The translations under genes were made by a program, and so were the position numbers. Under the pieces are notes generated by a model. The model did no database searches and had not been told where the DNA came from. It saw only the letters and a program-made list of their open reading frames with translations. 64,000 nucleotides of DNA from Aminivibrio sp. GTDB taxonomy: Bacteria; Synergistota; Synergistia; Synergistales; Aminobacteriaceae. The stretch's first letter is position 1. Every line of letters begins with the position of its first letter. This document shows, one piece after another, positions 1-64,000 of the stretch. The stretch spans positions 1-64,000 of the forward strand of contig NZ_JAESIH010000064.1 of NCBI RefSeq assembly GCF_016756745.1, in the 5' to 3' direction.

Positions 1-374
1 TCCACGGAGTAGACGTATTCCCATTCGGACCGCTGGTCCTCCAGGATCATTCGTTCTCCGAAGCGTTCCGACCACAGGGCGGCCAATTCCTCGGGCACCC
101 TGTGGAACTCCGCCCCTTCCGGGAAAAGTTCGGGCAGGATCCCCTCCCAGTCGGCGGTCTCCCAGTTTCCCACGGGCGCCCAGAAGACGGGGGAGGGCCG
201 GTTTATGCGGGGCCAGAACAGGTCGTGGGCCAGGGCAAGCTCGTACTGCCGTTCGTCGGACCAGGCCCAGATGTTGACGAACGTATAGTCCGACGTTTTG
301 CCGGAACAGAGATCGAACAGGGCGGAATAATCATTCCGCATATCTATGGACAAAGGGGTAAAATTCAATGACAT
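1..374 (-). CDS. DUF2156 (LPG-synthase C-terminal-like) protein, 3' end off window
   Basis: Leftward reading frame open from ATG at 374 to the window edge, about 124 residues visible. The start has a strong ribosome site (GGAGGTGA) a few bases upstream. The visible part is clearly paralogous to the complete protein at 56857-57741: both begin with a short PLS(I/L)D segment, then a Trp-rich WAW block near residue 37, then WAPVGNWE versus WAPVGPWE, then ILPELFPE, and both reach a SEWEY/SQWEY motif near residue 120. Proteins of this kind carry the acyltransferase-like DUF2156 fold related to the C-terminal domain of phosphatidylglycerol lysyltransferase; the substrate is unknown. It lies just downstream of dnaK and has its own weak promoter. 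Confidence is high for a real gene and moderate for the family. Confidence 0.8.
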   Translation of the reverse strand, partial: MSLNFTPLSIDMRNDYSALFDLCSGKTSDYTFVNIWAWSDERQYELALAHDLFWPRINRPSPVFWAPVGNWETADWEGILPELFPEGAEFHRVPEELAALWSERFGERMILEDQRSEWEYVYSV

Positions 375-401
375 TTGGTCACCTCCGGAATTTTCCATAC
401 C

Positions 402-430
402 AGTATAACCGCAAAAAAGCCTGCGGGCAA
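402..430 (-). promoter_or_regulatory. Putative promoter of the DUF2156 gene, inside the dnaK terminator
   Basis: Read on the minus strand, TTGCCC (425-430) and TATACT (402-407) are separated by 17 bases. The -35 box lies in the stem of the dnaK terminator, so the downstream gene could be transcribed independently. The -35 match is weak. Confidence 0.4.
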
Positions 431-451
431 TTTGCAGTTGCCCGCAGGCTT
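413..451 (-). terminator. Rho-independent terminator of dnaK
   Basis: AGCCTGCGGGCAA pairs perfectly with TTGCCCGCAGGCT around a 7-base loop. On the minus strand the stem is followed by six T residues. It lies about 70 bases beyond the dnaK stop codon. Confidence 0.88.
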
Positions 452-519
452 CTATCTATGAAAGACCGGCCCTGTGCCGGATTGGGAATCCGTCTCCCGT
501 TAAGACGGCGTCAGACGCC

Positions 520-2409
520 TCAGCATCCGCCTCCGGACCCGTCGGTGAACTCGGCGTCCACCACTGTGTCGTCTTCCTTTGCCGACGACGCGGGCTGGGG
601 TTCCGGCCCCTGGGCGGACGAGGACGACAGGATCTGGACCATCTGCTTCACGTCGGATGCGGCCACCTTCAGGGATTCGAGGGATGCATCGTTCCTGCCG
701 AGAGCGGCCCTGCCCTCTTCCACCAGCGAACGGGCCCGCGCCTTTTCGTTTTCCGGCACATTCGCCCCGCTCTGCTCAAGCATCTTCTCGAGCTGGTAGA
801 CGGAGGACTCCAGGTCGTTCCGGGCTTCGGCAAGTTCCTTTTTCTTCCGGTCCTCGGCGGAATGTTCCTGGGCCTCCCGGATCATCCGCTCCACTTCCGC
901 CTTGTCGAGGTTGGTGGACCCGTTGATGGTGATGCGCTGCTCCTTGCCGGTGTCGCGGTCCCTGGCGCTTACGCTCAGAATGCCGTTGGCGTCCACGTCG
1001 AAGGTGACTTCGATCTGGGGAATGCCCCGGGGCGCCTGACGTATCCCCTCGAGCTTGAAGTTGCCGAGGACCCTGTTGTCCGCCGCCATTTCCCGCTCTC
1101 CCTGGAGCACCACGATGTCCACTGCGGGCTGGTTGTCCGCCGCCGTGGAGAAAACCTCCGTCTTCTTGCACGGAATGGTGGCGTTTTTCTCGATGAGTTT
1201 CGTCATCACGCCGCCCATGGTCTCCACCCCCAGGGAAAGGGGGATCACGTCGAGGAGCAGCACGTCCTTCATTTCCCCGCTGATTATGCCGGCCTGAACG
1301 GCGGCGCCCACAGCCACCACTTCGTCGGGGTTCACCGACATATTCGGCTGCTTGCCGCCGGTAAGCTTCCGGACCAGATCCTGCACAGCGGGAATCCGTG
1401 TCGATCCGCCCACGAGAACCACCTCGTCGATATCCTTCTCCGTGAGCTTCGCGGCGGCAAGGGCATCCTTCACCGGCCCGACACATCGCTCCACCAGAGG
1501 AGCGGTGAGCTGGTCGAACTTTGCCCTGGTGACCGTCATGTTGAGGTGCTTCGGCCCGTTGGCATCGGCGGTGATGAAGGGCAGACTGATCTCCGTGGAC
1601 GTGCGGGACGAAAGCTCGCACTTCGCCTTCTCGGCCCCCTCATAAAGCCGCTGGAGAGCCTGCTTGTCCTTCCGGAGGTCGATGCCGTTTTCCTTTCTGA
1701 ACTCGTCGGCCACCCAGTCCACCAGGACCTTGTCGAAGTCGTCTCCTCCGAGATGGGTATCTCCCGACGTGGCCAGCACTTCCACCACACCGTCGCCGAT
1801 GTCGAGAATGGACACGTCGAAGGTGCCTCCGCCGAGGTCAAAGACCATGATCTTCTGTTCTTTCTGCTTTTCGAGACCATAGGCAAGGGCCGCAGCCGTG
1901 GGCTCGTTTATGACCCGCAGCACGTTGAGCCCGGCGATGGTCCCGGCGTCTTTCGTGGCCTGCCTCTGGGCATCGTTGAAATAGGCCGGCACAGTGATGA
2001 CCACGTCGGTGATCTTCTCTCCCAGGTACGCCGAGGCGTCGGTCACGAGCTTCTTCAGCACCAAGGCGCTGATCTCCTCGGGAGCGTACTCCTTCCCGTT
2101 CACGGAAAACCGTACGGCTCCGTTGGGTCCCTCGATAACCTTGTAGGGAACGATCTTCAGCTCCGACCCCACTTCGTTGTACTTCCTTCCGATGAACCGC
2201 TTCACCGAGAAGAGGGTCCCGTCCGGGTTGAGGGTGGCCTGCCGCTTTGCGAGCGAACCGACCAGCCTCTCCCCGTCCCTGGTAAAGGCCACCACCGAAG
2301 GGGTTGTCCTCCCTCCCTCGGCGTTGGCGATCACTTCCGGAGTGCCGCCCTCTATGACTGCAATGACTGAATTTGTTGTTCCAAGATCTATTCCGACCGC
2401 TTTCTTCAT
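520..2409 (-). CDS. dnaK: Chaperone protein DnaK (Hsp70)
   Basis: 629-residue ATP-dependent cytosolic chaperone of usual DnaK length. The nucleotide-binding domain begins with GIDLGTTNS at residue 6, has the phosphate-2 motif [17 protein letters not shown] near 190 and the adenosine motif [10 protein letters not shown] near 335. The substrate-binding domain with [11 protein letters not shown] follows near 385, then a helical lid. The C-terminal tail is Ser/Glu-rich and ends in an unusual glycine run and a terminal Cys directly before TGA, instead of the common acidic EEVD/DDK-like end. dnaK stands alone here, without grpE or dnaJ, behind a strong promoter flanked by repeated TTAGTCAG boxes. 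It ends at an intrinsic terminator. Confidence 0.97.
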
Positions 2410-2430
2410 GGTGTCTCCCCCCTTGATTTA

Positions 2431-2490
2431 CTGACTAATACTGACTAAAGAAATTATAGCGTTTTTTTCTCATCTGTCAATATTGGTCAG
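2431..2490 (-). promoter_or_regulatory. dnaK promoter with repeated operator-like boxes
   Basis: On the minus strand TTGACA (2475-2480) and TATAAT (2453-2458) are spaced by 16 bases, both perfect consensus boxes. The box TATTAGTCAG (2431-2440), the related CTTTAGTCAG (2441-2450), and the opposite-strand TATTGGTCAG (2481-2490) bracket the promoter: two direct copies near the start site and one inverted copy upstream. This arrangement suggests repressor binding. It matches neither the CIRCE nor the HspR consensus, so the regulator is unknown. Confidence 0.7.
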
Positions 2491-2494
2491 AAAA

Positions 2495-2753
2495 CCTGAA
2501 TCCGCACATCAGCGGGAGCGTCTCCGGAACTCGCTTGGGCGGGGGGTGCAGATTGTCGTCCGTGACAACAGCCCAAGCGAGTCCCGCGGCTCCCTGCGTT
2601 CGCCGGCTGCCTGCCTGTGAAACCGACATCCGTGTCGGTTTCTCTCGCCTCAGGCGCCCTCCCCCAGGGGCGAAGAGATTATCCCCTGGGGGAGGGCGAA
2701 TTCACCTTTTGCCCGGCGACACTCCCTCTGCTTGAAAAATGAGCGGATTTAGG
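2495..2753 (-). mobile_element. MITE-like hairpin repeat, copy A (longest)
   Basis: 259-bp member of the repeat family described at 34412-34575, in the opposite orientation. Ends are CCTGAATCCGC and GCGGATTTAGG. It contains the GAAACCGACA/TGTCGGTTTC hairpin, a CCCCAGGGG-type hairpin, a GTTGTC/GACAAC-type segment and the GCCCGGCGACACTCCCTCTGC end module. Both flanks are A-rich (GAAAA and AAAAA), compatible with a 4-5 bp target duplication but not diagnostic. It fills the gap between the dnaK promoter and the phoU terminator. Confidence 0.8.
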
Positions 2754-2790
2754 AAAAAAAAAAGACGCTCCTCTTTCGAGCGCGTCCTTA
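2754..2790 (-). terminator. Rho-independent terminator of the phoU operon
   Basis: On the minus strand a GACGCGCTC GAAA GAGGAGCGTC hairpin is followed by ten T residues. The stem begins at the phoU stop codon, so the end of the operon is very compact. Confidence 0.85.
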
Positions 2791-3540
2791 CAGGGTTCCG
2801 GTCGTCGATTGGTCCTGTCGTCCATTTTTTCTGTTCTTTTCCCGTTCTTCCCTGCTCGGGAAATATTTGCCCTCCACTATGAAATAGACCCTCTCCGCGA
2901 TGTTGATCACGTGGTCTCCCGCCCGTTCGAGGTGCCGGGCGGCCCACAGCTCCGCGGTCCACAGCTCCACCTCCTCGTGATTTTCCGCTGCCCCGGCGAT
3001 AATCGATGCGAGGAATTCCTCGTAGCACTGGGCGTAAATCTCGTCCGCCTCGTCGTCCTGCTTCCAGAGGGCGGAGGCCGCTTCCCTGTCGCCGGTGCGG
3101 AAGGCCTCGAGGGCATGGCGGAACATGGAAAGAACGGTGTCGAGCATGGAAAGGATCCGGTCTTTCTTTGGAAAGGCGGCGGTATTCTTGAGCTTCAGGG
3201 CCTTTTCGGCGATATTCACGGCCTGATCGCCAATCCGTTCGAGGTCGGTGATGATTTTCAGGACGCCGAAAACGAAACAGAGCTCTTCCTTTCCGGGACT
3301 CCTCATGGCGATGGATCCCAAGCACTCCTGGTCCACCGTCTCCTCCAGCCTGTCGATAAAGTCGTCATTGAGGATGACTTTCCGGGCCAGGACAGCGTCA
3401 TGGTTGAAAAGGGCATCCACCGCGTCCCGAAGGGCTTCGGCCGCCATCTCCCCCATCCGGATCACTGTGGTGACGATGCGCTCCCTGTCGGACGCGTAAA
3501 GAAACGCCTGAATGGATTTATTGTTTTTTCTGTTGGTCAC
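2788..3540 (-). CDS. phoU: Phosphate signalling/transport regulator PhoU
   Basis: 250-residue all-helical PhoU with the characteristic internal duplication: LERIGDQAVNIAE near residue 100 and HLERAGDHVINIAE near residue 204, the metal-cluster-binding E/DxxxD repeats of the family. PhoU normally restrains phosphate uptake through a sensor kinase and transporter. Here it is the last gene of a long leftward operon, 21 bp behind a Na/Pi-cotransporter-like protein that itself has a PhoU-like C-terminal domain. No pst genes are present, so this PhoU probably partners the Na/Pi-type carrier. The charged C-terminal tail is variable and not informative. Length is slightly above the usual 220-240. Confidence 0.93.
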   Translation of the reverse strand: MTNRKNNKSIQAFLYASDRERIVTTVIRMGEMAAEALRDAVDALFNHDAVLARKVILNDDFIDRLEETVDQECLGSIAMRSPGKEELCFVFGVLKIITDLERIGDQAVNIAEKALKLKNTAAFPKKDRILSMLDTVLSMFRHALEAFRTGDREAASALWKQDDEADEIYAQCYEEFLASIIAGAAENHEEVELWTAELWAARHLERAGDHVINIAERVYFIVEGKYFPSREEREKNRKNGRQDQSTTGTL

Positions 3541-3561
3541 TGGGTAACTCCACCTCCTGAA

Positions 3562-5160
3562 CTACTTCCATACCGTACCTTCCCTGTAGGCCTCCCCCCT
3601 GGCGATCTCAAGGGAGGTCTTCACAAGCAGGAAAATCTGGGACAGGAAGTCGACGAGAGGAGCAAGCTCCCTGCGGTTAAGGGCGTCCGCGCCGAGGCGG
3701 AGCCGGATTCTCCTGTCCAGTTCCTCGAACTCACGTTCATATTTTCCGGCGACGGCGGCGAAATCCACGTCCGCCAGGGCAAAGGCCCTCAGAGCGAGCC
3801 GGATGTCCGTCATGGCCACCCTGGAAAGTTCGTTCCACGTATCCTGCCCGAGTTCCCTGGCGAGCTGGGCTCCCACCCCCGCTTCGGCAAGAAGCCGCAG
3901 TTCCCCGGAGAGAATTTTCGCCATCTGACGGAAGGATACCATAGAATAGGACACCGTGGAGTAGGTTTCCCGGAGGAGATCGTCGTCCGAGGGGATGTGT
4001 ATGCCATACATGTACTCCTCACAGGCCTCCGAAAGCTCCCGGATGGCCCCGGGCAGTTCCTGGAAGGTCCTGTCCCCGTTCGGGGCTGACACGAAGAGAA
4101 CCTGGCAGTACATTTCGATGTAGTTCGCAAGCCTGATCATCTCTTTCGAAAGCAGAAGGATGGCCAGGGACGGAATTTCAAGCAGATCCTCGTCGAGATA
4201 GACCGGGGCAGCCAGGCGCTCCCTCCCCGTCCTTTCGGCAATGGCGCCGGAAAATCGGGCCAGGGCATCGGCGAAGGGATAGAAGACGAGGGCATTGAAG
4301 AGGCTCACTCCCCCCTGGGCGAGAACAATCTTTCCGGCAAGCCCCCCCGCCGCTCCGGAGAGCAGGTTTTGGAGCCAGGGAAGGGCGGGCATAAGGATGA
4401 GGACACCGAGTACCTTGTAGACGAAGGTGCAGATTCCGAGCTTTCGGGCGTTCTGCTTGCCGGAAAGTCCCGCGATGAGCACCGTCACCGAGGAGCCGGC
4501 ATGGGCGCCGAAAATCACCGGGAGGACCGCAGTCATGGGCATGGCGCCGGAGGTGGCAAGGGTCACCGCCAGGGCCATGACGGCGGAGCTGCTCTGCAGG
4601 ACCGCCGTGGCCGCGAAGGCCGCCAGCCCCGTCAGGAGGCTGTTTGCCCCGGCGTTGGCGGCAAGCTCCGCGAATCCACGGGTGGAAAGGAGGGGCCCCA
4701 CCCCGAGCTTGAGGACAAACATTCCCAGGAGCACCAGGGAGAGTCCCCGGAGCATGTTGCCGATCCTGTAGGTTTTCCCTCTCCCGAACCGGACCATGAG
4801 GAGGCTCGCCGCAAAGAGCAGGGGGGAGAAGGCGGCGATGTCGAGGCTGAGCAGGAAGGTCACGAAGGTGCCGCCCACGCTGGCCCCCATCATGACCACC
4901 ACGGAGCCTGCAAAGGAGAGCATGCCCACGTCCACGAAGCCGATGGCGAAGGATGTGGCCACGGTGCTCCCCTGGGCCACGGCGGAGAGCAGCACGCCGA
5001 AGAGAAAGGCCAGGGGTTTTTTCCGGGTAAACCGTACCAGGAGGTCCTTGGATTTCCCCCCGAAGCCCGATCCGAAGGCTACCGAGGTCTCTTCCACACC
5101 GTAGAGGAAGAGGGCCAGGCCGCCGAGGATATTGATGTACGAAAAAAGATGGGAGCTCAC
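3562..5160 (-). CDS. Na/Pi-cotransporter II-related protein with PhoU-like C-terminus
   Basis: 532-residue membrane protein of the NptA/PF02690 family. The N-terminal 310 residues hold two inverted transport repeats, marked by QGSTVATSFAIGFV near residue 63 and QSSSAVMALAVTLA near residue 190; the QSSS-type motif forms the phosphate/sodium site in relatives. The first repeat has QGST instead of QSSS. A soluble helical C-terminal part (about 340-525) resembles PhoU. Predicted to import or export phosphate with sodium at the inner membrane. Its ATG overlaps the tctA stop by four bases (ATGA), so it is translationally coupled to a TTT transporter, an unusual partnership. Confidence 0.88.
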   Translation of the reverse strand: MSSHLFSYINILGGLALFLYGVEETSVAFGSGFGGKSKDLLVRFTRKKPLAFLFGVLLSAVAQGSTVATSFAIGFVDVGMLSFAGSVVVMMGASVGGTFVTFLLSLDIAAFSPLLFAASLLMVRFGRGKTYRIGNMLRGLSLVLLGMFVLKLGVGPLLSTRGFAELAANAGANSLLTGLAAFAATAVLQSSSAVMALAVTLATSGAMPMTAVLPVIFGAHAGSSVTVLIAGLSGKQNARKLGICTFVYKVLGVLILMPALPWLQNLLSGAAGGLAGKIVLAQGGVSLFNALVFYPFADALARFSGAIAERTGRERLAAPVYLDEDLLEIPSLAILLLSKEMIRLANYIEMYCQVLFVSAPNGDRTFQELPGAIRELSEACEEYMYGIHIPSDDDLLRETYSTVSYSMVSFRQMAKILSGELRLLAEAGVGAQLARELGQDTWNELSRVAMTDIRLALRAFALADVDFAAVAGKYEREFEELDRRIRLRLGADALNRRELAPLVDFLSQIFLLVKTSLEIARGEAYREGTVWK

Positions 5161-6650
5161 AGCGTTCCCTTCCGGGCCGCCCTACGCTCCCGCAGCACGG
5201 GCACAGCCGCCGAGGCGAAGGCCAGAAGCAGCAGGGTCAGGGAAAGAGGCCTCTGCACGAAGAGGGAAAATCCTCCCATCATGAGGGTCGCCCTGAGGTT
5301 CTTCTCGATCATGGTGCCGAGGATCATTCCGAGAACCACCGGGGACACGGGGAACTTCGCCCGTGAGAGAAGCCATCCCACCAGGCCGAAAACGAGGCAG
5401 ACCCCCACGTCGAACACGGAGGACCGCACAGCGTAGCTCCCGATGAAGGAAAAGGCGAAAATGAGGGGATACAGGAGCCTCTTCGGTATGAGGGCAGCCT
5501 TGATCCAGAGCCGGGCTCCCAGCAGCCCGAGGGCCAATATAAACACATTGGCCAGCAGGAGGCTGGAGAAAAGGGTATACACGATTTCAGGGTGCTTGGT
5601 GAAGAGTTCGGGCCCGGGCTGGAGGTTGTGGATCATGAGAGCACCGATGAGCACAGCCGCCGACGAGCTTCCGGGAATTCCCAGAGTCAGCAGGGGAACC
5701 AGCGCCCCACCCACGGAGGAGCTGTTGGACGCCTCCGCCGCCGCAACGCCTGCTGGAGCTCCCTGACCGAACTCGGCGGGATTTTTGCTCAGGCGCTTTT
5801 CCACGTCGTAGGCGATGAAGGAAGCTATGGTCCCGCCGGCACCCGGAAAGATTCCGATAACCGTTCCAAGAATTCCCGCCCGGAGCATGGAGTACTTGAG
5901 CTTCAGATAATCACGGAGAGTCGGCCAGGGCGACTTCCCCTTGTCGGGTACAAGTGGAGGACGGGCAATCTCCCCGGATTCAATGCCTGAGAAGACCTCG
6001 CTCAGGGCAAAGAGGCCGATGAGGACCGGGATAAAGGAAAAGCCGTCATACAGCCGAAGCACATCGAATGTGTACCGGCTGACGCCGCTGAGAGGGTCCA
6101 GGCCGATGGTGTTCAGCAGGAGTCCCAGCAGGACGGCGATGAAGGACTCGAGCCATCGCCCGCCCCCGAGGGAGGCGATGGTCGACAATCCAAGGATGCC
6201 CAGCGCAAAGTACTCCGCAGGCCAGAATTTCAGGGCAAACTTTGCCAGCGGTGCGGAAAAGAGGACGAGAATGGCAATACCGACGAACCCTCCCACTACC
6301 GAGGCGACGAGGGAAATACCAAGGGCCGTTCCCGCCTGGCCATTCCGGGTGAGGGGATATCCGTCGAAGGAAGTCACCACGGCCGACGGAGTCCCCGGTG
6401 TGTTGATCATCACCGCCGTGACGGACCCGCCGTAGTTCGCCGCCAGGTAGATGGCACAGAGCATGACGAGCCCCATGGACGGCGACATGCCGAAGGTGAA
6501 GGGCAAAAGAAGGGCAACCGCCATGGAAGGAGAGATCCCCGGCATGGCCCCGCCCAGAATGCCCACGACAACCCCTGCCGCGATTACGAGAAGGGGGATG
6601 GGCCCCATGAGGCTTTCCAGTCCCTCGAAAAGATGAGATATTGCGTCCAT
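5157..6650 (-). CDS. tctA: Tripartite tricarboxylate transporter, large permease TctA (set 1)
   Basis: 497-residue, about 12-segment inner-membrane protein of PF01970. The family signature regions are visible: GVVVGILGGAMPGISPSMAVALLLPFTF in the first helices, the paired repeat GIFPGAGGTIASFIAYDVEK near residue 265, and LTLGIPGSSSAAVLIGAL near 325. It forms the channel part of a secondary, binding-protein-dependent carboxylate uptake system with TctB and TctC. Gene order is TctC, TctB, TctA, as usual. The substrate cannot be read from sequence. Its location between ppx and Na/Pi-phoU genes leaves open a phosphorus-containing substrate. Confidence 0.94.
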   Translation of the reverse strand: MDAISHLFEGLESLMGPIPLLVIAAGVVVGILGGAMPGISPSMAVALLLPFTFGMSPSMGLVMLCAIYLAANYGGSVTAVMINTPGTPSAVVTSFDGYPLTRNGQAGTALGISLVASVVGGFVGIAILVLFSAPLAKFALKFWPAEYFALGILGLSTIASLGGGRWLESFIAVLLGLLLNTIGLDPLSGVSRYTFDVLRLYDGFSFIPVLIGLFALSEVFSGIESGEIARPPLVPDKGKSPWPTLRDYLKLKYSMLRAGILGTVIGIFPGAGGTIASFIAYDVEKRLSKNPAEFGQGAPAGVAAAEASNSSSVGGALVPLLTLGIPGSSSAAVLIGALMIHNLQPGPELFTKHPEIVYTLFSSLLLANVFILALGLLGARLWIKAALIPKRLLYPLIFAFSFIGSYAVRSSVFDVGVCLVFGLVGWLLSRAKFPVSPVVLGMILGTMIEKNLRATLMMGGFSLFVQRPLSLTLLLLAFASAAVPVLRERRAARKGTL

Positions 6651-6665
6651 AAGAAAGCCCCCCTG

Positions 6666-7211
6666 TCAGAAAAAAAGCCCCAAAGGCAGGTCGAGGTTCA
6701 GCATCCGGTAAAAAACAACCCAGGAGAACAGCACCCATCCCCCGGCCAGGGAGAGGATTACAAAGAGCCGCTTTTCGCCGAGAAGAACGCAGAGCACAAG
6801 GAGCATGACACCTGAAGAGATGTAATACCCTACCACATCCATGCCCCAGAGGGAAAAGGCGACGACGATGGCGGCGACGAGAACCCGGCGGATGTCCCCG
6901 CTTTCCGGGTCTTTGGGAGCCCGTCCCTGGAGAGTCCTGCGAAGCTGATCGAAAGTGAAGAGGGCCAGTCCCGCAGACCAGAGCCTCGGCGCCGTCCGTG
7001 CGCTGCTCCCTACCGCCTCGATCTCCTCGAGACCGAAGGACAGAAAGAAAAAGACGAAAGAAAGATACAAAAGAGCGAGGCAAATGAGAATCCGGCCCCG
7101 GTACGGGGCGAAATGCCCCTTGCCTGCGGCAGACCACGCAATAGCCAGTACCGCGATCAACCCGGTGGCCCAGAGGAGCAGTCCTCTGCTTTCTGCAAGA
7201 AAAACGAGCAT
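6666..7211 (-). CDS. tctB: Tripartite tricarboxylate transporter, small subunit TctB (set 1)
   Basis: 181 residues with about four hydrophobic segments, PF07331-type small permease subunit. A longer frame to 7259 exists, but the ATG at 7211 has AGGTGG eight bases upstream and begins at the first membrane segment (MLVFLAESRGLLLW), so it is preferred. TctB pairs with TctA in the inner membrane. The gene sits 15 bp upstream of tctA and about 130 bp downstream of tctC. The tctC-tctB gap holds a small GGCCTTTTCGAAGGCC hairpin that might lower expression of the membrane genes relative to the binding protein. Confidence 0.85.
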   Translation of the reverse strand: MLVFLAESRGLLLWATGLIAVLAIAWSAAGKGHFAPYRGRILICLALLYLSFVFFFLSFGLEEIEAVGSSARTAPRLWSAGLALFTFDQLRRTLQGRAPKDPESGDIRRVLVAAIVVAFSLWGMDVVGYYISSGVMLLVLCVLLGEKRLFVILSLAGGWVLFSWVVFYRMLNLDLPLGLFF

Positions 7212-7343
7212 TTCTTCCACCTGTTTCCACCTCCCCGGGCAGTTTCGACTGCGGTCCATAGAACCGGCCTCCAGTAAAGAAAACGAGGCGCCGCCTTCAC
7301 TGACGACGCCCCGGGGGCATCCCTCTTCGGCCTTCGAAAAGGC

Positions 7344-8300
7344 CTACTTGATCAGACCGTACTGCCTGAGGTAGTGAGTCGCGTCCTCGATGTCCTTCTT
7401 TACCTGGGCGGTGAACTCGGGACGGCCGTAGTCCACCACGTCGATGCCATCCTTCTCCAGGAATTCCCTCCACTCGGGATCGGCGGCCACTTTTTTCAGA
7501 AGGTCTTCCCACCAGGCCATGGCTTCTTCGGGGGACCCCTTCTTCATGGCAAAGCCCCGCCACATGGCCTCGTCTTCGAGCCCCTGTATTCCCAGTTCCG
7601 TGAAGATGGGAGCGTCCGGGAACTTCGGGGAACGCTCCTTGCGGGCAATGGCGACGATGGTAAAACCTTCCCGTCCGCCGATGTCGGCGGGGTTGCCCAC
7701 GTACACCGCACCCTGGCCGCTGAGCAGGCCCATCATCGCTTCGGGCCCGGTGCTGTAGGGAATCCACTTTGCGGTCATCCCGGTCTTGTCCCACACCTTC
7801 ATGGCCATGAGATGATCGTTGCCCCCTGCGGCGGGGCCGACCCATATCTGGGAACCCTTTTTCTCCTGGGCATCCTTGAAGACCGCTTCCCAGGTGTTGA
7901 GGGGGCTGTCCTTGGCGGCGATAAGGCATTCGGGGTCCTTCATGAGCATGGCGATCCATTCGAATCCCCAGATGAACTCGTCCACGCTTTTCTTGGAGGA
8001 CAGCACCTTGGCGATGTTGGACGTGGTGGCGGCGAAGACGGTGTATCCGTCGGCGGGCTGCTCGAGCACCGCCTGCATCCCAACCAGCCCGCCTGCACCC
8101 TGCTTGTTTTCAACGACAAAGGTTGCATCTGTAAATTTCTTCGCTATGGAGACAAATTTCCTGCTGGTCACGTCCATGAGGCCTCCCGGCCCCACATAGT
8201 TCACGACCTTGATGGGCTTTTCAGGGTAGGCTGCGAAGGCGGCCGAGGCCCCGAGCACGGCGAGACTCGCGATGCACAGAACGGCAATGGTTCGTTTCAT
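7344..8300 (-). CDS. tctC: TTT-family periplasmic substrate-binding protein TctC (set 1)
   Basis: 318 residues with a clear Sec signal peptide (KRT start, hydrophobic core, cleavage near ASAAFA at residue 23). The mature protein has the Bug/TctC fold (PF03401): YPEKPIKVVNYVGPGG at the start, then DVTSRKF, and a solvent-exposed C-terminal lobe. It captures a small carboxylate in the periplasm and delivers it to TctAB. The start has a strong AGGAGGTG site. It follows ppx by about 70 bp on the same strand with no terminator seen, so it is probably in the same transcript. Confidence 0.92.
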   Translation of the reverse strand: MKRTIAVLCIASLAVLGASAAFAAYPEKPIKVVNYVGPGGLMDVTSRKFVSIAKKFTDATFVVENKQGAGGLVGMQAVLEQPADGYTVFAATTSNIAKVLSSKKSVDEFIWGFEWIAMLMKDPECLIAAKDSPLNTWEAVFKDAQEKKGSQIWVGPAAGGNDHLMAMKVWDKTGMTAKWIPYSTGPEAMMGLLSGQGAVYVGNPADIGGREGFTIVAIARKERSPKFPDAPIFTELGIQGLEDEAMWRGFAMKKGSPEEAMAWWEDLLKKVAADPEWREFLEKDGIDVVDYGRPEFTAQVKKDIEDATHYLRQYGLIK

Positions 8301-8368
8301 GAAAAAACACCTCCTGAGAGTTTTTTGGAATTTCCCTGCCCCCCATTCAATTTTCCGGGCGAATTCCC

Positions 8369-9283
8369 CTATTTGCTGAAAAGTTCGTAGATCAGCCCAT
8401 GGCGGAGGCCTCTGTCGCTCACGGTGAACGATGAGGCGCCGAGCAGTTCAAGGATGGTACAGACGATGCATGTCCCGGCAAGGATAACATCAGCCCGCTT
8501 CGGCTGCAATCCCGTCACGCCTTTCCGCTCCTCCAGCGTCATGGAGGCGAACATGGCGGCCATGTCCTTCAGCTCCGCCAGGGTAAGGACCGACCCCTGG
8601 ACCACATCGGGATCGTAGGATTCCATTTTGAACTTGATGGACGCCAGGCTCGTGACCGTTCCGCCCATGCCCACGATCATCTCGGGGGATCCGCTGACCC
8701 CTCCGCCGATGAGACTCGCGCGAATTTCCTTCACCGCCGCATCCACCGAGCCCGGGCGCACGGGATCGTCGGCGAGGAATTCCTCGGTGATTCGCACCGC
8801 TCCCAGGGGAACGCTGAATTTCCGGAGCATTTCCGCGCCCCTGCCGTAGACGAATTCGGTACTTCCCCCGCCCGTGTCGAAGGTGACGATCTCTCCCCCT
8901 GCGGGGGGAAGTCCGGAAAGAACGGCGAGATAAGACAGCCTCGCCTCTTCCTCGCCGGAAATGACTCTCACGTCGAGACCTGTGAGCTCCTTCACCCGTT
9001 TCACGAAAGCTTCCGCATTTTTGGCTGTCCGAAGGGCCATGGTGCCCACCACCACGGGGTCAGCGCCGAGCTCCCTGGCTTTTTCGGCGAAAGCCGCCAC
9101 GGAGAGGGCGTTCCTTTCAAGGGCTTCCGGCGCGATCACCCCCGTCTCCCTGAGCCCCTCGCCGAGGCGGGCGATGTCGTTCTGGTCCAGCACAGTCTCA
9201 AGGGCCCCGTCCGCCTTTTTACGGGCGACGTGAAACTTGATGGAATTGGTGCCGACGTCTATGACTGCCTTCACGGTGTCCAT
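8369..9283 (-). CDS. ppx: Ppx/GppA-family exopolyphosphatase or pppGpp phosphatase
   Basis: 304 residues, the short single-module form of PF02541. Actin-like ATPase-fold motifs are present: AVIDVGTNSIKFHVA at the N-terminus, VISGEEEARLSYLAVL near residue 108, TFDTGGGSTEFVYG near 135, IVGMGGTVTSLASI near 205 and DRGLRHGLIYELF at the C-terminus. It lacks the HD-like C-terminal domain of long Ppx. It should hydrolyse terminal phosphates of polyphosphate and/or pppGpp in the cytoplasm. It starts 4 bp after a CYTH-like protein, and the same strand continues into TctCBA, Na/Pi carrier and PhoU, pointing to phosphate or polyphosphate economy. Confidence 0.92.
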   Translation of the reverse strand: MDTVKAVIDVGTNSIKFHVARKKADGALETVLDQNDIARLGEGLRETGVIAPEALERNALSVAAFAEKARELGADPVVVGTMALRTAKNAEAFVKRVKELTGLDVRVISGEEEARLSYLAVLSGLPPAGGEIVTFDTGGGSTEFVYGRGAEMLRKFSVPLGAVRITEEFLADDPVRPGSVDAAVKEIRASLIGGGVSGSPEMIVGMGGTVTSLASIKFKMESYDPDVVQGSVLTLAELKDMAAMFASMTLEERKGVTGLQPKRADVILAGTCIVCTILELLGASSFTVSDRGLRHGLIYELFSK

Positions 9284-9287
9284 GGAA

Positions 9288-9875
9288 TCACGCCATCCCC
9301 ACGGTCTTTTTCATCGCCTGGATATAGTTGATGTTGGGCAGGTCTTCCATTCCGAGCTCACGGACGGTCTTCATCACCACTTCGGGATCCTCGTGCTCCA
9401 CGCAGATGGTCCTGAGTGCCACGCCGTCGAATTCTGTCTCGGCGATCTCGGTGACTGCCCCGTTGATGACGTAGATATGCCGCTTCTTCTTCACCTGGAC
9501 GAGACGGAGATTCTGGTTGGGGCGGACTATTTCGTTCAGGAACTGATCGAAGGTATATTTCTTCCGTCCGAAAATGGGCTCGGGAACCTTGAAATAGCCG
9601 AAAACATTCTTCAGGTCCTCCACGGTGACGGGAAATCCGGCTTTCAGCACCGGGAACCACTGTTCGAGACCGTCAGCGTTCACTTCCTGCAGGGACTTGA
9701 TGTCAAGAAGGTCGTCCCGGACCTTCACGTTCTCGTCGCTGTTCTTCGAGAGCACGTACACTTCTTCGCTCTCCTTGAAATTGCCCTGCTCGAACTTCCG
9801 TATCCTTTCCTCCGGTTCGTCGAATCCCGCCCCGAAGGTCCTCCATTCCCACCGCGCAATTATCGGCTTCGCCAT
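9288..9875 (-). CDS. CYTH/triphosphate-tunnel-like protein
   Basis: 195 residues. The start at 9875 (MAKPIIARWEWRTFG) follows GGAGGG by six bases; an upstream in-frame extension to 10031 would run through a terminator and is rejected. The pattern fits a tunnel-fold protein: an N-terminal EWR strand, VYVLSKNSDENVKVRDDLLD near residue 35, basic RLVQVKKKRHIYVINGAVTE near 130, then ETEFDGVALRTICVEHED and a final NINY segment. CYTH proteins bind triphosphate-containing substrates with rows of charged residues. The tight 4-bp spacing to ppx supports a role in tripolyphosphate or polyphosphate metabolism. The canonical ExExK is not perfectly preserved. Confidence 0.65.
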   Translation of the reverse strand: MAKPIIARWEWRTFGAGFDEPEERIRKFEQGNFKESEEVYVLSKNSDENVKVRDDLLDIKSLQEVNADGLEQWFPVLKAGFPVTVEDLKNVFGYFKVPEPIFGRKKYTFDQFLNEIVRPNQNLRLVQVKKKRHIYVINGAVTEIAETEFDGVALRTICVEHEDPEVVMKTVRELGMEDLPNINYIQAMKKTVGMA

Positions 9876-9917
9876 GTTATTCCCTCCGTATTCTGGTGAA
9901 AGTGTGGTGCGAAGAAT

Positions 9918-10041
9918 AAAAAAAACCGGGAAAGAGGAGCTTCCCCGGTAGAAGGTACACCTGTTGCATGTATGTGGGGCAAAACACCCTGAACGCATTA
10001 ACAAAATGCGCAGAATATTCTGCTTTTTCAAGGTCCCCTTC
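9918..10041 (-). ncRNA. Structured leader RNA or small RNA ending in an intrinsic terminator
   Basis: About 120 nt lie between a strong promoter and a perfect-looking terminator, upstream of the CYTH-ppx genes. Visible hairpins include the palindrome GCAGAATATTCTGC (10010-10023), CGCATT/AATGCG, GGG/CCC around TGTTTTG, and the terminator ACCGGG...CCCGGT followed by eight T residues (9918-9949). No convincing independent promoter lies between the terminator and the CYTH start 43 bases later. The simplest reading is a conditional attenuator for the whole phosphate operon; a free-standing sRNA is the alternative. No known riboswitch class was recognised. Confidence 0.5.
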
Positions 10042-10047
10042 GTCTCT

Positions 10048-10077
10048 ACTATAGCCTCGATGAATTCGTTTTGTCAA
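10048..10077 (-). promoter_or_regulatory. Strong sigma-70-type promoter of the phosphate/TTT operon leader
   Basis: Minus-strand TTGACA (10072-10077), 18-base spacer, TATAGT (10048-10053). The start site would be near 10041. Confidence 0.75.
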
Positions 10078-10094
10078 GGCGCCGGTCAGTCAAG

Positions 10095-10150
10095 CCTAAA
10101 TCCGCAGGCAGCGGGGAGCGTCACCGGTGCTCGCTTGGGACGCCGGGACC
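10095..10150 (-). repeat. MITE-like repeat, truncated copy B
   Basis: CCTAAATCCGCAGGCAG followed by the GGAGCGTCACCGGTGCTCGCTTGGG module, matching the reverse complement of the right end of copies E and F. The other half is missing; the sequence diverges after about 10150. Confidence 0.7.
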
Positions 10151-10230
10151 GAGGCGGCCGACACGAGGACCGCAAGCAGGCCGAGAGCATACCTGTCCGG
10201 GCCGAAGACACACAGGGGGTCGGTCATCAT
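10096..10230 (-). CDS. Small hypothetical ORF whose C-terminus is repeat DNA
   Basis: 44-codon frame starting ATG-ATG at 10230 behind a GGAGGAG site. The first half has a short hydrophobic stretch (YALGLLAVLVSAAS); the last 15 or so residues and the TAG stop are encoded by repeat copy B. It may be the stump of a small membrane protein cut by the repeat, or a fortuitous frame. No homologue was recognised. Expression is plausible only because of the ribosome site. Confidence 0.3.
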   Translation of the reverse strand: MMTDPLCVFGPDRYALGLLAVLVSAASVPASQASTGDAPRCLRI

Positions 10231-10275
10231 ACTCCTCCTCTCCGTACATTTCCGTTCGCCTGCGGGCAGATAAGG

Positions 10276-10303
10276 AAAACCCCGGCCCAGCAGGACCGGG
10301 GTT
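10276..10303 (-). terminator. Terminator-like hairpin after the DinB-family gene
   Basis: AACCCCGG/CCGGGGTT stem with a 10-base loop, followed on the minus strand by TTTT. It lies 55 bases past the stop at 10358. Confidence 0.6.
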
Positions 10304-10357
10304 CATCACACCAGGGCGGGTCTGCCCTCCGGAACAGGTCCCGCAGTCCGTCCGGGA

Positions 10358-10834
10358 TCAGTAGACTCCCTTCAGGCCATGTTCCCGGAGCACCGAATCA
10401 AGGCAGCCGACATGGTACATAGTATGCCCGCACAGGGAGGCAAAAACAGCGCCGTTGCACGTTTCCGCCTTCTTCCGGGCCGTCATTCCCTCATGCCTGA
10501 GTGCAAGGGACTCGTCGTCGAGGGAAGCGATCCACTCGTCCGCCTTTTTCTTCATGGCGACGCCGAATTCCTTCACGGTCTCCTTCGATGGAGGCGCCGG
10601 GGGCACTTCGCTGAACATGGCCACGGCCCGTCCGAAGGGTTTTTCCACCATCTCCCCGTCCGGCGGGAGAAGGAAATAGTCCACGCAGAAGAAAGCATGG
10701 TACACCTGCTGCCAGAAAAAAAACCCGCCGCCCTTCCGGGTCCAGAGGTCGTCCGGGCATTCGTCGATCAGCCTGAAAAGAAACTCCATCCCCCGGTCAT
10801 GATACCCCTTCAAACCGTTCACAATATTTCTCAT
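10358..10834 (-). CDS. DinB-superfamily metal-dependent protein
   Basis: 158 residues, four-helix-bundle DinB/YfiT type. Putative metal-binding histidines occur in WQQVYHAFFCVDYF near residue 43 and in the C-terminal CGHTMYHVGCLDSVLREHG near 135, the spacing expected for the three-His site of the family. DinB-like proteins are often thiol-dependent transferases in low-molecular-weight thiol metabolism or stress; the actual reaction here is unknown. It is transcribed leftward, divergent from the glycine-betaine operon. The start ATG at 10834 has a poorly conserved but present AAGGGGG-like site upstream. Confidence 0.75.
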   Translation of the reverse strand: MRNIVNGLKGYHDRGMEFLFRLIDECPDDLWTRKGGGFFFWQQVYHAFFCVDYFLLPPDGEMVEKPFGRAVAMFSEVPPAPPSKETVKEFGVAMKKKADEWIASLDDESLALRHEGMTARKKAETCNGAVFASLCGHTMYHVGCLDSVLREHGLKGVY

Positions 10835-10935
10835 ATCTCAACCCCCCTTGAAAAAATAGCTCAGGAAACAAGTATACCCCCAACCCTGCCCAGCGCCTAC
10901 CGGGAGAAAAAATATACAATGCAGAATTGTCTATC

Positions 10936-10964
10936 TTGACAAATTGTGCGCCTTGCGTTTTAAT
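10936..10964 (+). promoter_or_regulatory. Promoter of the glycine-betaine transport operon
   Basis: TTGACA (10936-10941), 17-base spacer, TTTAAT (10959-10964), followed by a leader of about 100 bases before the ATG at 11069. Confidence 0.65.
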
Positions 10965-11068
10965 CAGATAACATCGCGTCCCCCGGTGGAAAAACAATTC
11001 TTTTTTTCTCTGCGGATGTCATTCCATTGCCAGCATCCAATACCACAATCCAACCAGGAGGTGTTTGC

Positions 11069-12073
11069 ATGAAAATGCGAACCGCTATTGCGCTTATTCT
11101 TGCCGTATTTTGCCTGTTCACCGTTACTCCCGGAGCGGCAGCAGCCCGTCCCGTGACGCTGGTGGACTTCAGCTGGGACAGCGTCCAGGTCCACAACCGC
11201 ATCGCCGCCTACATCATCGAGAAAGGATACGGCAAAGAGACGGACTTCATCTTCGCCGAGTCCCTTCCGGGAATGATGGGCATCGAGCGCGGAGATGCCG
11301 ACTTCTCCATGGAAGGCTGGGTCGACAACCTTCTCGATTTCTGGGAGAAAGCAACTGCCGGCGGCAAAATGGTCAGCCTCGGGACGAACTTCCCCGACGC
11401 TCCCCAGGGCTGGTACGTTCCCACCTATATCATCAAGGGAGACGAAGCCCGGGGAATCAAGCCGGTCGCACCGGACCTGAAATCAGTGGCCGACCTTCCG
11501 AAGTACTGGGAACTCTTCAAGGATCCGGAAAACCCGAAGAAAGGCCGTCTTTTCAACGGACCGGCGGGCTGGAAGGTCACGTCCATCAACGAGATGAAAA
11601 TCAGGGGCTATGGGCTCGACAAACAGTACGACGCCTTTTCCGCGGGCTCGGAGACCGCCCTCTCCACGGCCATCAAGAGGGCGTACGACCGGGGTCAGCC
11701 GATCCTGGCCTATTACTGGGAGCCTACGTGGGTCATGGGACTTCTTGACATGACCAGGCTCGAAGAGCCTCCCTACGATGAAAAGCTCTGGAACGACGAG
11801 AATCTGTACGCCTGCGCCATTCCTTCCGTCCGGGTCCTCGTGGTCGCCAACGCGAAGTTCGTGGAGGCCAACCCCGACATCGCGGCATTTCTGAAGAACT
11901 ACGGAACGACCCTTGAGCAGAACAACAAGGTCCTCGCCTTCATGTTCGAGACGAAGGCCGATACGCGGCAGGCGGCCATCTGGTTCCTGCGGAACTTCGA
12001 GGATGTCTGGACATCCTGGGTCCCCTCCGACGTGGCCGAAAAAATCACCGCTGCGCTGAAGGAGGAGAAATAG
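11069..12073 (+). CDS. Glycine betaine/proline ABC transporter, substrate-binding protein
   Basis: 334 residues with a signal peptide (KMRT start, core LILAVFCLFTV, cleavage after PGAAA). The start at 11069 follows AGGAGG and is preferred over the upstream in-frame ATG at 11027. The mature domain is of the OpuAC/ProX type (PF04069). Trp and acidic residues suitable for a quaternary-ammonium cage occur, for example in DFSWDSVQVHN, MEGWVDNLLDFWEK and YYWEPTWVMG. It delivers an osmoprotectant or betaine-type compound to the permease encoded 0.9 kb downstream. First gene of a three-gene operon. Confidence 0.9.
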   Translation: MKMRTAIALILAVFCLFTVTPGAAAARPVTLVDFSWDSVQVHNRIAAYIIEKGYGKETDFIFAESLPGMMGIERGDADFSMEGWVDNLLDFWEKATAGGKMVSLGTNFPDAPQGWYVPTYIIKGDEARGIKPVAPDLKSVADLPKYWELFKDPENPKKGRLFNGPAGWKVTSINEMKIRGYGLDKQYDAFSAGSETALSTAIKRAYDRGQPILAYYWEPTWVMGLLDMTRLEEPPYDEKLWNDENLYACAIPSVRVLVVANAKFVEANPDIAAFLKNYGTTLEQNNKVLAFMFETKADTRQAAIWFLRNFEDVWTSWVPSDVAEKITAALKEEK

Positions 12074-13006
12074 TTGGACGCCCCATCGCAGCAGGACTTC
12101 AGCGCAGGCGCTGCGCCGGGCACTGAGGCCATTCTGATCCGGGACCTGTGGAAAATCTACACCCGGAAAAAGGGCATGACCGTCTCCTCGGCGGACGTGG
12201 AGAACGAAGAGCTCGTAGAGGAACTTGACAGGGGAGAGGACGCCGTCGTGGCGATGAAAAACGTTTCGCTGGAAATCAGGCAGGGCGAGACGTTCATCAT
12301 CATGGGCCTTTCAGGCAGCGGCAAGTCGACCCTTATCCGGTGCCTGCTGCGTCTCGTGGAACCCACCTCCGGAGAAATCATCATCAACGGCGAGAACGTG
12401 ACAGCCATGAACAAGCGGCAGCTCGTCAATTTCCGGAGAGAAAAAATCGCCATGGTCTTCCAGCACTACGGTCTGCTGCCCCACCGCACGGTCCTTCAGA
12501 ACGTCACCTTCGGCCTGAAGCTCAGGGGAGAAGAGAAGGAAAGCAGAATGGGAAAGGCAGCGGACGCCATCGACAAGGTCGGCCTCAAGGGATGGGAGAA
12601 GTACTACCCCGCCTCCCTGAGCGGCGGCATGCGCCAGAGGGTGGGAATCGCCCGGGCGCTTGTCATGGACGCACCCATCCTGCTCATGGACGAGCCGTTC
12701 AGCGGTCTCGATCCCCTCATCCGGCGGGAACTGCAGGACGAGATGATCCATCTTCAGAAGGCGGTGCACAAGACCATCTTTTTCGTGACCCATGATCTTT
12801 CCGAGGCGCTCCGCATGGGAGACCGCATGGCCATCATGAAAAAGGGAGAGATCGTCCAGGTAGGGTCTCCCGACGAGGTCATAGCGAACCCGGCAGATGA
12901 TTACGTCATGCGGTTCGTCAGCGACGAACGGGAACAGATGAGGCGGGCCGAGGAGGTCCTGGCCAGAAACAAGGCAGGAAAGGAGGGAGCATCCCATGTT
13001 TCCTGA
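12074..13006 (+). CDS. Glycine betaine/proline ABC transporter, ATPase
   Basis: 310-residue ABC ATPase of the ProV/OpuAA branch. Walker A GLSGSGKST near residue 78, Q-loop VFQHYGLLPHRTV near 135, signature LSGGMRQRVGIARAL near 180, Walker B ILLMDEPFSGLDPL near 200 and switch His in FFVTHDLSEAL near 236. It ends without the tandem CBS pair of many OpuAA/ProV proteins. Translation probably begins at TTG (12074), directly after the preceding TAG, with GGAGGAG 10 bases upstream. It overlaps the permease gene by 11 bases. An insertion of about 25 acidic residues precedes the Walker A region, typical of ProV-like proteins. Confidence 0.92.
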   Translation: MDAPSQQDFSAGAAPGTEAILIRDLWKIYTRKKGMTVSSADVENEELVEELDRGEDAVVAMKNVSLEIRQGETFIIMGLSGSGKSTLIRCLLRLVEPTSGEIIINGENVTAMNKRQLVNFRREKIAMVFQHYGLLPHRTVLQNVTFGLKLRGEEKESRMGKAADAIDKVGLKGWEKYYPASLSGGMRQRVGIARALVMDAPILLMDEPFSGLDPLIRRELQDEMIHLQKAVHKTIFFVTHDLSEALRMGDRMAIMKKGEIVQVGSPDEVIANPADDYVMRFVSDEREQMRRAEEVLARNKAGKEGASHVS

Positions 13007-13847
13007 AGCTTTTCGGTACCACGTGGCCGGCGCGGTCAATGACTTCATCGACAATCTCATCGAGGCCCACGCCCCCCTTTTCGATTCCATTTCCGACGGG
13101 ATACTCTCGTTCCTCCTCGGAGTCAACTCGGTTCTCACGTTCATTCCGTGGTGGGCATACATAGCGGGTGTCTTTCTGATGAGCTGGTATTCCTCGAAAA
13201 AGCTCATTTCCTCCGTGATCCTGGCATCCCTGCCCTTTGTCATCGGCATGTTCGGTCTCTGGGCAATGGCGGTCGAAAGCCTTTCGGTTATCATCACCGC
13301 CGTTATCATGGCACTGATCATCGGGCTGCCCGTCGGCGTGCTCATGGCGGAAATGCGGCCGGTCGCCGCCGTTCTCCGGCCGCTTCTGGACGGAATGCAG
13401 ACCATGCCGAGCTTTGTCTACCTTATACCGGCGATGATGCTCTTCGGCCTCGGCAAGGTCCCCGCCGTCCTCGCCACTCTTATCTATGCCCTTCCTCCCG
13501 TGATCAGGCTGACCGCCCTCGGGCTGAACCAGGTTCCCAAGCCCGTTGAGGAAGCGGCCCTGGCCTACGGCGCCACGCGCTGGCAGCTCATCAGGGAGGT
13601 GCGCCTTCCCCTCGCCATGCCGAGCATCCTGGCCGGCGTGAACCAGACCACAATGATGGCCCTGGCCATGGTCGTCATCTCCTCCATGATAGGCGCCCGG
13701 GGCCTCGGGCAGGAAGTCCTGCTCTCCATCAACCGCATCGACGTGGGAAGGGGGTTCGAAGCGGGCATGAGCGTGGTGTTCCTTGCCATCGTCATCGACC
13801 GCCTGACCCAGAACATGGCGAAGCGGTGGGAACCGCCCAAGAGGTAA
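12996..13847 (+). CDS. Glycine betaine/proline ABC transporter, permease
   Basis: 283-residue inner-membrane permease of the ProW/OpuAB type with about six or seven helices after an amphipathic N-terminus. The EAA loop that contacts the ATPase is visible as EEAALAYGATRWQLIREVRLP near residue 187. The helix MQTMPSFVYLIPAMMLFGLGKVP near 130 is typical of the family. It overlaps the ATPase by 11 bases and is followed by an intrinsic terminator. Together with the two preceding genes it forms a complete osmoprotectant or betaine importer. Confidence 0.92.
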   Translation: MFPEAFRYHVAGAVNDFIDNLIEAHAPLFDSISDGILSFLLGVNSVLTFIPWWAYIAGVFLMSWYSSKKLISSVILASLPFVIGMFGLWAMAVESLSVIITAVIMALIIGLPVGVLMAEMRPVAAVLRPLLDGMQTMPSFVYLIPAMMLFGLGKVPAVLATLIYALPPVIRLTALGLNQVPKPVEEAALAYGATRWQLIREVRLPLAMPSILAGVNQTTMMALAMVVISSMIGARGLGQEVLLSINRIDVGRGFEAGMSVVFLAIVIDRLTQNMAKRWEPPKR

Positions 13848-13899
13848 TTCCTGCCGTGGCGGAAAAACATCCGGGAACATCCGGCATGTTTGCTTTCCA

Positions 13900-13930
13900 G
13901 GGGAGCCTTCCCAGGCTCCCCGTTCTTCCT
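13900..13930 (+). terminator. Terminator-like hairpin after the betaine operon
   Basis: GGGGAGCC (13900-13907) pairs with GGCTCCCC (13914-13921), followed by the pyrimidine tract GTTCTTCCT, about 50 bases after the permease stop. Confidence 0.6.
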
Positions 13931-14301
13931 CTCGGGGAAACCCTCCGGAAATTTTTGGACAGGACGGCTCTTCTTCTTGACGCACAGGACCGGCATGAAG
14001 CGGAGGGGGCCGTTCTCTCCCTGAAAAAACAGCGACGGCGGACCCCCTCCCTCCCGGCACGGACAGGGCAGCGCCCCTCCGCATGAGCCGGTACAGAAAC
14101 ATGTTCGGCGCCACCGGAATTCCCGGCCTTTCAGGCGTCGGACTCGCATCGTGGCCGGAAAGCCGCCGCATCGCCGTCCTGTGCGGTAACGGGGGGCAAT
14201 GGCCGGGTCGCCGAAGGACCACGAAAATCCTGAAGGGCGGCCTCCAGGGCCCACGGTAAAGGGATCGCGGAGCGGCCGGAACGGGGGAGACCGGCCGAGC
14301 C
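13931..14301. other. Intergenic region without a convincing gene
   Basis: No known RNA or repeat is seen. A 58-codon plus-strand frame (14083-14259, beginning MSRYRNMFGATGIPG) lacks a ribosome site, and longer minus-strand frames have arginine/proline-rich shadow composition. A decayed small gene is possible but unproven. Confidence 0.4.
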
Positions 14302-15453
14302 CTACACTGAGGTCAGCTTTCTCAGCACGGCGATGTAGTCGTCCTTTTTCATGATCTTCGGATTGTCGGGATTCGACGAGTTGGCCTCCGATTTCGCGGC
14401 GATTTCGTCGAAATCCTCTTCCCTGACGCCGAAAACCGAAAGGGAGGGCAGCTCAAGGTCCACGGCCATTCTCTTCACCTCTTCCACGGCCTTTTCCGCC
14501 CCCTCCCGGGGAGTGGAGAAAGCCTGGCCGAGACAGGCGGCAACCCGGGCATACCGGTCCACGCAGGCATCCATGGAAAACTCCATTATGGCCGGAAGGG
14601 CTATGGAATTGCAGGCCCCGTGAGGAGCGTCGTACATGGCGCCCAGAGCTTCGGCGAGACAGTGGACCGCCGCCACGTCGGAATGGCTGAAGGCCACTCC
14701 CGCAAGGAGGCTTCCGAGGAGCATCCCCTCCCGGGCCTCCATATCGGAACCGTCCTCCCAGGCCCTGCGGAGGTATCTGCCTATGAGTTCCATGGCCACG
14801 ATGGCGGGAGCGTCGGAGAACGGCGTGGCAGCCCGGCAGGTATAGGCTTCGATGGCGTGGGTCAGGGCGTCCATCCCCGTGAATGCGGTGAGGCTCTTCG
14901 GCATGGTGGCCGTCATTTCAGGGTCGGCCAGAGCCGCCTTCGGGGCCAGCAGGGGGCTTTTGACGGTGAACTTGAATTTCGCCGCCGTGTCGGTGATGAC
15001 GGAGCCGAAGGTCAGCTCGCTCGCCGTTCCCGCCGTGGTCGGCACGGCAATGATCGGAAGGGGGAGGGCGGAGGTTTTGAACCGTCCCTCGTATTCCCTG
15101 ACTTTTCCGCCCGCCGCAGCCACGATGGCCACGGCCTTGGCGCAGTCAATGGGGCTGCCTCCCCCCACAGCCACGAGACAGTCCGCTCCCGTTTGGGACA
15201 CTACGGCAGCCGCTGCATGGACGTTCCGGTCTTTCGGGTTGGGTTCCACGTCGAGAAACAGGTCCCAGGAAACGGACGCACGGTCAAGGCTCTCCGTGAC
15301 GCGGTCGAGAAGTCCCGCCCCGCGGACTCCTTGGTCGGAGATGATCAGGACCCGCGTTCCGCCGATCCTTCCGACCTCCTCCCCTGTCCGGAGCGCCACC
15401 CCCCGGCCGAATTCCACCCTGGTGGGCATTTCATAGCTGAATGACGGAAACAT
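14302..15453 (-). CDS. Iron-containing alcohol dehydrogenase
   Basis: 383-residue group III (Fe-dependent) alcohol dehydrogenase. The NAD-binding GGGSPIDCAKAVAI lies near residue 96 and the VPTTAGTASE motif near 138. Metal ligands are expected at the Asp and His of FTGMDALTHAIEAY near 193-199, the His of AAVHCLAEALG near 262 and the His of YDAPHG near 276. A Glu stands where fucose-type enzymes have a second His (HxxxHPLG becomes HCLAEALG). Cytosolic reduction of an aldehyde or oxidation of an alcohol is expected; the substrate is unknown. The gene is alone, with a GGTAAATTTACC palindrome just upstream of its start. Confidence 0.93.
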   Translation of the reverse strand: MFPSFSYEMPTRVEFGRGVALRTGEEVGRIGGTRVLIISDQGVRGAGLLDRVTESLDRASVSWDLFLDVEPNPKDRNVHAAAAVVSQTGADCLVAVGGGSPIDCAKAVAIVAAAGGKVREYEGRFKTSALPLPIIAVPTTAGTASELTFGSVITDTAAKFKFTVKSPLLAPKAALADPEMTATMPKSLTAFTGMDALTHAIEAYTCRAATPFSDAPAIVAMELIGRYLRRAWEDGSDMEAREGMLLGSLLAGVAFSHSDVAAVHCLAEALGAMYDAPHGACNSIALPAIMEFSMDACVDRYARVAACLGQAFSTPREGAEKAVEEVKRMAVDLELPSLSVFGVREEDFDEIAAKSEANSSNPDNPKIMKKDDYIAVLRKLTSV

Positions 15454-15473
15454 GATTATTCATCCTTTCTTCC

Positions 15474-15485
15474 GGTAAATTTACC
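15474..15485. promoter_or_regulatory. Perfect 12-bp palindrome upstream of the alcohol dehydrogenase
   Basis: GGTAAATTTACC lies 20 bases upstream of the start codon at 15453. Its position next to the ribosome site suggests an operator; no regulator is known. Confidence 0.35.
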
Positions 15486-15593
15486 CGCTGACGGAACAGG
15501 GGGAACCCCGTCCAGCGGCGCCAGGTGTTCTTCCCCGCCCGTTTTGCCTCGTAGAATGGCTGTGTCGGCCCTCTTCATGAGCGTCTGCCCGTC

Positions 15594-15626
15594 GTCACCG
15601 GGGAACGCTTGGGCGGGGGGTGCAGA
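15594..15626 (-). repeat. MITE-like repeat fragment interrupted by copy C
   Basis: The 32-base segment beginning GTCACCGGGGAACGC is identical to the reverse complement of the right-hand part of copy D1. It stops abruptly where copy C begins. Confidence 0.65.
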
Positions 15627-15795
15627 CCTAAATCCGCTAATTTTTCAGGCAGAGGGAGTGTCGCCGGGCATAAGGTGAATTCGCCCCCCAGGGGCGAAGA
15701 GATCTCGCTCCGCGCTCCTTGCGGAGATATCCCCTGGGGGGCAGCGCCCGGGCCGAGCGATCCCCGGTAACGCTCTCGCTGCCTGCGGATTTAGG
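15627..15795 (+). mobile_element. MITE-like hairpin repeat, copy C
   Basis: 169 bp with ends CCTAAATCCGC and GCGGATTTAGG. It shares the AGGCAGAGGGAGTGTCGCCGGGCA left module and the GCTGCCTGCGGATTTAGG right module. The middle holds a CCCCCCAGGGG/CCCCTGGGGGG hairpin plus a GCTCCGCGCTCCTTGCGGAG hairpin instead of the GAAACCGACA module. No target duplication is visible; it lies against an older fragment in the opposite orientation. Confidence 0.8.
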
Positions 15796-15946
15796 CACAT
15801 GATCTGTTATCATAGTACAAAAAGCCGTTTCATGGAATTCATTTTTCTTATGAAACAGAAACCTTTCTCCCTTTCCGGGACCGGAATGTATCCCCTGTTC
15901 CCAAGCCGGGAAGGGTTGCAGAAAAAACGTCAACGAACGGAGAGAG

Positions 15947-17239
15947 ATGCCCGTGAAAACAGTTTCCTCCACCCTGACCTGCGACATTCTCGTTCTCGGC
16001 GGCGGCTCCGCCGGAGCGGCGGCGGCATGGGCCGCGTCGGCCCCGGGAATTTCGGTCGTCCTGGCGGAAAAATCGGGACGTCTCGGCGGAACGGCCACCA
16101 ACGGACTGGTGAGCACCCTCTGCGGGTGCTACTCTTCCATCGGGGAGCGGCGCAAGATCTCGGGGGGAGCCCGGGACGCCCTCGCCGGGGAACTGAAGTC
16201 CCTCGGAGGGCTGGACGAAGGTGTGAACCGGGATACCCACAGGAGCGACATCTGCGACCCTGAGCTTCTTGCCTGCGCCCTCGACAGGATGGTTCTCCGC
16301 ACGGGGACGGATCTCCGCCTTTCGACCCTCGTCACCGGGGCCTCCTTCGACGGGGAAAGGCTCCTTTCCGTTGAAACGGTCAACACCGAGTCGGGCGAAC
16401 GGACGGTCATTCTGCCCAAAATCGCTGTCGATGCAGCGGGAAAGGCCCTTCTCGCACCCTTTGCCCCCTCCGGCGCCGTTCTCTCCCCAGGCGGAGGGAA
16501 ACTCCAGGCGGGAACCATGGTCTTCCGCATGGACGGCGTGGACGGAGAAACGGCCAGGACCGTCACCAAGGACCGGATCGCTTCCCTCATGGCTGAGGCC
16601 CGTGCGAAGGGCGACATCACCCAGGAGCGGGGCAACGGCGTTCTCACAGTCCTTCCCTGCGGCACGGCCGCCATAGTGAACGCAAACTGGGTCAGGGCCG
16701 ACACCTCCATCTCCGGGGACGTCACCCGGGGACTGACGGGAGGAAGGGAGAAGGTCCTGGAAAACGCCCGGTTCTTCCGGAAATACGTTCCGGGATTTGA
16801 AAACGCCGTCCTGTCCTGCATCGCTCCCGCCCTTGGGGTCAGGGAAGCCTCGCGGACGGAATGCGCCTATACCCTGACGGAAGAGGACATCATGGAGGGT
16901 CGGCTTTTTTCCGACAGCGTCTGCGTGGGTTCCTGGCCCATGGAGTACCACGACTGGGAACGAAACAGCCTCGTCTACCGGTGGAGCGGAAAGGACTACA
17001 CCATCCCCTACCGTTCCCTCCTCCCCAGGGGAATGGACAACGTCCTCGCCGCTGGAAGGAACATCTCCGTCACTCCTGCGGCCTACGCCTCCTCCCGGGT
17101 CATGGGACAGTGCCTCGCCACCGGTCACGCAGCGGGGACGGCAGCCCGGCTCGCTCTCCGTTCCGGCGGTCTCCCCCGGGAGCTCGACCGGGATCTTCTC
17201 AGGAAAACCCTTCTGGACGAAGGAGCCGTCCTGGAATAA
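15947..17239 (+). CDS. FAD-dependent oxidoreductase (FAD_oxidored family)
   Basis: 430 residues. The N-terminal dinucleotide fold CDILVLGGGSAGAAAAWAAS is followed by an acidic ribose-binding residue in VVLAEKSGRLGGTATNG, as in PF12831 flavoproteins. The C-terminal FAD contact YRSLLPRGMDNVLAAGRNISVT is near residue 355, followed by the RVMGQCLATGHAAGTAA segment. These are soluble flavoproteins often found beside transport or hydroxy-acid catabolic genes; the substrate is unknown. It converges on a TctABC operon that may import its substrate. Start chosen for the GGAGAG site just upstream. Confidence 0.85.
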   Translation: MPVKTVSSTLTCDILVLGGGSAGAAAAWAASAPGISVVLAEKSGRLGGTATNGLVSTLCGCYSSIGERRKISGGARDALAGELKSLGGLDEGVNRDTHRSDICDPELLACALDRMVLRTGTDLRLSTLVTGASFDGERLLSVETVNTESGERTVILPKIAVDAAGKALLAPFAPSGAVLSPGGGKLQAGTMVFRMDGVDGETARTVTKDRIASLMAEARAKGDITQERGNGVLTVLPCGTAAIVNANWVRADTSISGDVTRGLTGGREKVLENARFFRKYVPGFENAVLSCIAPALGVREASRTECAYTLTEEDIMEGRLFSDSVCVGSWPMEYHDWERNSLVYRWSGKDYTIPYRSLLPRGMDNVLAAGRNISVTPAAYASSRVMGQCLATGHAAGTAARLALRSGGLPRELDRDLLRKTLLDEGAVLE

Positions 17240-17242
17240 ATC

Positions 17243-17264
17243 GGGGCCGCCCGGGAGCGGCCCC
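17243..17264. terminator. Bidirectional terminator-like hairpin between convergent genes
   Basis: GGGGCCGC/GCGGCCCC with a 6-base loop lies between the FAD oxidoreductase stop (17239) and the TctA stop (17277). The T tracts are poor on both sides. Confidence 0.5.
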
Positions 17265-17276
17265 GCGTACTTTCCG

Positions 17277-18797
17277 TCACCTGCCCGATCCGAAGACAGA
17301 AAGAAGACGGGAGGCTGCCGCGCCGACACGCTCCTTCACCGCCGGAACGGCGGCAAGGACGGAAAAAACCACCATGAGGGAAAGCACCACGCTGGAGGGA
17401 CGGCCGAACAGCTCCAGGAAAACGTTGTCTCCGGCCATTGCCATGTTCACCGCCCTCCGGAGGTTCGAGTCCATCATCTCTCCCAGCACGAGGCCGAGCA
17501 CCAGCGGTGCGGCCGGATATCCCCTGCCCCTCATCAGGAACCCCGCAAGGCCGAAGCAGAACATGAGCCCCACGTCGAACATGCTCGAGTTCACGGCGTA
17601 GGTTCCCACTACGCAGAGGACCGTCACCAGGGGCATGAGGATCCGCTTGGGGACCAGAACGATGCCCGAGAGGCGGGGAACCACCGTCATGCCCAGCACG
17701 AGCATGGCGAAACAGGCGAGAAAACCGGCGGCGAGCACCACGGAAAACAGTTCCGGCGTCCGGACGAACAGAAGGGGACCCGGCTGGAGGCCGTGGACGT
17801 AAAAAGCCGCCAGGATGACCGCCGTGACGGCATCCCCGGGAACGGCCAGAGTAAGCATGGGGATAAGGGCTCCGCCTATGCAGGCGTTGTTGGCCGCCTC
17901 GCTGGCGATGACCCCCTCAACCGCTCCCTCGCCGAAGGGCCGGGCGGGATTTTTCACCGACTTCCTGGCCTGGTCGTAGGCGATGATGGAGGCCACCGGC
18001 CCTCCCGCCCCGGGAAGGGCGCCGATGAAGGTCCCGATGACCGACGAGCGGAGCGACAAGGGCAGGTACCGGATCATTTCCCGGAAGGAATACCGCATTC
18101 TGCCCGCCTGTGCGGCGATGGCGTTCATGGTCCCCCGGGCGACCTGGTCGAGGACCTCGGCAAAACCGAAAAGACCGATGAGGGCGGCGATAAGGGGGAT
18201 GCCTCCCTGCAGCTCGGTCAGGCCGAAGGAATACCGGGGCGCACCGGAAAAGGGGTCGATGCCCACCATGCTCAGCAGCAGTCCCAGAAGAGCGCAGATG
18301 CCTCCCTTGAGGTAATTCTTCGCCGTCAGCGTCCCGATGGTGGTGAGGCCGAAAAGGGCCAGGAGAAAATAGTCCATGGCCGTGAAGGAGAGGGCGAAGT
18401 CCGTTACGGGGCGGGCGACAAACATGAGCACCAGGAAACCGAATACGCTCCCCACAAAGGAATGGAACGTGGCCGCCCACAGGGCCAGGGCCGCCTCCCC
18501 TTTCCTCGCCATGGGATAGCCGTCGAGGGTGGTAACCACCGAGGAGGGGGCTCCGGGGATATTGATCAGGATGGCGGAAACAGCACCGGCGTAGACCCCC
18601 GACACGAACACCCCGAGAATGACGGCAAGGGCGTTTTTCACCGTCCAGGTAAAGGTTATGGAGACCAGCAGCGCCGTGGCCATGGTGACGGATAGCCCGG
18701 GAATGGCGCCTACGAACAGTCCGGCGAAGGCCCCGGCAAAAACCAGCATCACGAAGGTGAAGTCCACCTGGGAAATCACGGAGAGGAGGATGTCCAT
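17277..18797 (-). CDS. tctA: Tripartite tricarboxylate transporter, TctA (set 2)
   Basis: 506-residue PF01970 permease, the large membrane subunit of a second TTT system. Signature segments include GAFAGLFVGAIPGLSVTMATALL at the start, GALPGAGGPVASIIAYDQ near residue 265 and LTLAVPGDAVTAVILAAFYVHG near 322. Note PGDAVTA where set 1 has PGSSSAA, so the two transporters probably differ in substrate. About 12 transmembrane segments. It is the last gene of the leftward tctC-tctB-tctA operon and faces a convergent FAD oxidoreductase. Confidence 0.94.
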   Translation of the reverse strand: MDILLSVISQVDFTFVMLVFAGAFAGLFVGAIPGLSVTMATALLVSITFTWTVKNALAVILGVFVSGVYAGAVSAILINIPGAPSSVVTTLDGYPMARKGEAALALWAATFHSFVGSVFGFLVLMFVARPVTDFALSFTAMDYFLLALFGLTTIGTLTAKNYLKGGICALLGLLLSMVGIDPFSGAPRYSFGLTELQGGIPLIAALIGLFGFAEVLDQVARGTMNAIAAQAGRMRYSFREMIRYLPLSLRSSVIGTFIGALPGAGGPVASIIAYDQARKSVKNPARPFGEGAVEGVIASEAANNACIGGALIPMLTLAVPGDAVTAVILAAFYVHGLQPGPLLFVRTPELFSVVLAAGFLACFAMLVLGMTVVPRLSGIVLVPKRILMPLVTVLCVVGTYAVNSSMFDVGLMFCFGLAGFLMRGRGYPAAPLVLGLVLGEMMDSNLRRAVNMAMAGDNVFLELFGRPSSVVLSLMVVFSVLAAVPAVKERVGAAASRLLSVFGSGR

Positions 18798-18809
18798 TTT
18801 CCCGGCCTC

Positions 18810-19274
18810 CTAGGGAAGGAGCACGTTCAGCCCGTGGCGGAACAGCAGGTAGATCACCGCCGGGGAAACGAGGGACAGGGCGGCCACAGCCCCCGGTCGC
18901 CGTTCCCCGACCAGCAGGCAGAAGAGGGCGAGGAATACGGCGCTCGCCGGCAGAAAGCCCGCCCGGGGCAGCGCCTGCGCATAGAGAAGGCACAGGAGAA
19001 AGGCCAGGGATGCCCTCACGGCGGAAACAGGAGCTCCCCCGTTCCGGGAAGGGCCTTCATCCCCGGCGCGGATCCTGAGGACGGCCTGGCCGATGAGCGC
19101 AAAAGAGAGCAGGGCAAGCCCCCCTGAAAGAATCAGGGGGAAGAGGGCTGGTGAAAGACTCCACTGTCCGCCATCGTGGACGGCAAAACCCTGCAGGCCG
19201 AAAACGGCGGCCACGGCGAGAAAAAAGACCCCGTGCCGGATATTTCCGGCCCAGGGAGAGCGGGCATTCGTCAT
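18810..19274 (-). CDS. tctB: Tripartite tricarboxylate transporter, TctB (set 2)
   Basis: 154-residue small inner-membrane subunit with four hydrophobic helices, including GVFFLAVAAVFGLQGF near the start and ALSLVSPAVIYLLFRHGLNV at the C-terminus, which matches the usual end of PF07331 proteins. It partners the TctA encoded 12 bp downstream. The variable loop around residues 70-85 is charged and cytoplasmic. Position, size and hydropathy support the call more than residue identity, because TctB sequences are poorly conserved. Confidence 0.85.
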   Translation of the reverse strand: MTNARSPWAGNIRHGVFFLAVAAVFGLQGFAVHDGGQWSLSPALFPLILSGGLALLSFALIGQAVLRIRAGDEGPSRNGGAPVSAVRASLAFLLCLLYAQALPRAGFLPASAVFLALFCLLVGERRPGAVAALSLVSPAVIYLLFRHGLNVLLP

Positions 19275-19343
19275 CTTTTTCTTCTTCCTTTCATGGAACA
19301 GGGGCCCCTCCTTCCGAAGGGACCCCGAAGCGAACCTTTGACG

Positions 19344-20372
19344 CTACGGCCTGGGGATGCCGAACTCCGCAGGGCTCTTCTTCGCCACCCCGGCATCCTG
19401 GAGCACCCACCCGACCACGGAAGCCCACTTATCCCAGTAGGAGAGCATGTCCTTTCCCCTCACCGAGTCGAGCCCCACGTACCAGTTGTTCTCAAGGAAC
19501 TCCTTCCACTTCGGGTCTGCCACGGCCTTCGACGCCGCTTCGGCGATCATGGCCGTCACGTCTTCCGGCGTCCCCTTCTTCACCATGAGGCAGTTGGGGT
19601 AATCCAGGGGCAGGAAGGATTCCATCTCCGGGATGGCCTCGGTGATGGGCGGAAGGTCGGGCAGGTAGGCACTCTTCTTTCTGTCGAAGACGGCCAGGGC
19701 CCGGAGCTTCCCGGAGGCGATATAATCCTTCACGGTCCCGATGTTGGGGGACGTGAAGTCCACCTGTCCCCCAAGCACCGCCAGGAGGGCATTATTGCCG
19801 CCGCCAAAGGGGGTGGCGGAAAAGTCAAGGTCGCCCTTCTGCATCATCAGAAGTGCCTGGACGTGGCCGCTTGCCCCGGCGCCGCTGTAGGAAAACCGCA
19901 CCTTGCCGGGCCGGGCCCGGATGTCTTTCACCAAGTCCGCGAGGGTCTGGTAGGGAGACTCGGGGGCCACGGCGATGATCTTCTCGGAATGGCAGAGCAG
20001 CATGATGGGCTCGAAATCGTGAAACGAAAGCTTGCTCACGCCCATGATGCGGAACGTGGCCGGAGTCTCTGCGGAGAAGACGATGGTGTAGCCGTCGGCA
20101 GGCCTGGCGTAGGCATACTCGGTGCCTATGGCTCCCGAAGCTCCCGGGCGGTTGAGGATCACTACGGGAACTCCCAGGTACTTCTCGAACAGCGGGGCGA
20201 ACACCCTGGCGGCTACGTCGGTCACGCCGCCCGCACCCCAGGGCACCACAAGGGTCACGCCTTTGGAGGGATACCCGTCCGCAAAGGCAGCCGGGGCAAG
20301 GAGGACAGACAGAACCAGGCAGGCAAGAACAGCACGTTTCCATTGTTTCAGCATCACACCACGTCCCTTCAT
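19344..20372 (-). CDS. tctC: TTT-family periplasmic substrate-binding protein TctC (set 2)
   Basis: 342 residues from the preferred ATG at 20372, which has AGGA six to seven bases upstream; a later ATG at 20354 is possible and the frame extends further upstream without support. The signal peptide core is AVLACLVLSVLLAPAAFA. The mature Bug-type domain begins YPSKGVTLVVPWGAGGVTD and has the typical RPADGYTIVFS segment. It binds a carboxylate for the TctAB pair downstream. First gene of its operon, behind a recognisable promoter. Confidence 0.9.
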   Translation of the reverse strand: MKGRGVMLKQWKRAVLACLVLSVLLAPAAFADGYPSKGVTLVVPWGAGGVTDVAARVFAPLFEKYLGVPVVILNRPGASGAIGTEYAYARPADGYTIVFSAETPATFRIMGVSKLSFHDFEPIMLLCHSEKIIAVAPESPYQTLADLVKDIRARPGKVRFSYSGAGASGHVQALLMMQKGDLDFSATPFGGGNNALLAVLGGQVDFTSPNIGTVKDYIASGKLRALAVFDRKKSAYLPDLPPITEAIPEMESFLPLDYPNCLMVKKGTPEDVTAMIAEAASKAVADPKWKEFLENNWYVGLDSVRGKDMLSYWDKWASVVGWVLQDAGVAKKSPAEFGIPRP

Positions 20373-20481
20373 TGTATTCCTGTCAAACATCCGGCAAACT
20401 TCTCCCCGCCCGCTCAGATGATTCCGCCGGACCCCGGCGAACAGGGAAGATTCAGACTTCCGGGCCGGGAGAATAGAGGAG

Positions 20482-20509
20482 ATTATACCATCCATTGACC
20501 CCTTTGCAA
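20482..20509 (-). promoter_or_regulatory. Promoter of the second TctCBA operon
   Basis: Minus-strand TTGCAA (20504-20509), 16-base spacer, TATAAT (20482-20487), about 110 bases upstream of tctC. AT-rich DNA with two TGTAAA words lies further upstream (20580-20615). The 20510-20690 stretch holds no gene. Confidence 0.65.
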
Positions 20510-20691
20510 ATGCGCCCTGGTAAAGGGTCTGGGCATGAAAGCCGTGAACTTTTCATACAAAACGCATGACAATAAAATGAACACATCTTTACATTTTTTA
20601 CACCATCCCTGAAAAGTTCCCTGTGCCGCCACGACATGGCGAACCGGAAATGCGCCATGGCCGGTCGGCGAACCCCGCCCCAAATAAAATC

Positions 20692-20713
20692 ACTCCTTTT
20701 TTCAAAAGGGAGT
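20692..20713 (-). terminator. Rho-independent terminator overlapping the thioesterase stop
   Basis: Minus-strand ACTCCCTTTTGAAAAAAGGAGT hairpin followed by the T-rich GATTTTATTT. Confidence 0.7.
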
Positions 20714-21442
20714 CTTTTTCCACAGGGTGAGGAACCGGGCCTTCTCGTCTCCCTCGGGGCCGACGATGGAATGAATGTAGGACATTTCCGCTTCTGATGA
20801 TTCATGCCGGGCAGTCCGGACCAGGATGTTCCCCCGACCCTCCGTTGGCCGGAGGTATTCGGCGTCAACCCGCACGAGGGAACAGTCTTTCGCGGTCTCC
20901 TCGGGCACCGCCTCGGCGGCCCAGGAAAAGTAGACCGCGTTGTTCACGTGGTTGTTTCGGTCCAGGTCCCACCGGCGGACGGAAAAGGGGCGCTCGTCCT
21001 CCCAGTCTTCCGTGGAAGGCAGATCCGGAAATTCCACCGTCACCGGGCGGCTCTCCTCCACGTAGCGGGGGGTGGTGTGGCGGTCAAGCCTGAGAGGGCG
21101 CCCCCGCTCCAGGTCGATGAGGATCCAGCTCGTTTCCGCCGAGGCCACCGGTCCTTTTTCATCGGTCACCGAAAAGGCCCGGAGGGAATGGAGATTTCTC
21201 CGGGGTTCGTGCCAGGTCTTCACCGTAAGGGTGCTTCCGTACTCCGGGTACCGCTCCACGGTGACCCGGTACCTTCGCATAACCCAGCTCACTCCCTTCG
21301 GGAGCAGGTCCGACACGGTCATGGCCATGCGGTGGGTGTCTCGGTCCGCCATGTCCTGGAGGATGTCGAGCAGCACCGGGAGCTTCATGCGGCCGTCGGG
21401 GCCTATGCCGGCGTAAGGAATGGAATAGGACGCTTCGAACAT
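20702..21442 (-). CDS. Acyl-ACP thioesterase
   Basis: 246 residues with the double hot-dog arrangement of PF01643 acyl-ACP thioesterases. The first domain contains YAGIGPDGRMKLPVLLDILQ near the start. The second contains RRWDLDRNNHVNNAVYFSW near residue 157; the Asn-His pair of the NNHVNN motif is the expected catalytic element. It should release free fatty acids from acyl carrier protein in the cytosol. It is downstream of a 67-residue ORF and a ferritin-like gene on the same strand, but there is no obvious functional link. A terminator overlaps its stop codon. Confidence 0.9.
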   Translation of the reverse strand: MFEASYSIPYAGIGPDGRMKLPVLLDILQDMADRDTHRMAMTVSDLLPKGVSWVMRRYRVTVERYPEYGSTLTVKTWHEPRRNLHSLRAFSVTDEKGPVASAETSWILIDLERGRPLRLDRHTTPRYVEESRPVTVEFPDLPSTEDWEDERPFSVRRWDLDRNNHVNNAVYFSWAAEAVPEETAKDCSLVRVDAEYLRPTEGRGNILVRTARHESSEAEMSYIHSIVGPEGDEKARFLTLWKKTPF

Positions 21443-21468
21443 GGGATCATCTCTTTCCGCTGAGAGTG

Positions 21469-21672
21469 TTATTCGATATCTTTGAGGTTTCCGTCGTCAA
21501 AGGTATGGTACCCCGGCCGGCTCATGGTCTTCGCGACCCTGGCCTCGGGGTTGAGGAACGGCATGGCGAGCCTGGGGTTCTTCTTTCCGGTGCGGCCCCT
21601 GATGAGCAGCCTGTAGAGGTTTCCCTGGGCAAAAGTTTGCGCGAACCGGGAATCCTTCACTTCCGCCTTCAC
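21469..21672 (-). CDS. Small hypothetical protein
   Basis: 67 residues from GTG at 21672, with GGGGAGGA four bases upstream. Basic and soluble; it ends YHTFDDGNLKDIE. Not recognised. It sits between the ferritin-like gene and the thioesterase on the same strand with 26-33 bp gaps, which makes translation plausible. An alternative is a non-functional frame, but composition and ribosome site favour a real gene. Confidence 0.5.
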   Translation of the reverse strand: MKAEVKDSRFAQTFAQGNLYRLLIRGRTGKKNPRLAMPFLNPEARVAKTMSRPGYHTFDDGNLKDIE

Positions 21673-21705
21673 GGAATCCTCCCCGAACCGGAAGGCCGCC
21701 CCGGG

Positions 21706-22188
21706 CTAGACCTCTCCCTTTCGCTCCCGCCACCTCTGGAGGGCATCGGTGAGAGACTGGAAATGGCCGATCTCCTCCCTGATCAGGAGATCCACCGCCT
21801 CGACGTCCATTTTCTGCGCCAGGGTATCCTTCACCGCCGTGTAGAAAAAGACGGAGTTCTTTTCCACAGTGATGGCCTTTTCAAGGATGTCGCCGTAGGT
21901 GTCCCGTTTCTCCATCTCCGCTTCCGGGGTGAAGATACGGTCCCCTGTCAGCATCCGGAGATAGTCGTCCTTTTCCTCCGTCATCTCTCCGGGTTCGGCG
22001 GAGGGCAGACCGTCCTGGATTTTCCGGAAGCGCAGGGCATGAACCTGTTCCATGGACGCCAGTCCCGAGAGCAGTTTTTCCCCTTCCCCCGAAAACCGGG
22101 TGGCCGCTTCGGAATAAAACCGGGCTCCCTTCTCCTCCAGGAGGATAGCCGCGCCGAATACGTCAGCCGATGAAAGCGCAACGCTCAT
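21706..22188 (-). CDS. Ferritin-like (rubrerythrin-type) diiron protein
   Basis: 160 residues forming a predicted four-helix bundle with two ExxH-type half-sites. The first is ILLEEKGARFYSEAA (residue 15) with MEQVHALRF (46). The second is ITVEKNSVFFYTAV (106) with LIREEIGHFQSL (136). These are the carboxylate and histidine ligands of a rubrerythrin-like diiron centre. There is no C-terminal rubredoxin domain. The likely role is peroxide or oxygen detoxification, or iron handling, in the cytosol of an anaerobe. It is transcribed divergently from the LysM/M23 gene. Confidence 0.85.
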   Translation of the reverse strand: MSVALSSADVFGAAILLEEKGARFYSEAATRFSGEGEKLLSGLASMEQVHALRFRKIQDGLPSAEPGEMTEEKDDYLRMLTGDRIFTPEAEMEKRDTYGDILEKAITVEKNSVFFYTAVKDTLAQKMDVEAVDLLIREEIGHFQSLTDALQRWRERKGEV

Positions 22189-22288
22189 GTCATTCTCCCC
22201 TTTCGTTTCTCTCGTTCCTTTCCCGGTTTTTCACCGGAAAACACTACGGTACGTACGAACATTATACCCGTACCCTCTTCGGGGAAGC

Positions 22289-22294
22289 TATAAT
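22289..22294 (+). promoter_or_regulatory. -10 element upstream of the LysM/M23 gene
   Basis: TATAAT about 27 bases before the ATG at 22321; no good -35 box is seen. Confidence 0.4.
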
Positions 22295-22320
22295 GGAAAA
22301 AACACAGCGGAGGATACGGC

Positions 22321-23336
22321 ATGAAACTCTTTCTTCTCGTCATGATATTGCTGTCCGCTCCCGGGGCGGAGGGCGCGGAACAGCCCTTTTTTGTCCATGA
22401 GGCAGCACCGGGTGAAACCCTTGCGGCCATCGCGGGCCGGTACGGCGCCTTGCCGGGGGACATCGCCTCGGCCAACGGACTGGCCGGGGAGGAAAAACTG
22501 CCTCCCCCCGGAACGGTCATGCTCATTCCAGGATCGCCGGAGTACGTGCTCACCACCCTCTACGAGGCAAAGCGGAGGGGTCTCGGCGGCCGGCCAAAAC
22601 CCCGATACGGCGGTGAATTCCTTGCCTCCCCGGCACTCACCCCTTCCGGGGGGCAGGCAATAGACCTGAAGGTTCCTCCCCCCGCTGAAGAAAAGAGGAC
22701 AGAAACCGCGGCGAAAACCGGGGAAGCGGCAGGCGAGGGAACCCGGGAGGGGAAATATAGGGGAAATATACGGTCACGTCAGGGGACACCCTCTACCGGA
22801 TCGCGAAAAACGCGGGCATTCCCCTTGCACGCCTTATGGAAGCAAACGGCCTGAACGAAGACTCCGTCATCCGGGCCGGGGACGTTCTGGCCCTTCCGCG
22901 GGCAAAGACCCCGGCGGAAAACTCCGGGCAGACCAGACAGAAGGAGGCCGCTCCTCCCTCTGCGGCGCAAACCGGCTTCCATCCCCTATGGCCCCTCCGC
23001 ACCGAGGCAGCGGGGAAGAGAACCGCCCGGGGATCCGGCCTTTTCGAGGCCGCGGCTCCGGGAACGGCGGTCTATGCTCCCGCCTCGGGGACGGTCCTCC
23101 ACAGCGGCTGGATGAAGGAATACGGCAACGCCGTCTTCATCCGCCACGGCGACGAATTTGCCACTTTCTGCGGCGGCCTGGGGATTTTCTACGTGATCCC
23201 CGGGCAGTCCGTAACACCGGAGACAAAGATAGGGCTTGTGGGGGAGGGTGCCGATCCGGGGCTGACGTTCCACCTGCTCCGGAAAGGGAAAACGGTGGAC
23301 CCGGCCCCCTTTCTGGTCACACCAACAGGGAAGTAA
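22321..23336 (+). pseudogene. LysM-LysM-M23 (LytM/EnvC-like) protein disrupted by frameshift
   Basis: Frame 1 (from ATG 22321, GGAGG site) encodes a signal peptide (LFLLVMILLSAPGAEG) and one LysM domain (VHEAAPGETLAAIAGRYGAL). Frame 3 encodes a second LysM (KYTVTSGDTLYRIAKNAGI, before position 22836) and an M23-like domain ending near 23336. The frames are separated by an exact 11-bp tandem duplication at 22749-22770. Removing one copy restores a continuous protein of 334 residues. The M23 part lacks the HxGxD and HxH zinc ligands (LTFHLLRK replaces HLHFE), so the ancestor was probably an EnvC-like activator rather than an active endopeptidase. It may be a recent mutation, a phase switch or a sequencing artefact. 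Confidence 0.85.
22749..22770 (+). repeat. Exact 11-bp tandem duplication causing the frameshift
   Basis: GGGGAAATATA at 22749-22759 is repeated exactly at 22760-22770. The duplication adds 11 bases, shifting the frame between the two LysM domains. Confidence 0.97.
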
Positions 23337-23514
23337 CCGGGCGGGAGCGGGCGGCCCCCCTCCTCCAATATCCTTTTCCTGACCTGACCTGACCCGGCCG
23401 GCTTCCTTCAGACCCTGCCTTGCGGCAGACACCCTTGCCTTGAGCTGACACCTGCTGCGCCTTCAGTGTTCCGGACTTAGGGCCTATAGATATGAACCAT
23501 GCCGGGCGCACCAG

Positions 23515-23542
23515 AAAAAAACCCCCGGCTTCCGCCGGGGGT
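23515..23542 (-). terminator. Terminator of the hydrogenase operon
   Basis: ACCCCCGGC/GCCGGGGGT hairpin with a short loop, followed on the minus strand by seven T residues, 13 bases past the protease stop. Confidence 0.85.
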
Positions 23543-23554
23543 ATGAACCGCCTG

Positions 23555-24019
23555 TCATTTCGATTTTCCGGCCCTCATCCATTCTTCGAAAGCGGCAAGG
23601 GCGCTGTTCATCCGTTCATTGCATTCGGCGGTAAGCCCTTCGCCGAAATCGAAGGATTCCCCCTCCACGCTGACGAGCACCGACCGGGGCACTTTTCCTC
23701 CTATCCTGGCCGCAAGGGCGAGAATCCACTCCGGGCCGACCGAGTGGATGTTGAGTCCCTCGAAGGCCGGGTCGGGGGAAATCTCCCGGATGTCGTATCC
23801 CTTCCCGCTCCCTGTACCGGGCACCCGGGCATCGGCGAAGACCAGCAGGTCATACTGCCCGAACTCCTCCGCCATCTCGGGCAGGAGCTGGTGCTCCAGC
23901 CGGACCTCCGCCTCTCCGCCAAGGGAGACGATCATCTCCGCTGCGGCCGGGGCGAGAAGATGCCCCACACCGTCGTCGGTCCGGAAGGGGTTGCCGCAGC
24001 CGCAGACGAGAGCCCTCAC
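23555..24019 (-). CDS. Hydrogenase maturation endopeptidase (HycI/HoxW type)
   Basis: 154 residues from GTG at 24019, which overlaps the large-subunit stop (GTGA) and follows AAAGGA. The family signature RALVCGCGNPFRTDDGVGHLL is at the N-terminus, with the nickel-sensing Asp of DDGVG and a second acidic motif LLVFADAR near residue 72. This protease trims the C-terminal tail of the [NiFe] large subunit after nickel insertion. Its substrate is the immediately upstream gene, whose product has a processable tail after DPCLSCSTH. An upstream frame to 24127 is a shadow of the large subunit. Confidence 0.88.
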   Translation of the reverse strand: MRALVCGCGNPFRTDDGVGHLLAPAAAEMIVSLGGEAEVRLEHQLLPEMAEEFGQYDLLVFADARVPGTGSGKGYDIREISPDPAFEGLNIHSVGPEWILALAARIGGKVPRSVLVSVEGESFDFGEGLTAECNERMNSALAAFEEWMRAGKSK

Positions 24020-25449
24020 TCCTTTATGACCGTCCTCACCACGTCGCCGCGGCTGTTCCGCACTTCGAGCTTCAGGGGCATCTTCCCGACGGCGTGGGTA
24101 GAGCAGGAGAGGCACGGATCGTAGCAACGGATCACATGCTCCATGCGGTTCAGCGCCCCTTCCTTCACGTCGGGACCGGTGATGTAGTCCCTGGCCACCT
24201 GCTCCACGCCGCGGTTCATGGCATAGTTGTTGTGTCCCGTGGCCACGATGAGGTTCACCCGTTCGATGGCTCCCTTGTCGTCCACCATGTAGTGGTGAAT
24301 GAGGGTTCCCCGGGGGGCTTCCACCACGCCGATGCCCTCCCGGTTCGTGACGTTCCCGGTGATCCTCAGATCGCTGCCGAGGACGTCCGGGTCGTTCAGG
24401 AGCTCCTCGAGGCGCTCCATGGAATAGAGTATCTCGATGAGCCTGGCATAGTGGTAGTAGAGGGTGTAATGGACCATGCCGTCGTCGGTGGACTTCCTGA
24501 AAGCCGCCAGCTCAGCCGATGCCTCCGGTGTGGAGATGTCGTCGCAGGCGTTGATTCGTCCCAGGGGTCCCACCCGGTAGGATCCCTGGGGGAAGCCCAG
24601 AGGCCTGTAAAAGGGGAACTTCAGGTAGCTCCACTCTTCCACGTGTTCTCCGATATGGGTACAGTACTCGCTGTCGTCGAACTCGTCGGTGATCCGTCCC
24701 CGGGGGCTCTTGAGCCTGATGCGGCCGTCGTAGAGCTCCAGGTTCCCGTCCTTCACGAGGCCCAGATAGGACGTCTCGATGGTGGCGAACCGGGCGGCCA
24801 GTTCCGCGTTCTCCGCCAGGTAGTTCTTCACCAGGTCGAGGGCCTTCCGGAGGTCTTCCTTCAGCTTCGGCAGGGCGGCGAGCATGCCGTCCCTCTCCTC
24901 CGGCCGGAGGCTGCGGTTCACCCCTCCGGGGATGCTGTGCCACGGGTGGATCTTCTTGCCGCCCAGGGTCTTTATGATCTCCTGGCCGTACTTTCTCATG
25001 CCGATGCCCGCCATGGCGAGATCGGGGTATTCCTGGGCCAGTCCGGCAACGTTCCGGATGGCGGGGTCCGCGTCGAACCCGAAGAGCAGGTCCGGACTGG
25101 ACAGGTGGAAGAAGGAGAGGGCATGAGACTGGATGAACTGCCCCATGTGCATAACCTCCCGGAGTTTTGCCGCCGTGGGCGTGATGGTCACGCCGAGAAT
25201 GGCGTCGCAGGCCTTGGCGGAGGCGAGGTGATGGCTCACGGGGCAGATACCGCAGATGCGGGGGGTGATCACCGGCATTTCCCGGAAATCCCTGCCCTTC
25301 GAGAAGATCTCGAACCCCCTGTACTGGGTCACGTGGAAGCGGGCCCTGTCGACAGCGCCGTCGTCCGTCAAATCCACTGTGATTTTGCCGTGGCCTTCGA
25401 TGCGGGTGACAGGATTCACCACAATGGTGTTTTTCTTCGTATTTTCCAT
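24016..25449 (-). CDS. hoxH: [NiFe]-hydrogenase large subunit (HoxH/HydL type)
   Basis: 477 residues, group 3 cytosolic [NiFe]-hydrogenase catalytic subunit. Nickel ligands: the L1 motif RICGICPVSHH near residue 63 and the L2 motif DPCLSCSTHA near 447. The roughly 25 residues after the L2 His form a tail that the adjacent endopeptidase would remove. There is no membrane anchor or Tat signal. It pairs with the small subunit encoded 15 bp upstream and exchanges electrons with the diaphorase module of the same operon. Confidence 0.96.
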   Translation of the reverse strand: MENTKKNTIVVNPVTRIEGHGKITVDLTDDGAVDRARFHVTQYRGFEIFSKGRDFREMPVITPRICGICPVSHHLASAKACDAILGVTITPTAAKLREVMHMGQFIQSHALSFFHLSSPDLLFGFDADPAIRNVAGLAQEYPDLAMAGIGMRKYGQEIIKTLGGKKIHPWHSIPGGVNRSLRPEERDGMLAALPKLKEDLRKALDLVKNYLAENAELAARFATIETSYLGLVKDGNLELYDGRIRLKSPRGRITDEFDDSEYCTHIGEHVEEWSYLKFPFYRPLGFPQGSYRVGPLGRINACDDISTPEASAELAAFRKSTDDGMVHYTLYYHYARLIEILYSMERLEELLNDPDVLGSDLRITGNVTNREGIGVVEAPRGTLIHHYMVDDKGAIERVNLIVATGHNNYAMNRGVEQVARDYITGPDVKEGALNRMEHVIRCYDPCLSCSTHAVGKMPLKLEVRNSRGDVVRTVIKE

Positions 25450-25464
25450 GACTCGTTTCCTCCG

Positions 25465-26010
25465 CTAGTCGTAGCGCATGATATCGGTGGGAACGGTGGG
25501 AATTCGTCCCTCCAGTATCTCGCTGAAGACGTAATAGATGGTGTCCGCGTCGGGCGGGCAGCCGGGAACGTAGACATCCACCTTCACGGCCCGGTCCACG
25601 GGGATCGCCTGGGGCAGAAGCGCCGGGAGATCCTGCCGGGGAAGTACGCCGTCGGGGTTCACCGTGCTGGCTGTGTCCACGTAGCCTTCCTTGAGCACCT
25701 GCTCGGCAGGCATAAAATTCCGCATGCAGTTGATTCCGCCGAAGACGGCGCAGTCTCCCCAGGCGATGAGGATCTTGCACCGCTCCCTCAGCTCCTTCGC
25801 GAGATGAAGTTCTTCCTCGTTGCCGAGGGCGCCCTCGATGACCCCCACCTCAACCTCGGGAAAGATCTTGATATCGGTGATGGGCGTGGCGGTGAGCTCC
25901 ACCTTGCCGAGGAGATCCACTATCCGTTCATCGATGTCGAGAAAGGACATATGGCAGCCCGCGCAGGCTTCAAGCCAGACGGACGCTAGTTTCGGCTTCG
26001 CCATGGTCAT
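25465..26010 (-). CDS. hoxY: [NiFe]-hydrogenase small subunit (HoxY/HydS type)
   Basis: 181 residues, the short cytosolic small subunit that carries only the proximal [4Fe-4S] cluster. Ligands: CAGCHMSF near residues 16-19, WGDCAVFGG near 93 and VPGCPPDADTIYY near 150. No signal peptide. The start overlaps the upstream NuoG-like gene by four bases. MTMAKP contains a second possible start two codons on. It relays electrons between the NiFe site and the iron-sulfur chain of the NuoG-like subunit. Confidence 0.95.
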   Translation of the reverse strand: MTMAKPKLASVWLEACAGCHMSFLDIDERIVDLLGKVELTATPITDIKIFPEVEVGVIEGALGNEEELHLAKELRERCKILIAWGDCAVFGGINCMRNFMPAEQVLKEGYVDTASTVNPDGVLPRQDLPALLPQAIPVDRAVKVDVYVPGCPPDADTIYYVFSEILEGRIPTVPTDIMRYD

Positions 26011-27995
26011 CGTACCTCCTTCAGCGAGACGATCCTGGCCGCAGCGGACGGGGACTTCGCCTCGTAGACGTTTTCGCAGGGAGCGGCCGAAGCGGGCCGG
26101 AGTTCAAGTCCGAGCTTGCCGGCCAGCTCATTCATGATAACGGACAAACCCTTCAGGTTGCCCTTGGGAGGCACGATCATGTTCATTCTGCGCCGCTCTC
26201 CCTCCAGGGTGCAGTAGTGCCCGCTTCGCTCGAACCATGCCGGGGCGGGAAGGAGCACGTCGGCCATGTTCACCAGGGGATGGACCATGAAGGGAGTGTG
26301 CACCACCACGAATCGCGCCCTGGTCATGGCCTCCAGCGACCGCTTGTCCTCGTCCACCATGCCGGTGGAGAGCACGTAGAGGAAATCGAGCTCGCCGTTG
26401 CTGAGCCAGTCGCTCTCGCCGATGACCGTGTTGAGGGCCCCCAGGCAGTTTCCGCCCCTGAGCATGGGCACCACGCCGAGGCCGTCGTCGAAGAAGGCCT
26501 TCGAGGCAACCGCCAGGTTCAGGGCCTCCGTGACGAGGGCGGGATGTTCCGCAAGGCCCGAGCCGACGATGAATACGGGCTTTTTCGCTTCCCGGAGGAT
26601 TCTGGCGGCTTCGCTCACCCCGGGGTCCTTCGGTTCATTTCCGCCTTCAACGGCCTCCCTCAAGGAGACCAGCACCTTCTCCATTTCGTCGGGGAGGGCC
26701 GCCCGGATATCCCCGTCGGTGATCCCGTCGAAGGGGTTCTTCCCGGAGGAGAGGTTGACAAGTTTCGCCCGCTCGATAATGGTGGAGACCCTGATATAGC
26801 TCGCCACCACCGGGGCCTCCTCCTGGGGGTTCGCCCCGATGACGACAATGGCGTCGCTCTCGAGGATGTTGTGCGCCCCGGTGAAGGGCCGTATTCCCTG
26901 GTCGGCGAAGGGCTGGAACCCCTTCACGAATCCGCGGAGCAGATTGCCGTAGAATCCGTCCACTTTCTCCATTTTCATGGTGTCCCTGAAGAAAGAGGAG
27001 ACCACGGAGAGCTCTTCGTCGGTGGACAGCTCCGAGAGGAGGGCGCCTGCCCTGTTGGCCTTCGATGCCGGCTCGAGCTTCGATGCGATGAGATCCAGCG
27101 CCTCCTCCCAGGAAGCCTCCCTGAAGGAAGAACCGGTACGGATCATGGGAACAGTGAGGCGGTCCCGTTCGGTAGATTTCGGCAGTCCCCAGCGCCCCTT
27201 GTGGCAGAGCTGACCGCCGTCGGGGCTGTTCGCCGAGAGGCCCTCAACCCGCGCTACGCTTCCCGTGCGGACATAGGCCTTGATCCTGCACCCAAGGGAG
27301 CAGAGCGGACAGATGCTCTCCACCTGGTCGTCGCAGTCGTTCCGCCGTCCCCGGTAGACAAAGTCCCGAAGGGTGATGGTTCCCGTGGGACAGACCTGGG
27401 CGCAGGCGCCGCAGGAAACGCAGGTGTCGCTCTCGCCGAGCATCTTCCCGAGATCGGCGGTGATGTTGGTTCCCCATCCCCGTTTTTCGAGGTCGAGGGT
27501 ATGGGCCCCGACTTTCTCGGCGCAGACCCTGATGCACCTCAGGCAGAGGATGCACCGGTTGTGGTCCATCTGGATGTTCGGGTCGGTGGCATCGTTGTGG
27601 AACGGCTCGTACAGGAAGGGGTATCGCACGTTGTCCATGCCGTGCTCGATGGCGAGCCGCTGGAGTTCGCAGTCCCCCGTCTGGGAGCAGAACATGCAGA
27701 AGTGGTTCCTTCCCGCGAAGAGAAGTTCCAGGATCTGCAGGCGGTAGTGTTTCAGTTTTTCCGTCTTCGTATGAATTTTCATTCCGTTCTCCGCCGGTGT
27801 GGTGCAGGCGGTGAGGAGCTTGGGGTTCCCCTCAACCTCCACGACGCACATGCGGCACGAACCGATGGGCGTCAGTCCCTCCATCCAGCAGAGGGTCGGA
27901 ATGTAGATGTCGTTTCTCCTGGCGACCTGGAGAATGGTATCTCCCTTCGCCGCCATGCATTCGACTCCGTCGATGACGAGCGTGATATCACTCAT
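26007..27995 (-). CDS. NuoG/HoxU-like iron-sulfur subunit with FDH-like domain
   Basis: 662 residues. The N-terminal [2Fe-2S] domain is near 35-70 (CWMEGLTPIGSCRMCVVEV). A NuoG-type His/Cys [4Fe-4S] site is near 100 (HFCMFCSQTGDCELQ). A 2x[4Fe-4S] ferredoxin lies at about 145-205 (CILCLRCIRVC and CVSCGACAQVCPTG). A formate-dehydrogenase-like region from about 225 starts with CPLCSLGCRIKAY. This is longer than HoxU (about 240), which ends after the ferredoxin domain. It is the electron hub between diaphorase and hydrogenase. Mo/W binding by the last domain is not established. Comparable multi-subunit [NiFe] enzymes in Synergistota have been described as electron-bifurcating. Confidence 0.88.
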   Translation of the reverse strand: MSDITLVIDGVECMAAKGDTILQVARRNDIYIPTLCWMEGLTPIGSCRMCVVEVEGNPKLLTACTTPAENGMKIHTKTEKLKHYRLQILELLFAGRNHFCMFCSQTGDCELQRLAIEHGMDNVRYPFLYEPFHNDATDPNIQMDHNRCILCLRCIRVCAEKVGAHTLDLEKRGWGTNITADLGKMLGESDTCVSCGACAQVCPTGTITLRDFVYRGRRNDCDDQVESICPLCSLGCRIKAYVRTGSVARVEGLSANSPDGGQLCHKGRWGLPKSTERDRLTVPMIRTGSSFREASWEEALDLIASKLEPASKANRAGALLSELSTDEELSVVSSFFRDTMKMEKVDGFYGNLLRGFVKGFQPFADQGIRPFTGAHNILESDAIVVIGANPQEEAPVVASYIRVSTIIERAKLVNLSSGKNPFDGITDGDIRAALPDEMEKVLVSLREAVEGGNEPKDPGVSEAARILREAKKPVFIVGSGLAEHPALVTEALNLAVASKAFFDDGLGVVPMLRGGNCLGALNTVIGESDWLSNGELDFLYVLSTGMVDEDKRSLEAMTRARFVVVHTPFMVHPLVNMADVLLPAPAWFERSGHYCTLEGERRRMNMIVPPKGNLKGLSVIMNELAGKLGLELRPASAAPCENVYEAKSPSAAARIVSLKEVR

Positions 27996-28013
27996 GTCGA
28001 TCCTCCTCAGGAA

Positions 28014-29807
28014 CTACTTCTTCTCGATAGCGCCGAAGGGGCACTTCTCGAAGCAGGTGCCGCAACGGATGCACCGGTCGGTCTCAATGTGGTACCCGGA
28101 GTTCCGGTCGCCCGGGATACACTTGACGGGACAATTCCTGGCGCAGATACCGCACTTTTTGCATGCCTCCCGGATGATCCTGTATTCCAGCAGGGCCGCG
28201 CAGGCTCCGGCAGGGCACTTTCGATCCCGGATATGGGCAACGTACTCGTCCCGGAAGTACCGGAGCGTGGTGAGCACCGGGTTGGGAGCCGTCTGGCCCA
28301 GGCCGCAGAGGGACATGTCCTTCACCATGTGGGCGAGCCCCTCGAGGGTGTCCAGGTCCTCCATGGTCCCCTTCCCCTTGGTGATCTTCTCGAGGAGCAG
28401 CAGCATGTGCTTGGTGCCTTCCCGGCATGGAACGCACTTGCCGCAGGATTCTTTCTGGGTGAACTCAAGGAAGAACTTGGCCACGTCCACCATGCAGGTG
28501 GTCTCGTCCATGACCACGAGGCCGCCGGACCCCATGATGGCCCCCAGGGCGGTGAGGCTTTCGTAGCTCACCGGCGTATCCAGGTGTTCCTCGGTGAGGC
28601 ATCCTCCGCTGGGACCGCCGATCTGGACCGCCTTGAACTTTTTGTCATCCAGTATGCCGCCGCCGATGTCGAAGATGATCTCCCGGAGGGTGATACCCAT
28701 GGGCACTTCCACGAGACCGGTGTGCTTGATCTTTCCCGTGAGGGCGAAGACTTTCGTCCCCTTGGATTTGTCCGTTCCCTTGGAGGCGTACCATGCTCCG
28801 CCGTTTCTGAGGATCGGGGGAACGTTGGCCCATGTTTCCACGTTGTTGATATTCGTGGGGCACCCCCAGAGGCCGGAATTGGCCGGGAACGGAGGCCGCG
28901 GGCGGGGCATTCCCCTCCGGCCCTCGATGGAGGCCATGAGGGCCGTCTCCTCGCCGCAGACGAAGGCTCCCGCCCCTTCCTTGACGTGAAGGGTGAAGGA
29001 GAAGCCGCTTCCCATAATGTTCTCCCCCAGAAGGCCGTAATTTTCAGCCTGGGCCATGGCCGTCTTCAGCCGCTGGATGGCCAGGGGATACTCCGCCCGG
29101 CAGTAGATGTAGCCTTCGTCGGCACCCATGGCATAAGCGCCGAGCATCATGCCCTCGATGACGCAGTGGGGGTCGCCCTCGAGGATGGACCGGTCCATGA
29201 AGGCCCCGGGGTCTCCTTCGTCGGCGTTGCAGATGACGTACTTTTTATCGCCTTTGGCGGAGGCGCAGAAGCTCCACTTCAGTCCCGTGGGGAATCCGCC
29301 GCCGCCCCGCCCCCGGAGGCCGGAGGCCTTCACTTCGTCGATCACCTGGGCTGGCGTCATGGAAGAAAGGGCTTTCCCGAGGGCCTCGTAGCCCCCCCGG
29401 GCGATGTATTCCTCTATGTTGTCCGGGTTGATGTAGCCGCAGTTCCCCAGGGCGATGCGGTGCTGCTTGCCGTAGAATGGAATATCCTTGTAGCGGGGGA
29501 TGGAGGGCATATCCTCGGAGCCTGAGTACATGAGCCGCTGCACCGGGCGTCCCTTGTAGATGTGCTCCTCCACGATCTCCGCCACGTCCGATTTCTGGAC
29601 CCGGCAGTAGAAGGTCCCCTCGGGATAGACCACCACGATGGGCCCCATTTCGCACATCCCATGGCATCCCGTGGGCACCACGAGCACTTCGTCGGAGAGT
29701 CCCCTGTCCCTGATGGCGTTCCTGAAAGACTCCGTCACGTCCCGGGCTCCGCTCGAGACGCATCCCGTGCCTCCGCAGATTAGGACATGGGAACGATAGA
29801 TAGGCAT
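28014..29807 (-). CDS. hndC: NuoF/HndC-like NADH-binding flavoprotein subunit
   Basis: 597 residues from ATG 29807 (GGGAGGAG site); the longer frame to 29987 is rejected. An N-terminal thioredoxin-like [2Fe-2S] domain (ICGGTGCVSSGARD...CHGMCEMGP) is followed by the NuoF core: GLRGRGGGGFPTG near residue 165 for NADH/FMN, GAGAFVCGEETALMASIEG near 290 and the [4Fe-4S] ESCGKCVPCREG near 465. A C-terminal 2x[4Fe-4S] ferredoxin (CKKCGICARNCPVKC, CIRCGTCFEKCPFG) follows. This domain set is that of HndC/HydB in bifurcating hydrogenases and NAD-linked complexes. It oxidises or reduces NAD(H) in the cytosol. Confidence 0.93.
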   Translation of the reverse strand: MPIYRSHVLICGGTGCVSSGARDVTESFRNAIRDRGLSDEVLVVPTGCHGMCEMGPIVVVYPEGTFYCRVQKSDVAEIVEEHIYKGRPVQRLMYSGSEDMPSIPRYKDIPFYGKQHRIALGNCGYINPDNIEEYIARGGYEALGKALSSMTPAQVIDEVKASGLRGRGGGGFPTGLKWSFCASAKGDKKYVICNADEGDPGAFMDRSILEGDPHCVIEGMMLGAYAMGADEGYIYCRAEYPLAIQRLKTAMAQAENYGLLGENIMGSGFSFTLHVKEGAGAFVCGEETALMASIEGRRGMPRPRPPFPANSGLWGCPTNINNVETWANVPPILRNGGAWYASKGTDKSKGTKVFALTGKIKHTGLVEVPMGITLREIIFDIGGGILDDKKFKAVQIGGPSGGCLTEEHLDTPVSYESLTALGAIMGSGGLVVMDETTCMVDVAKFFLEFTQKESCGKCVPCREGTKHMLLLLEKITKGKGTMEDLDTLEGLAHMVKDMSLCGLGQTAPNPVLTTLRYFRDEYVAHIRDRKCPAGACAALLEYRIIREACKKCGICARNCPVKCIPGDRNSGYHIETDRCIRCGTCFEKCPFGAIEKK

Positions 29808-29824
29808 AATTTCTCCTCCCTCCC

Positions 29825-30199
29825 CTAGTCGGCCCGGCCGATGGCGAGCTTCTCCACGACCCGGCCGTTCACCACGTGCTCCGCTATGATGGTGGGAACA
29901 TCTTCCGGCTTCACCCGGCCGTAGGTCACCCTCTGCCCTCCCCGGATCACGTCGAGCAGGGGTTCGTCCTGGCACATGCCGATGCATCCGGTGGTCTGGA
30001 CCGCCACGTTGTCGATGTTCCTCCTGGCCAGCTCCGCCATCACCTCGGAGAGGACGTCTCTGGCCCCGGCGGCGATGCCGCAGGTACCCATGCCCACGAT
30101 AATCATCGTTTCTCCGCCGGACCTGGCGGACGAAAGGTCCCGGGACGATTCCCTCAGTTTTCTCAGATCGTCGAGATTCCTGATTTTCATTTGCGTCAT
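29825..30199 (-). CDS. hndB: Thioredoxin-like [2Fe-2S] ferredoxin (HndB-like)
   Basis: 124 residues. A short basic N-terminus (KIRNLDDLRKLRESS) is followed by a thioredoxin-like [2Fe-2S] domain with cysteines in VGMGTCGIAAGARD near residue 39 and QTTGCIGMCQDEPL near 72-76. The length and the leading LDDL segment match HndB of NADP-reducing hydrogenases. It is encoded between the NuoE-like and NuoF-like subunits, as in hnd operons, and probably serves as an auxiliary electron carrier in the complex. Starting ATG has a GGAGGAT-like site. Confidence 0.88.
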   Translation of the reverse strand: MTQMKIRNLDDLRKLRESSRDLSSARSGGETMIIVGMGTCGIAAGARDVLSEVMAELARRNIDNVAVQTTGCIGMCQDEPLLDVIRGGQRVTYGRVKPEDVPTIIAEHVVNGRVVEKLAIGRAD

Positions 30200-30217
30200 G
30201 GCGTTATCCTCCGCTTT

Positions 30218-30688
30218 CTACTCGAACTTGTCGAGGATGCCCTTCACCATGTCGGGAGTCAGGCGGCCGAACGTCTGGGTGTCGATCATCATCACCGGCG
30301 CGAGACCACATGCGCCGAGACAGGCCACCGGCTCTATGGTGAACCGCAGGTCCTCGGTGGTCTGATTCTCCTCCACACCCGTAATTTCCTTCACGCTGTC
30401 CAGTATCTTCAGGCTCCCCCGGACATGACAGGCTGTTCCCCGGCAGACCCGCACCACATGACGCCCTCTGGGCTTGAGATGAAACTGGGCGTAAAACGTG
30501 GCTACCCCGTAGATTTCCGAGGAAGGTATTTTCAGTTCCCTGGAAATAGTATCCAGGGCATCCGTCGGAAGATACCCCACCTGTTCCTGAACGGCCTGCA
30601 ATATGGGAATAAGTCCTCCCTTGCCGTTTCGCCAGGGCTCGACGATTTTCCTGGTCTTTTCGCGGATCTCTTCAACGCTGAAAGCCAT
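30218..30688 (-). CDS. hndA: NuoE/HndA-like [2Fe-2S] subunit
   Basis: 156 residues from ATG 30688 (AGGAGGGG site); the in-frame extension to 31156 runs through repeat DNA and is rejected. Helical N-terminus (LIPILQAVQEQVGYLP) and thioredoxin-like [2Fe-2S] domain with ligands in CRGTACHVRG near residue 83-88 and EPVACLGACGLAPV near 120-124. This is the NuoE-type subunit that passes electrons within the flavin module. First gene of the hydrogenase operon, behind a clear promoter and next to MITE copy D1. Confidence 0.93.
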   Translation of the reverse strand: MAFSVEEIREKTRKIVEPWRNGKGGLIPILQAVQEQVGYLPTDALDTISRELKIPSSEIYGVATFYAQFHLKPRGRHVVRVCRGTACHVRGSLKILDSVKEITGVEENQTTEDLRFTIEPVACLGACGLAPVMMIDTQTFGRLTPDMVKGILDKFE

Positions 30689-30754
30689 GATTCCCCTCCT
30701 TTTCCCTTTCATTCCGCCTTTGCAGGCATTGTGCATACAGTAACAATTGAGATG

Positions 30755-30783
30755 ATAATAACATAATCCTCCTTTCCATTCAA
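30755..30783 (-). promoter_or_regulatory. Promoter of the hydrogenase operon
   Basis: Minus-strand TTGAAT (30778-30783), 17-base spacer, TATTAT (30755-30760). MITE copy D1 begins 15 bases upstream of the -35 box, so it could affect activity. Confidence 0.68.
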
Positions 30784-30797
30784 CACAAACAAAACTC

Positions 30798-30962
30798 CCT
30801 AAATCCGCTAATTTTTCAGGCAGAGGGAATGTCGCCGGGCACAGCGCCCGGGCCGAGAAACCGACACGGATGTCGGTTTCAGGTGCAGTTGTCAAGGATG
30901 ACAATCTGCACCCCCCGCCCAAGCGTTCCCCGGTGACACTCCCCGCTGCCTGCGGATTTAGG
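30798..30962 (+). mobile_element. MITE-like hairpin repeat, copy D1
   Basis: 165 bp with ends CCTAAATCCGC and GCGGATTTAGG. It carries the full set of modules: AGGCAGAGGGA left end, GCCGGGC/GCCCGGGC hairpin, GAAACCGACA/TGTCGGTTTC hairpin, GGTGCAG...CTGCACC hairpin with TTGTC/GACAA, and the CGGTGACACTCC right module. Same orientation as E and F. No target duplication; it abuts the partial copy D2. Confidence 0.85.
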
Positions 30963-31114
30963 GAGATCTTACTCTGCGCTCTTTGCGGGGGGATCCCCCG
31001 GGGGAGGGCGCCTGCCGGCGAACGCAGGGAGCCCGCGGGACACGCCTGGGCAGTTGTCACGGACGACAATCCGCACCCCCCCCCGTGACGCTCCCACTGG
31101 GGTGCGGATTCAGG
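30963..31114 (+). repeat. MITE-like repeat, partial copy D2
   Basis: The right two-thirds of an A-type element: it shares with the reverse complement of copy A the GGCGAACGCAGGGAGC segment, the GTTGTCACGGACGACAAT hairpin and the GTGCGGATTCAGG end. Its left end is missing at the junction with D1. Confidence 0.7.
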
Positions 31115-31169
31115 TGTCTTGTGACACAAACAAACAGAACTGTATACTCCATACATTCTGCATCCATGC

Positions 31170-31175
31170 TATAAT
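31170..31175 (+). promoter_or_regulatory. Extended -10 promoter element of the MoeA-like/fur genes
   Basis: TGCTATAAT is a consensus extended -10. No strong -35 box is seen; start of transcription would be about 50 bases before the ATG. Confidence 0.5.
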
Positions 31176-31233
31176 GCCGCTGTGACCATGTTCCATTCAT
31201 TCAAAGCAGTATAAAGGCGGGGGAGTTTTTTCC

Positions 31234-32256
31234 ATGGCAAAAATCAGCTATGTTCACGTGGAAAGCGCGCTCGGCATGGCCCTTTCCCACGATATGACCC
31301 AGATCGACGTAAAAACCGGATACAAGGGCGCCCGGTTCAAAAAAGGGCATATTCTCCGGCAGGAGGACGTTCGCCTGCTGAAGTCCATGGGGAAGGAGTC
31401 CATCTCCGTTCTTGAGCTGGACGAAGGAGATGTCCACGAGGACGATGCCGCGTCGAGGCTGGCCGAACGTCTCAGCGGCGAGGGGATATCGTCGGAGGCG
31501 CCGGAGGAGGGGAAGGTGGCCCTTTCAGCCCTCTGGAACGGTCTCCTGGTCTACGACGAGGAGAGCATCCACAGGATCAACGAAGACCCTGACTGGATCG
31601 TCGCCACGGCGGCGAACAAAGTTCCCGTGAAAAAGGGCGAGCTGGTGGCAGGTGTACGGATTGTCCCCCTCGTCATGAGGGAAGAACAGGTCCGTCAGGG
31701 AGAGGACGCCGTCCTGCCCCTGACGGTATTCCCCTTCGTCCCCCTGAAGACAGCCCTGGTCACTACAGGGAAGGAACTGGCCGAGGGGAGAATCCGGGAC
31801 GGCTTTGCCCCGAAGCTCCAGAAGAAGCTGGCAGGGTACGGGGCAACTCTTCAGTGGCAGACGGTGGTGGGGGACGAAAGAGAAGAGATCGCCGCCGCAA
31901 TCACGGCCTACATTGAACAGGGAGCAGAGTTGGTGATCGCCACAGGAGGCATGAGCGTGGACCCGGACGACCGGACCGCCGGGGCCATCGCCTCGGTGGC
32001 GGAAGAAGTCCGGTTCAAAGGTGTTCCCACAGTCCCGGGCGCCCATCTCATGCTCGCCCTGAGGGGCGAGGCAAAGATCGTGGGAGCCCCTGCCTGCGTG
32101 GTCCACGACGAGTGGACAAGCCTCGACCCCCTGCTGAACCGCCTCTTCGCGGGCCTCATTCCGACGGCCGCGGAAGTGCGGCGGTGGGGCGTGGGCGGGA
32201 TGTGCAGAAAATGCAGGGAGTGTAACTATCCCGTCTGCGTTTTCGCGGCCCGATGA
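31234..32256 (+). CDS. MoeA-like molybdopterin-binding protein with C-terminal Cys cluster
   Basis: 340 residues. The N-terminus (VESALGMALSHDMTQIDVKTG, then KGARFKKGHIL) matches the start of MoeA-type proteins. The MoCF/MogA-like domain has TTGKELAEGRIRDG near 170 and VIATGGMSVDPDDRT near 228, the pterin-binding loops. The end is an extra cluster, CRKCRECNYPVCVF, with four Cys, which could bind iron-sulfur or zinc. It lacks a complete MoeA C-terminal domain. It may bind molybdopterin or act in cofactor insertion or sensing for Mo enzymes. It overlaps the Fur-family gene by four bases. Confidence 0.8.
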   Translation: MAKISYVHVESALGMALSHDMTQIDVKTGYKGARFKKGHILRQEDVRLLKSMGKESISVLELDEGDVHEDDAASRLAERLSGEGISSEAPEEGKVALSALWNGLLVYDEESIHRINEDPDWIVATAANKVPVKKGELVAGVRIVPLVMREEQVRQGEDAVLPLTVFPFVPLKTALVTTGKELAEGRIRDGFAPKLQKKLAGYGATLQWQTVVGDEREEIAAAITAYIEQGAELVIATGGMSVDPDDRTAGAIASVAEEVRFKGVPTVPGAHLMLALRGEAKIVGAPACVVHDEWTSLDPLLNRLFAGLIPTAAEVRRWGVGGMCRKCRECNYPVCVFAAR

Positions 32257-32681
32257 AAGATCCGGGAGACCTTCTCAGGGAAAGGGGAATACGTCCCACG
32301 GAACTCCGGAAAGCCGTGCTTCGCGTTCTTTTCGAAGCCGGAAGTCCCCTTTCGTGGAAAGATACGTTCACCCGCTTCACGGAGAAGCGGGTGAATAAGG
32401 TGTCGCTGTACAGAACCCTGTCGCTGCTCGAGGAGAAGGGGCTGATCCACAAGATCCTCGGCACCGACGGGGCATGGCACTACTGCGCCCACCTCCCCGA
32501 AGGGAACAGATGCCCGGGAAACCACCCCCACTTTCTCTGCCTGGCCTGCGGCCGGATGATCTGCCTGGACGACCAGCCTCTTCCCACGGTATGGGTTCCC
32601 GAAGGATGCGTCGTGGAGGGGAAGCAGCTCCTCGCCTACGGGCGCTGCCCCTCCTGTTCGGTAACGCAGCCGCATGGGTGA
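32253..32681 (+). CDS. Fur-family metal-responsive repressor
   Basis: 142 residues. Winged-helix N-terminus with LRERGIRPTELRKAVLRVL and the recognition region VNKVSLYRTLSLLEEKGLI near residue 48. The C-terminal metal domain has CPGNHPHFLCLACGRMICL and a final CPSC pair, giving two CxxC zinc motifs as in Fur/Zur/PerR proteins. It is likely a zinc- or iron-responsive DNA-binding repressor. ATGA overlap with the MoeA-like gene suggests co-regulation with molybdopterin functions. Its 3' end overlaps the convergent panE gene by 46 bases. Confidence 0.88.
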   Translation: MKDPGDLLRERGIRPTELRKAVLRVLFEAGSPLSWKDTFTRFTEKRVNKVSLYRTLSLLEEKGLIHKILGTDGAWHYCAHLPEGNRCPGNHPHFLCLACGRMICLDDQPLPTVWVPEGCVVEGKQLLAYGRCPSCSVTQPHG

Positions 32682-33601
32682 TCCGCCCTCATCCGCAGGG
32701 CGTCGTACACGCCCCGGGTGAGGTGAACATCTCCTCCGAGACGCTCTCCCTCCTTGACGACAAACCCCAGTAAGGTTTCGATCTCCGTCCGGCGCCCCTT
32801 TTCACAGTCGAGCTGCATGGATGATTTCGTGTCCGGCGGGAAAGCCACTCCCTTGGCAAGGGAAAGCTCCACTATGTCCGGCGGGAGGGATACTCCCTTG
32901 AGCACCGCAAGGGACTGGATCTCCCTCATCATCCCCTCGAGCATGGGCTGGCTGTCCTGCCCCGCGAGAACTTCGCCGAAGGTTCTTCCGAAGAGGGACG
33001 TCACCCCGGCGAAGGGGGCCATGAAGATGAACTTCGTCCAGACGGCCTCGTTCACGTCCTCCACAAGGGCGGCGTCTATTCCCGCCTTCCTGAGCATCTC
33101 CTCCACGGGCAGGAACTGTTTTCTGGCTCCCGACACGGGGCCGAATAAGAGCTTCCTGCTGCCCCCGGTCTGGCGGACAACCCCGGGCCCCTCGATCCGG
33201 GCGGAGATGTAGACGCAGCCGTTGAGCATCCGGCACGGCGGCAGGGCTTCCGACAGCACTTCAGGGCTGGTCACCCCGTTCAGCAGGGGAAGAACCGCCG
33301 TATCCGGCCCTACCAGGGGAACAGCCGTCCGGGCGGCCGCCCGGAGATCGTACCCCTTGACCGCAAAGACCACGAGGTCGGCCGTCCCTATTTCCGCAGG
33401 ATCGTCGGTGGCCAGAAAGGGACGTGCGAAGAACTCCTCGTCCTGGGCCAGCACCTTCAGCCCCTTGTCCTTGATCGCCCGGAGGTGCTCTCCCCTGGCG
33501 AGAAACATCACCTGGTGCTCTTCACCGCCCTCGAATGCCCGGGCCGCCTTGCCGCCGTAATACCCGCCCACGCCGCCGAGCCCGACAAATACAATCTTCA
33601 T
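32636..33601 (-). CDS. panE: 2-dehydropantoate 2-reductase (ketopantoate reductase)
   Basis: 321 residues. N-terminal NADPH-binding GLGGVGGYYGGKAAR at residue 6, then VFAVKGYDLRAAAR near 93 and LLNGV near 115 of the ApbA/PanE family. The C-terminal helical domain begins about 180; Lys/Asn/Glu/Ser catalytic positions are plausible (AVWTKFIFMAPFAGVTSL near 184). It reduces ketopantoate to pantoate in coenzyme A synthesis, although many ApbA-family members act on other 2-keto acids. It follows msrA by 35 bp, and its last 46 bases overlap the convergent fur gene. Confidence 0.88.
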   Translation of the reverse strand: MKIVFVGLGGVGGYYGGKAARAFEGGEEHQVMFLARGEHLRAIKDKGLKVLAQDEEFFARPFLATDDPAEIGTADLVVFAVKGYDLRAAARTAVPLVGPDTAVLPLLNGVTSPEVLSEALPPCRMLNGCVYISARIEGPGVVRQTGGSRKLLFGPVSGARKQFLPVEEMLRKAGIDAALVEDVNEAVWTKFIFMAPFAGVTSLFGRTFGEVLAGQDSQPMLEGMMREIQSLAVLKGVSLPPDIVELSLAKGVAFPPDTKSSMQLDCEKGRRTEIETLLGFVVKEGERLGGDVHLTRGVYDALRMRADHPCGCVTEQEGQRP

Positions 33602-33636
33602 CCTCTTTCTTCCCCTCCCCTTCCTGATGATGCTTC

Positions 33637-34338
33637 CTATCGCACCCTGGTACGGAGTCTTTTCTTCCCCTCCTCCGAAAGGCCGAGCAGGGGAAGAAAC
33701 TTCTCCAGTGTCTCCTTCGATCCCAGTCCCGCAAGAATTCCGTTGACCTTCGCAGCGGAGGGGGAATCCACGAAACCGTCCCGTTCCGGGTACATATCCC
33801 CGTATTCCCTCATGAGGATAAAATCCCTGCGAAGATAGTATTTCTGGTGGTACCCTTCAGCCATGTAAAAACGGGACACGGGCTCCACAGCCGTGAAGAC
33901 CCTGCCGACGGCGGCCTCGATCCTTGCGGCTGACCGTTCCGCTGTTTTCCGCTGCTCTTCGTCCGCCGTAAAAATGACGGACCGGTACTGGACGGACCAT
34001 GGACGGGCCGCAGGATTGTGGCTCTCCCAGAAGACGTCCAGAAGCTGTTCATAGGAGATTTTTTCCGGGTCGTAATCGACCTGGACTGTCTCCGTGTGAT
34101 CTCCGATGTCATCGTAGGTGGGATCCGCCGTCGTTCCCCCGGCATATCCCACCCGGGTGCGCACCACTCCGTCGAGAAGCCCGAACCGGGCATCAGGCCC
34201 CCAGAATCACCCGAGGGCGAAGGCGGCTGTCCGGAGATCCGCGGGAATCTGCCGGTCCAGGGGAGGGATCTCCCCTGCCCAGGCCCGTCCGGCAAAAAAC
34301 ACCGTTGCAGCGGCAAGTACGACTTCAATCATTTTCAT
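33637..34338 (-). CDS. msrA: Secreted peptide methionine-S-sulfoxide reductase, selenoprotein (Sec44)
   Basis: 233 residues if the in-frame TGA at 34207-34209 is read as selenocysteine. The start is ATG 34338 (GGAGGTGG site). A signal peptide (MIEVVLAAATVFFA, cleavage after RAWA) precedes the catalytic motif AFALG-U-FWGPDARF. The Sec sits exactly where MsrA has its catalytic Cys (GCFWG). Downstream features are normal MsrA: VRTRVGYAGGTT, HTETVQVDYDP, WESHNP, EGYHQKYYL. The protein has no Cys at all, so Sec44 would be its only redox residue. A standard gene caller would start at the GTG at 34167, after the catalytic residue. It probably repairs oxidised Met in the periplasm. Confidence 0.88.
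34176..34209 (-). promoter_or_regulatory. Putative Sec codon plus bacterial SECIS hairpin in msrA
   Basis: UGA followed by a hairpin GAUGCCCG-GUU-CGGGCUUC. The apical loop begins 20 bases after the UGA, inside the 16-37 base range of bacterial SECIS elements, and the loop starts with G. Confidence 0.65.
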
Positions 34339-34411
34339 TCTCTCCACCTCCCGAAAAATTTCCTTGTCATTATTATTTTACACTACAGTCATCTTTCTTT
34401 CCCGGACGGAT

Positions 34412-34575
34412 CCTAAATCCGCAGGTTTTTCAGGCAGAGGGAGTGTCGCCGGGCACAGCGCCCGGGCCGAGAAACCGACACGGATGTCGGTTTCAGGTGC
34501 AGTTGTCAAGGACGACAATCTGCACCGGCGGCCCAAGCGAGCACCGGTGACACTCCCGCTGCCTGCGGATTTAGG
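34412..34575 (+). mobile_element. MITE-like hairpin repeat, copy E, with 5-bp target duplication
   Basis: 164 bp with terminal inverted repeats CCTAAATCCGCAGG...CCTGCGGATTTAGG. Internal stems: GCCGGGC/GCCCGGGC, GAAACCGACA/TGTCGGTTTC (perfect) and GGTGCAG..TTGTC/GACAA..CTGCACC. It is flanked by the direct repeat CGGAT (34407-34411 and 34576-34580), evidence of transposition. No coding capacity. It lies between msrA and the EFR1 gene and is about 98% identical to copy F. Confidence 0.9.
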
Positions 34576-34649
34576 CGGATTATGTCCGACGGGCTTCCCT
34601 GCTGTACAATAAAATGAAAGGCCCAACCGAAGGAGGCGCTTCATCGGTC

Positions 34650-35432
34650 ATGAAGGAATCGTCAGTGGACTTCTACTTTTTCAGCGGAACGGGAAACACC
34701 CTGCTTGCGGCCCGGGCCGTGGCCGGAAGGCTCAGGGAAGGAGGGAAAAGGGTCCGGCTCCGCCGTATGGAAAAGGGGTTCGTTCCCTTCCAGGATGACG
34801 GCACCGCCCTCGGAATCGCCGTCACCGTGGCCATGTTTTCCACGTACCCCTTCGCTTGGGAATTCCTCGAGAAGCTCCCCGACGGCGGGGGCCGGGGCGC
34901 GTTCCTTGTCTCGACCATGGGACAAACGTCCGGCGGACTCCGCCCCGCAATGAAAAAACTCTTTACCTCGAAACACTACACCCCCCTGGGGGCACGGGAA
35001 TTCGTCATGCCGTCAAACTACAACAACACGACCATCCCCGTTGCCGCAAACAGGGAAAAAATCGAAACGATGGAGAGGGACGCCGCCCTGTTTGCGGAAT
35101 CTCTCCTGGAGGGAAGAGCCGTCTGGGAGGGGGGCAATATCCTCTCTCCCCTGTTCTACCGACTTTCCCGCAGGCAGTGGCCATGGAGGCTCATGAGGAA
35201 AAAGTATCCCCTCACCGTGGACAGGGGAAAGTGCATCAAGTGCGGGAAGTGCGCCAGGCTCTGCCCGGCAAAAAACATCCGCATGGCGGAGTACCCGGAA
35301 TTCCTGGACCACTGCGTCTCCTGCCAGCGGTGCGTGGCTTTCTGTCCCCCGATGGCCATAGGCGTGCAGGGCAAAAACTACCGGCAGTACCGTTCGGTGG
35401 AGTACGGCGATCTTGTCTCGGAGAATCTTTGA
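34650..35432 (+). CDS. EFR1-type ferredoxin (flavodoxin-like plus 2x[4Fe-4S])
   Basis: 260 residues from ATG 34650 (GAAGGAGG about 13 bases upstream); an earlier ATG at 34614 would be nearly leaderless relative to the TACAAT -10 box. The N-terminal flavodoxin-like domain starts YFFSGTGNTLLAARAVA and binds FMN. The C-terminal dicluster ferredoxin has CIKCGKCARLCPAKN near residue 195 and CVSCQRCVAFCPP near 223. EFR1 proteins are cytosolic low-potential electron carriers. The gene is 15 bp upstream of a Cys-Sec protein and probably supplies it with electrons. Confidence 0.88.
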   Translation: MKESSVDFYFFSGTGNTLLAARAVAGRLREGGKRVRLRRMEKGFVPFQDDGTALGIAVTVAMFSTYPFAWEFLEKLPDGGGRGAFLVSTMGQTSGGLRPAMKKLFTSKHYTPLGAREFVMPSNYNNTTIPVAANREKIETMERDAALFAESLLEGRAVWEGGNILSPLFYRLSRRQWPWRLMRKKYPLTVDRGKCIKCGKCARLCPAKNIRMAEYPEFLDHCVSCQRCVAFCPPMAIGVQGKNYRQYRSVEYGDLVSENL

Positions 35433-35447
35433 AAAGGAGGGGACGGA

Positions 35448-35774
35448 GTGACCAGGAGAAAACTCAAGCTCTACATGGAAAAACCCATGGGGTCGGTCTG
35501 CTGAAGCAACTTCCTGTACGGGGAGGAGGAAATGAAATCCTTTCCGCAGGCGGCCGCCCGTGAGGCGGCAGGGGCTCTTCTGGTGAAGATACGGGAGCGA
35601 TACGGGGAGTCCATGGAAGTCAACATCTACGATCCCCGCTGCTGTTTCTGGTTTTTCGACCTCATCCGGTTCAACATCCGGGCGGAACCCACGTGGATCC
35701 TCGACGGGAAGCTTCTCTGGAGGGGGATCCCCTCCTGGGACGAGCTCCGGGAAAAAATTGACGGGTCCCGTTAA
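35448..35774 (+). CDS. Small Cys-Sec redox selenoprotein (C18-U19)
   Basis: 108 residues if the in-frame TGA at 35502-35504 is selenocysteine. Start GTG 35448 follows AAAAGGAGG by eight bases. The redox motif is PMGSVC-U-SNFLYGEE; a second Cys pair, DPRCCFWFF, lies near residue 65. The C-terminal part (RAEPTWILDGKLLWRGIPSW) looks thioredoxin-fold-like. A caller that stops at TGA would keep only 80 residues from ATG 35532, losing the motif; that internal ATG does have a GGAGG close by. The family was not recognised. The 15-bp distance to an EFR1 ferredoxin suggests a two-component redox pair. Confidence 0.82.
35502..35526 (+). promoter_or_regulatory. Putative Sec codon plus SECIS-like hairpin
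   Basis: UGA AGCAA, then a CUUCC/GGAGG stem with loop UGUACGG. The loop begins about 10 bases after UGA, closer than in E. coli, so the element is less certain than the one in msrA. Confidence 0.45.
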
Positions 35775-35789
35775 GGGACCCGTTTTTTT
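35763..35789 (+). terminator. Rho-independent terminator after the Cys-Sec gene
   Basis: GGGTCCC GTTAA GGGACCC followed by G and seven T residues; the stop codon is in the loop. Confidence 0.9.
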
Positions 35790-35809
35790 CCGTATCAGGG
35801 GATTTCTCC

Positions 35810-36196
35810 TCAGGGCAAGACCCTGCACTCCCCGCAGAGCTCCTTCCATTCCCCGTTTTCGTCCCGGATCTCGGCCCTGGCCTCGTCGCCCTTGATCCAC
35901 CAGAGCAGTTCGCCGTCGTCGGTGTACCGGGCGCCCGAGCCCGAGATCACCTGGGGCAGGGTGTACTCCCGGCCGTCGGGGAAAAGAATCTTCACGAACC
36001 GGAGGCTCTCGTCGGACAGACTGTAGTACCGCGCCACCAACCGGTCTCCGTTTGCGCAGACATAGGTGACCGGCTCCCCGCCGGTGACCGTTATGGGCTG
36101 GTTCCCTGAGGCCGGCCCGGACAGCGCACAAACAACGAACAATAGGACGCACAGGATCCCCCTTACGGCTTTCACGATACTCTTCCTCCTCTGCAT
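35810..36196 (-). CDS. MliC-family lysozyme-inhibitor-like protein
   Basis: 128 residues with a signal peptide (VKAVRGILCVLLFVVCALSG). The mature C-terminal domain matches the MliC/PliC pattern: VTYVCANGDRLVARYYS, then DGREYTLPQVISGSGARYT and LLWWIKGDEARAEI. The conserved SGSGARY and the Trp-Lys-Gly loop are the lysozyme-binding parts in known inhibitors. The Cys near the start of the core could pair with the CGEC at the C-terminus. A Cys at 16 or 23 might allow lipidation, but no perfect lipobox is present. Expected in the periplasm or outer membrane; suggests exposure to host or predator lysozymes. Confidence 0.85.
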   Translation of the reverse strand: MQRRKSIVKAVRGILCVLLFVVCALSGPASGNQPITVTGGEPVTYVCANGDRLVARYYSLSDESLRFVKILFPDGREYTLPQVISGSGARYTDDGELLWWIKGDEARAEIRDENGEWKELCGECRVLP

Positions 36197-36216
36197 TCTT
36201 CCCTTTTCTTTCCGGG

Positions 36217-36381
36217 CCTAAATCCGCAGGTTTTTCAGGCAGAGGGAGTGTCGCCGGGCACAGCGCCCGGGCCGAGAAACCGACACGGATGTCGGTTTCA
36301 GGTGCAGTTGTCAAGGACGACAATCTGCACCGGCGGCCCAAGTGAGCACTGGTGACACTCCCCGCTGCCTGCGGATTTAGG
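36217..36381 (+). mobile_element. MITE-like hairpin repeat, copy F, with 5-bp target duplication
   Basis: 165 bp, nearly identical to copy E (three differences: two transitions and one extra C). Flanked by the direct repeat CCGGG (36212-36216 and 36382-36386). Same internal stems. It lies between the MliC gene and the molbindin gene. Confidence 0.9.
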
Positions 36382-36487
36382 CCGGGATTATTCCGTTGCA
36401 AAAAATCATATCATCGTCATAATGAAAGGGGAAGATGCCGGTTCATCCCTACATCCGGCACCGACACGAAAAAGGAGGGTGAAAAGA

Positions 36488-36697
36488 ATGAAGCTGAGCG
36501 CCCGGAACCAGATACGGGGTACGGTTACCGCAGTGAAGGAAGGGACCGTGGAGGCCCAGGTGACCATCGATATCGGCGGAGGACAGACCATGGTGTCGGT
36601 GATCACCATGGACTCCCTCGTCAATCTTGGAATCAAGGCCGGATCGCAGGTCTACGCAGTAGTCAAGGCAGACAGCGTCATGCTGGCCGTGGACTGA
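36488..36697 (+). CDS. mop: Molbindin (Mop/TOBE-domain molybdate-binding protein)
   Basis: 69 residues from ATG 36488 (AAAGGAGGG site). The whole protein is one Mop domain: MKLSARNQIRGTVTAVKEG, VEAQVTIDIGGGQTMVSVIT and KAGSQVYAVVKADSVMLAVD. Such proteins form hexamers that store molybdate or tungstate in the cytosol. This fits the Mo-dependent aldehyde oxidoreductase cluster 2 kb further on and the MoeA-like gene upstream. It is followed by a strong terminator. Confidence 0.93.
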   Translation: MKLSARNQIRGTVTAVKEGTVEAQVTIDIGGGQTMVSVITMDSLVNLGIKAGSQVYAVVKADSVMLAVD

Positions 36698-36730
36698 TCC
36701 ATACCGGGAAATTCCGCGTGAAATCACGGG

Positions 36731-36767
36731 GACCGTCATCGTCGCCGATGGTCGGTCTCTTTTTTTA
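36731..36767 (+). terminator. Rho-independent terminator after molbindin
   Basis: GACCGTCATCG/CGATGGTCGGTC hairpin followed by CTCTTTTTTTA. Confidence 0.88.
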
Positions 36768-37143
36768 TGTGGAAAGGCGGAATAGCGGTGACCGGGACGT
36801 GATAGAGGAAACCCTCCCCGCGGAACAGGTCGTGGGCAAAAGGATATCCCACGACCTCATTCTCATCGGCCCGGAGACGGGCTTCAAGGCCGCCCGGACT
36901 AACGGCATAGGGATTCCGTCGCTGCTGCGCGGCCATCCGGCCTTTCCGCCCGGCGGCGCCTGCCGCATCTGTCCTATGGAGGTTGCCCCCGGTCTGCTCG
37001 AAGTCCGGCCGAAGGCGCCCCCCGCCATCCGTCCCGTCAGCGGTGAGGCCTGCCCGTCGTACCACCGCCCCGTCTGCCGGGGATACCGGGTGTTACTGAA
37101 TCCTATTTCAGGGAACTCAGGGGCGTCAGGGACAAGTAAGTAA
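36750..37143 (+). pseudogene. Possible decayed MoeA-like gene fragment
   Basis: Open frame to TAA 37143 without a good start. One segment, EQVVGKRISHDLILIGPETGFKA, resembles the MoeA-like protein at 31234 (VESALGMALSHDMTQIDVKTGYKG) and then diverges into proline-rich sequence. It may be a short remnant of a molybdopterin-binding gene beside molbindin. The antisense frames overlapping it look worse. Could equally be non-coding. Confidence 0.3.
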
Positions 37144-37165
37144 ACGGTCATATCACCCCGGCAGA

Positions 37166-37207
37166 AGAGGGCGGTCCGGCATACTTGCCTGACCGCCCTC
37201 TTTCGTT
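37166..37207. terminator. Terminator-like hairpin between convergent transcripts
   Basis: AGAGGGCGGTC/GACCGCCCTCT, 11 bp perfect, 14-base loop, followed on the plus strand by TTCGTTT. Confidence 0.65.
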
Positions 37208-37221
37208 TCCGCGCGGTGCCC

Positions 37222-38487
37222 TTATTTCACCAGGGTCTCGATAAACTGGCCGAGGTAGCCGGCAAGGATGACCGAGCCGATGGTGACTGTTGTGAATCCG
37301 CCCACGAGCATCTTGGGGAGAAGGTGGCTCATGCAGTATTCTTTCTCTTTCGAGTCCGCGCAGCCCGCCGTGGTGACCTCGTCGGTGATGATGAAGGTTG
37401 CCGGGAAGCCGAAGAGGCAGGTGACGGCGATGGCCGTCGCCATGGGCCACGAGTAGCCAAGGAGCTTCGAGGTGAAGAAGGTGGAAATGACGATTCCGAC
37501 GATGGCGACGCCGAAGCAGACCACCAGCGGGTAGACCAGGGAACGCACAAGTTCCGGAGTGGCCTGGGGAAGGCTGACCCAGATGAAGATAAGGCAGAAA
37601 AACATGGCGTAGCCCATGGCGTTGGCCTTGTCCAGGACCTTGTGCTCCAGGAAGCCGGTTTCATAGAACACGATGCCCATGATCAGGGCCATGACGAACT
37701 TATGGAGCTGGAGGTAAGGGAGCCCGGCGCTGATGACCATGGCGTTGTAGTGCTGGGCCGCGAGGAGGGCCACCCATCCGACAATGGCCGTCTTGGCGAG
37801 AAGAACGAAGGGGGTCTGTATGGGCTTGGGGAACGCCGGGAAAAGCCGGATGCTCGGTATCTCGGGGTCGCTCTTGGAAGCGCTCCCCGTTTTGACTTCC
37901 CGGGCTTCGCCGCTGCGGAACCCGGCGAGGAGGCGTTTTGTCTCCGACTTCAGACAGAGAGATGCGATGGGAAGACCGACGAAATTCTGGAGCACCAGCA
38001 GAAGGGTGGCGAACACGGCAAGGTGCTCGAAGCCCACTTTCTTCGCGGCCTCCGACACGATGATGGTAGCCACGATGCCGCCTGAAATGGGGCCGGCCGC
38101 GGTGAGGGCCATTTCACGGCCGAGGATGGGGCCGGCGATGAAGAAGAGACCTATCGAAAGGGCCACGAGGCCGACAAAGGCTATGATGACCGTCTTCCAC
38201 TCCTGCCTGATGTCCTTCAGCTTCATGAGCGTGCCCATGTGGACCAGAATGACGGGAAGACTTACCGCAGCGAAGGTCATTGTTCCGGTGGTCTGGAAGA
38301 TGGTCTTGGGGAAACCGTACCAGAACCCGAAAAGGAAGACGAAGCCGGTGACAAAAATCATGGAGAAGACAGCTTTTGTCTTGAAGGACACGATATCGCC
38401 GATGGCGTAGCATATCATGACGAGCATCAGCAAGCCCGTCGCCACATCGGCGGCATTGGTCAAACCTAAATGTTCGAAAAAGTTCAT
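37222..38487 (-). CDS. Multi-pass inner-membrane transporter, substrate unknown
   Basis: 421 residues from ATG 38487 (AGGAGG site). About 11 hydrophobic helices in two halves separated by a charged cytoplasmic loop (about 200-225, KSETKRLLAGFRSGEAREVK). Glycine-rich re-entrant-like segments, TAAGPISGGIVATIIVSEA near 136 and VTCLFGFPATFIITDEVTTA near 360, are arranged like the paired hairpins of GltS-type sodium symporters. The exact family was not recognised. It is probably a secondary transporter for an organic acid or amino acid. It is preceded by a long leader ending in a terminator hairpin. Confidence 0.6.
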   Translation of the reverse strand: MNFFEHLGLTNAADVATGLLMLVMICYAIGDIVSFKTKAVFSMIFVTGFVFLFGFWYGFPKTIFQTTGTMTFAAVSLPVILVHMGTLMKLKDIRQEWKTVIIAFVGLVALSIGLFFIAGPILGREMALTAAGPISGGIVATIIVSEAAKKVGFEHLAVFATLLLVLQNFVGLPIASLCLKSETKRLLAGFRSGEAREVKTGSASKSDPEIPSIRLFPAFPKPIQTPFVLLAKTAIVGWVALLAAQHYNAMVISAGLPYLQLHKFVMALIMGIVFYETGFLEHKVLDKANAMGYAMFFCLIFIWVSLPQATPELVRSLVYPLVVCFGVAIVGIVISTFFTSKLLGYSWPMATAIAVTCLFGFPATFIITDEVTTAGCADSKEKEYCMSHLLPKMLVGGFTTVTIGSVILAGYLGQFIETLVK

Positions 38488-38523
38488 TCTCTCCCTCCTG
38501 TTTCTCAAAAAAAGGTCGTCGCG

Positions 38524-38573
38524 AAAAAAGCACTCCGCTTCTCCGGGCGCTTCCGGAGAATTCCCGCCCGTGC
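38524..38573 (-). terminator. Attenuator-like terminator in the transporter leader
   Basis: On the minus strand GCAC...TTCTCCGG/CCGGAGAA...GTGC closes directly before six T residues, ending only 37 bases before the transporter ATG. It could attenuate the transporter, or simply terminate the upstream cluster. Confidence 0.6.
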
Positions 38574-38856
38574 AAGCCTCTTATACCTGGACCACCTCCA
38601 TGGGCTTCAGAGTATTCTCCAGCCCGCCGTTCCGGTTCGACCGATCCATGTCCCCTGGCCTCATCCGGGTGGAAACGGTCATCCCCCCATACGGCGCCTC
38701 TCCTCCTCTCCCGTCAGGTTCAACTGCAGAATCGAAAATGCAAAAACAACGACGAGCAATTCTATCACAGTTCACCCTTTCGGGGGAATCTCGAGATTCC
38801 CCATGGGGAGATCCGGGGCGGAGACCGACGGAACAGGAAACGGGCGGCCTGAACGT
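38574..38856 (-). other. Non-coding leader/intergenic region
   Basis: Between the CoA-ligase stop and the transporter attenuator. It contains a perfect 20-bp palindrome centred on TCGA (GGGGAATC/GATTCCCC, 38785-38806) and a TAGAAT -10-like box near 38755. No known riboswitch class was recognised. A 64-codon frame here has no support. Confidence 0.4.
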
Positions 38857-40161
38857 TCACCCGGTCCTGAGCGGAAGACTTTCCGGAAGGACCAGGCGCT
38901 TTGCCGGGGCCATATCGACATTCTGCGGGGGGATGAGGCGAAATTCAGTCCCCGGAGGAAGTCTCCCCAGACAGGGGAGGGACCGGAGTTTTTCTCCGGC
39001 AGCCCGCTCCAGGTTTTCAGGAAGCGACGTCGTTCCCTCCGGCAGGACGGGAACCTCGAGCAGAAAAACAGGGGAAAGACCTCTCATCCTGACCTCGTAC
39101 CCGCCGAGCCACGGGAGGGAGAACAGGGCTTCATCCAGGTCCGCCAGTGGGACAAAACCGCCGGGAAGGTCAAGACCGTTCCCGTACCTGCCCCTGACGA
39201 TGATTCTGCGGAGGAAGGAGCCGCAGGAGCAGTCTCCGTGGAGGTACCGCCCCCGGTCGCCGGTGCGGTACCTCAGGAGGGCGGTTCCTTCCGCGTGGAG
39301 GGGTGTGCAGACTATTTCCCCTTCTTCTTCGCCCTGAAGAGGAGCCCCCGTACCGGGGGAGACGATCTCGAAGAAGAAGCCGTCCTCCATGACGTGCATT
39401 CCCGGCCCGTGGCCGCACGAGAGGGCGCCGCCGTATCCCGTCTCGGTGAGGCCGTAGTGCCGGAAGGCGGTGCATCCCCAGGCCTTCTCCACCGCCGATG
39501 CGAGGCTGTCGGAGGCATAATCGGAGCAGAGCAGGACCGACGACAGGCACTTTCCAAGAGGCGACAGAGGGTGCCTCGCCAGCCTGAGTGCCTGGGAAGG
39601 AAGGGCCACGAGGCAGTCCGGCCTCAGCCGGGCAATGATATCAAGGGTGCCGCCTGCGTCGGGGCAGGAGCAGAGCACCCCCTCCATTTCAGGGGCGAGT
39701 CCCCGGATGAGCAGGTTCCCCACGCTCCCGGGGCGCTCTCCGGGAAGAAGGATGAGCACCCTGCTCCCTCTGGGCACAAGGACTGTCATGCCTTCCGCGA
39801 AGATGCTCCGGGTCTTGGCCAGGTCCCGTTCCGTGAAGAATACCCGCTTCGGCGTCCCCGTGGTGCCGGAGCTGCGGGCGGTCACTATGCGGGCGATCTC
39901 GTCCTGGGGAACCGCCGGGAAGGCCATGGGATTTCCGGAAATGTCCCCAGGGGCAGTGAAGGGGAGGTCCCGGTATTCCTCCAGAGAACGGGGGAATCCT
40001 TCCGGGAAGGAAGCAAGCCGGTTCCGGTAGAAGGGACTGTTCCGCCGGGCATGATCCACGGCCGCCCGGAGCGCCGAGAGGCGGTATTCGTCCAGGGATT
40101 CGCGGTCCGTCCTTCCTCCCGTCTTCCGGGCGGTTCGGCCGTCGAAGGGGAAAGGAGTCAC
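38857..40161 (-). CDS. DVU_1553-type AMP-dependent CoA ligase
   Basis: 434 residues from GTG 40161, which overlaps the previous stop (GTGA); a longer frame to 40395 is in the shadow of the decayed gene. Adenylate-forming enzyme of the phenylacetate-CoA ligase branch. AMP-binding P-loop RSSGTTGTPKRVFFTERD near residue 110, HYGLTETGYGGAL near 245, and YRTGDRGRYLHGDCSCGS near 315. Such ligases accompany Mo-dependent aldehyde oxidoreductases in Desulfovibrio-type clusters; the acid substrate is unknown. Last gene of the cluster. Confidence 0.82.
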   Translation of the reverse strand: MTPFPFDGRTARKTGGRTDRESLDEYRLSALRAAVDHARRNSPFYRNRLASFPEGFPRSLEEYRDLPFTAPGDISGNPMAFPAVPQDEIARIVTARSSGTTGTPKRVFFTERDLAKTRSIFAEGMTVLVPRGSRVLILLPGERPGSVGNLLIRGLAPEMEGVLCSCPDAGGTLDIIARLRPDCLVALPSQALRLARHPLSPLGKCLSSVLLCSDYASDSLASAVEKAWGCTAFRHYGLTETGYGGALSCGHGPGMHVMEDGFFFEIVSPGTGAPLQGEEEGEIVCTPLHAEGTALLRYRTGDRGRYLHGDCSCGSFLRRIIVRGRYGNGLDLPGGFVPLADLDEALFSLPWLGGYEVRMRGLSPVFLLEVPVLPEGTTSLPENLERAAGEKLRSLPCLGRLPPGTEFRLIPPQNVDMAPAKRLVLPESLPLRTG

Positions 40162-40447
40162 GGGGCGTTTCCGTACAGGGAACGGCCTACCCTGGAAGCG
40201 GCGGTGAAGGCACAGAAGGGGAATAACGTCCCGCCGGCCGCCACGGCCTTGATGGGACATCGACGGAGCCGTTCCGTATCTATCGTCCATCCATCCTGGA
40301 AGGCCATGGCCGTCACGGTGAAGAGACGGCGCCTCCATGAGGGCCCGTCTCCGAATACACCGTCTTCCCAGCCCCCGTCCTCGGGGATGGTCCACCTTGA
40401 GGGAGACATTCGGGGCAGAGGGTCGCGGTTTCTCCCGGCAGGGTCAC
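40158..40447 (-). pseudogene. Decayed radical-SAM gene (internal deletion plus frameshift)
   Basis: Starts GTG 40447 overlapping the upstream stop. The first frame (to 40313) encodes a typical Cys-rich start, ETATLCPECLPQ...VYSETGPHGG, like that of radical-SAM proteins beginning SLCPECL...KxCPxHG. A second frame then encodes a typical C-terminus, RRRLFTVTAMAFQDGW, ERLRRCPI and LFPFCAF...GRSLYG. The roughly 300-residue core with CxxxCxxC is missing and the two parts are in different frames. The order of neighbours matches DVU_1554 in the Desulfovibrio arrangement. The C-terminal frame may survive for translational coupling. Confidence 0.65.
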
Positions 40448-40905
40448 TCGGGCAAGGGTCTCCCTTCAAGGCTGTCGATCCCGTTTTCTTCAAGGATGTT
40501 CATCGCCTTCATCCACACCGACCGGACGAGCATGGGGCACCGGGGTTTTCCGAAGGCTTCCAGGATATCCGCGCACCGGACACTTCCCCCGGGAAGGCCT
40601 GCCTCCGCACGGAACCATTCCGTGAGATCCATGAGCATGGCACGGAACTGGGGGTGCTCCCCTTCTCCCCGCCGCCCCTTCCCGGCGTAGAAACCGAGCA
40701 GGCAAGCCCCTCCGAGGAGGGCGCCGCAGGTCTCGCTCCCTTCGGCCACCCCCTTTGAAATGCCTCCCAGGGCACGGAGAAGGTCCGGGTTCTCTCTTCC
40801 CGTCCTCTCCAGGGCCAGGAGGAGCAGTATCTGGCTGCAGTGGTACCCCTCCGCCGACAGGGAGGCCAGCCGCATCTGAAAATCGTCCATTTCGAAGGGT
40901 TCCAT
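40444..40905 (-). CDS. DVU_1555-type C-GCAxxG-C-C family protein
   Basis: 153 residues from ATG 40905, overlapping the previous stop by one base (TGATG). The redox-type motif is present: GYHCSQILLLLALE near residue 20, ETCGALLGGACLLGFYAGKG near 58 and later Cys in VRCADILEAFG and RCPMLVR. C-GCAxxG-C-C proteins are small cytosolic proteins thought to bind metal or iron-sulfur via these cysteines. They occur beside Mo-hydroxylase maturation genes. The function in the cluster is unproven. Confidence 0.85.
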   Translation of the reverse strand: MEPFEMDDFQMRLASLSAEGYHCSQILLLLALERTGRENPDLLRALGGISKGVAEGSETCGALLGGACLLGFYAGKGRRGEGEHPQFRAMLMDLTEWFRAEAGLPGGSVRCADILEAFGKPRCPMLVRSVWMKAMNILEENGIDSLEGRPLPE

Positions 40906-41120
40906 CACTTGTCCTCCAGTATTTTTTCCACCTCGAGCATCTTGCCCGTGGCGAGTTCCTCGGGGACGAAGAGCATGCCGCAGGACGGACACGCCGGAAG
41001 CTCAATGGCAAAGACGCTCCCCAAATAGGTAATGTCCGTTTTCTTCAGCTCGAGAGCGCACCCGCAGGAGGCGCACCGGTACTCTCCGTACTTTTCAAAG
41101 GACTTGATCAGCTCATTCAT
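40905..41120 (-). CDS. DVU_1557-type small redox/zinc-ribbon protein
   Basis: 71 residues from ATG 41120 (ATGA overlap with the upstream gene; longer frame rejected). Two CxxC pairs, YRCASCGCALEL near residue 16 and ELPACPSCGMLFVPEE near 44, form a zinc ribbon or rubredoxin-like site. It is encoded between the dicluster flavoprotein and the C-GCAxxG-C-C protein, exactly as in DVU_1557 clusters. Likely a small electron carrier or structural partner for aldehyde oxidoreductase assembly. Confidence 0.82.
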   Translation of the reverse strand: MNELIKSFEKYGEYRCASCGCALELKKTDITYLGSVFAIELPACPSCGMLFVPEELATGKMLEVEKILEDK

Positions 41121-43393
41121 GGCGCCCCCTCCTCCCTTCCCTTCACTTCCATCCTGTGGCTCCACGCGCTGAACACTTCGAAGGTTCCGTCTTCCCGGGG
41201 CCGGTAGACCACCCAATAGGTCACGGCCGCCGGTTTCAGCCCGGCGATGAACGTTCCGTCAGGCCGGGCGATCTTCCGTCCCGATACCTCCCCGTTCCGG
41301 ATGACCCGGCGCACCGTGCCCGCAAGGATGCGGCGGGACTCGAGCAATTTCTCCGTTCCTTTGTCCATAACGAGGGACAGGGCATCCCGATCCGCCTCCA
41401 TCTTCTCTTCCTCCTTCCACAGGTATTTCCGCAGGTCCCGGACCAGAGCCGCCCGGTTCTCCCTCTGGTCCGACCAGGACACGGGCGGAAGGTCCCCGGG
41501 ATCCCCGTCGGACGGAGGGAAGAACAGGTCAAGAAGGTGCATCGTCCTCTTTCCCGTCCTGGCGAAGAGGTCCCGGCACATGGCGCAGTAGACGAGGAAA
41601 TCGGAGGGCGATTCCCCGCACCGCTCCTTCGCCGTTTCCGCCGCAAGAGCGGGGTTAGCGCACTCCTGCAGCCCTCCGAAGCCGCAGCAGGACGTGAGCT
41701 CCCCCGTCAGGGGCAGCTCCTCCGCCGGAACCTTCGTACGGGACACCAGGTCACGCACCGCCGCCCGCACCTCAGGCAGTTCCGCCGCCGTGCAGGGATC
41801 GTGAAGCGCCGCAGGGACTGAACGTATTGGGGCAGTCTCCGGTACGCCCTTTTCCTGCAGGACAGACCAGAGGGAGACGGCCCGGATTTCGGGCAGTTCT
41901 TTCCGGAAGACCTCCAGACAGCTCGTGCAAGCGGCGATCACCACGGGAGAGCCCATGGAGCGCCACTGGTCGAGAAACTCTTTCCCTGCCTTCTCCAGTT
42001 CCTTCCGGCAGCCGGCCCATCGCGCCGGGGCGCCGCAACACCGGAGCCAGAACCCCACTTCGCCGCCGAGAACCTTCCTGAGGTGTCCGTAGACGGATTC
42101 CGTGGTCCGGGGAGAAATCCCGGCAAGGCGGCATCCAGGGAAGAAGAGAAAGGCGCTCCTGCTATGGCCTGGTTCATGACGCAGAAGGGACGCTTCGGGA
42201 GAATTCCCGAAGGCCATATCCTCCAGGGCGAAATCATGGGCGGAGGGGGGCATCTTCTGCTGCGACACCATCTCCTGCCGGGCCGTGAGGCACAGATCCC
42301 TCATGGAGAAGCCGCCGGGACAGATCCGTTCGCACCGCCCGCACAGGGTGCAGGAGTTGATCATGCCGTTGGCGAGCCTCGTTCCCTGGATCACCGAGAG
42401 GTTATTGTAAATCTCCCGGGCGTACTTTTTCGGGTATCCCCCGTATTTCTGAAGGAATACACAGGACTTCACGCATTCCATGCACTCGCAGAGCAGGCAG
42501 CGCCCGGCCTCCCGGACTGCCTCGTCCCGGGTATACCCCTTGGGCGGAACCGGCACGGGAGGCGCGGGTTCAATCCCTTCGATATTCGTGAAAAGCCTTG
42601 TCGCATAGGGTCCCTCCTTCTCCCGGGAGGACGTGAGGGAGGCTCCCTGGAGGAACCGCTCCGCCGATTTCATCCCCCGGCGTCCTGCGGCGGCCCTGAA
42701 AATGAAGGAAGGGGTGTTCCCTCCCGCGAAGACCCCCGGCACGGCCGTTTCAAGGCTGACGGGATCCTCCCGTTCCATGAGCTCCGGGAAGGAGCGGCAC
42801 AGGGGGTCGTCCAGGCCCGCATAGACTGCATCGAACCTGCCGGCCAGTCCTTCGGGGGTGACGGAAGCATCCCAGGGAAGGAAGAGAACGCCGAGATTCT
42901 CCATCCATTCGAGCTCCTCCTCCACCATCTCCTCCGTGAGGACCGGCGAGAGGGAGAGGAGCTCCCGTCCGCCGGTCTCCCCCCGGAACACGGTAACGGA
43001 ATAACCTTTCCCCGCGCCGTCCAGGGCCGCCGTGAGGGAGCTGATGCCGCCGCCCAGGACCGCCGCGGTGCGTCCCGTCTTCGGGACCAGGATCCGGGGC
43101 CTGCGAAAAGGCCCCTCGTCGGCGCAGAACCGCTCCAGCGCCCCAAGCTCCACGGCGCCTCCCTTCTCTTGCCGGAGACACGCCTCCCGGCAGGGGCCGT
43201 CGCATATCCGGGAGAGAATCCCTGGGAGAGGAAGGGTTTTCTGGATGATCTTCCTCCCCTCGTCGAACCGTCCCTTCGCCGCGGCCTCGCAGAGGGCTCT
43301 GCCGTCGAGGTGGAGGGGACAGGCTGCCCGGCATCCGGGGGGCTCTTCCTGGACGCACCTGTTTTCGAATTCCACGAGCGTCTTCTTTTCCAT
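41117..43393 (-). CDS. DVU_1558-type pyridine-nucleotide/dicluster-binding oxidoreductase
   Basis: 758 residues. The N-terminus resembles glutamate-synthase small subunits (CRAACPLHLDGRALCEAAAKG...CDGPCREACLR). A Rossmann motif, VLGGGISSLTAALDGAGKG, is near residue 112. A dicluster ferredoxin follows near 298 and 345 (CLLCECMECVKSC, SCTLCGRCERICPGG). The C-terminal half has HdrD-like CCG segments (LRCCGAPARWAGC near 445 and SCCGFGGLQECAN near 570). The last 80 residues are basic and may form a separate domain. It probably passes electrons between NAD(P)H or ferredoxin and the aldehyde oxidoreductase. It starts 60 bp downstream of that gene. Confidence 0.82.
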   Translation of the reverse strand: MEKKTLVEFENRCVQEEPPGCRAACPLHLDGRALCEAAAKGRFDEGRKIIQKTLPLPGILSRICDGPCREACLRQEKGGAVELGALERFCADEGPFRRPRILVPKTGRTAAVLGGGISSLTAALDGAGKGYSVTVFRGETGGRELLSLSPVLTEEMVEEELEWMENLGVLFLPWDASVTPEGLAGRFDAVYAGLDDPLCRSFPELMEREDPVSLETAVPGVFAGGNTPSFIFRAAAGRRGMKSAERFLQGASLTSSREKEGPYATRLFTNIEGIEPAPPVPVPPKGYTRDEAVREAGRCLLCECMECVKSCVFLQKYGGYPKKYAREIYNNLSVIQGTRLANGMINSCTLCGRCERICPGGFSMRDLCLTARQEMVSQQKMPPSAHDFALEDMAFGNSPEASLLRHEPGHSRSAFLFFPGCRLAGISPRTTESVYGHLRKVLGGEVGFWLRCCGAPARWAGCRKELEKAGKEFLDQWRSMGSPVVIAACTSCLEVFRKELPEIRAVSLWSVLQEKGVPETAPIRSVPAALHDPCTAAELPEVRAAVRDLVSRTKVPAEELPLTGELTSCCGFGGLQECANPALAAETAKERCGESPSDFLVYCAMCRDLFARTGKRTMHLLDLFFPPSDGDPGDLPPVSWSDQRENRAALVRDLRKYLWKEEEKMEADRDALSLVMDKGTEKLLESRRILAGTVRRVIRNGEVSGRKIARPDGTFIAGLKPAAVTYWVVYRPREDGTFEVFSAWSHRMEVKGREEGAP

Positions 43394-43453
43394 GACGGAA
43401 CCTCCGTGAATAAAGGGGGAAGGGATAATTTTCCCTTCCCCCGCTATGGGACA

Positions 43454-46180
43454 CTACTCCTTTTTCAGCGCCGCCAGGACCTTCTCGGGGTAGGCGGGAA
43501 GCTTCGTGATCCTCACCCCGCAGGCATTATAGATGCCGTTGATGATGGAGGCATGGGGACTCGTGAGGGGAAGCTCGCCGATGCCGGCCGCGCCGTGGGG
43601 GCCGTCGGCCCTGGGCTCCTCGAAGTAGATGACCTCGATGTCGTCGGGGATGTCCTTGATGTAGGGGAACCCGGCACCGGGCATGGTGGAATGCTTCTCG
43701 ATGTCCTCGAATTCCTCGGAGAGGGCGAGGCCGATGCCCTGGGCAATGCCGCCGTAGTTCTGGCCGTCCACCACGAGACGGTTGTTGATCTTCCCGCAGT
43801 CGCACATGAGAGTCATGCGGTCCACGGCTGTCTTGCCCGTCTCCGTGTCCACGGTCACCTCGGCCATGAACACGCCGTACATGTAGATCACGAAGGGTTT
43901 GCCCTGACTGTTTTCGTCGCACACCGTCCCATCCACGGCGGACCACTTTCCGGCGAATGACGTGGGTTTTCCGGCGGCCTTCAGCTCATCATAGGTCATA
44001 TAGCCGCCGCCGGGTTTCGCGGTCTCCTTGAGCAGGGTCTCGCAGGCCACCCTGATGGCGTTGCCCGTCATGACCTGGGACCGGGAACCGCCCGCAGGGC
44101 CGGAATTGGGGCATTTCGCCGTGTTGGGCCACGTGAAGCGGAGCTTGTCGGGGGCGATGCCCAGGGGCCGCAACGCCTCGTGGGCCGTGCCGATGGCGCC
44201 GATGTCGGCTCCCTGGCCGTGGTCTTCCCAGGCGGAGCAGACGGTGATGGTCCCGTCGGGGTTCATGTCCACCCGGGCTTCGGAACCGTCGGGGCCGTCG
44301 AGCCCGCAGCCGTACACGCCCACCGAGAGGCCGACGCCTTTCTTGTAGCGGGCCGTGGAGCCTTCGGCGGCTCTCTTCTTCGCGAGTTCGTACTTCGGCC
44401 GGAGCGCCTCGAGCATCTTCGGCAGGGAATAGGATTCGGGGGCCTGTCCCGTGGGGGTGGTGCTTCCCGGCCGGTAGGCGTTCTTCAGGCGGATCTCCAG
44501 CGGATCCATGCCGAGCTTCTCAGCCAGCTCGTCCATAAGGACTTCGGAGGAGAAAAGGGACTGGGGGGAACCGTAGGCCCGGAAGGCCGATCCCCAGACA
44601 TGGTTGGTACACACCGTCCGGCCTTCGCCCCTGATGTTGGGAATGTCGTATCCCGCACCCATGAACTGGGTGCCCCGCAGGGTCAGCAGATCGCCGAACT
44701 CGGAATAGGGACCGTGGTCCACGGAATAGTCGGTCTCCATGGCGAGGAGTTTTCCTTCCCTGTCGGCGGCGAACTTCATGTTGACGAAGAAGGGGGAGCG
44801 CTTTCCCGTGTACTGCTGCTGCTGCTTCCAGGTGTAGTTCAGAGCGACGGGGTGACCCGTGGCCAGTGCGGCGGCGCCCACGAGGGCTTCCATGGTGGGG
44901 CTGAACTTGTAGCCGAAGGTGCCTCCCGCCGGATTGGTCACGAGGACCAGCTTCTCAGGCTCAACGCCGAGGCCTGGGGCGATCATGGCCAGGTGGAGAT
45001 GGACGCCGATGGACTTGGAATGGATCACCAGGCGCCCCTCGTTGTCCAGGTAGGCGAATCCCACGTCAGGCTCGATGGGCATGTGGGGCTGCCTTCCCAC
45101 GTAGAAGTCGTCCTCCACGGTGACCACGTCGGAGCGGGCGAAGATGGGGGCCGTTTCTTCCCCTTTCTTTATCTTCTGGGTGAAATACACGTTTGGCGTG
45201 CCGGGATGGATTTCGATGGCGTCTTCCGCCATGGCGGCGGGAGCGCTCATGTAGGCCGGAAGGACCTCCAGATCGAGTTTCACCTTCTCGGCAGCGGCGG
45301 CGGCGTTCTTGTAGTTGTCGGCGCAGACGATGGCTACGGCGTCGCCGTACTGGAAAATCTTCTCGTCGCATAGGATGGGACGGTCCCATCCGTCGCCCTT
45401 GTTCGTGGGGAAGGTGATGAGGCCGGTAATCCTGTTTTTCCCCCTGATGTCCTTGTGGGTGACGATCTTGTAGACGCCGGGCATCTTCTCCGCCTCGGAT
45501 GTGTCGATACCCTTTATGTTGGCGTGGGAAACCTTCGCCTGGACGAGGGCCGCGTGGAGGGTTTTCTTCGGCATCTTGAGGATCAGGTCCGCGCCGTAGT
45601 CCAGGGTCCCGGTAACCTTGGCGACGGCGGTGGGACGGGGGTACTTGCTGCCCCAGATCCGCCCGTCCTCCGGAAGGACGAAATCGAGCTCCTTCTCGTC
45701 CATCTCTCCCCGGAGCACCTTAGCGGCATCCATGACGGCGTCGACGATGGGCTTGTACCCGGTGCACCGGCAGGCGTTCCTGTTGGCCTGGAACCAGTCC
45801 CGGACTTCTTCCCGGTTCGGGTTGGGGTTTGTGTCGAGAAGGGCCTTGGCGGAGACGATGAATCCCGGAGTGCAGAAGCCGCACTGGGCGGCGCCGTGCC
45901 TGATCCAGGCCTTCTGGATGGGGTGGAGCTTCCCGGGGGCGCCGATGCCCTCGATGGTGGTGATGTCGGCTCTTTCAGGAAGCCTGGACATTTTGTACAC
46001 GCAGGAACGGGTATACTTGCCGTCGATGATCACGCCGCAGGAGCCGCAATGCCCCTGGCCGCATCCGATCTTGGTCCCGGTCAGCCCGAGCTGTTCCCTG
46101 AGCACTGAGGCAAGGGTGCTGTCATCCTCCACTATGATGTTCCGTTCAACACCGTTGACAAAAAAGACTTTCTGAATCAT
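43454..46180 (-). CDS. mop: Molybdopterin-dependent aldehyde oxidoreductase (Mop type)
   Basis: 908 residues, the length of Desulfovibrio Mop. The [2Fe-2S] ferredoxin domain has KIGCGQGHCGSCGV near residue 38; the helical [2Fe-2S] domain has QCGFCTPGFI near 98 and NACRCTGYKP near 137. From about 180 comes the xanthine-oxidase-family Moco domain (ATGHPVALNYTW near 425, GSAFRAYGSPQ near 530, catalytic Glu region GIGELPLTSPHASIINGIYNACG near 870). There is no FAD domain, so it is a one-chain aldehyde oxidoreductase. It oxidises aldehydes to acids in the cytosol. It is downstream of a candidate Moco riboswitch and leads the maturation cluster. Confidence 0.95.
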   Translation of the reverse strand: MIQKVFFVNGVERNIIVEDDSTLASVLREQLGLTGTKIGCGQGHCGSCGVIIDGKYTRSCVYKMSRLPERADITTIEGIGAPGKLHPIQKAWIRHGAAQCGFCTPGFIVSAKALLDTNPNPNREEVRDWFQANRNACRCTGYKPIVDAVMDAAKVLRGEMDEKELDFVLPEDGRIWGSKYPRPTAVAKVTGTLDYGADLILKMPKKTLHAALVQAKVSHANIKGIDTSEAEKMPGVYKIVTHKDIRGKNRITGLITFPTNKGDGWDRPILCDEKIFQYGDAVAIVCADNYKNAAAAAEKVKLDLEVLPAYMSAPAAMAEDAIEIHPGTPNVYFTQKIKKGEETAPIFARSDVVTVEDDFYVGRQPHMPIEPDVGFAYLDNEGRLVIHSKSIGVHLHLAMIAPGLGVEPEKLVLVTNPAGGTFGYKFSPTMEALVGAAALATGHPVALNYTWKQQQQYTGKRSPFFVNMKFAADREGKLLAMETDYSVDHGPYSEFGDLLTLRGTQFMGAGYDIPNIRGEGRTVCTNHVWGSAFRAYGSPQSLFSSEVLMDELAEKLGMDPLEIRLKNAYRPGSTTPTGQAPESYSLPKMLEALRPKYELAKKRAAEGSTARYKKGVGLSVGVYGCGLDGPDGSEARVDMNPDGTITVCSAWEDHGQGADIGAIGTAHEALRPLGIAPDKLRFTWPNTAKCPNSGPAGGSRSQVMTGNAIRVACETLLKETAKPGGGYMTYDELKAAGKPTSFAGKWSAVDGTVCDENSQGKPFVIYMYGVFMAEVTVDTETGKTAVDRMTLMCDCGKINNRLVVDGQNYGGIAQGIGLALSEEFEDIEKHSTMPGAGFPYIKDIPDDIEVIYFEEPRADGPHGAAGIGELPLTSPHASIINGIYNACGVRITKLPAYPEKVLAALKKE

Positions 46181-46355
46181 CCTGTTCCCAGCTCCTTCCG
46201 TTCATCGGCAGGGGGCAGGGCGGCAGAGTTCCGGACCTGTGCGCGGCCATGCGACGGGGACCGAAACCGCCGCCCCTTTCCTATTCACAATACCCTTCGC
46301 GCAGGGATCTCCGCATGATTTCCGCTGTACCAATCCCTCCCTTCATCGTGTGCTG
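46181..46355 (-). other. 5' leader of the aldehyde oxidoreductase gene
   Basis: About 175 bases between the leader terminator and the ATG; no gene seen. The start codon at 46180 has a GGAGCTGGG-like site. Confidence 0.5.
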
Positions 46356-46390
46356 AAAAAAAAGCCGTCCTCCAGACATGAGGACGGCTT
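46356..46390 (-). terminator. Intrinsic terminator downstream of the Moco-like aptamer
   Basis: AAGCCGTCCTC/GAGGACGGCTT perfect 11-bp stem followed on the minus strand by eight T residues; it would be the expression platform. Confidence 0.88.
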
Positions 46391-46391
46391 C

Positions 46392-46506
46392 GCCGTTTGC
46401 AAGAAAGCGTCCTCCTTGCCAAAGGGGAGGCGCGCCTGTTTCCGGGCGCACCCTAACGGTCGCTGTCCGTGGGGTTTATCCTTTAGGGCAGGCGACTCGG
46501 AGGAAA
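46392..46506 (-). ncRNA. Candidate Moco/Tuco riboswitch aptamer
   Basis: A structured, GC-rich segment on the minus strand contains CTCCGAGTCGCC, then GGAAACAGGCGCGCCTCC and the hairpin CCTCCCCTTTGGCAAGGAGG. As recalled, these words resemble parts of the Moco RNA motif (GGAAAC, GCCTCCC, TTTGGCA, GGGAGG). It lies directly before an intrinsic terminator and upstream of a molybdopterin aldehyde oxidoreductase, the right kind of target. The match was made by eye, without a covariance model. Confidence 0.5.
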
Positions 46507-46589
46507 AGATCGATATTCTCAGAAAGAAATTTCAAAAAAACACTAACTAGTCTGACCCATTTTATACCAGGAAGAGTCTCCGGACAAGC

Positions 46590-47021
46590 CTATTCCCAGT
46601 TGGTTATGTCCTTCCCCGGGCCGTCCCCTCCCTCTTCACCGTCGGCACCCAGGGAGAACAGGTCGTATTCTCCGTGGTCGCCGGGACACCGGTAGACGAA
46701 GGGGCTTCCCCAGGGGTCCACCGGGAGCTTCCGCAGGTAGCCTCCCTCCCGGTACTTCCTCGGCTCGGGAGGAATGGAGGGTTTCGTCACCAGGGCTTCC
46801 AGCCCCTGGGCCGTGGAGGGATACAAACTGCTGTCGAGCCGGTACATCTCCAGGGCCTGCTCGATCTCCCGGATCTGCACAGCCGCCGCGGTTCTCTTGG
46901 CATCCTCGCCCCGGCCAACCACCCTGGGCACCACGAGGGCCGCCAGCAGGCCGAGGATAACCACTACCACGAGCACTTCCACCAGCGTAAAGCCTATCCG
47001 TTTCCGCTGCCTTTTCCTCAT
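46590..47021 (-). CDS. gspG: Type II secretion major pseudopilin GspG
   Basis: 143 residues. Type IV prepilin leader RKRIG followed by the hydrophobic helix FTLVEVLVVVVILGLLAALVVP, with the prepilin-peptidase cut between Gly and Phe and Glu5 present. The C-terminal GspG signature YPSTAQGLEALVTKP near residue 66 and LPVDPWGSPFVYRCPGDHGEYDLFSLGADG near 95-125 are very typical, including the calcium-loop region. It polymerises into the periplasmic pseudopilus. It is the last gene of the Gsp operon. Confidence 0.95.
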   Translation of the reverse strand: MRKRQRKRIGFTLVEVLVVVVILGLLAALVVPRVVGRGEDAKRTAAAVQIREIEQALEMYRLDSSLYPSTAQGLEALVTKPSIPPEPRKYREGGYLRKLPVDPWGSPFVYRCPGDHGEYDLFSLGADGEEGGDGPGKDITNWE

Positions 47022-47053
47022 TGCGCAACCTCCGTTTCAGTTCTGCCCGCCCG

Positions 47054-48205
47054 TCACCCCGCGAGACTGGACAGGTCAAATATGGGTAAGAGGACGGCGA
47101 TGACGACGAAGCCCACCGCCAGTCCGAGGAACAGCACCAGGAGGGGTTCGGCGAGGGTGGCGGCCTTTTCCATGCCGTCCCGGGCCTCTTCCCAGTTCAT
47201 CTCCGCCACCTGGCCGATGGCGCCGGGCAGGTCGCCGCCCTGTTCGCCGATCCTGATGATGTACACCGTCTCCTCGGGGAAGGTGCCAAGCCGCTCCAGG
47301 GCCCGGTCGAACCGGAACCCCTCCTTCACGAGCCGGGCGGCCTCCACCCACCGCTCCGGCCGTGAGTCCATGGAGGAAGCCATGCTGAGGGCCTGCACCA
47401 GGGGGATCCCGGCGGAGAGCAGGGTCTTCAGGTGGGACATCACCAGGGAAAGGGCGATGTTCTCCCGGATGCGCCGGAAAAAGGGAAGGTTGACGGACCA
47501 TTTTCTCTTCCTCGCCAGGAAAAAAAACCCGAGCAGAACAAGGACCAGCACCGGCCACCACTCCCGGAGAAACGCCGCCGTACCCAGGAGAATCCTCGTG
47601 GGGAGGGGCAGGGCCCGGCCCATGTCGGCGAACAGTTCGGCGAGCCGGGGCACCACGTAGGTGAGCAGGAAGAGAACCACGGCGAAGCCGATGACCGTCA
47701 TGGCCAGCGGATAGGTGAGGGCGGACCGGATCTTCCGCCATTGCCTCTCCTGCATAGAATACAGCGCCGCGGCCTGCTCCAGGACACCGGGAAGGGCCGA
47801 CGTCCTTTCGCCCGATTCCACGATCCTCAGGAGGTCTTCCCGGAAGAGCCCCGTCTCCTCCATGACGGCGGAGAGACGCTTTCCTCCCTGCACGCCTTCG
47901 TGGAGATGAAGACAGGCATCGGCCACCCGCCGGTCCGACGAGTGGCGGCCCAGGAACTTCAAGGCTTCCGCGAGGGGAACCCCCCGCTTCAGGTAGGAGG
48001 AAAGTCCCCGGCAGAACAGGGCATGGTAGGAGAGGCCGAACCCCCTTCTCCGCCCGGTTTTCCGCCCCGTTGCCTCGGCGATGTCCACCGCCGTGAGTCC
48101 CTGGGCGGCGAGCAGTTCCCCCGCCCTGAGGGAGGACGGGGCATCCACCGTTCCTTTCCTCACCGTTCCGGTTTCATCGTAGGCCGTGTAGCGAAAGGCC
48201 GGCAC
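47054..48205 (-). CDS. gspF: Type II secretion inner-membrane platform protein GspF
   Basis: 383 residues with two homologous helical domains and three membrane helices, as in GspF/PilC. First domain from about 50 (FCRGLSSYLKRGVPLAEALKFLGR); second from about 250 (MSHLKTLLSAGIPLVQALSMASS). Hydrophobic segments are near 165-185, 215-235 and the C-terminus. The N-terminus (MPAFRYTAYDETGTVRKGTVDA) is characteristic. It anchors the assembly ATPase GspE, encoded three bases upstream. Confidence 0.95.
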   Translation of the reverse strand: MPAFRYTAYDETGTVRKGTVDAPSSLRAGELLAAQGLTAVDIAEATGRKTGRRRGFGLSYHALFCRGLSSYLKRGVPLAEALKFLGRHSSDRRVADACLHLHEGVQGGKRLSAVMEETGLFREDLLRIVESGERTSALPGVLEQAAALYSMQERQWRKIRSALTYPLAMTVIGFAVVLFLLTYVVPRLAELFADMGRALPLPTRILLGTAAFLREWWPVLVLVLLGFFFLARKRKWSVNLPFFRRIRENIALSLVMSHLKTLLSAGIPLVQALSMASSMDSRPERWVEAARLVKEGFRFDRALERLGTFPEETVYIIRIGEQGGDLPGAIGQVAEMNWEEARDGMEKAATLAEPLLVLFLGLAVGFVVIAVLLPIFDLSSLAG

Positions 48206-48208
48206 GGT

Positions 48209-49738
48209 TTACCCCTCTTCCCCGGAGGGACTGAATTCCCCGGCGGAGACCACCCGGAGCAGCTCCTCGGGGGAGGTCCGCCCTTGCCGCAGGGCATCGA
48301 GTCCCAGCTCCCAGAGGGTCCGGAACCCCTTCATCCGGGCGGCGGCCCGTATTTTCTGTGTGGGAAAGCCTGCCGACACCATTTCCCGGAGTTCGTCATC
48401 GAGAATGAACTGTTCGTACAGCCCCACCCGCCCCCGGTACCCCGTGCCCATGCAGTGGTCGCATCCTCTGCCCCGGAAGACCTCCGTCAGTCCCTCCCTG
48501 CGGAAGAGAGCCGGCGCTTCGGCCCGGTACGAGCACCGTGGGCAGAGCGTCCGGACAAGGCGCTGGGCCACGGCGCCGAGAAGGGACCCGGCAGCGAGAT
48601 AGGGCTCGACCCCCATGTCGGTGAGGCGGACCACCGCCGAGACGGAGTCGTTGGTGTGGAGGGTGGAGAGGACCAGGTGGCCGGTGAGGGATGCCTGGAC
48701 GCCGATGTGGGCCGTCTCGTAGTCCCTCATCTCGCCGATCATGATGATGTCCGGGTCCTGCCTGAGGATGGACCGGAGGGCGGCGGGGAAGGTGACCCCC
48801 GCCTTTTCGTTCACCTGGATCTGGCCTACTCCTTCCAGGTCATACTCGATCGGGTCCTCCACGGTGATGATGTTCACCTCGGGCTTCGCCAGGGCCTGGA
48901 GGATGGCGTAGAGGGTGGTGGTCTTGCCGGAGCCCGTGGGGCCCGTGAAGAGGACAAGCCCGTGGGGATTCCCGATAAGGACGTTCATAGTCTCCCTGGA
49001 GGAGGCGTCCATGCCGAGATCCTCCAGGCTGAGAAGCCCCGAGCCCTTGTCCAGCAGGCGGAGGGCGAGCCGTTCGCCGTGCTGCACCGGAATGGAGCTG
49101 ACCCGGATGTCCACCGCCCGGTTCCCCACGGTGATGCCGATCCGGCCGTCCTGGGGGGCGAGGCGCTCGGCGATGTCCATCCGCGCCATGACCTTCACCC
49201 TGCTCGTCAGAGGCGCCTGGAGGTTTCGGGGAAGGCGGAGCCGGTCGTGGAGGACCCCGTCCACCCGGAAGCGCACGAGAACCTCGTTCTCGAAGGGTTC
49301 CACGTGGATGTCCGTGGCCCGGACCTTCAGGGCCTCCCTCAGAAGGCCGTTCACCAGCTTGATGACCGGGACGTCCACCGAGTCGCTCTGCACGTCTTCC
49401 CGAAGGAGCCCGTCGTCGTCGTCGATGCCTGCCACGGCCGAGAGAGTGTCGTCTCCGATGCCCCCTCTCAGGTCGTACAGGCGGCCCCAAAGGCGCTCCA
49501 GGTCTTCCCGCCGGTGGAGCTCCCACGCCGCCTCCCGCCCGAAGGACGCCGCAAGGACCTGGGCGGCGGGGAAGCATTCCGGCGAGGCCAGGGCGACGAC
49601 AAGCCGCTCTCCGTCGTCCCGGAGGGGCAGGATGCCTGCGTTCTTCAGGGCGTCGAGGCTGACCTTCCCCCGGATGAGGGGGGCGATTTCTTCTCCGTCG
49701 GGAAGCCGTGGGACCATTCTTTCGTCTCCTTCCGTCAT
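48209..49738 (-). CDS. gspE: Type II secretion assembly ATPase GspE
   Basis: 509 residues. N-terminal GspE domain, then the CTE ATPase core: Walker A FTGPTGSGKTTTLYAIL near residue 268, Asp box ITVEDPIEYDLEGVGQIQVN near 295, Walker B DPDIIMIGEMRDYETAHI near 330 and His box STLHTNDSVSAVVRLTDMG near 358. A tetra-Cys zinc motif (CPRC...CDHC) is near 398 and 428. Cytosolic motor that drives pseudopilus growth. It overlaps gspD by four bases and precedes gspF by three. Confidence 0.97.
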   Translation of the reverse strand: MTEGDERMVPRLPDGEEIAPLIRGKVSLDALKNAGILPLRDDGERLVVALASPECFPAAQVLAASFGREAAWELHRREDLERLWGRLYDLRGGIGDDTLSAVAGIDDDDGLLREDVQSDSVDVPVIKLVNGLLREALKVRATDIHVEPFENEVLVRFRVDGVLHDRLRLPRNLQAPLTSRVKVMARMDIAERLAPQDGRIGITVGNRAVDIRVSSIPVQHGERLALRLLDKGSGLLSLEDLGMDASSRETMNVLIGNPHGLVLFTGPTGSGKTTTLYAILQALAKPEVNIITVEDPIEYDLEGVGQIQVNEKAGVTFPAALRSILRQDPDIIMIGEMRDYETAHIGVQASLTGHLVLSTLHTNDSVSAVVRLTDMGVEPYLAAGSLLGAVAQRLVRTLCPRCSYRAEAPALFRREGLTEVFRGRGCDHCMGTGYRGRVGLYEQFILDDELREMVSAGFPTQKIRAAARMKGFRTLWELGLDALRQGRTSPEELLRVVSAGEFSPSGEEG

Positions 49739-51675
49739 TTCGACTGCTGCTTCACCGACTCCCGGTACTCCTTCTCGAGCCGCTTCCAGAGCTTCTCCTC
49801 GGGAGCGCTCATGCCGTGGTCGCCGGAGACGATCTCCCTGGTGATCTGCTCCGCCTCGCCCGGGGTCTCAAGGATGTAAGGAGTCAGAAAGATCATGAGC
49901 TCGATCTTCTCCCGCTGCTTCACCGACCGGGTGAAAAGCCCGCCGATGAGGGGGATGTAGGAGATGCCGGGGACCCTGCTCCGGAGGCTCTTTTCCACTT
50001 CCTTGATGAGCCCTCCCAGGACCACCGTGTTGCCTGAGCTCACCATGACGCTGGTCTTGATCTTCCGCTTGCCCGTTACAGGGGTCTCGGCGGTCATGGC
50101 GGTGAGCACGTCCTCCACCACCTGCTCCACTTCCAGGGCCACAAGGTTGCCGCTTCGGATGGAAGGAGTGACGTTGAGGATGAGCCCGGTGTCCTTGTAC
50201 TCGTAGCTGCTCTGAACCGCGTTCGGGTTGGATACGTCCGAAAGCTTCCCCTTGAGCTGGGGGATGACCTGCCCTACCTGGAGCTCGCTGGGGAGGTTGT
50301 CCGTGCACATGAGGCGGGGCATGGAGAGTACGTTCACCGCGTCGAACTTCTTGAGCAGGTCGATGTAGGCGTAAACCAGCCCCATGCCCTTGTAATTTGT
50401 CCTCGTCCCGTAGGTTCCGTCGTCTCTTCTGTATTCCTCCTCGGTGCGGGAAAGGTTCTGGAACCAGTCGATGATCGTCCCCGGAACACCAGCGCCCCCA
50501 GTGTTCAGCTGCCCGGCGAGGACCGCGTCCCCCGTGACGGACCCGCCCCAGGTGGCCCAATCGACGCCGGCGTTGTTCAGCTTCGTCAGGTTCACCTCGG
50601 CGATGAGGCCCCGGAGGAGCACCTGGCGGGGCAAGGTGTCGATCTTCCGGATGATCTCCACCAGGGACTGGAAATGGTGGGGCGGCGCGGCAAAGATGAG
50701 GCTGTTGGACGGGATGTCGGGCACCACGGTGGTGGGAATCTTCCCTTCGGGCGTAGCAGCCTGGGACGCTTGGGCGGACAGGATCTTCGACAGCTGCTCC
50801 GCCACCACCTTGGCATCGGCGTTCTCGAGCTTGTACACGTGGAATTCCCCCGACTTGGGGGTAACGTCCAGGTCCGCGATGAGCTTCAGCGCCCGGTTGA
50901 TGTACCGCTCCTCCCCGGCGAGGACGATCTGGTTGCCCGGGGCGTCGGGGAGAACGGTGAGCCCGAAGACCGGGCTTCCCGGAACTTTCGCCAGGTTGGC
51001 CAGGTGGGCGGCGATGATCTCGGGGGAGGCTTTCGTGATTTTCACCGTCCGGGACTTGAAGATTTTGTCGGCCCTGTCCAGGGTCCGGATGAGGTCCACC
51101 GCCCTGTTCACGTCGGTGGCCCTGCCGGTGAGGAGGATATCGTTCCCCCGGCCCACAGGCAGCACGGTGACCATGCGGCCCGAGGCCTGGCTCACGGCGG
51201 CGGCGATGAAGTCGGCGGTGACGTAGTCCAGGGGGACCACCTGGGAGACCGTCTGCTCACCCTCCCCCGGGCCCATCCGCCCGGTGCGGACGTCCGGCTC
51301 CGCCGAGCTTCCCGGCTGGAGGGGCACCACCTTGCTGAACCCGGCGCCCTGCTGCAGGGTGTAGCCGTTCATCTCCAGCACCGAGATGAACACCTGCCTG
51401 GCTTCCTTCAGGGGAAAGGGCTTCGGGGATATGACCGAGATGGACCCCTTCACCCCGGGGGTGAGGACGAGATTTTCGTTCAGCAGCTCCGCCATGAACC
51501 GGATGAACTTCACCATGTCCACGTCCTGGAAGTTGAACTGGGCGTTCCCCGAAGCCCTCATTCTCCGGGCCGATTCCACGAGGGCGAATTCGTCGTCCTG
51601 GGGGGGAGTCCGGGCCTGAGCCCCCGGTGCGAAACAGAACAGGATAAGTGCCAAAATCAGTAGTTTCCGGATCAT
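49735..51675 (-). CDS. gspD: Type II secretion outer-membrane secretin GspD
   Basis: 646 residues with a signal peptide (LLILALILFCFAPGAQA). N-domains (about 30-330) carry the VDMVKFIRFMAELL and VYKLENADAKVVAEQLSKIL repeats. The secretin core from about 340 ends with VTPSIRSGNLVALEVEQ and TSVMVSSGNTVVLGGLIKEVEKS, then VPGISYIPLIGGLFTR and LMIFLTPYI, all hallmark secretin sequences. It forms the outer-membrane channel, so the cell is diderm. It overlaps both neighbouring genes by four bases. Confidence 0.97.
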   Translation of the reverse strand: MIRKLLILALILFCFAPGAQARTPPQDDEFALVESARRMRASGNAQFNFQDVDMVKFIRFMAELLNENLVLTPGVKGSISVISPKPFPLKEARQVFISVLEMNGYTLQQGAGFSKVVPLQPGSSAEPDVRTGRMGPGEGEQTVSQVVPLDYVTADFIAAAVSQASGRMVTVLPVGRGNDILLTGRATDVNRAVDLIRTLDRADKIFKSRTVKITKASPEIIAAHLANLAKVPGSPVFGLTVLPDAPGNQIVLAGEERYINRALKLIADLDVTPKSGEFHVYKLENADAKVVAEQLSKILSAQASQAATPEGKIPTTVVPDIPSNSLIFAAPPHHFQSLVEIIRKIDTLPRQVLLRGLIAEVNLTKLNNAGVDWATWGGSVTGDAVLAGQLNTGGAGVPGTIIDWFQNLSRTEEEYRRDDGTYGTRTNYKGMGLVYAYIDLLKKFDAVNVLSMPRLMCTDNLPSELQVGQVIPQLKGKLSDVSNPNAVQSSYEYKDTGLILNVTPSIRSGNLVALEVEQVVEDVLTAMTAETPVTGKRKIKTSVMVSSGNTVVLGGLIKEVEKSLRSRVPGISYIPLIGGLFTRSVKQREKIELMIFLTPYILETPGEAEQITREIVSGDHGMSAPEEKLWKRLEKEYRESVKQQSK

Positions 51676-52049
51676 TGTTTTTCCCCCCTTGAAATCACGC
51701 GGTCAGGAACATAAAGAACCACTGCCTCACCCCCCGCTGCTGCGGCGGGTCGTATGACGACTTTCCCGCAGGAATAGCCGGGAGGCAGGCCGTCCTGCCC
51801 CGGAAAATCGAATCTGCCGGTCTCCCAGGAGATTCCGTTCTCCCGGCCCCGGCTCTCCAGCTTTCCGCTGACCGCCCGAAGCCAGAAGTTCCTCGAGAGG
51901 GCGAGCCGTTCCCGTCCGGCGCGGACCTCCCCGAGGGCGCGGACGGAGAGAACGGCCAGCCTCATGCTGCCGGCGGCCACGAGACCCAGGACCGCCACGG
52001 CCACGAGCGTCTCGACAAGGGTGAAGCCCCGTTTCCTTCCCCGTCCCAT
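51672..52049 (-). CDS. Minor pseudopilin (GspI-like)
   Basis: 125 residues from ATG 52049. Basic leader RGRKRG then FTLVETLVAVAVLGLVAAGS, a type IV pilin-like N-terminus with Glu5. The remaining soluble part (TGRFDFPGQDGLPPGYSC and a short beta end) is compatible with a GspI-type minor pseudopilin, but GspH or GspJ cannot be excluded. The longer frame to 52253 is the gspC shadow. It would sit at the pseudopilus tip. Confidence 0.8.
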   Translation of the reverse strand: MGRGRKRGFTLVETLVAVAVLGLVAAGSMRLAVLSVRALGEVRAGRERLALSRNFWLRAVSGKLESRGRENGISWETGRFDFPGQDGLPPGYSCGKVVIRPAAAAGGEAVVLYVPDRVISRGEKQ

Positions 52050-52057
52050 GGGGTCCT

Positions 52058-52963
52058 TCACCGGATGGTGTACTTCAGGGAAACGGGAGCGCCGCCCCTG
52101 AGGACCTGCACGTCGAAGGCACTTCCTCCCATGAGGGAGTTGATGACGTTCACCACGTCCCCCATGTTCCGGATCTCCAGCCCGTTGACCGACTGGATCA
52201 CGTCGCCCTTCTCCACCCCCACGGACTTCAGGAAGCTGTTCCTGTCCACCCACTGCACTTCCACGCCCAATGTCCTGTCGCCGTCGAATTTCGGCCTGAG
52301 CCGGAATTTTTTCATCTCGTCCAGGGGATTCATGAGCAGGTTGTCCACCGTTTCCCTGGGAATTGACCCCTGCTGCCCGGGCCGGGCCGCCGTGACTCCC
52401 GGGCCGGGCATGTTCAGAACCGGAGGAGAAGACGGCGGCGCGGACGCCCTGGAGGACGTGTGGCCGCTGTACCGGAGGAAGACGTTCACCACCGTTCCGC
52501 CTTTTCTGAGGACCACCCTGTCCTCGCCGACCTCGCTCAGTTCATAGCCCTTCACCTGCCGGCCCTGGAGAAAGACGGACTGTTTCCCCCCCTCGTCGAT
52601 CCAGACCGCGATCCCCGGCAACGTACCGGCGAGGCGGATGCCCTCCAGCTCGTACAGCTCACTCACGGTGATTTCCGTCTCCTGCGCCTTCGCCGAAGCC
52701 GCCGCGGGAGAGGGCGGGGGCGCCCCGAAGGGGTCCCCGGCGGCAAAATCCCCCAGGGACGGGGCCTGCTCTTTTTCCGCCGGAAGCGGAGACAGCGCTC
52801 CTCTGCCCGATATTTTTCCAGTCTCTTCCACGGACAGGAGAAACAGCCGTTCCTCCACCATTCCGGCCGCCCAGTATCCTGCCATGGCGGAGAAAAGGGC
52901 CGCCCCGAGAAGGGGAAGGACCAACCGCGCTCCTCCCCGGAGAAGGTCGTCAATTCGTGCCAT
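52058..52963 (-). CDS. gspC: Type II secretion inner-membrane protein GspC
   Basis: 301 residues. One N-terminal transmembrane helix (LVLPLLGAALFSAMAGYWAA), a proline-rich periplasmic linker, the homology-region domain (IRLAGTLPGIAVWIDEGGK near 105, VGEDRVVLRKGG near 145) and a C-terminal PDZ domain (FLKSVGVEKGDVIQSVNGLE near 250). GspC links the inner-membrane platform to the secretin. The gene overlaps gspN by 14 bases. Confidence 0.92.
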   Translation of the reverse strand: MARIDDLLRGGARLVLPLLGAALFSAMAGYWAAGMVEERLFLLSVEETGKISGRGALSPLPAEKEQAPSLGDFAAGDPFGAPPPSPAAASAKAQETEITVSELYELEGIRLAGTLPGIAVWIDEGGKQSVFLQGRQVKGYELSEVGEDRVVLRKGGTVVNVFLRYSGHTSSRASAPPSSPPVLNMPGPGVTAARPGQQGSIPRETVDNLLMNPLDEMKKFRLRPKFDGDRTLGVEVQWVDRNSFLKSVGVEKGDVIQSVNGLEIRNMGDVVNVINSLMGGSAFDVQVLRGGAPVSLKYTIR

Positions 52964-53570
52964 GGGGGTTTCTTCCTCCCCTCTTCAGGATCCAGGTTCC
53001 GGGTTTTTCCTGCCTCAGGTGAAGGAGGGGCCGGAGGAGTTCCATCAGGGCCGCCCGCTCTCCTCCGATGGCGAGATCGGCCTCATCAAGGGCAAAACCC
53101 CTGGATGAAAGGACCGCCGTCCCGGAAACGTCAAGCTCCCCGGAAGTCCTGAATTCCAGCACCTCGATTCTTTCGGACCGAAAGACCAGCCTGGCCTCGA
53201 CCGCAGCGAGAAAGAGGGGCTGCTCCCCCGGAAGGGGAAGATTCACCGATACCCTCTCGAGCCGGAGCCCGGCCGCCGGGGCAAGAGCGGCCACGGTGTC
53301 CGACGGCGAAAAGACGACCGTCACCCGGCCGGCCTCTCCTGAGAGGAGAGGGGACCGGAGCCGGACATTGAGGAGTACCGCCCCTGGAGGAAGGCGTCCC
53401 TCTGCGGATACTGAAGAAGCGTCAAGAAAAAAACCCTTTTCCGACGCTGCCCGGACGGCCCTGCTCCAGGCCGCCTCCGTTCCTGCCCCGAAGGGGAAGA
53501 ATGCCAGGAAGGACGCCCCGAACACCGCCGCCGAGAAAAGGAGAAACAGGACCGCCCTTCCGGCTTTCAT
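52950..53570 (-). CDS. gspN: Type II secretion GspN-like protein
   Basis: 206 residues. N-terminal signal or anchor helix (AVLFLLFSAAVFGASFLAFFPFG), then a periplasmic, beta-rich region with LNVRLRSPLLSGEAG, LRLERVSVNLPLPG and a FRTSGELDVSGTAVLS strand repeat typical of GspN/AsmA-like folds. GspN is an accessory part of some Gsp systems. Located between gspM and gspC with short overlaps. Sequence is poorly conserved, so the call leans on context. Confidence 0.75.
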   Translation of the reverse strand: MKAGRAVLFLLFSAAVFGASFLAFFPFGAGTEAAWSRAVRAASEKGFFLDASSVSAEGRLPPGAVLLNVRLRSPLLSGEAGRVTVVFSPSDTVAALAPAAGLRLERVSVNLPLPGEQPLFLAAVEARLVFRSERIEVLEFRTSGELDVSGTAVLSSRGFALDEADLAIGGERAALMELLRPLLHLRQEKPGTWILKRGGRNPHGTN

Positions 53571-54118
53571 GGCCCCTGCCTCCCGAGAAGGAGCACCGCG
53601 GTGATGGTCCGCCCCGGGGCCCCTTCCGGCGAAGGGCTCCGGACCGCCCGGAGGTCGGCGGAGAAGGAATAGATGCCCCTCCGCTCCGTCTCCTGGAGGA
53701 AACGGGCCAGGCTCTCCGAGGACAGGCCCTCCAGCGTCACGGAGACGGCGCTGCCACCCCCCCGTCCCGTGGTGCTGCTCAGGCTCAGCATGTTCGACCG
53801 GAGGCCGAGAGAGGCCACGGCGTTGGAAACGGCGGTGAGGAGATCCTCCTCGCCGTCGGCGGGAAGGGGAATCCGTCCTGTCCCCGCTGCCTGCCGGAGC
53901 ACCCGGTATTCCCCGATCACTGCGGCAAGGTCGTCAAACCGTTTTTTCTGGAGCTCTCTCCTCGCCCGAAGGTCCCTGCCGTCGCTCCAGAGGGAGAAGG
54001 CCGCCCCCCAGGCGAGAAGGGCCAGGAGCAGCAGGAGAAGGGTCCGGTGCTCCACCCCGGGACCGCTGTCGTCCTTTCCCAGGAGGGAGGGCAAGGAGGC
54101 GGACAGGAAGCGTTTCAC
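53567..54118 (-). CDS. gspM: Type II secretion GspM-like protein
   Basis: 183 residues from GTG 54118, overlapping the gspL stop (GTGA). One transmembrane helix (LLLLLLALLAWGAAFSLW) near residue 30, a coiled-coil segment (LRARRELQKKRFDDLAAVIGEY), then a small ferredoxin-like domain from about 85 (VSVTLEGLSSESLARFLQ). This topology and position after gspL fit GspM/PilO-like platform proteins. The longer in-frame ORF to 54553 is a gspL shadow. Confidence 0.8.
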   Translation of the reverse strand: MKRFLSASLPSLLGKDDSGPGVEHRTLLLLLLALLAWGAAFSLWSDGRDLRARRELQKKRFDDLAAVIGEYRVLRQAAGTGRIPLPADGEEDLLTAVSNAVASLGLRSNMLSLSSTTGRGGGSAVSVTLEGLSSESLARFLQETERRGIYSFSADLRAVRSPSPEGAPGRTITAVLLLGRQGP

Positions 54119-55338
54119 GGCTTTTCCCTCCTCAGGGACAGGGAAAATCTCAATCCTCCGCCCGGGATCTGCTGGATGTCCCCCAGAGATGCCCTGAACC
54201 CCCGGGAATCGGCCGCCGTCCGGAGGGCCTGGATGGCTTCCATTGTCCGGGCCGTCCCTGTCAGCTCGGCACTCTCGCCGGTGTAGCGCATCCGGTCGAG
54301 GACCGGGAAGCCGGATTTCCTCCCCCCGTCTCCGCCGGTCCACACCCTTCCGAGATGACCGAGAAAGAGGGAGAGAGAACTGTCGTCCCCTCCGCTTCCC
54401 CGAAGTTCCGCCAGCTTGCCCCGTGCCTGGGAGAGAGGGTCCACGATTCGCTCCGACGGACCGGCGATCTCCCGGTAGAGGGCCGCCGCCTCGGCTGAAA
54501 GCCTCTCCAGGGAAGAACGGACCTGCAGGGAAAGGGAGAACTGAACGGCGCAAAAGACCGCCCCGAGAAAAGCGGCGGCGGCGGAAAAGTTCCTGAGGAC
54601 CCGGGCCGTTCTCTCCCGGGCGAGAGTGGCTTTCAGGGCGGGCCGGGAAATGTTCACGGAAAGAAAGGCCGGGAAACGGGCCGCAGTCTGTCGGGCTGCC
54701 TCAAGGAGCTCGCCGGGGGATGTCCCTGTCCAGACCGAAGCGGCAAGATCCTCGCGGCCGGAAGCAAGGGCGAATTCTCTGCAGAGACGAACATCCCTGT
54801 CCATGCCGTCCCCCTCTTCAGGACCCGGTGCTCCGTCTTCCTCACTGCCGCACCTGCAGAAGAGGGGAACGCCTCCGGCAAATACCGCCGAGGCGGTAAC
54901 ACCCATCCCGCGGAAAACGGTGATCCCTTCGCCGTCCACCATGGAAGCCAGGGCCAGGGGGAGGGGCCAGCAGATGTTTCCCCGCAGGGGAACCCCGTCC
55001 CCGTCTCCGGGTACCTCGGAGGCCGCCACACACCATGCGGCTCCCTCGGCTCCTCCGCCTCCGACGCCGGAGATCCACGGGATGATGTCCACGGCCTCCT
55101 CCCCGGAAAGCAGCGGGCTGAATCTGAGGGAGAGGGCGCCGCGCACGTCCTTCAGCGAGCGGAAGGGAAAGGAAAAAGGGTGCGCCGAGAGGGTACGGAA
55201 GGGGTACAGGACAAGGGCGCCCCGGGAAGGAATGCTGTTCCCGGCACTCTTTTCTCCGGAAGGGTTGCCGCCGTTTTCAAGGAGGCGAAATCCGTCCCTG
55301 GTCTTGAGGAAAAACGAGGAAATCTGCCGTCTGGTAAT
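54115..55338 (-). CDS. gspL: Type II secretion GspL-like protein, probable ATT start
   Basis: 407 residues if translation begins at ATT 55338, which immediately follows the gspK TAA and has GGGAGGA about eight bases upstream. The upstream part (LVLYPFRTLSAHPFSFPFRS, then LSLRFSPLLSGEEAVD) is the expected PilM/GspL N-terminal core, so the GTG at 55146 would truncate the fold by 64 residues. A cytoplasmic actin-like domain is followed by one transmembrane helix near residue 255 and a periplasmic domain. It couples GspE to the platform with GspM. Confidence 0.75.
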   Translation of the reverse strand: MTRRQISSFFLKTRDGFRLLENGGNPSGEKSAGNSIPSRGALVLYPFRTLSAHPFSFPFRSLKDVRGALSLRFSPLLSGEEAVDIIPWISGVGGGGAEGAAWCVAASEVPGDGDGVPLRGNICWPLPLALASMVDGEGITVFRGMGVTASAVFAGGVPLFCRCGSEEDGAPGPEEGDGMDRDVRLCREFALASGREDLAASVWTGTSPGELLEAARQTAARFPAFLSVNISRPALKATLARERTARVLRNFSAAAAFLGAVFCAVQFSLSLQVRSSLERLSAEAAALYREIAGPSERIVDPLSQARGKLAELRGSGGDDSSLSLFLGHLGRVWTGGDGGRKSGFPVLDRMRYTGESAELTGTARTMEAIQALRTAADSRGFRASLGDIQQIPGGGLRFSLSLRREKP

Positions 55339-56274
55339 TTACGGTTCCTCCCATCGGACCGTGTCGGTCACCGCGCCTTTTCGTTCCAGTATAACCTCCA
55401 GCGGGGTCTTTTGACCATCGGCAAACTCAACGAGAAAGGACACCCTGAAATGGCTGCTCGTAAAGGAGATCACGTTCATGAGCCGCGCCCTGGCCGATGC
55501 CGGAAAGGACGGCACGGAGGACAGGTCCTCCATGGAGGCGAAAACCCTGGCTTCCCTCGCCCGGACCAGGTCGGCGGCGATGTTCCCGTCCAGGCCGTCC
55601 AGAAGGGCCAGCACCTCCGGGAGAGCCGTGTTGGCGTTGATCTTTCCGTCTGACCGGAGGGTGACCAGGGGGGCGATCCCGGGGCGGGTTTCCGTTCCGT
55701 AGAGAATGTCCGCCGTCATTCCGGGAACAAAAAGCAGCTCTTCCAGTGAAAGGAGGGGCCTGTTCAGGTACCCGTTCCGCTCGCCTCCGCCGAGGCGGGG
55801 CTCCCCGTCTCCGTCGAGGAAGTCCAGCACCACGGCCTCGAGATTTTCCGCCCCGGCCTGCCGCCACAGCCTTCTCCACGGTCCCGCCAGCTCGGATCTC
55901 ACCGTTCTCCCGTCGGGAAGGAAGAGCCCGTTCAGCGGGAAGCGGTCGTTCAGGGGAGTGACGGCCATTTCCAGCGTCACGCCCGCTTCGGGAAACTCGA
56001 GGGTCCGGAGAGAGAAGATATCGTCCCCCGGAGCGTGAGCCTTTCCCGGGTGAAGCCCGATCAGGGCCTTCGCCGCTGGGAGAGCGGCCTCGCAGACCAT
56101 CCTGGCCGTGAAAGCCCGCCGCTGTCCGTCAAAGGTTCTCACGGATCTCCTGGCGAAGACGGCGAATCCGGTGGAGGCCGCCAGCAGGAAGAGGGACACC
56201 AGGAGGACCGAGAGGAGGACGAGCCCCTTTCGTTTTTTCCGGACCGGTCTATTCGGGAGGAAGCCAGTCCTCAC
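55339..56274 (-). CDS. gspK: Type II secretion pseudopilin tip protein GspK
   Basis: 311 residues from GTG 56274, which has a very good AAGGAGG nine bases upstream; the longer frame to 56343 is not needed. Basic leader PVRKKRKG and hydrophobic helix LVLLSVLLVSLFLLAASTG without the Glu5, typical of GspK. The large periplasmic part has PLNDRFPLNGLFLPDGR near 115, LSLEELLFVPGMTADI near 180 and a SAM-like segment (NTALPEVLALLDGLDGNIA near 220). It caps the pseudopilus with GspI/J. The gene overlaps gspJ by 26 bases. Confidence 0.9.
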   Translation of the reverse strand: MRTGFLPNRPVRKKRKGLVLLSVLLVSLFLLAASTGFAVFARRSVRTFDGQRRAFTARMVCEAALPAAKALIGLHPGKAHAPGDDIFSLRTLEFPEAGVTLEMAVTPLNDRFPLNGLFLPDGRTVRSELAGPWRRLWRQAGAENLEAVVLDFLDGDGEPRLGGGERNGYLNRPLLSLEELLFVPGMTADILYGTETRPGIAPLVTLRSDGKINANTALPEVLALLDGLDGNIAADLVRAREARVFASMEDLSSVPSFPASARARLMNVISFTSSHFRVSFLVEFADGQKTPLEVILERKGAVTDTVRWEEP

Positions 56275-56872
56275 GGAGGAACGCCTCCTTTCCTGCCCTG
56301 GCCTCGAACCGGACGCCCCTCGGCCTCGGGCCTTCATAGTCATCGCCCCATTCGCCCGTTTCCGCGGAGAGAATGGATACCCTCAGAAAATCCGCGCCGG
56401 GAACAATGAGTCTGCCTCCGGCAGGGTCCAGGTTCTCCCAGTCCACCGCCCCCGGGGACGCCAGGGGAAGGATCCAGCGATATACCCCCGGAGCCCCGTC
56501 CCTGCCCGCTCCGGGGCGGAACACCTTCCATGCCCGGACTCCCGGCTCCCCGCCGTAGTCGCTCCAGAAGGCAACCCGGTCGTCAGCCAGGCCTCCCAGG
56601 ACATCCTTCCGGACGGCCACGACCGCCGGTCCGCCCGGGAACGAGCGGGGAGAGAGACGCATCTCTGCGGCGATCCGTCCCAGGAGATAGTCCGAAACCT
56701 GTTCCTTCGCCGTCTCCGCCCTCGCGTTCTCCAGCCCCCTGACAAGAACCACCGACGGGGCAAAGGCCAGGGCGGCGATGAGACCGAAAAGGGCGAGGAC
56801 CACCAGGACTTCAGCCAGGGTGAATCCCCGGGGCCGGAAAAAACGGCGGGAGGGGATCAGTCGGGAAACCAT
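56249..56872 (-). CDS. gspJ: Minor pseudopilin GspJ-like
   Basis: 207 residues. Leader RRFFRPRG and helix FTLAEVLVVLALFGLIAALAFA with Glu5. The long soluble region has the AEMRLSPRSFPGG, ADDRVAFWSDYGG and PGVYRWILPL blocks expected of a GspJ-type protein. It is probably a pseudopilus tip component together with GspK. First Gsp gene of the operon, it overlaps the DUF2156 gene by 16 bases, so the two are co-translated. Confidence 0.8.
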   Translation of the reverse strand: MVSRLIPSRRFFRPRGFTLAEVLVVLALFGLIAALAFAPSVVLVRGLENARAETAKEQVSDYLLGRIAAEMRLSPRSFPGGPAVVAVRKDVLGGLADDRVAFWSDYGGEPGVRAWKVFRPGAGRDGAPGVYRWILPLASPGAVDWENLDPAGGRLIVPGADFLRVSILSAETGEWGDDYEGPRPRGVRFEARAGKEAFLREDWLPPE

Positions 56873-57741
56873 GAGAGGGTGTACTTTTTCAGAAAGCCCA
56901 CGGGATGGTAGGACATCTTCGCCACGCGCATTCCCTCGTCGCCCAGGTCCTCCTCCCGGTTCACCGTGGTGAAGGAAGAGGCTGTGTTCTGGAGAAACAT
57001 GCGGTTGATGGCCTGGTAGGCCCCGTTATAGGAGGGCAGGGCCTTTTCGAAATGGATCATCACCGTGTCGCCCGGAATGGCCTCGGCGATGGTGTAGGCG
57101 GCCGGCATTCCGTCCACCTCGAGAAGCCCGCCGAGAAGTCCCGGGATGTTCCGCCATTCCCTGACCATTTCCTCCACTGCCCCGTTCTCCCGGAGAAGGG
57201 CGGGGGATTCGGGGCGTTCAGCGAGCCATAGTTTCTGGGCCTCCAGGACGGACTCACCGTCGTCGGGGCCCAGGGAACGGTACACGAAGGCATAGTTTTT
57301 CACGAACTGGCGTATGTGGCTCCGCTTTCTGGAAAAGCGGTTGCCCTTCAGGGCGATGAGGTCCCGGACGGAATGAAGGTATTCCCACTGGGAACGGACT
57401 TCCCGGGCGACGATCCTGTCCCGGAAAAGCTCGGTCAGTACCCTTGCGAGGCCGTCCGGGGCATAGGAAAATTCGGCCCTTTCGGGAAACAGTTCGGGGA
57501 GAATCCTCCGCCAGTCCGCCGATTCCCAGGGACCCACGGGGGCCCACAGGGTCCCCGAAGCGGTGCGTATCCAGCACAGGCCCTCCCGGAAGGCCCAGGA
57601 GAAGCCGAAGATGTTCCGCCAGGCCCAGAGGCTGCCGAAGGAATAGTAGGATGACCGCCTGGGGCAGGCTTCGTAGAGCTGTCTGTAGTGTTCCGCTTTG
57701 TCCAGGGAGAGGGGTTCGAAGAGAAGGCCCATGAACACCAT
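56857..57741 (-). CDS. DUF2156-family (LPG-synthase C-terminal-like) protein
   Basis: 294 residues from ATG 57741 (AAGGA site); MGLLF at 57732 is an alternative start. Trp/Tyr-rich N-terminal block (SSYYSFGSLWAWRN), WAPVGPWESADW near 72, then SQWEYLHSVRDLIALKGNRFSRKRSHIRQFVK near 125, a signature of PF09924 proteins. C-terminal acetyltransferase-like strands YTIAEAIPGDTVMIHFEKA near 218 and NREEDLGDEGMR near 262. Probably an aminoacyl or acyl transfer-like enzyme; substrate unknown. Paralogue of the gene at 1-374. It heads the Gsp operon. Confidence 0.85.
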   Translation of the reverse strand: MVFMGLLFEPLSLDKAEHYRQLYEACPRRSSYYSFGSLWAWRNIFGFSWAFREGLCWIRTASGTLWAPVGPWESADWRRILPELFPERAEFSYAPDGLARVLTELFRDRIVAREVRSQWEYLHSVRDLIALKGNRFSRKRSHIRQFVKNYAFVYRSLGPDDGESVLEAQKLWLAERPESPALLRENGAVEEMVREWRNIPGLLGGLLEVDGMPAAYTIAEAIPGDTVMIHFEKALPSYNGAYQAINRMFLQNTASSFTTVNREEDLGDEGMRVAKMSYHPVGFLKKYTLSWFPD

Positions 57742-57812
57742 CGTCCTTTCCTTGTTCGCCGGTAATGCCGGTGTTTTCGGCTCATTCTACCAGACCCGGG
57801 CGGAAATGGAAG

Positions 57813-57843
57813 AAAAAAGCCCCTGTCCGGGAGGGAAGGGGCT
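57813..57843 (-). terminator. Rho-independent terminator of the feo operon
   Basis: AGCCCCT/AGGGGCT hairpin followed on the minus strand by six T residues, about 25 bases past the feoB stop. It separates feo from the Gsp operon. Confidence 0.85.
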
Positions 57844-57867
57844 GAAAGGTGTCTGTGATGCTTTTCC

Positions 57868-59898
57868 TTACCCGAGGCCGAGAAGACGGCCTCCCTGGTA
57901 GACGAGAACCGCGCCGCCGTAACCTACGAGGGTGGTGTAGGCGATCATGAAGAAGGTCCACTTCCAGCTTCCCGTCTCTCGTTTGAAGGCCGCCACCGCC
58001 GCCACGCAGGGGACATAGAGCAGGGTCATCACGAGGAAGGCATAGGCGGAGAGAGGGGTGAAGAGAGACGGAAGGGCTGCCGTGAGCCCGGCCTCCCCGG
58101 CGCCGAGCAGGGCGCCGAAGGTTCCCACCACCACTTCCTTGGCCAGGAATCCGAAGAAGAGGGCCACCGCCGCCTGCCAGAAGCCGAACCCAGCGGGCCC
58201 GAACAGCGGAGCGAGCGCTTTCCCTATGCTCCCCACCAGGCTGTCTTCGGAGCCGTACTCCACGCCCCGGGGGAGGCTCGCCAGAACCCACACGGCCACT
58301 ACCGAGAGGAGGATGAAGGTTCCCGCTTTCTGCAGGAAGAGGAATCCCCGCTCCCAGGCATGCCGGAGCACCATCCCCGCCGAAGGTATGTGGTAGGGGG
58401 GCAGCTCCATGACAAGCTGGGACGATTCTCCCTTGAAAAGGGTGCTCCCCAGGATCTTGGCAGCTCCGATGGCCACCACGATCCCCAGGATGTAGAGGGA
58501 GAAGACGGCCGTTCCTGCGTGAGCGCCGAAGAAGGCCCCCGAGAAGAGAACGAACACCGGAAGACGGGCCGAGCAGCTCATGAAGGGAAGGATGAGCAGG
58601 GTGATCATCCTGTCCCTGGGCCGTTCGAGGATCCTGGTGGCCATCATGGAGGGCACGTTGCACCCGAAGCCCATGAGCATGGGAATGAAACTCTTGCCGT
58701 GGAGCCCCATGAGATGCATGATCCTGTCCATGACGAAGGCGCCCCTGGCCATGTACCCCGAGTCCTCGAGGACGGCGATGAAGGCGAAGAGGATAAAGAT
58801 GTGGGGGAAGAACACCACCACGGATCCCACGCCCCCGATGAGGCCGTCCTGAATGAAGGAGACCAGGATATCGGACAGCCCCGCAGTCGCCAGAAATGCG
58901 GCCGATCGCTCGCCGAGGGACTCGAAGAGCCCTTCGAATATCTCCACCAGGGGATCTCCCAGGGCATAGGTGAGCCTGAAGACTGCCCATGTCACCAGGA
59001 AGAACAGGGGGAGGCCGAGAGTCCTCGACGTCACCACCCTGTCGATCCTGTCGGAGAGGGAGAGCCGGGTCTTCAGGGAGAGGTCCCGGGTCACCGCCTC
59101 TGCGGTCACGCCCGAGACGAAGCCCCACCGCCGCTCGATCACCGCCGTCTGGAGGTCGTAGCCCAGGGATGCCTCCACAGAGGCTCCTTCGCGTGAAAGA
59201 ATGGCCTCCAGTTCGCGGCGGATTCCTGCGGTCTCCGCCGCCGCGAGAACAGCGGGGTCCCCTTCGGTGAACTTCACCGCCGCAGTGCGGGCAGGAAGCC
59301 CCGGGATCAGGTCCGGCTTCGATGAGAGAAACGCCTCCATACGGTCGAAAAGAGGGGCAAGCCGCTCGCCGTAGGGCAGCGAAAAGGAATTCGGAGGCGC
59401 CGTTCTGTTCTTCAGCTCCTCGAACACCCTCTTCTTGAGGTCTTCGATTCCCTCCTTCCGGCGGGCCACAGTAGGAACCACCGGAATGCCGAGGAGGGAC
59501 GACAGCTTCTCCACGTCGATGGTAATCCCCTTTTCCGCCGCCGTGTCCATCATGTTCAGGGCAAGCACCAGGGGCGTCCCCATCTCCAGCATCTGCACGG
59601 CGAGGTAGAGGCTTCTCTCCAGGTTGGAACCGTCGGCCACGACAATGGCCAGGTCGGGCCTGCTCCGGAGAAGGAAGTCCGCAGCGATCTCCTCGTCGAG
59701 GGATGCGGCGCCGAGGCTGTAGATCCCGGGAAGGTCAACGACCTTCACCTCGCCGTCGCCTGTCCGGAACCGGCCCTCCTTCCGCTCCACCGTGACCCCG
59801 GGCCAGTTCCCCACGTGCTGGTTCGACCCGGTCAGGGCGTTGAACAGGCTCGTCTTGCCCGTGTTGGGGTTTCCCGTAAGGGCTACCGTGTAGCCCAT
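57868..59898 (-). CDS. feoB: Ferrous iron transporter FeoB
   Basis: 676 residues from ATG 59898, overlapping the feoA2 stop by one base (TGATG). N-terminal G domain: G1 [18 protein letters not shown] at residue 7, G2 [10 protein letters not shown]3 [10 protein letters not shown] near 53 and G4 LNMMD near 117. A GDI-like helical domain lies about 170-260. The transmembrane core holds the gate motifs [18 protein letters not shown] near 325, [14 protein letters not shown] near 405 and CSARLPVFV near 440. Imports Fe2+ across the inner membrane. Shorter than E. coli FeoB (773). Confidence 0.96.
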
Positions 59899-60191
59899 CA
59901 CCTGCACCCCCCGCCGCATCCAGCGCAGCCCTTCGGGCGGATGAACACGGCGTCGGCCTCGTCGACCCTCAGGCTGAGCTCGTATCCCCTGAACCACACG
60001 GATACGGGATCGTTCAGAGGAGCCTTCCGCTCCACCCGAATCTCGGTGCCGGGGACAAGCCCCATTTCAAGGATCCGCCTCTTCAGCCCGCCGTCCCCGC
60101 CGATTTTCGAAACTACGCCGCCTTCACCCACGGCAAGAGAACTGAGTGACTTCTCGGTCACGGTTCCGCAGCATCCGCCAAAAGCTCCCAT
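59898..60191 (-). CDS. feoA: FeoA-domain protein (second FeoA)
   Basis: 97 residues with an SH3-like FeoA domain: [38 protein letters not shown], then [21 protein letters not shown]. An N-terminal Cys pair (FGGCCGT) and a C-terminal Cys-rich tail (GCAGCGGGC) are unusual and could bind iron-sulfur or metal. FeoA interacts with FeoB and is needed for full Fe2+ uptake. Its stop overlaps the feoB start. It has a separate promoter region after the terminator that follows the first feoA. Confidence 0.88.
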
Positions 60192-60245
60192 AGTACCTCC
60201 TCCGATCCCGTTGATGTTCGTAGTATCTAACTTGATTTTCCGCCG

Positions 60246-60271
60246 AAAAAAAGAACCTCCCGGTCCTTTTT
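60246..60271 (-). terminator. Internal terminator between feoA and feoA2-feoB
   Basis: AAAAAGGACC GGGA GGTTCTTTTT on the minus strand, a hairpin with a built-in T run. It would split the dtxR-feoA transcript from feoA2-feoB or act as a partial attenuator. Confidence 0.65.
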
Positions 60272-60285
60272 CTTCCGTCTTTTTT

Positions 60286-60513
60286 CTATCTGCAGGCGCC
60301 GTCCACGAAGACCTTCAGCGCCATGCCCTGTCCGAGGGCGAACCGGGAATCTCCGACTTTCAGAAGAAGGGGACCTCCGCCGTTCCGCACCACGCTGACC
60401 TGCACTCCGGGCACAAGCCCCAGTTCGGAAAGCCTTTTCGATGCCTCTCCGCCTCCGGCGACCCTGGCCACCGTCACTTCGCTTCCTTCAGGCATGATGG
60501 TTATGGGACACAT
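60286..60513 (-). CDS. feoA: FeoA-domain protein (first FeoA)
   Basis: 75-residue stand-alone FeoA: EGSEVTVARVAGGGEASKRLSELGLVPGVQVSVVRNGGG followed by LKVGDSRFALGQGMALKVFV. It is a small cytosolic SH3-like partner of FeoB or a regulator of its GTPase. It follows the DtxR-type regulator by 24 bp. Having two FeoA genes, plus a FeoA domain in the regulator itself, gives three FeoA modules in this operon. Confidence 0.9.
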   Translation of the reverse strand: MCPITIMPEGSEVTVARVAGGGEASKRLSELGLVPGVQVSVVRNGGGPLLLKVGDSRFALGQGMALKVFVDGACR

Positions 60514-60537
60514 TTTTTCTTCCTCCCCCGGCGCGCC

Positions 60538-61209
60538 TCATTCGGGACACGCGCATATCCAGACCGATGCTGCCTCTGTTCTCCTGAGGGCCACTTCCGA
60601 CCCCCTCACATCCACCGTCAGGGGATCCCCCAGCGGGGCCTCTCCCCTTCTGACCACCACGGTACCCGGAACAAAGCCCATCTCGAAAAGCCTCAGCCTG
60701 AGCGGCCCGTCGGCGGTCACCCTGGACACCACGCCCTTTTCGCCCTTCGGAATCATCGAGAGGGGTCGGGGCAGCTTCCGTTCGTCCCCCATGACGGAGA
60801 GAAGGTCCTGAACCCATTCTTTCCCGTCCCTCCGGGCCCGGACGAGATAATCCACAAACCCCAGTATCCGCGCCTCGGACGTTTCGTCCATCTCGTGCTC
60901 CATGGCGCAGGCCATTGCCATGGCCCGTTCCCGCTCGAAGCCGAGGACGTCCTGGAAAAGGAAGGTCAGGTGCTCGTGGCGCCTGTAGATGTGGAGGGCC
61001 CGTTCCCTCCCCGCCTCGGTGAGCCGCAGGGCGCCGTACCGCTCGTGGGCGACCATGGCAGCGGCCACGAGCCGCCTCACGGCGGCGACCACCGTCGCCT
61101 TGGCTACTCCCAGGGTATTGGCGAGGTCGGTCACGGTGGCTTCCTTCCCCGAAATCTCCAGGGCAAAGATGGTTTCCATGTAGTCTTCTATCCTCGAGGA
61201 TACGGGCAT
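60538..61209 (-). CDS. DtxR/MntR-family iron-dependent repressor with FeoA domain
   Basis: 223 residues. N-terminal winged helix with the recognition region ATVTDLANTLGVAKATVVAAVRRL near residue 25. Dimerisation and metal domain near 77-105 (YRRHEHLTFLFQDVLG...ACAMEHEMDE). C-terminal FeoA/SH3-like domain from about 150 (GPLRLRLFEMGFVPGTVVV). It should bind Fe2+ or Mn2+ and repress the feo operon. The operator candidates and promoter immediately upstream suggest autoregulation. Last residues include a CAC pair. Confidence 0.92.
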   Translation of the reverse strand: MPVSSRIEDYMETIFALEISGKEATVTDLANTLGVAKATVVAAVRRLVAAAMVAHERYGALRLTEAGRERALHIYRRHEHLTFLFQDVLGFERERAMAMACAMEHEMDETSEARILGFVDYLVRARRDGKEWVQDLLSVMGDERKLPRPLSMIPKGEKGVVSRVTADGPLRLRLFEMGFVPGTVVVRRGEAPLGDPLTVDVRGSEVALRRTEAASVWICACPE

Positions 61210-61224
61210 GTACTGCCTCCTTAA

Positions 61225-61287
61225 AAAGTGAGAGGTTACTCACTTTCTGGTTAGACTAATCTTACTTTCCCCCGTTCCCTTTGTCAA
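61225..61287 (-). promoter_or_regulatory. feo operon promoter with candidate DtxR operators
   Basis: Minus-strand TTGACA (61282-61287), 17-base spacer, TAAGAT (61259-61264). Overlapping the -10 is the dyad TTAGTCTAA. Downstream is a perfect 8-bp inverted repeat AAAGTGAG/CTCACTTT (61225-61246). Both are plausible binding sites for the encoded repressor. Confidence 0.7.
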
Positions 61288-61301
61288 TGGAGTTCTGAGC
61301 C

Positions 61302-61312
61302 CCTAAATCCGC
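61302..61312. repeat. Isolated end sequence of the MITE-like repeat
   Basis: CCTAAATCCGC, the terminal repeat, without the rest of the element. Possibly a chance match or an excision or decay scar. Confidence 0.35.
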
Positions 61313-61319
61313 CCTCCCC

Positions 61320-61393
61320 GTGGACTTCGGGGAGAAAGGATGCTATTCTTCCCGGAAGCTCATATGTCTCAGCATCAGACATCAGAAGTCCAC
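61320..61393 (+). promoter_or_regulatory. Inverted repeat in the leader of the MFS transporter
   Basis: GTGGACTTC (61320-61328) and GAAGTCCAC (61385-61393) are perfect 9-bp arms, 56 bases apart; the right arm abuts the ribosome site AAGGAG. This could sequester translation initiation. Confidence 0.4.
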
Positions 61394-61407
61394 AAGGAGA
61401 ACTTCTC

Positions 61408-62706
61408 ATGAAAATCAGCTTATCCCAGTCAGGCGAATCAGGCGGAGCGGCCGTCCTCTCACCGGGGCGGGCCCATTTTCTCTTCGGCTGCCTGGTGACG
61501 GCCTACTTTTTCTCTTTCTTCTTCAGGGTTTCGGCATCGGTGGTCCTGCCGGAGCAGGCGGCCCGCATCGGCATGGGAGCGGCTCTCACGGGCTTTCTCT
61601 CCAGCCTTTACTACTACGCCTATGCCGTCATGCAGGCCGTGTCGGGGGCCCTTCACGACCGGTTCGGCCCCCTGAGGGTCATGGCGGGCGGCATGGCCCT
61701 GACGGCCCTCGGAACGGCCCTTCTCGTCTTCGAGCCCTCGCCCTTTTCCCTCGGAGCCTGGCGGCTCCTCACGGGGATCGGCCTCGCCCCCATGTACGGC
61801 GGAGCCCTTGTCTACCAGGCGAGCGCTTTCACTCCTGACAGGTACGTCTTCTATTCAAGCGTCACCATGGCCCTGGGAGCCCTCGGCGCCATCGTCTCCG
61901 TAGCCCCTCTCGGGTGGTTCCTGGATGCCCTCGGCCTGTCCCCCACCTTCGCGGGGCTTGCCGGAGTGAGCCTTGCCATGGCCTTCCTGCTCTGGAAGGA
62001 GAGAATGTTCGACCCCGTGCCGGCACGGCCCGTCTTCGCGGGGCAACATCCCCGGTCGGTCCTCTCCAGGCTCCGGGAGGCCTTCGGCATGATCGTCTCC
62101 TCGTCCTACCTGAGAAATCTCCTGGTGGTCTGGTCGGTCTCGGCTTCGGCGCAGCTCTCCTTGCAGGGACTGTGGGCCGTGTCGTGGTACCGGACGGCCT
62201 ACGGCGTTCCCGCCCCGGAGGCCAGGATCTGGGCGTCCCTCATCAGCATCGGCATGTTCCTGGGGACGGTGATTCTCGGGAGGTTTTGGGGGAGGACGGA
62301 AGACAGGTTCAGGGCCATGTGCTTCTGGTCCCTTTTCAACGGCCTCTCATGGACGGCCCTGCTGCTCTCGGTCGCCTTCGGGCTGCCCCTCGCCGTGACG
62401 GGAGTGTGCGGCTTCTGTGTCGGGGCGGCCAACGGACTCTGCTCCGTCCATTATGCTTCGGCCACCAAGGAGCAGGCGGGGGGAGCGAACACCGGCGCCC
62501 TTCTCGGGGCGATGAACACGGTAGTCATCTTTCTCACCGTGGTGTTCCAGTGGGGAACGGGCGCGATCATCAGCCTTTTCCCGGGTGAACGGCCCGGGGA
62601 GCTGACCTCCATGGGCTTCCTGGTCTGCTTTTCCCTGGTTACCCTGGTCATTCTGGGAAGCCTTCTCTCCCTGAGAGCCCTGAGAACTCCGGGCGGCCTC
62701 AGCTAG
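61408..62706 (+). CDS. MFS transporter
   Basis: 432 residues with about 12 transmembrane segments. The cytoplasmic loop between helices 2 and 3 reads SGALHDRFGPLRVMAGG, the major-facilitator GxxxDRxG motif, near residue 80. The central loop is near 200. The N-terminal helix FFFRVSASVVLPEQAARIG resembles anion/sugar-phosphate and hexuronate-like MFS members, but the substrate is not predictable. It starts at ATG 61408 behind AAGGAG. It is divergent from the feo operon and converges on the HD-GYP gene, overlapping its stop region by eight bases. Confidence 0.9.
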   Translation: MKISLSQSGESGGAAVLSPGRAHFLFGCLVTAYFFSFFFRVSASVVLPEQAARIGMGAALTGFLSSLYYYAYAVMQAVSGALHDRFGPLRVMAGGMALTALGTALLVFEPSPFSLGAWRLLTGIGLAPMYGGALVYQASAFTPDRYVFYSSVTMALGALGAIVSVAPLGWFLDALGLSPTFAGLAGVSLAMAFLLWKERMFDPVPARPVFAGQHPRSVLSRLREAFGMIVSSSYLRNLLVVWSVSASAQLSLQGLWAVSWYRTAYGVPAPEARIWASLISIGMFLGTVILGRFWGRTEDRFRAMCFWSLFNGLSWTALLLSVAFGLPLAVTGVCGFCVGAANGLCSVHYASATKEQAGGANTGALLGAMNTVVIFLTVVFQWGTGAIISLFPGERPGELTSMGFLVCFSLVTLVILGSLLSLRALRTPGGLS

Positions 62707-64000
62707 CGCCGAGAATACCGGGACTGCTTTCCAGCACGGCCGCGCAGGCCCGCACTACCTCGGGGTCATAGAGAATACCGCTGTTCTTCTCTATCTCCTC
62801 CCGCGCTGCCGCCAGGCCGAGGGACGAGCGGTAGGGCCGATGGGACGCCATGGCCTCCACCACGTCGGCGACGGTGAGAATCCTGGCTTCGAGAAGGATT
62901 TCATCACCCTTCAGCCCCCTCGGGTAGCCCGATCCGTCGAGCTTTTCGTGATGTTGCCTGGCGATCTCCGCCACCGGCCAGGGGAAGTCAATCTCCCTGA
63001 GGATGTCGTAGCTCGAACCGGCATGGGTCTTGATGAGCTCGAACTCCAGGGGAGACAGCCGTCCGGGCTTGCTCAGGATCTCGCTTGGAATTTCCACTTT
63101 TCCCACGTCATGCACCAGCCCGGCGATGCGGAGCCCTTCAAGCCTCTCGCCGTCCAGCCCCAGGCCGGCGCCGATTTCCGTTGCCAGCACGGCCACCCTC
63201 TCCTGGTGCTCGATGGTGTAGGGGTCCTTCTTGCCCACGATCTGCCCCATGGTCCGGATCACGTCGTTGAACGTGTTCCTGAGCTTTTCATACCCCCGAA
63301 GCACTTCCTGCTCCGACTCCCAGCGGATCACCGAGGCGGCCAGGTTGTAGGCCGCGCCCCGGAGCACATCCGTCTCGTCTGCCCTGACGGGGATGACGCT
63401 GTCCTCGAAGCTGAATCCGAGGAACCCCCAGAATTCCGACCGGAAGAATATGGGAACAGCCATGAACCAGAGAGATCCCCCCTCCGGAAGGTCTTTCCCC
63501 GGCAGGCTCCCGATGTCGGGAATCGGCCCGGTGTAGATTCCCCCCTCCGCAAGGAGGGTGTAGACGGAGAAAAGGTTTTCTTCCCACGAAAGGGTCTCCG
63601 GAAGAGTGGGGACTCCCTTTTCCCATGAAGCCGACGACCGGGCCAGGAGGCGGACATTTTTCGTCCCGTCCGGGCCGGTGCAGTTGCGGAACAGGTTGGC
63701 CCTCCGGGCGCCCAGGGCTTCCCCAAGGCTCCGGAGGGCGAAGTTCATGGCCTGCTCCCCGTCCTCAAGCGAAAGAAGGAAGCTGGCTCCTTCCGCGGCG
63801 GCCTCCACAAGCTTTCCGTGAAAACGGAGACGCTCCTCGGCCCGTTTTCTTTCCTCGAGTTCCCGCCGGGATTCCTCGTACAGCCGGGCGTTTTCCAGGG
63901 CGATGGATGCGGCTGCGGCGAACTGGTCCAGGGAGGCCGGCAGTTCCCGGTCGATCTCCGGTAAGACGTCCGTGTAGGCGACGGACAGGACGCCCATAAT
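62699..64000 (-). CDS. GAF/HD-GYP domain protein (c-di-GMP phosphodiesterase-like), N-terminus off window
   Basis: At least 433 codons, open to the window edge, so the start is outside. The visible N-terminus (GVLSVAYTD...FAAAASIALENARLYE) is the end of a GAF domain. A coiled-coil linker (YEESRRELEERKRAEERLRFHGK) and a second GAF domain (about 60-240) follow. The HD-GYP domain is complete: HDVGK near residue 295, then QHHEKLDGSGYPRGLKG near 345. These residues form the metal site and c-di-GMP loop. It is expected to degrade cyclic di-GMP in response to a small-molecule signal. Confidence 0.92.
   Translation of the reverse strand: MMGVLSVAYTDVLPEIDRELPASLDQFAAAASIALENARLYEESRRELEERKRAEERLRFHGKLVEAAAEGASFLLSLEDGEQAMNFALRSLGEALGARRANLFRNCTGPDGTKNVRLLARSSASWEKGVPTLPETLSWEENLFSVYTLLAEGGIYTGPIPDIGSLPGKDLPEGGSLWFMAVPIFFRSEFWGFLGFSFEDSVIPVRADETDVLRGAAYNLAASVIRWESEQEVLRGYEKLRNTFNDVIRTMGQIVGKKDPYTIEHQERVAVLATEIGAGLGLDGERLEGLRIAGLVHDVGKVEIPSEILSKPGRLSPLEFELIKTHAGSSYDILREIDFPWPVAEIARQHHEKLDGSGYPRGLKGDEILLEARILTVADVVEAMASHRPYRSSLGLAAAREEIEKNSGILYDPEVVRACAAVLESSPGILGAS

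Follow-up and report, generated by a model that had tools for sequence, protein, structure and literature searches.

A probable exported selenoprotein methionine sulfoxide reductase A in Aminivibrio, with a candidate selenoprotein as its electron donor

Introduction

Can a methionine sulfoxide reductase that depends on selenocysteine (Sec) be made for export, and if so, what might keep it reduced on the far side of the membrane? The question is raised by an msrA frame with one in-frame TGA on a 64-kb stretch of DNA from Aminivibrio sp. (Synergistota; contig NZ_JAESIH010000064.1, positions 1 to 64,000), the whole of which is called the window below. From the letters alone, a first-pass annotation had taken the gene for that of a secreted selenoprotein MsrA. 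We put the probability that it encodes an exported selenoprotein MsrA at about 0.85, a figure that does not include the identity of the electron donor. Bacterial Sec-MsrA is known already, having been listed in 2006 (PMC1794560), with the enzyme of C. (Alkaliphilus) oremlandii (CoMsrA) characterised later (PMC4479559). What sets the window protein apart from the known examples is its conserved, predicted export signal.

The msrA gene and its product

The elements of the gene are as follows.

33637..34338, minus strand: selenoprotein msrA, 233 codons plus a TAG stop, with one in-frame TGA read as Sec
34344..34352, minus strand: strong Shine-Dalgarno (SD) sequence, GGGAGGTGG, ahead of the msrA ATG
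34276..34338, minus strand: predicted signal peptide, residues 1-21, MKMIEVVLAAATVFFAGRAWA^GEIPP, likely cut AWA^GEIPP (by inspection; hydrophobic core)
34207..34209, minus strand: Sec codon TGA, residue 44, at the catalytic Cys position (G-U-FWGP)
34179..34191, minus strand: apical stem-loop of a bacterial SECIS, GCCC-GGUUC-GGGC, with conserved G, G, U in the loop (34187-34185)
33640..33825, minus strand: C-terminal helical domain, from the whole-length match to C. oremlandii MsrA and an AlphaFold2 model (boundary approximate)

Read on the minus strand, the ATG (34338-34336; anti-SD duplex -14.8 kcal/mol, 43 codons before Sec) opens a run of 43 codons up to the TGA (34209-34207), which stands in the context ALG-TGA-FWGPDARFG and is followed by 189 codons before the TAG at 33639-33637. 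The ribosome site, start and signal peptide that the first-pass annotation had placed upstream in the same frame are all present, and so is the complete lack of Cys that it had remarked on (0 in the 233-aa read-through protein). Compared with relatives in the genus and family, msrA gave pN/pS values of 0.11-0.54 for the stretch from signal to Sec and 0.23-0.38 behind Sec; to judge from such comparisons, purifying selection is acting both before and behind the TGA. A scan of the 64-kb window revealed no second plausible Sec codon.

The read-through protein scored well above the cut-offs of Pfam PMSR (PF01625; 144.6 bits, cut-off 23.7) and TIGR00401 msrA (130.1 bits, cut-off 108.1), and its active site, G-U-FWGP, is of the GCFWG type; a match to NCBIfam NF041383 (VPGUxxT thioredoxin-like) was weak, at 41.5 bits against a cut-off of 275. 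Residues 35-227 align with residues 7-200 of C. oremlandii MsrA (a mature-length match; 4lwj/4u66/7c13), and the Sec falls exactly on catalytic residue 16 of that Sec-MsrA, so the Cys/Sec column bears out the earlier placing of the TGA at the catalytic Cys position. An AlphaFold2 model (pLDDT 93.4, with helices at 173-229) found only MsrA structures among its best matches, of which the best was 4lwj (TMt 0.89; about 44% identity in the structural alignment). The C-terminal helical domain of C. oremlandii MsrA is absent from ordinary MsrA (PMC4479559). The window gene is, as predicted from these features, an MsrA of the C. oremlandii type, with one Sec, no resolving Cys and the C-terminal helical domain, and it shares the catalytic Sec, the absence of Cys and that domain with CoMsrA itself (4lwj, 4u66; PMC4479559).

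The two differ at the N-terminus. In CoMsrA, which takes its electrons from glutaredoxin, Sec is already residue 16, too early for a signal peptide to precede it (PMC4479559), whereas in the window protein 43 residues come first, of which 21 are predicted signal peptide. Sec also replaces the catalytic Cys in the MsrA of Syntrophobacter fumaroxidans (PMC1794560) and in marine MsrA selenoproteins (PMC2398784), as in the window, but the papers describing these make no mention of MsrA signal peptides, a periplasmic location or dual starts.

Predicted selenocysteine insertion

How well equipped is the organism to read UGA as Sec? Its genome (2.94 Mb in 100 contigs; reported completeness 100%) has selA (TIGR00474, 553 bits) followed directly by selB (TIGR00475, 352 bits) on contig 25, a tRNA-Sec with a TCA (UCA) anticodon on contig 44 (74.5 bits; Rfam cut-off 47) and, on contig 82, a selD that itself contains one in-frame TGA. 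The first-pass annotation had made its selenoprotein hang on selB and selC; since selA, selB, tRNA-Sec and selD are all present, this test does not refute it. The Synergistetes have been described as a selenoprotein-rich phylum (PMC5029168).

Synergistaceae MAGs are the closest relatives. Among 105 related loci (80 from a search of genome contigs, the others being the window itself and loci that a profile search picked out of Synergistota genomes; among them are a few loci present in duplicate), 98 have TGA at the Sec codon and seven a Cys codon, and those with the conserved TGA span Synergistota, Bacillota, Actinomycetota, Thermodesulfobacteriota, Myxococcota and Spirochaetota. A FastTree phylogeny has Sec as the prevalent state and requires two changes to account for Cys. 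The phylum search brought together 26 genomes with an MsrA match carrying one in-frame TGA, the window's included, three of the others being from the same genus.

The hairpin with a 3-nt loop that had been noticed 20 nt after the TGA (loop GTT, 34186-34184; stem GCCCG/CGGGC, 34191-34179) is present, the element GCCC-GGUUC-GGGC lying at nt 19-31 counted from the U of UGA. Taken from the window sequence alone, its apical 18 nt were folded as well by 10% of codon-usage-matched synonymous shuffles, and single-sequence folding was for that reason rejected as proof of a SECIS; longer folds around the hairpin give a competing pairing. Comparison of 91 distinct Sec genes was more telling: codons 6-9 after the TGA (GCC CGG TTC GGG) are almost invariant at synonymous sites, with a codon entropy of 0-0.09 bits (median 1.70 over 63 conserved codons, the next lowest being 0.56). 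The third positions adjoining the stem-loop (14, 17, 32 and 35) vary freely, and in the Cys homologues the constraint is relaxed at the loop G and at the Gly codon. This synonymous freeze is not an artefact of the search, because nearly the same pattern is seen in loci L126-L150, which were collected with a protein profile, independently of any DNA pattern. In addition, the first stem pair (34191/34179) changes from G-C to U-A in eight sequences and to U-G in one (Fisher p = 2e-7, uncorrected for relatedness). Because codons 6-9 are frozen at synonymous sites and one stem pair is compensatory, the hairpin behind the msrA UGA is, on comparative grounds, a genuine bacterial SECIS. Compared with the E. 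coli element, which runs from 15 to 31 and in which U17, G23 and U24 are critical (PMC8659212), the loop GGU of the window sits one position off, and U17 has its counterpart in U18, a base that a third of the relatives replace with C. With machinery and element both evident in the sequence, we infer that Sec is almost certainly inserted at this UGA.

A pseudogene in which a Cys codon had mutated to TGA, or a Cys codon misread as TGA through a sequencing or assembly error, would likewise show up as one TGA interrupting a frame that is open elsewhere; but other assembled genomes of the genus share this TGA, as do most homologues across phyla, the frame stays open and under purifying selection on either side of it, and the Sec machinery of the genome is complete, so the chance of either is practically nil. 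If instead the UGA terminates translation, the product would be either a short secreted peptide or an MsrA-like protein begun at an internal GTG (34167), and the ORF list does include a 176-aa ORF from that GTG, of the kind chosen by gene callers that stop at UGA (msrA-like Sec genes can be missed or shortened in this way). A protein begun there would start too late to include the catalytic residue or the conserved FWGPDARFG core, however, and purifying selection in the same frame before the TGA, as well as strong selection on the stem-loop, speaks further against termination, to which we accord a very slight chance. Sequencing error, pseudogene and termination alike are rejected by the conserved TGA, frame and stem-loop.

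Genes around msrA

The neighbourhood of msrA in the window, and a molybdoenzyme locus further along it, include the following.

32253-32681, plus strand: Fur-family regulator; runs towards the PanE/ApbA-type gene and overlaps it
32636..33601, minus strand: ketopantoate reductase (PanE/ApbA) type gene, 35 nt downstream of msrA, a conserved neighbour in the genus
34426-34570, plus strand: TwoAYGGAY RNA motif (RF01731; 46.9 bits), between msrA and the 4Fe-4S gene, in front of the latter
34614-35432, plus strand: 4Fe-4S protein gene, divergent from msrA
43454-46180, minus strand: xanthine dehydrogenase-type molybdoenzyme gene, behind the molybdenum cofactor riboswitch
46396-46514, minus strand: molybdenum cofactor riboswitch (RF01055; 67.7 bits), upstream of the xanthine dehydrogenase-type gene

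An operon-based clue to function was sought among these and set aside: the PanE/ApbA-type, divergent 4Fe-4S and convergent Fur-family neighbours are conserved, and none is obviously linked to msrA. The PanE/ApbA-type gene is probably not part of MsrA function, and the Fur-family protein is possibly a peroxide or metal regulator. In a molybdopterin/NADH-type oxidoreductase gene in the neighbourhood (26007-27995), no Sec codon was found.

Probable export of the protein

Signal peptides were judged by inspection and by a hydrophobicity rule. That of the window has an n-, h- and c-region and a putative signal peptidase I site; the n-region contains one basic residue (Lys), and an acidic residue, E5, lies at the start of the hydrophobic core. 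Signals of the same type occur in L126, L127, L128 and L133-L136, and AxA-type cleavage sites recur among them while the signal sequence drifts. In the FastTree tree, a supported clade (98) of eight Synergistaceae rows consists of signal-bearing genes only. Between the signal and the Sec of the window msrA there is no alternative start with a usable ribosome site. Cys is absent from 54 of 59 signal-bearing Sec-MsrAs, compared with 13 of 32 that lack a signal (uncorrected for relatedness); such avoidance of Cys fits an oxidising compartment, although it is confounded by relatedness. Secretion had been part of the first-pass annotation, and in the light of the conserved type of signal, the start with its strong SD and the avoidance of Cys in signal-bearing relatives, this sequence-based and comparative evidence makes export of the window MsrA likely.

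The same annotation expected Sec to be a rarity in MsrAs that are exported. As far as sequence data go it is common, a signal-peptide-like N-terminus being present in 54 of the 98 relatives examined with the hydrophobicity rule, although in the open literature searched we found no account of exported bacterial Sec-MsrA, of a selenium-based extracytoplasmic relay or of dual starts. Nor did the open literature yield reports of exported or periplasmic bacterial selenoproteins, most subscription journals being outside the scope of the search. The well-known exported selenoproteins of bacteria, formate dehydrogenase and NiFeSe hydrogenase, are exported folded, via the Tat route.

Candidate electron donor and proposed relay

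How might such an enzyme work, and from where would it draw its electrons? We envisage that SelB and Sec-tRNA(UCA) would bind the stem-loop behind the UGA and insert Sec, that the signal peptide would route MsrA through SecYEG, and that signal peptidase would cut after AWA to leave a soluble protein of about 212 residues. Outside the cytoplasm, Sec44 would attack methionine-S-sulfoxide in envelope proteins, yielding methionine and a selenenic acid (chemistry that is established for the MsrA family), and, because MsrA has no resolving Cys, an external thiol or selenol would be needed to reduce it again. The likeliest donor would be encoded on another contig, by the first gene of a pair.

Contig 80, L158:2092-2463, minus strand: exported thioredoxin-like selenoprotein (PGUPAC), with signal peptide and Sec
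Contig 80, L158:1375-2079, minus strand: DsbD_TM/CcdA-like gene, directly after the UPAC selenoprotein gene

The UPAC protein begins MTINRLFLIFAALAVVLLLPYTGYA^AETARPKLVDLMSPGUPACAEM... and matches Pfam Thioredoxin (39 bits) and Thioredoxin_2 (45 bits). The UPAC-CcdA pair is kept in the genus and in near genera, mostly with Sec and in two cases (L169, L174) with Cys, and the hairpin behind the UPAC UGA covaries, with a compensatory change from TCCAAAGTTTTGGA to GCCAAAGTTTTGGC. The CcdA-like protein would carry electrons across the membrane from cytosolic thioredoxin, and the R isomer would be repaired by the only MsrB of the genome (contig 61, L156, minus strand, ending at about 1492), which is apparently exported too: its N-terminus, MTAVLLILAGVSLLVPVRACPA, is signal-like, so that the only MsrA and the only MsrB both carry N-termini of this kind. 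Two further genes of this genome, L160 (C39) and L161 (C71), are of the Redoxin family and have one in-frame TGA each, L161 encoding a Bcp-like protein with an SGUTS motif.

In the pneumococcus, an extracellular pathway runs from CcdA through Etrx to MsrAB2, with etrx2 and ccdA2 forming a two-gene operon (PMC3914529). The likeness lies in a membrane CcdA, an exported thioredoxin-like protein and an exported Msr, all predicted here from gene content; the pneumococcal proteins use redox Cys and have MsrA and MsrB fused, whereas in the window genome MsrA and the thioredoxin contain Sec, and msrA and msrB are separate. The periplasmic MsrAB of Haemophilus influenzae likewise provides exported MsrA activity that repairs envelope proteins, but again MsrA is fused to MsrB, and there is no mention of selenium (PMC9404787). 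A selenoprotein reductant for a selenoprotein MsrA has a parallel in C. oremlandii, in which, according to a secondary account (Kim et al. 2011, cited in PMC9312934), a selenoprotein glutaredoxin and selenoprotein MsrA use Sec in tandem; as described there, that glutaredoxin is not exported, whereas the donor proposed here is an exported thioredoxin-like protein.

Might the window enzyme instead stay in or on the cytoplasmic side, with its N-terminus an uncleaved anchor or unused, and take its electrons from glutaredoxin as in C. oremlandii? The characterised homologue, whose Sec at residue 16 comes too early for a signal (PMC4479559), would suggest so, as would the weak n-region with its one Lys, E5 near the hydrophobic core, and the presence in the genome of a glutaredoxin gene, whose product has no evident signal. 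Such an arrangement is nevertheless improbable, given the lack of a start with a usable ribosome site between signal and Sec, the recurrence of AxA-type cleavage sites in relatives with diverged signals, the way in which absence of Cys tracks the signal and the signal-like N-terminus of the only MsrB. If MsrA is exported, as we believe, the donor step alone could still be filled differently, by a low-molecular thiol, by another exported thioredoxin, or by dimerisation and resolution, the C. oremlandii enzyme being able to regenerate via an intermolecular dimer resolved by glutaredoxin (PMC4479559). Some such donor is a serious possibility, if somewhat short of an even chance: msrA is not adjacent to the trx-ccdA pair, and co-occurrence is incomplete, Sec-Trx being present in 12 of 26 Sec-MsrA genomes and in 17 of 162 others (uncorrected for relatedness). 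Against it, a Pfam Thioredoxin search of the genome found two proteins only, one without a signal and the other the exported UPAC protein, and a route from CcdA through an exported thioredoxin to Msr has been shown in the pneumococcus (PMC3914529). From gene content, the UPAC selenoprotein has roughly even odds of being the electron donor of MsrA.

Two putative starts in front of one UGA in other lineages

Outside the genus of the window, 46 signal-bearing msrA genes offer an in-frame start somewhere after the signal and before Sec; in 24 of these genes that start has a strong SD (duplex <= -8 kcal/mol). The corresponding proportion among 624 in-frame start codons deeper in genes was 3.2%, although the fair expectation is somewhat above this figure, the best of several candidate starts having been taken per gene. 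In L007, L013, L015, L028, L061, L064, L068, L141, L143 and others, the second strong SD and start lie 24-34 codons before Sec, behind a signal or lipobox. From their sequences, one message of such a gene may give rise to both an exported and a cytosolic MsrA. The window msrA has no dual start.

Implications

We would suggest, tentatively and as something rather less than an even bet, that anaerobes run an extracytoplasmic selenium repair relay (CcdA, a UxxC selenothioredoxin and Sec-MsrA), accompanied in many lineages by dual-start msrA. If this is true, a selenol would cross the Sec channel unfolded into a more oxidising compartment, and the exported MsrA would be kept working there by what appears to be a second exported selenoprotein. 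Two questions would thereby become testable: whether Sec survives Sec-dependent export, and why strict anaerobes should spend selenium on the repair of their envelope.

Follow-up and report, generated by a model that had tools for sequence, protein, structure and literature searches.

A MITE of Aminivibrio sp. whose interior matches the TwoAYGGAY RNA family and carries CsrA-type hairpin loops

In γ-proteobacteria a few decoy RNAs set the activity of the global regulator CsrA; RNA antagonists elsewhere are mostly unknown, as stated in PMC4333381. The same paper describes the binding of paired GGA hairpin loops by CsrA and a prediction, made in 2014, of CsrA binding for TwoAYGGAY. The CsrA motif is given as A(N)GGA in single-stranded regions in PMC5864184. 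The TwoAYGGAY family (RF01731) has the Rfam type Cis-reg and belongs to the same Rfam clan, CL00106, as CsrB of E. coli; PMC2864571 lists it for human gut, γ-Proteobacteria and Clostridiales. The element analyzed here is similar to this family in having an outer stem that closes on two adjacent AYGGAY-type hairpins and CGG after the second hairpin, but here the RNA makes up the interior of a MITE that is present in many copies in Synergistota. With the CsrB/CsrC, RsmX/Y/Z and Aln1 small RNAs it shares GGA in hairpin loops, paired sites and the CsrB clan. However, those RNAs are produced from one to few dedicated genes with their own promoters and contain many sites, whereas the element has two sites per copy, many dispersed copies and no evident promoter or terminator of its own. 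A third group of described systems comprises ERIC, BOX, RUP, Correia and REP-type sequences, which are short palindromic intergenic repeats transcribed with their neighbours. Our element is likewise a short palindromic intergenic repeat, yet its loops are its most constrained part, and we know of no CsrA-type paired loops in those repeats. Finally, it resembles IS1380-family elements and their MITEs in the ends beginning CCTAAATCC, the 5-bp duplication and the PF13701 transposase of the partner. In contrast to these, the transposase stays under the NF033539 cut-off, and the MITE contains RNA-like cargo, with only its ends common to the insertion sequence (IS).

The window, i.e. the whole analyzed stretch of 64,000 nucleotides, corresponds to contig C64 of a 2.94-Mb Aminivibrio genome (G000) in 100 contigs. 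The following features were annotated in it:

2495-2753, minus strand: long MITE copy of 259 bp with an extra hairpin module; both GGA hairpins on the minus strand; flanks GAAAA/AAAAA (four of five bases alike)
10095-10141, plus strand: solitary MITE end fragment with one end only; fragment end approximate
15627-15795, plus strand: MITE copy of 169 bp without GGA hairpins; both ends, outer arms and the optional hairpin module present; no target duplication
30798-30962, plus strand: full-length MITE copy of 165 bp; both ends and both GGA hairpins; no target duplication
30963-31114, no strand assigned: damaged remnant adjoining the 30798 copy; one H2-like hairpin, CACGGACG at 31058
34407-34411, no strand assigned: left target duplication CGGAT of E
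34412-34575, plus strand (RNA-sense strand): MITE copy E, 164 bp; ends and duplications read; RF01731 46.9 bits
34433-34563, plus strand: RNA body of E, predicted outer stem and two inner hairpins, -91.2 kcal/mol, z -10.75
34471-34494, plus strand: hairpin H1 of E, loop CACGGATG, CsrA-type
34496-34526, plus strand: hairpin H2 of E, loop CAAGGACG, CsrA-type
34576-34580, no strand assigned: right target duplication CGGAT of E
36212-36216, no strand assigned: left target duplication CCGGG of F
36217-36381, plus strand: MITE copy F, 165 bp; absent at the corresponding site of congeners G025 and G026; RF01731 42.4 bits
36276-36299, plus strand: hairpin H1 of F
36301-36331, plus strand: hairpin H2 of F
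36382-36386, no strand assigned: right target duplication CCGGG of F

Re-reading of the DNA located E and F at the places and with the lengths given in the original prediction, together with their inverted ends CCTAAATCCGCAGG, which are common to both copies (both 14-bp ends are exact in each), and the perfect direct repeats CGGAT and CCGGG flanking them. The roughly three differences claimed between E and F correspond to two substitutions and one inserted C. Of three internal hairpins described originally, two were retained as inner hairpins with GGA loops, and the third proved to be the outer stem, in which the ends are included. Similarly, the related copies at 2495 (with flanks four of five alike), 15627 and 30798 have both ends, and those claimed at 10095 and 30963 are reduced to a single end and a remnant, respectively. 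The 14-bp end has 20 matches in the window at up to three mismatches compared to 6.85 expected, and none of 100 shuffles reaches 20. E is located upstream of a gene with Fer4 domains. F, which lies just upstream of a TOBE-domain gene, has an MliC-like gene on its other side. Larger copies carry a further, optional hairpin. This third hairpin module (AAGGTGAATTCGCCC...) sits within one arm of the longer copies (~212-279 bp), including L018, L029, L132, L133, others and 2495-2753 of the window, and the MITE is therefore modular. A molybdenum/tungsten cofactor riboswitch (RF01055, 67.7 bits) was also observed in the window, at 46396-46514 on the minus strand.

The mobility of the E/F element is well supported. 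When one mismatch at most is allowed, the 13-base end occurs 146 + 134 times in the genome compared to 7 + 4 times for the reversed pattern. Queried with the DNA of E, its own genome yields 59 matches, the congeners G025 and G026 yield 46 and 29, and two further congeners, G027 and G028, yield none. No match to the DNA of E was found in the plasmid collection, and none to one hairpin pattern in the viral collection. Perfect 5-bp repeats are present at 56 of 95 end pairs, the latter being all ends paired in the fetched loci with spurious pairs included, whereas 0.30 would be expected with flanks paired at random. No other repeat length stands out comparably among these 95 pairs, and the duplications have no evident target consensus. 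In G025 and G026 no element occupies the F site, and its flanks align uninterrupted with a single CCGGG. The E site is also without the element in these genomes, but the spacer there has diverged. Two miniatures of 57 bp (L137 1465-1521 and L138 684-740) consist of nearly just the two ends and have perfect 5-bp duplications. Opposite orientations of the element were observed in orthologous intergenic spacers of different species (L133/L151, L154/L170 and L169/L163); flipping of one insertion in place is not supported for these pairs, since the spacers fail to align up to the element.

An IS with matching terminal repeats, which the original prediction had suggested looking for, is present in the genome on another contig:

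L039 223-2134 (contig C76): partner IS of 1,912 bp; left end CCTAAATCCACACC, right end CCCAAATCCGCAGG, duplication CGGTC

It contains one reading frame, for a transposase of 533 aa that passes the cut-off of the DDE transposase group PF13701 (67.8 bits compared to 34.7) and is the single match to this family in the genome; as had been claimed, no transposase of the IS1380 type is found in the window. Against the NCBIfam equivalog NF033539 the protein falls narrowly short (174.1 bits, cut-off 180), and it is for this reason named only IS1380-like. By eye, the MITE and the IS have common ends and unlike interiors. This IS is thus the likely autonomous partner of the MITE, given its matching ends, its 5-bp duplication and its IS1380-like transposase, and from the sequence we infer that E and F were moved in trans by the transposase of the L039 element. 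The element is short, has no coding capacity, and shows inverted ends, a duplication of fixed length, empty sites and an autonomous element with the same ends, which are hallmarks of a MITE. Its original classification as a MITE with 5-bp duplications is supported by the 56 perfect repeats among the 95 pairs, by the empty F site that the suggested comparison of strains found in two congeners, and by the matching IS.

Related IS with the same type of end and 5-bp repeats occur in G027 (CAAAT) and G012 (TATTC), and the transposase, often in pieces, was detected in 35 of 185 genomes of the phylum. In G025, 22-residue matches to the transposase begin at contig ends (C1, C2, C12, C16, C17 and C25), which suggests that several IS copies are collapsed in this assembly. 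Many copies of a distant transposase relative (~35% identity) were noted in a Dehalococcoidia MAG (CATOSD01 contigs, loci L190-L208).

Analysis of the interior revealed that RF01731 matches E over its whole length with 46.9 bits, compared to a gathering threshold of 43. F (42.4 bits) and the 30798 copy (39.5 bits) are under this threshold, leaving E as the only one of three matched window copies that passes the Rfam cut-off. In the whole genome the model has 30 matches at E 0.001, five of them over the cut-off, and no match was found in any of 14 control genomes. For the core of E, structure prediction yields a long outer stem with two hairpins side by side (-91.2 kcal/mol, z -10.75), whose AYGGAY-type loops are ACGGAT and AAGGAC, the second being of the form ARGGAY. 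A conserved structural RNA had been set against the MITE in the original prediction. The RNA reading also holds, as the interior matches RF01731, and it does not displace the MITE; the two readings are compatible and both apply to E and F. Covariation was analyzed for family 1, that of E and F, by aligning 32 different copies of three species, none of them with the optional hairpin module. In this alignment 96.0% of cells pair, and changes on both sides are seen at 6 pairs and 19 cells, compared to 2.7 and 4.2 in shuffles, with further pair types not exceeding shuffles. This covariation could be accounted for by inverted repeats acting as DNA palindromes. Strand-specific pairing (G-U versus A-C) was rejected as a proof of RNA selection, the difference being small once pairs with G-U as the commonest are dropped. 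A repeat-rich region of G017 (contig C2 75716-77764; L049, L055) also contains two RF01731 matches in inverted orientation, separated by about 2 kb. A composite transposon between them was rejected, since the L055 stretch is repeat-rich and has no recognizable transposase, as judged from the ORF list alone.

Our preferred explanation, to which we assign a probability of about 0.6, is that MITEs moved by an IS1380-like transposase spread a CsrA-binding double hairpin, which is transcribed by read-through and serves as a decoy or a UTR module. The transposase, encoded on another contig, would move copies E and F in trans. In the interior RNA, the long outer stem would close on two adjacent hairpins, each with a CANGGAYG loop, in an arrangement fit for a CsrA dimer. 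Read-through from a neighbouring gene would transcribe this RNA, which could then bind CsrA as one of many dispersed decoys or, alternatively, act as a UTR module that places the neighbour under CsrA control. Binding of CsrA by the RNA of E and F is proposed here from motif and predicted fold, and the effect of this RNA on the cell, as either decoy or UTR module, would follow from it.

Both hairpins show CANGGAYG loops, i.e. the CsrA motif. All 64 hairpins of the 32 distinct sequences retain GGA, with all six GGA columns invariant, and no column of the 32-row alignment varies more than the N of H1. Gathering cores by their stems alone, with the loops left free and identical copies collapsed, resulted in 47 distinct sequences (21 from G000, 12 from G025 and 14 from G026). 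The base before GGA in H1 is C in 19, A in 12, G in 8 and T in 8 of these, and GGA itself is kept in 47 of 47; H2 retains it in 46 of 47, and the one deviating sequence is a rearranged copy aligned out of register. The loop position N (34481 of the window in E) represents one very variable base per hairpin, with other core positions mostly 98-100% alike. Local hypermutation or diversification at this position is possible, and was considered because relaxed constraint alone may not explain N in young copies with intact duplications. Perfect duplications flank 56 elements; both hairpins were found in 50 of them, and in 49 of the 50 both contain GGA. The remaining six, the 57-bp miniatures among them, are without hairpins, so the RNA is a common cargo that is not needed for mobility. 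GGA is lost in one hairpin of L001 and in one hairpin of a single decaying copy in G040.

A second MITE family was identified in genus g27, which belongs to another taxonomic family. Here the RF01731 matches lie inside a different 250-bp element with ends GGGCATCTCTAAAAAC, which is present in all seven g27 genomes at 19 to 100 matches each; CsrA is encoded in all seven as well. Both ends were found in 73 of 79 analyzed elements, and perfect 4-bp repeats flank 26 of these 73, compared to 3.28 expected. The loops have the form CAGGACG, close to that of CsrB. A clean excerpt was obtained for 67 of the 79 elements. Among these, all 67 H1 loops retain GGA, as do 65 of 66 H2 loops, and one H2 is deleted. 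The identity to the majority letter averages 0.978 in the core and 0.873 and 0.838 at the ends, and compensated changes were counted at 13 pairs and 87 cells, compared to 5.3 and 26.4 in shuffles. Both families match RF01731, their terminal ends are unrelated, and the model of either one has no match to the other. Common descent of the two RNAs was dropped as a claim, since each model misses the other family; their RNA may reflect shared descent or convergence. Single relatives were found in G160 and G158.

One alternative is an ordinary selfish palindromic MITE whose hairpins serve DNA mobility or transcript stability and whose GGA loops are functionless remains of a recent master copy. Against this, GGA never changes next to a strongly varying N across 32 distinct sequences of three species, the same loops recur in the same layout in an unrelated MITE with different ends, and the g27 core is more conserved than the ends, which is the reverse of the expectation for mobility only. 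This alternative agrees with the perfect duplications, the near-identical copies and the partner IS, with palindromes being usual in MITEs and with the perfect duplications of hairpin-less elements; we regard it as unlikely.

Some copies in G025 and G026 have lost recognizable ends, and their RNA body persists. For instance, L054, L152 and L168 are without recognizable ends and retain an intact RNA from GGCAG to CTGCC. Such copies could represent the original genes of a host regulatory RNA, either a sponge or a riboregulator, with mobility acquired later through the capture of one of them by a MITE, and RF01731 is known outside the phylum, according to PMC2864571. However, copies without terminal repeats may equally be old insertions, as the ends are seen decaying at the orthologous site L087/L147/L146, and no single conserved host locus was found, so that a host origin appears unlikely. 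We also compared substitution rates of body and nearest 60-bp flanks in five orthologous pairs. Pooled substitutions amount to 20/660 in the RNA body and 37/599 in the flanks (p 0.009), a difference driven by two of the five pairs, L087/L147 (1 versus 11) and L148/L167 (16 versus 24). Two pairs show no change at all, and L083/L171 has the reverse direction (body 3 versus flanks 2, plus a 42-bp insertion).

With respect to the preferred CsrA-binding explanation, the genome encodes a CsrA in which L4 and R44, which we take to be important residues, are kept. All 11 genomes with RF01731 matches have CsrA, compared to 116 of the 185 genomes of the phylum (Fisher p 0.005 with kinship ignored), an association that rests on about four lineages. 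In the genus of the window, the element is confined to the three species with CsrA. G027 and G028, the two species in which CsrA is missing, have neither the element nor many ends, despite a complete IS in G027 and fragments of it in G028. The distribution within the genus fits a link to CsrA, with few independent lineages. Binding of another protein, e.g. the transposase or RNase III, whose substrates in general include long perfect stems, with a coincidental likeness to CsrA sites, is quite improbable, as all four hairpins of the two MITE families and the G160 and G158 relatives show CA(N)GGA, RF01731 belongs to the CsrB clan, and CsrA-less genus mates are without the element although one has the IS.

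Copies of both families are intergenic, with one of 47 examined in family 1 flagged inside a called frame and none of 79 in family 2 (g27). Gene orientation exhibits weak biases, with uncorrected p values, that differ between the families: the downstream gene is on the same strand in 30 versus 14 cases for family 1 (p ~0.02), and the upstream gene in 42 versus 23 cases for family 2 (p ~0.02). Strong UTR placement was rejected, as these biases are weak and unlike between the two families. Scanning for promoters and terminators around E and F returned weak sites only and no convincing promoter-terminator pair; the RNA is therefore probably made by read-through from neighbouring genes. A broader proposal can be made tentatively, at somewhat less than even odds: at least two unrelated MITE families of Synergistota (IS1380-type ends with 5-bp repeats and GGGCATCTCTAAAAAC ends with 4-bp repeats) carry the same paired CsrA-binding hairpin RNA, their copy number and position tune a dispersed, genome-wide CsrA sponge, and TwoAYGGAY is here an RNA of mobile elements.

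The carriage of TwoAYGGAY or CsrA-type RNA by a MITE was not found stated in the open-access literature. The prediction that TwoAYGGAY binds CsrA was already known, as given in PMC4333381; a MITE with an identified partner that carries a known RNA family, recurring on unrelated ends, appears to be new. If the proposed explanation is true, decoys or CsrA-responsive UTRs would arise by transposition at dozens of sites, and the element would be a concrete case of a mobile element spreading a post-transcriptional control module. The orphan Rfam family TwoAYGGAY would thereby gain a natural history and a direct assay.
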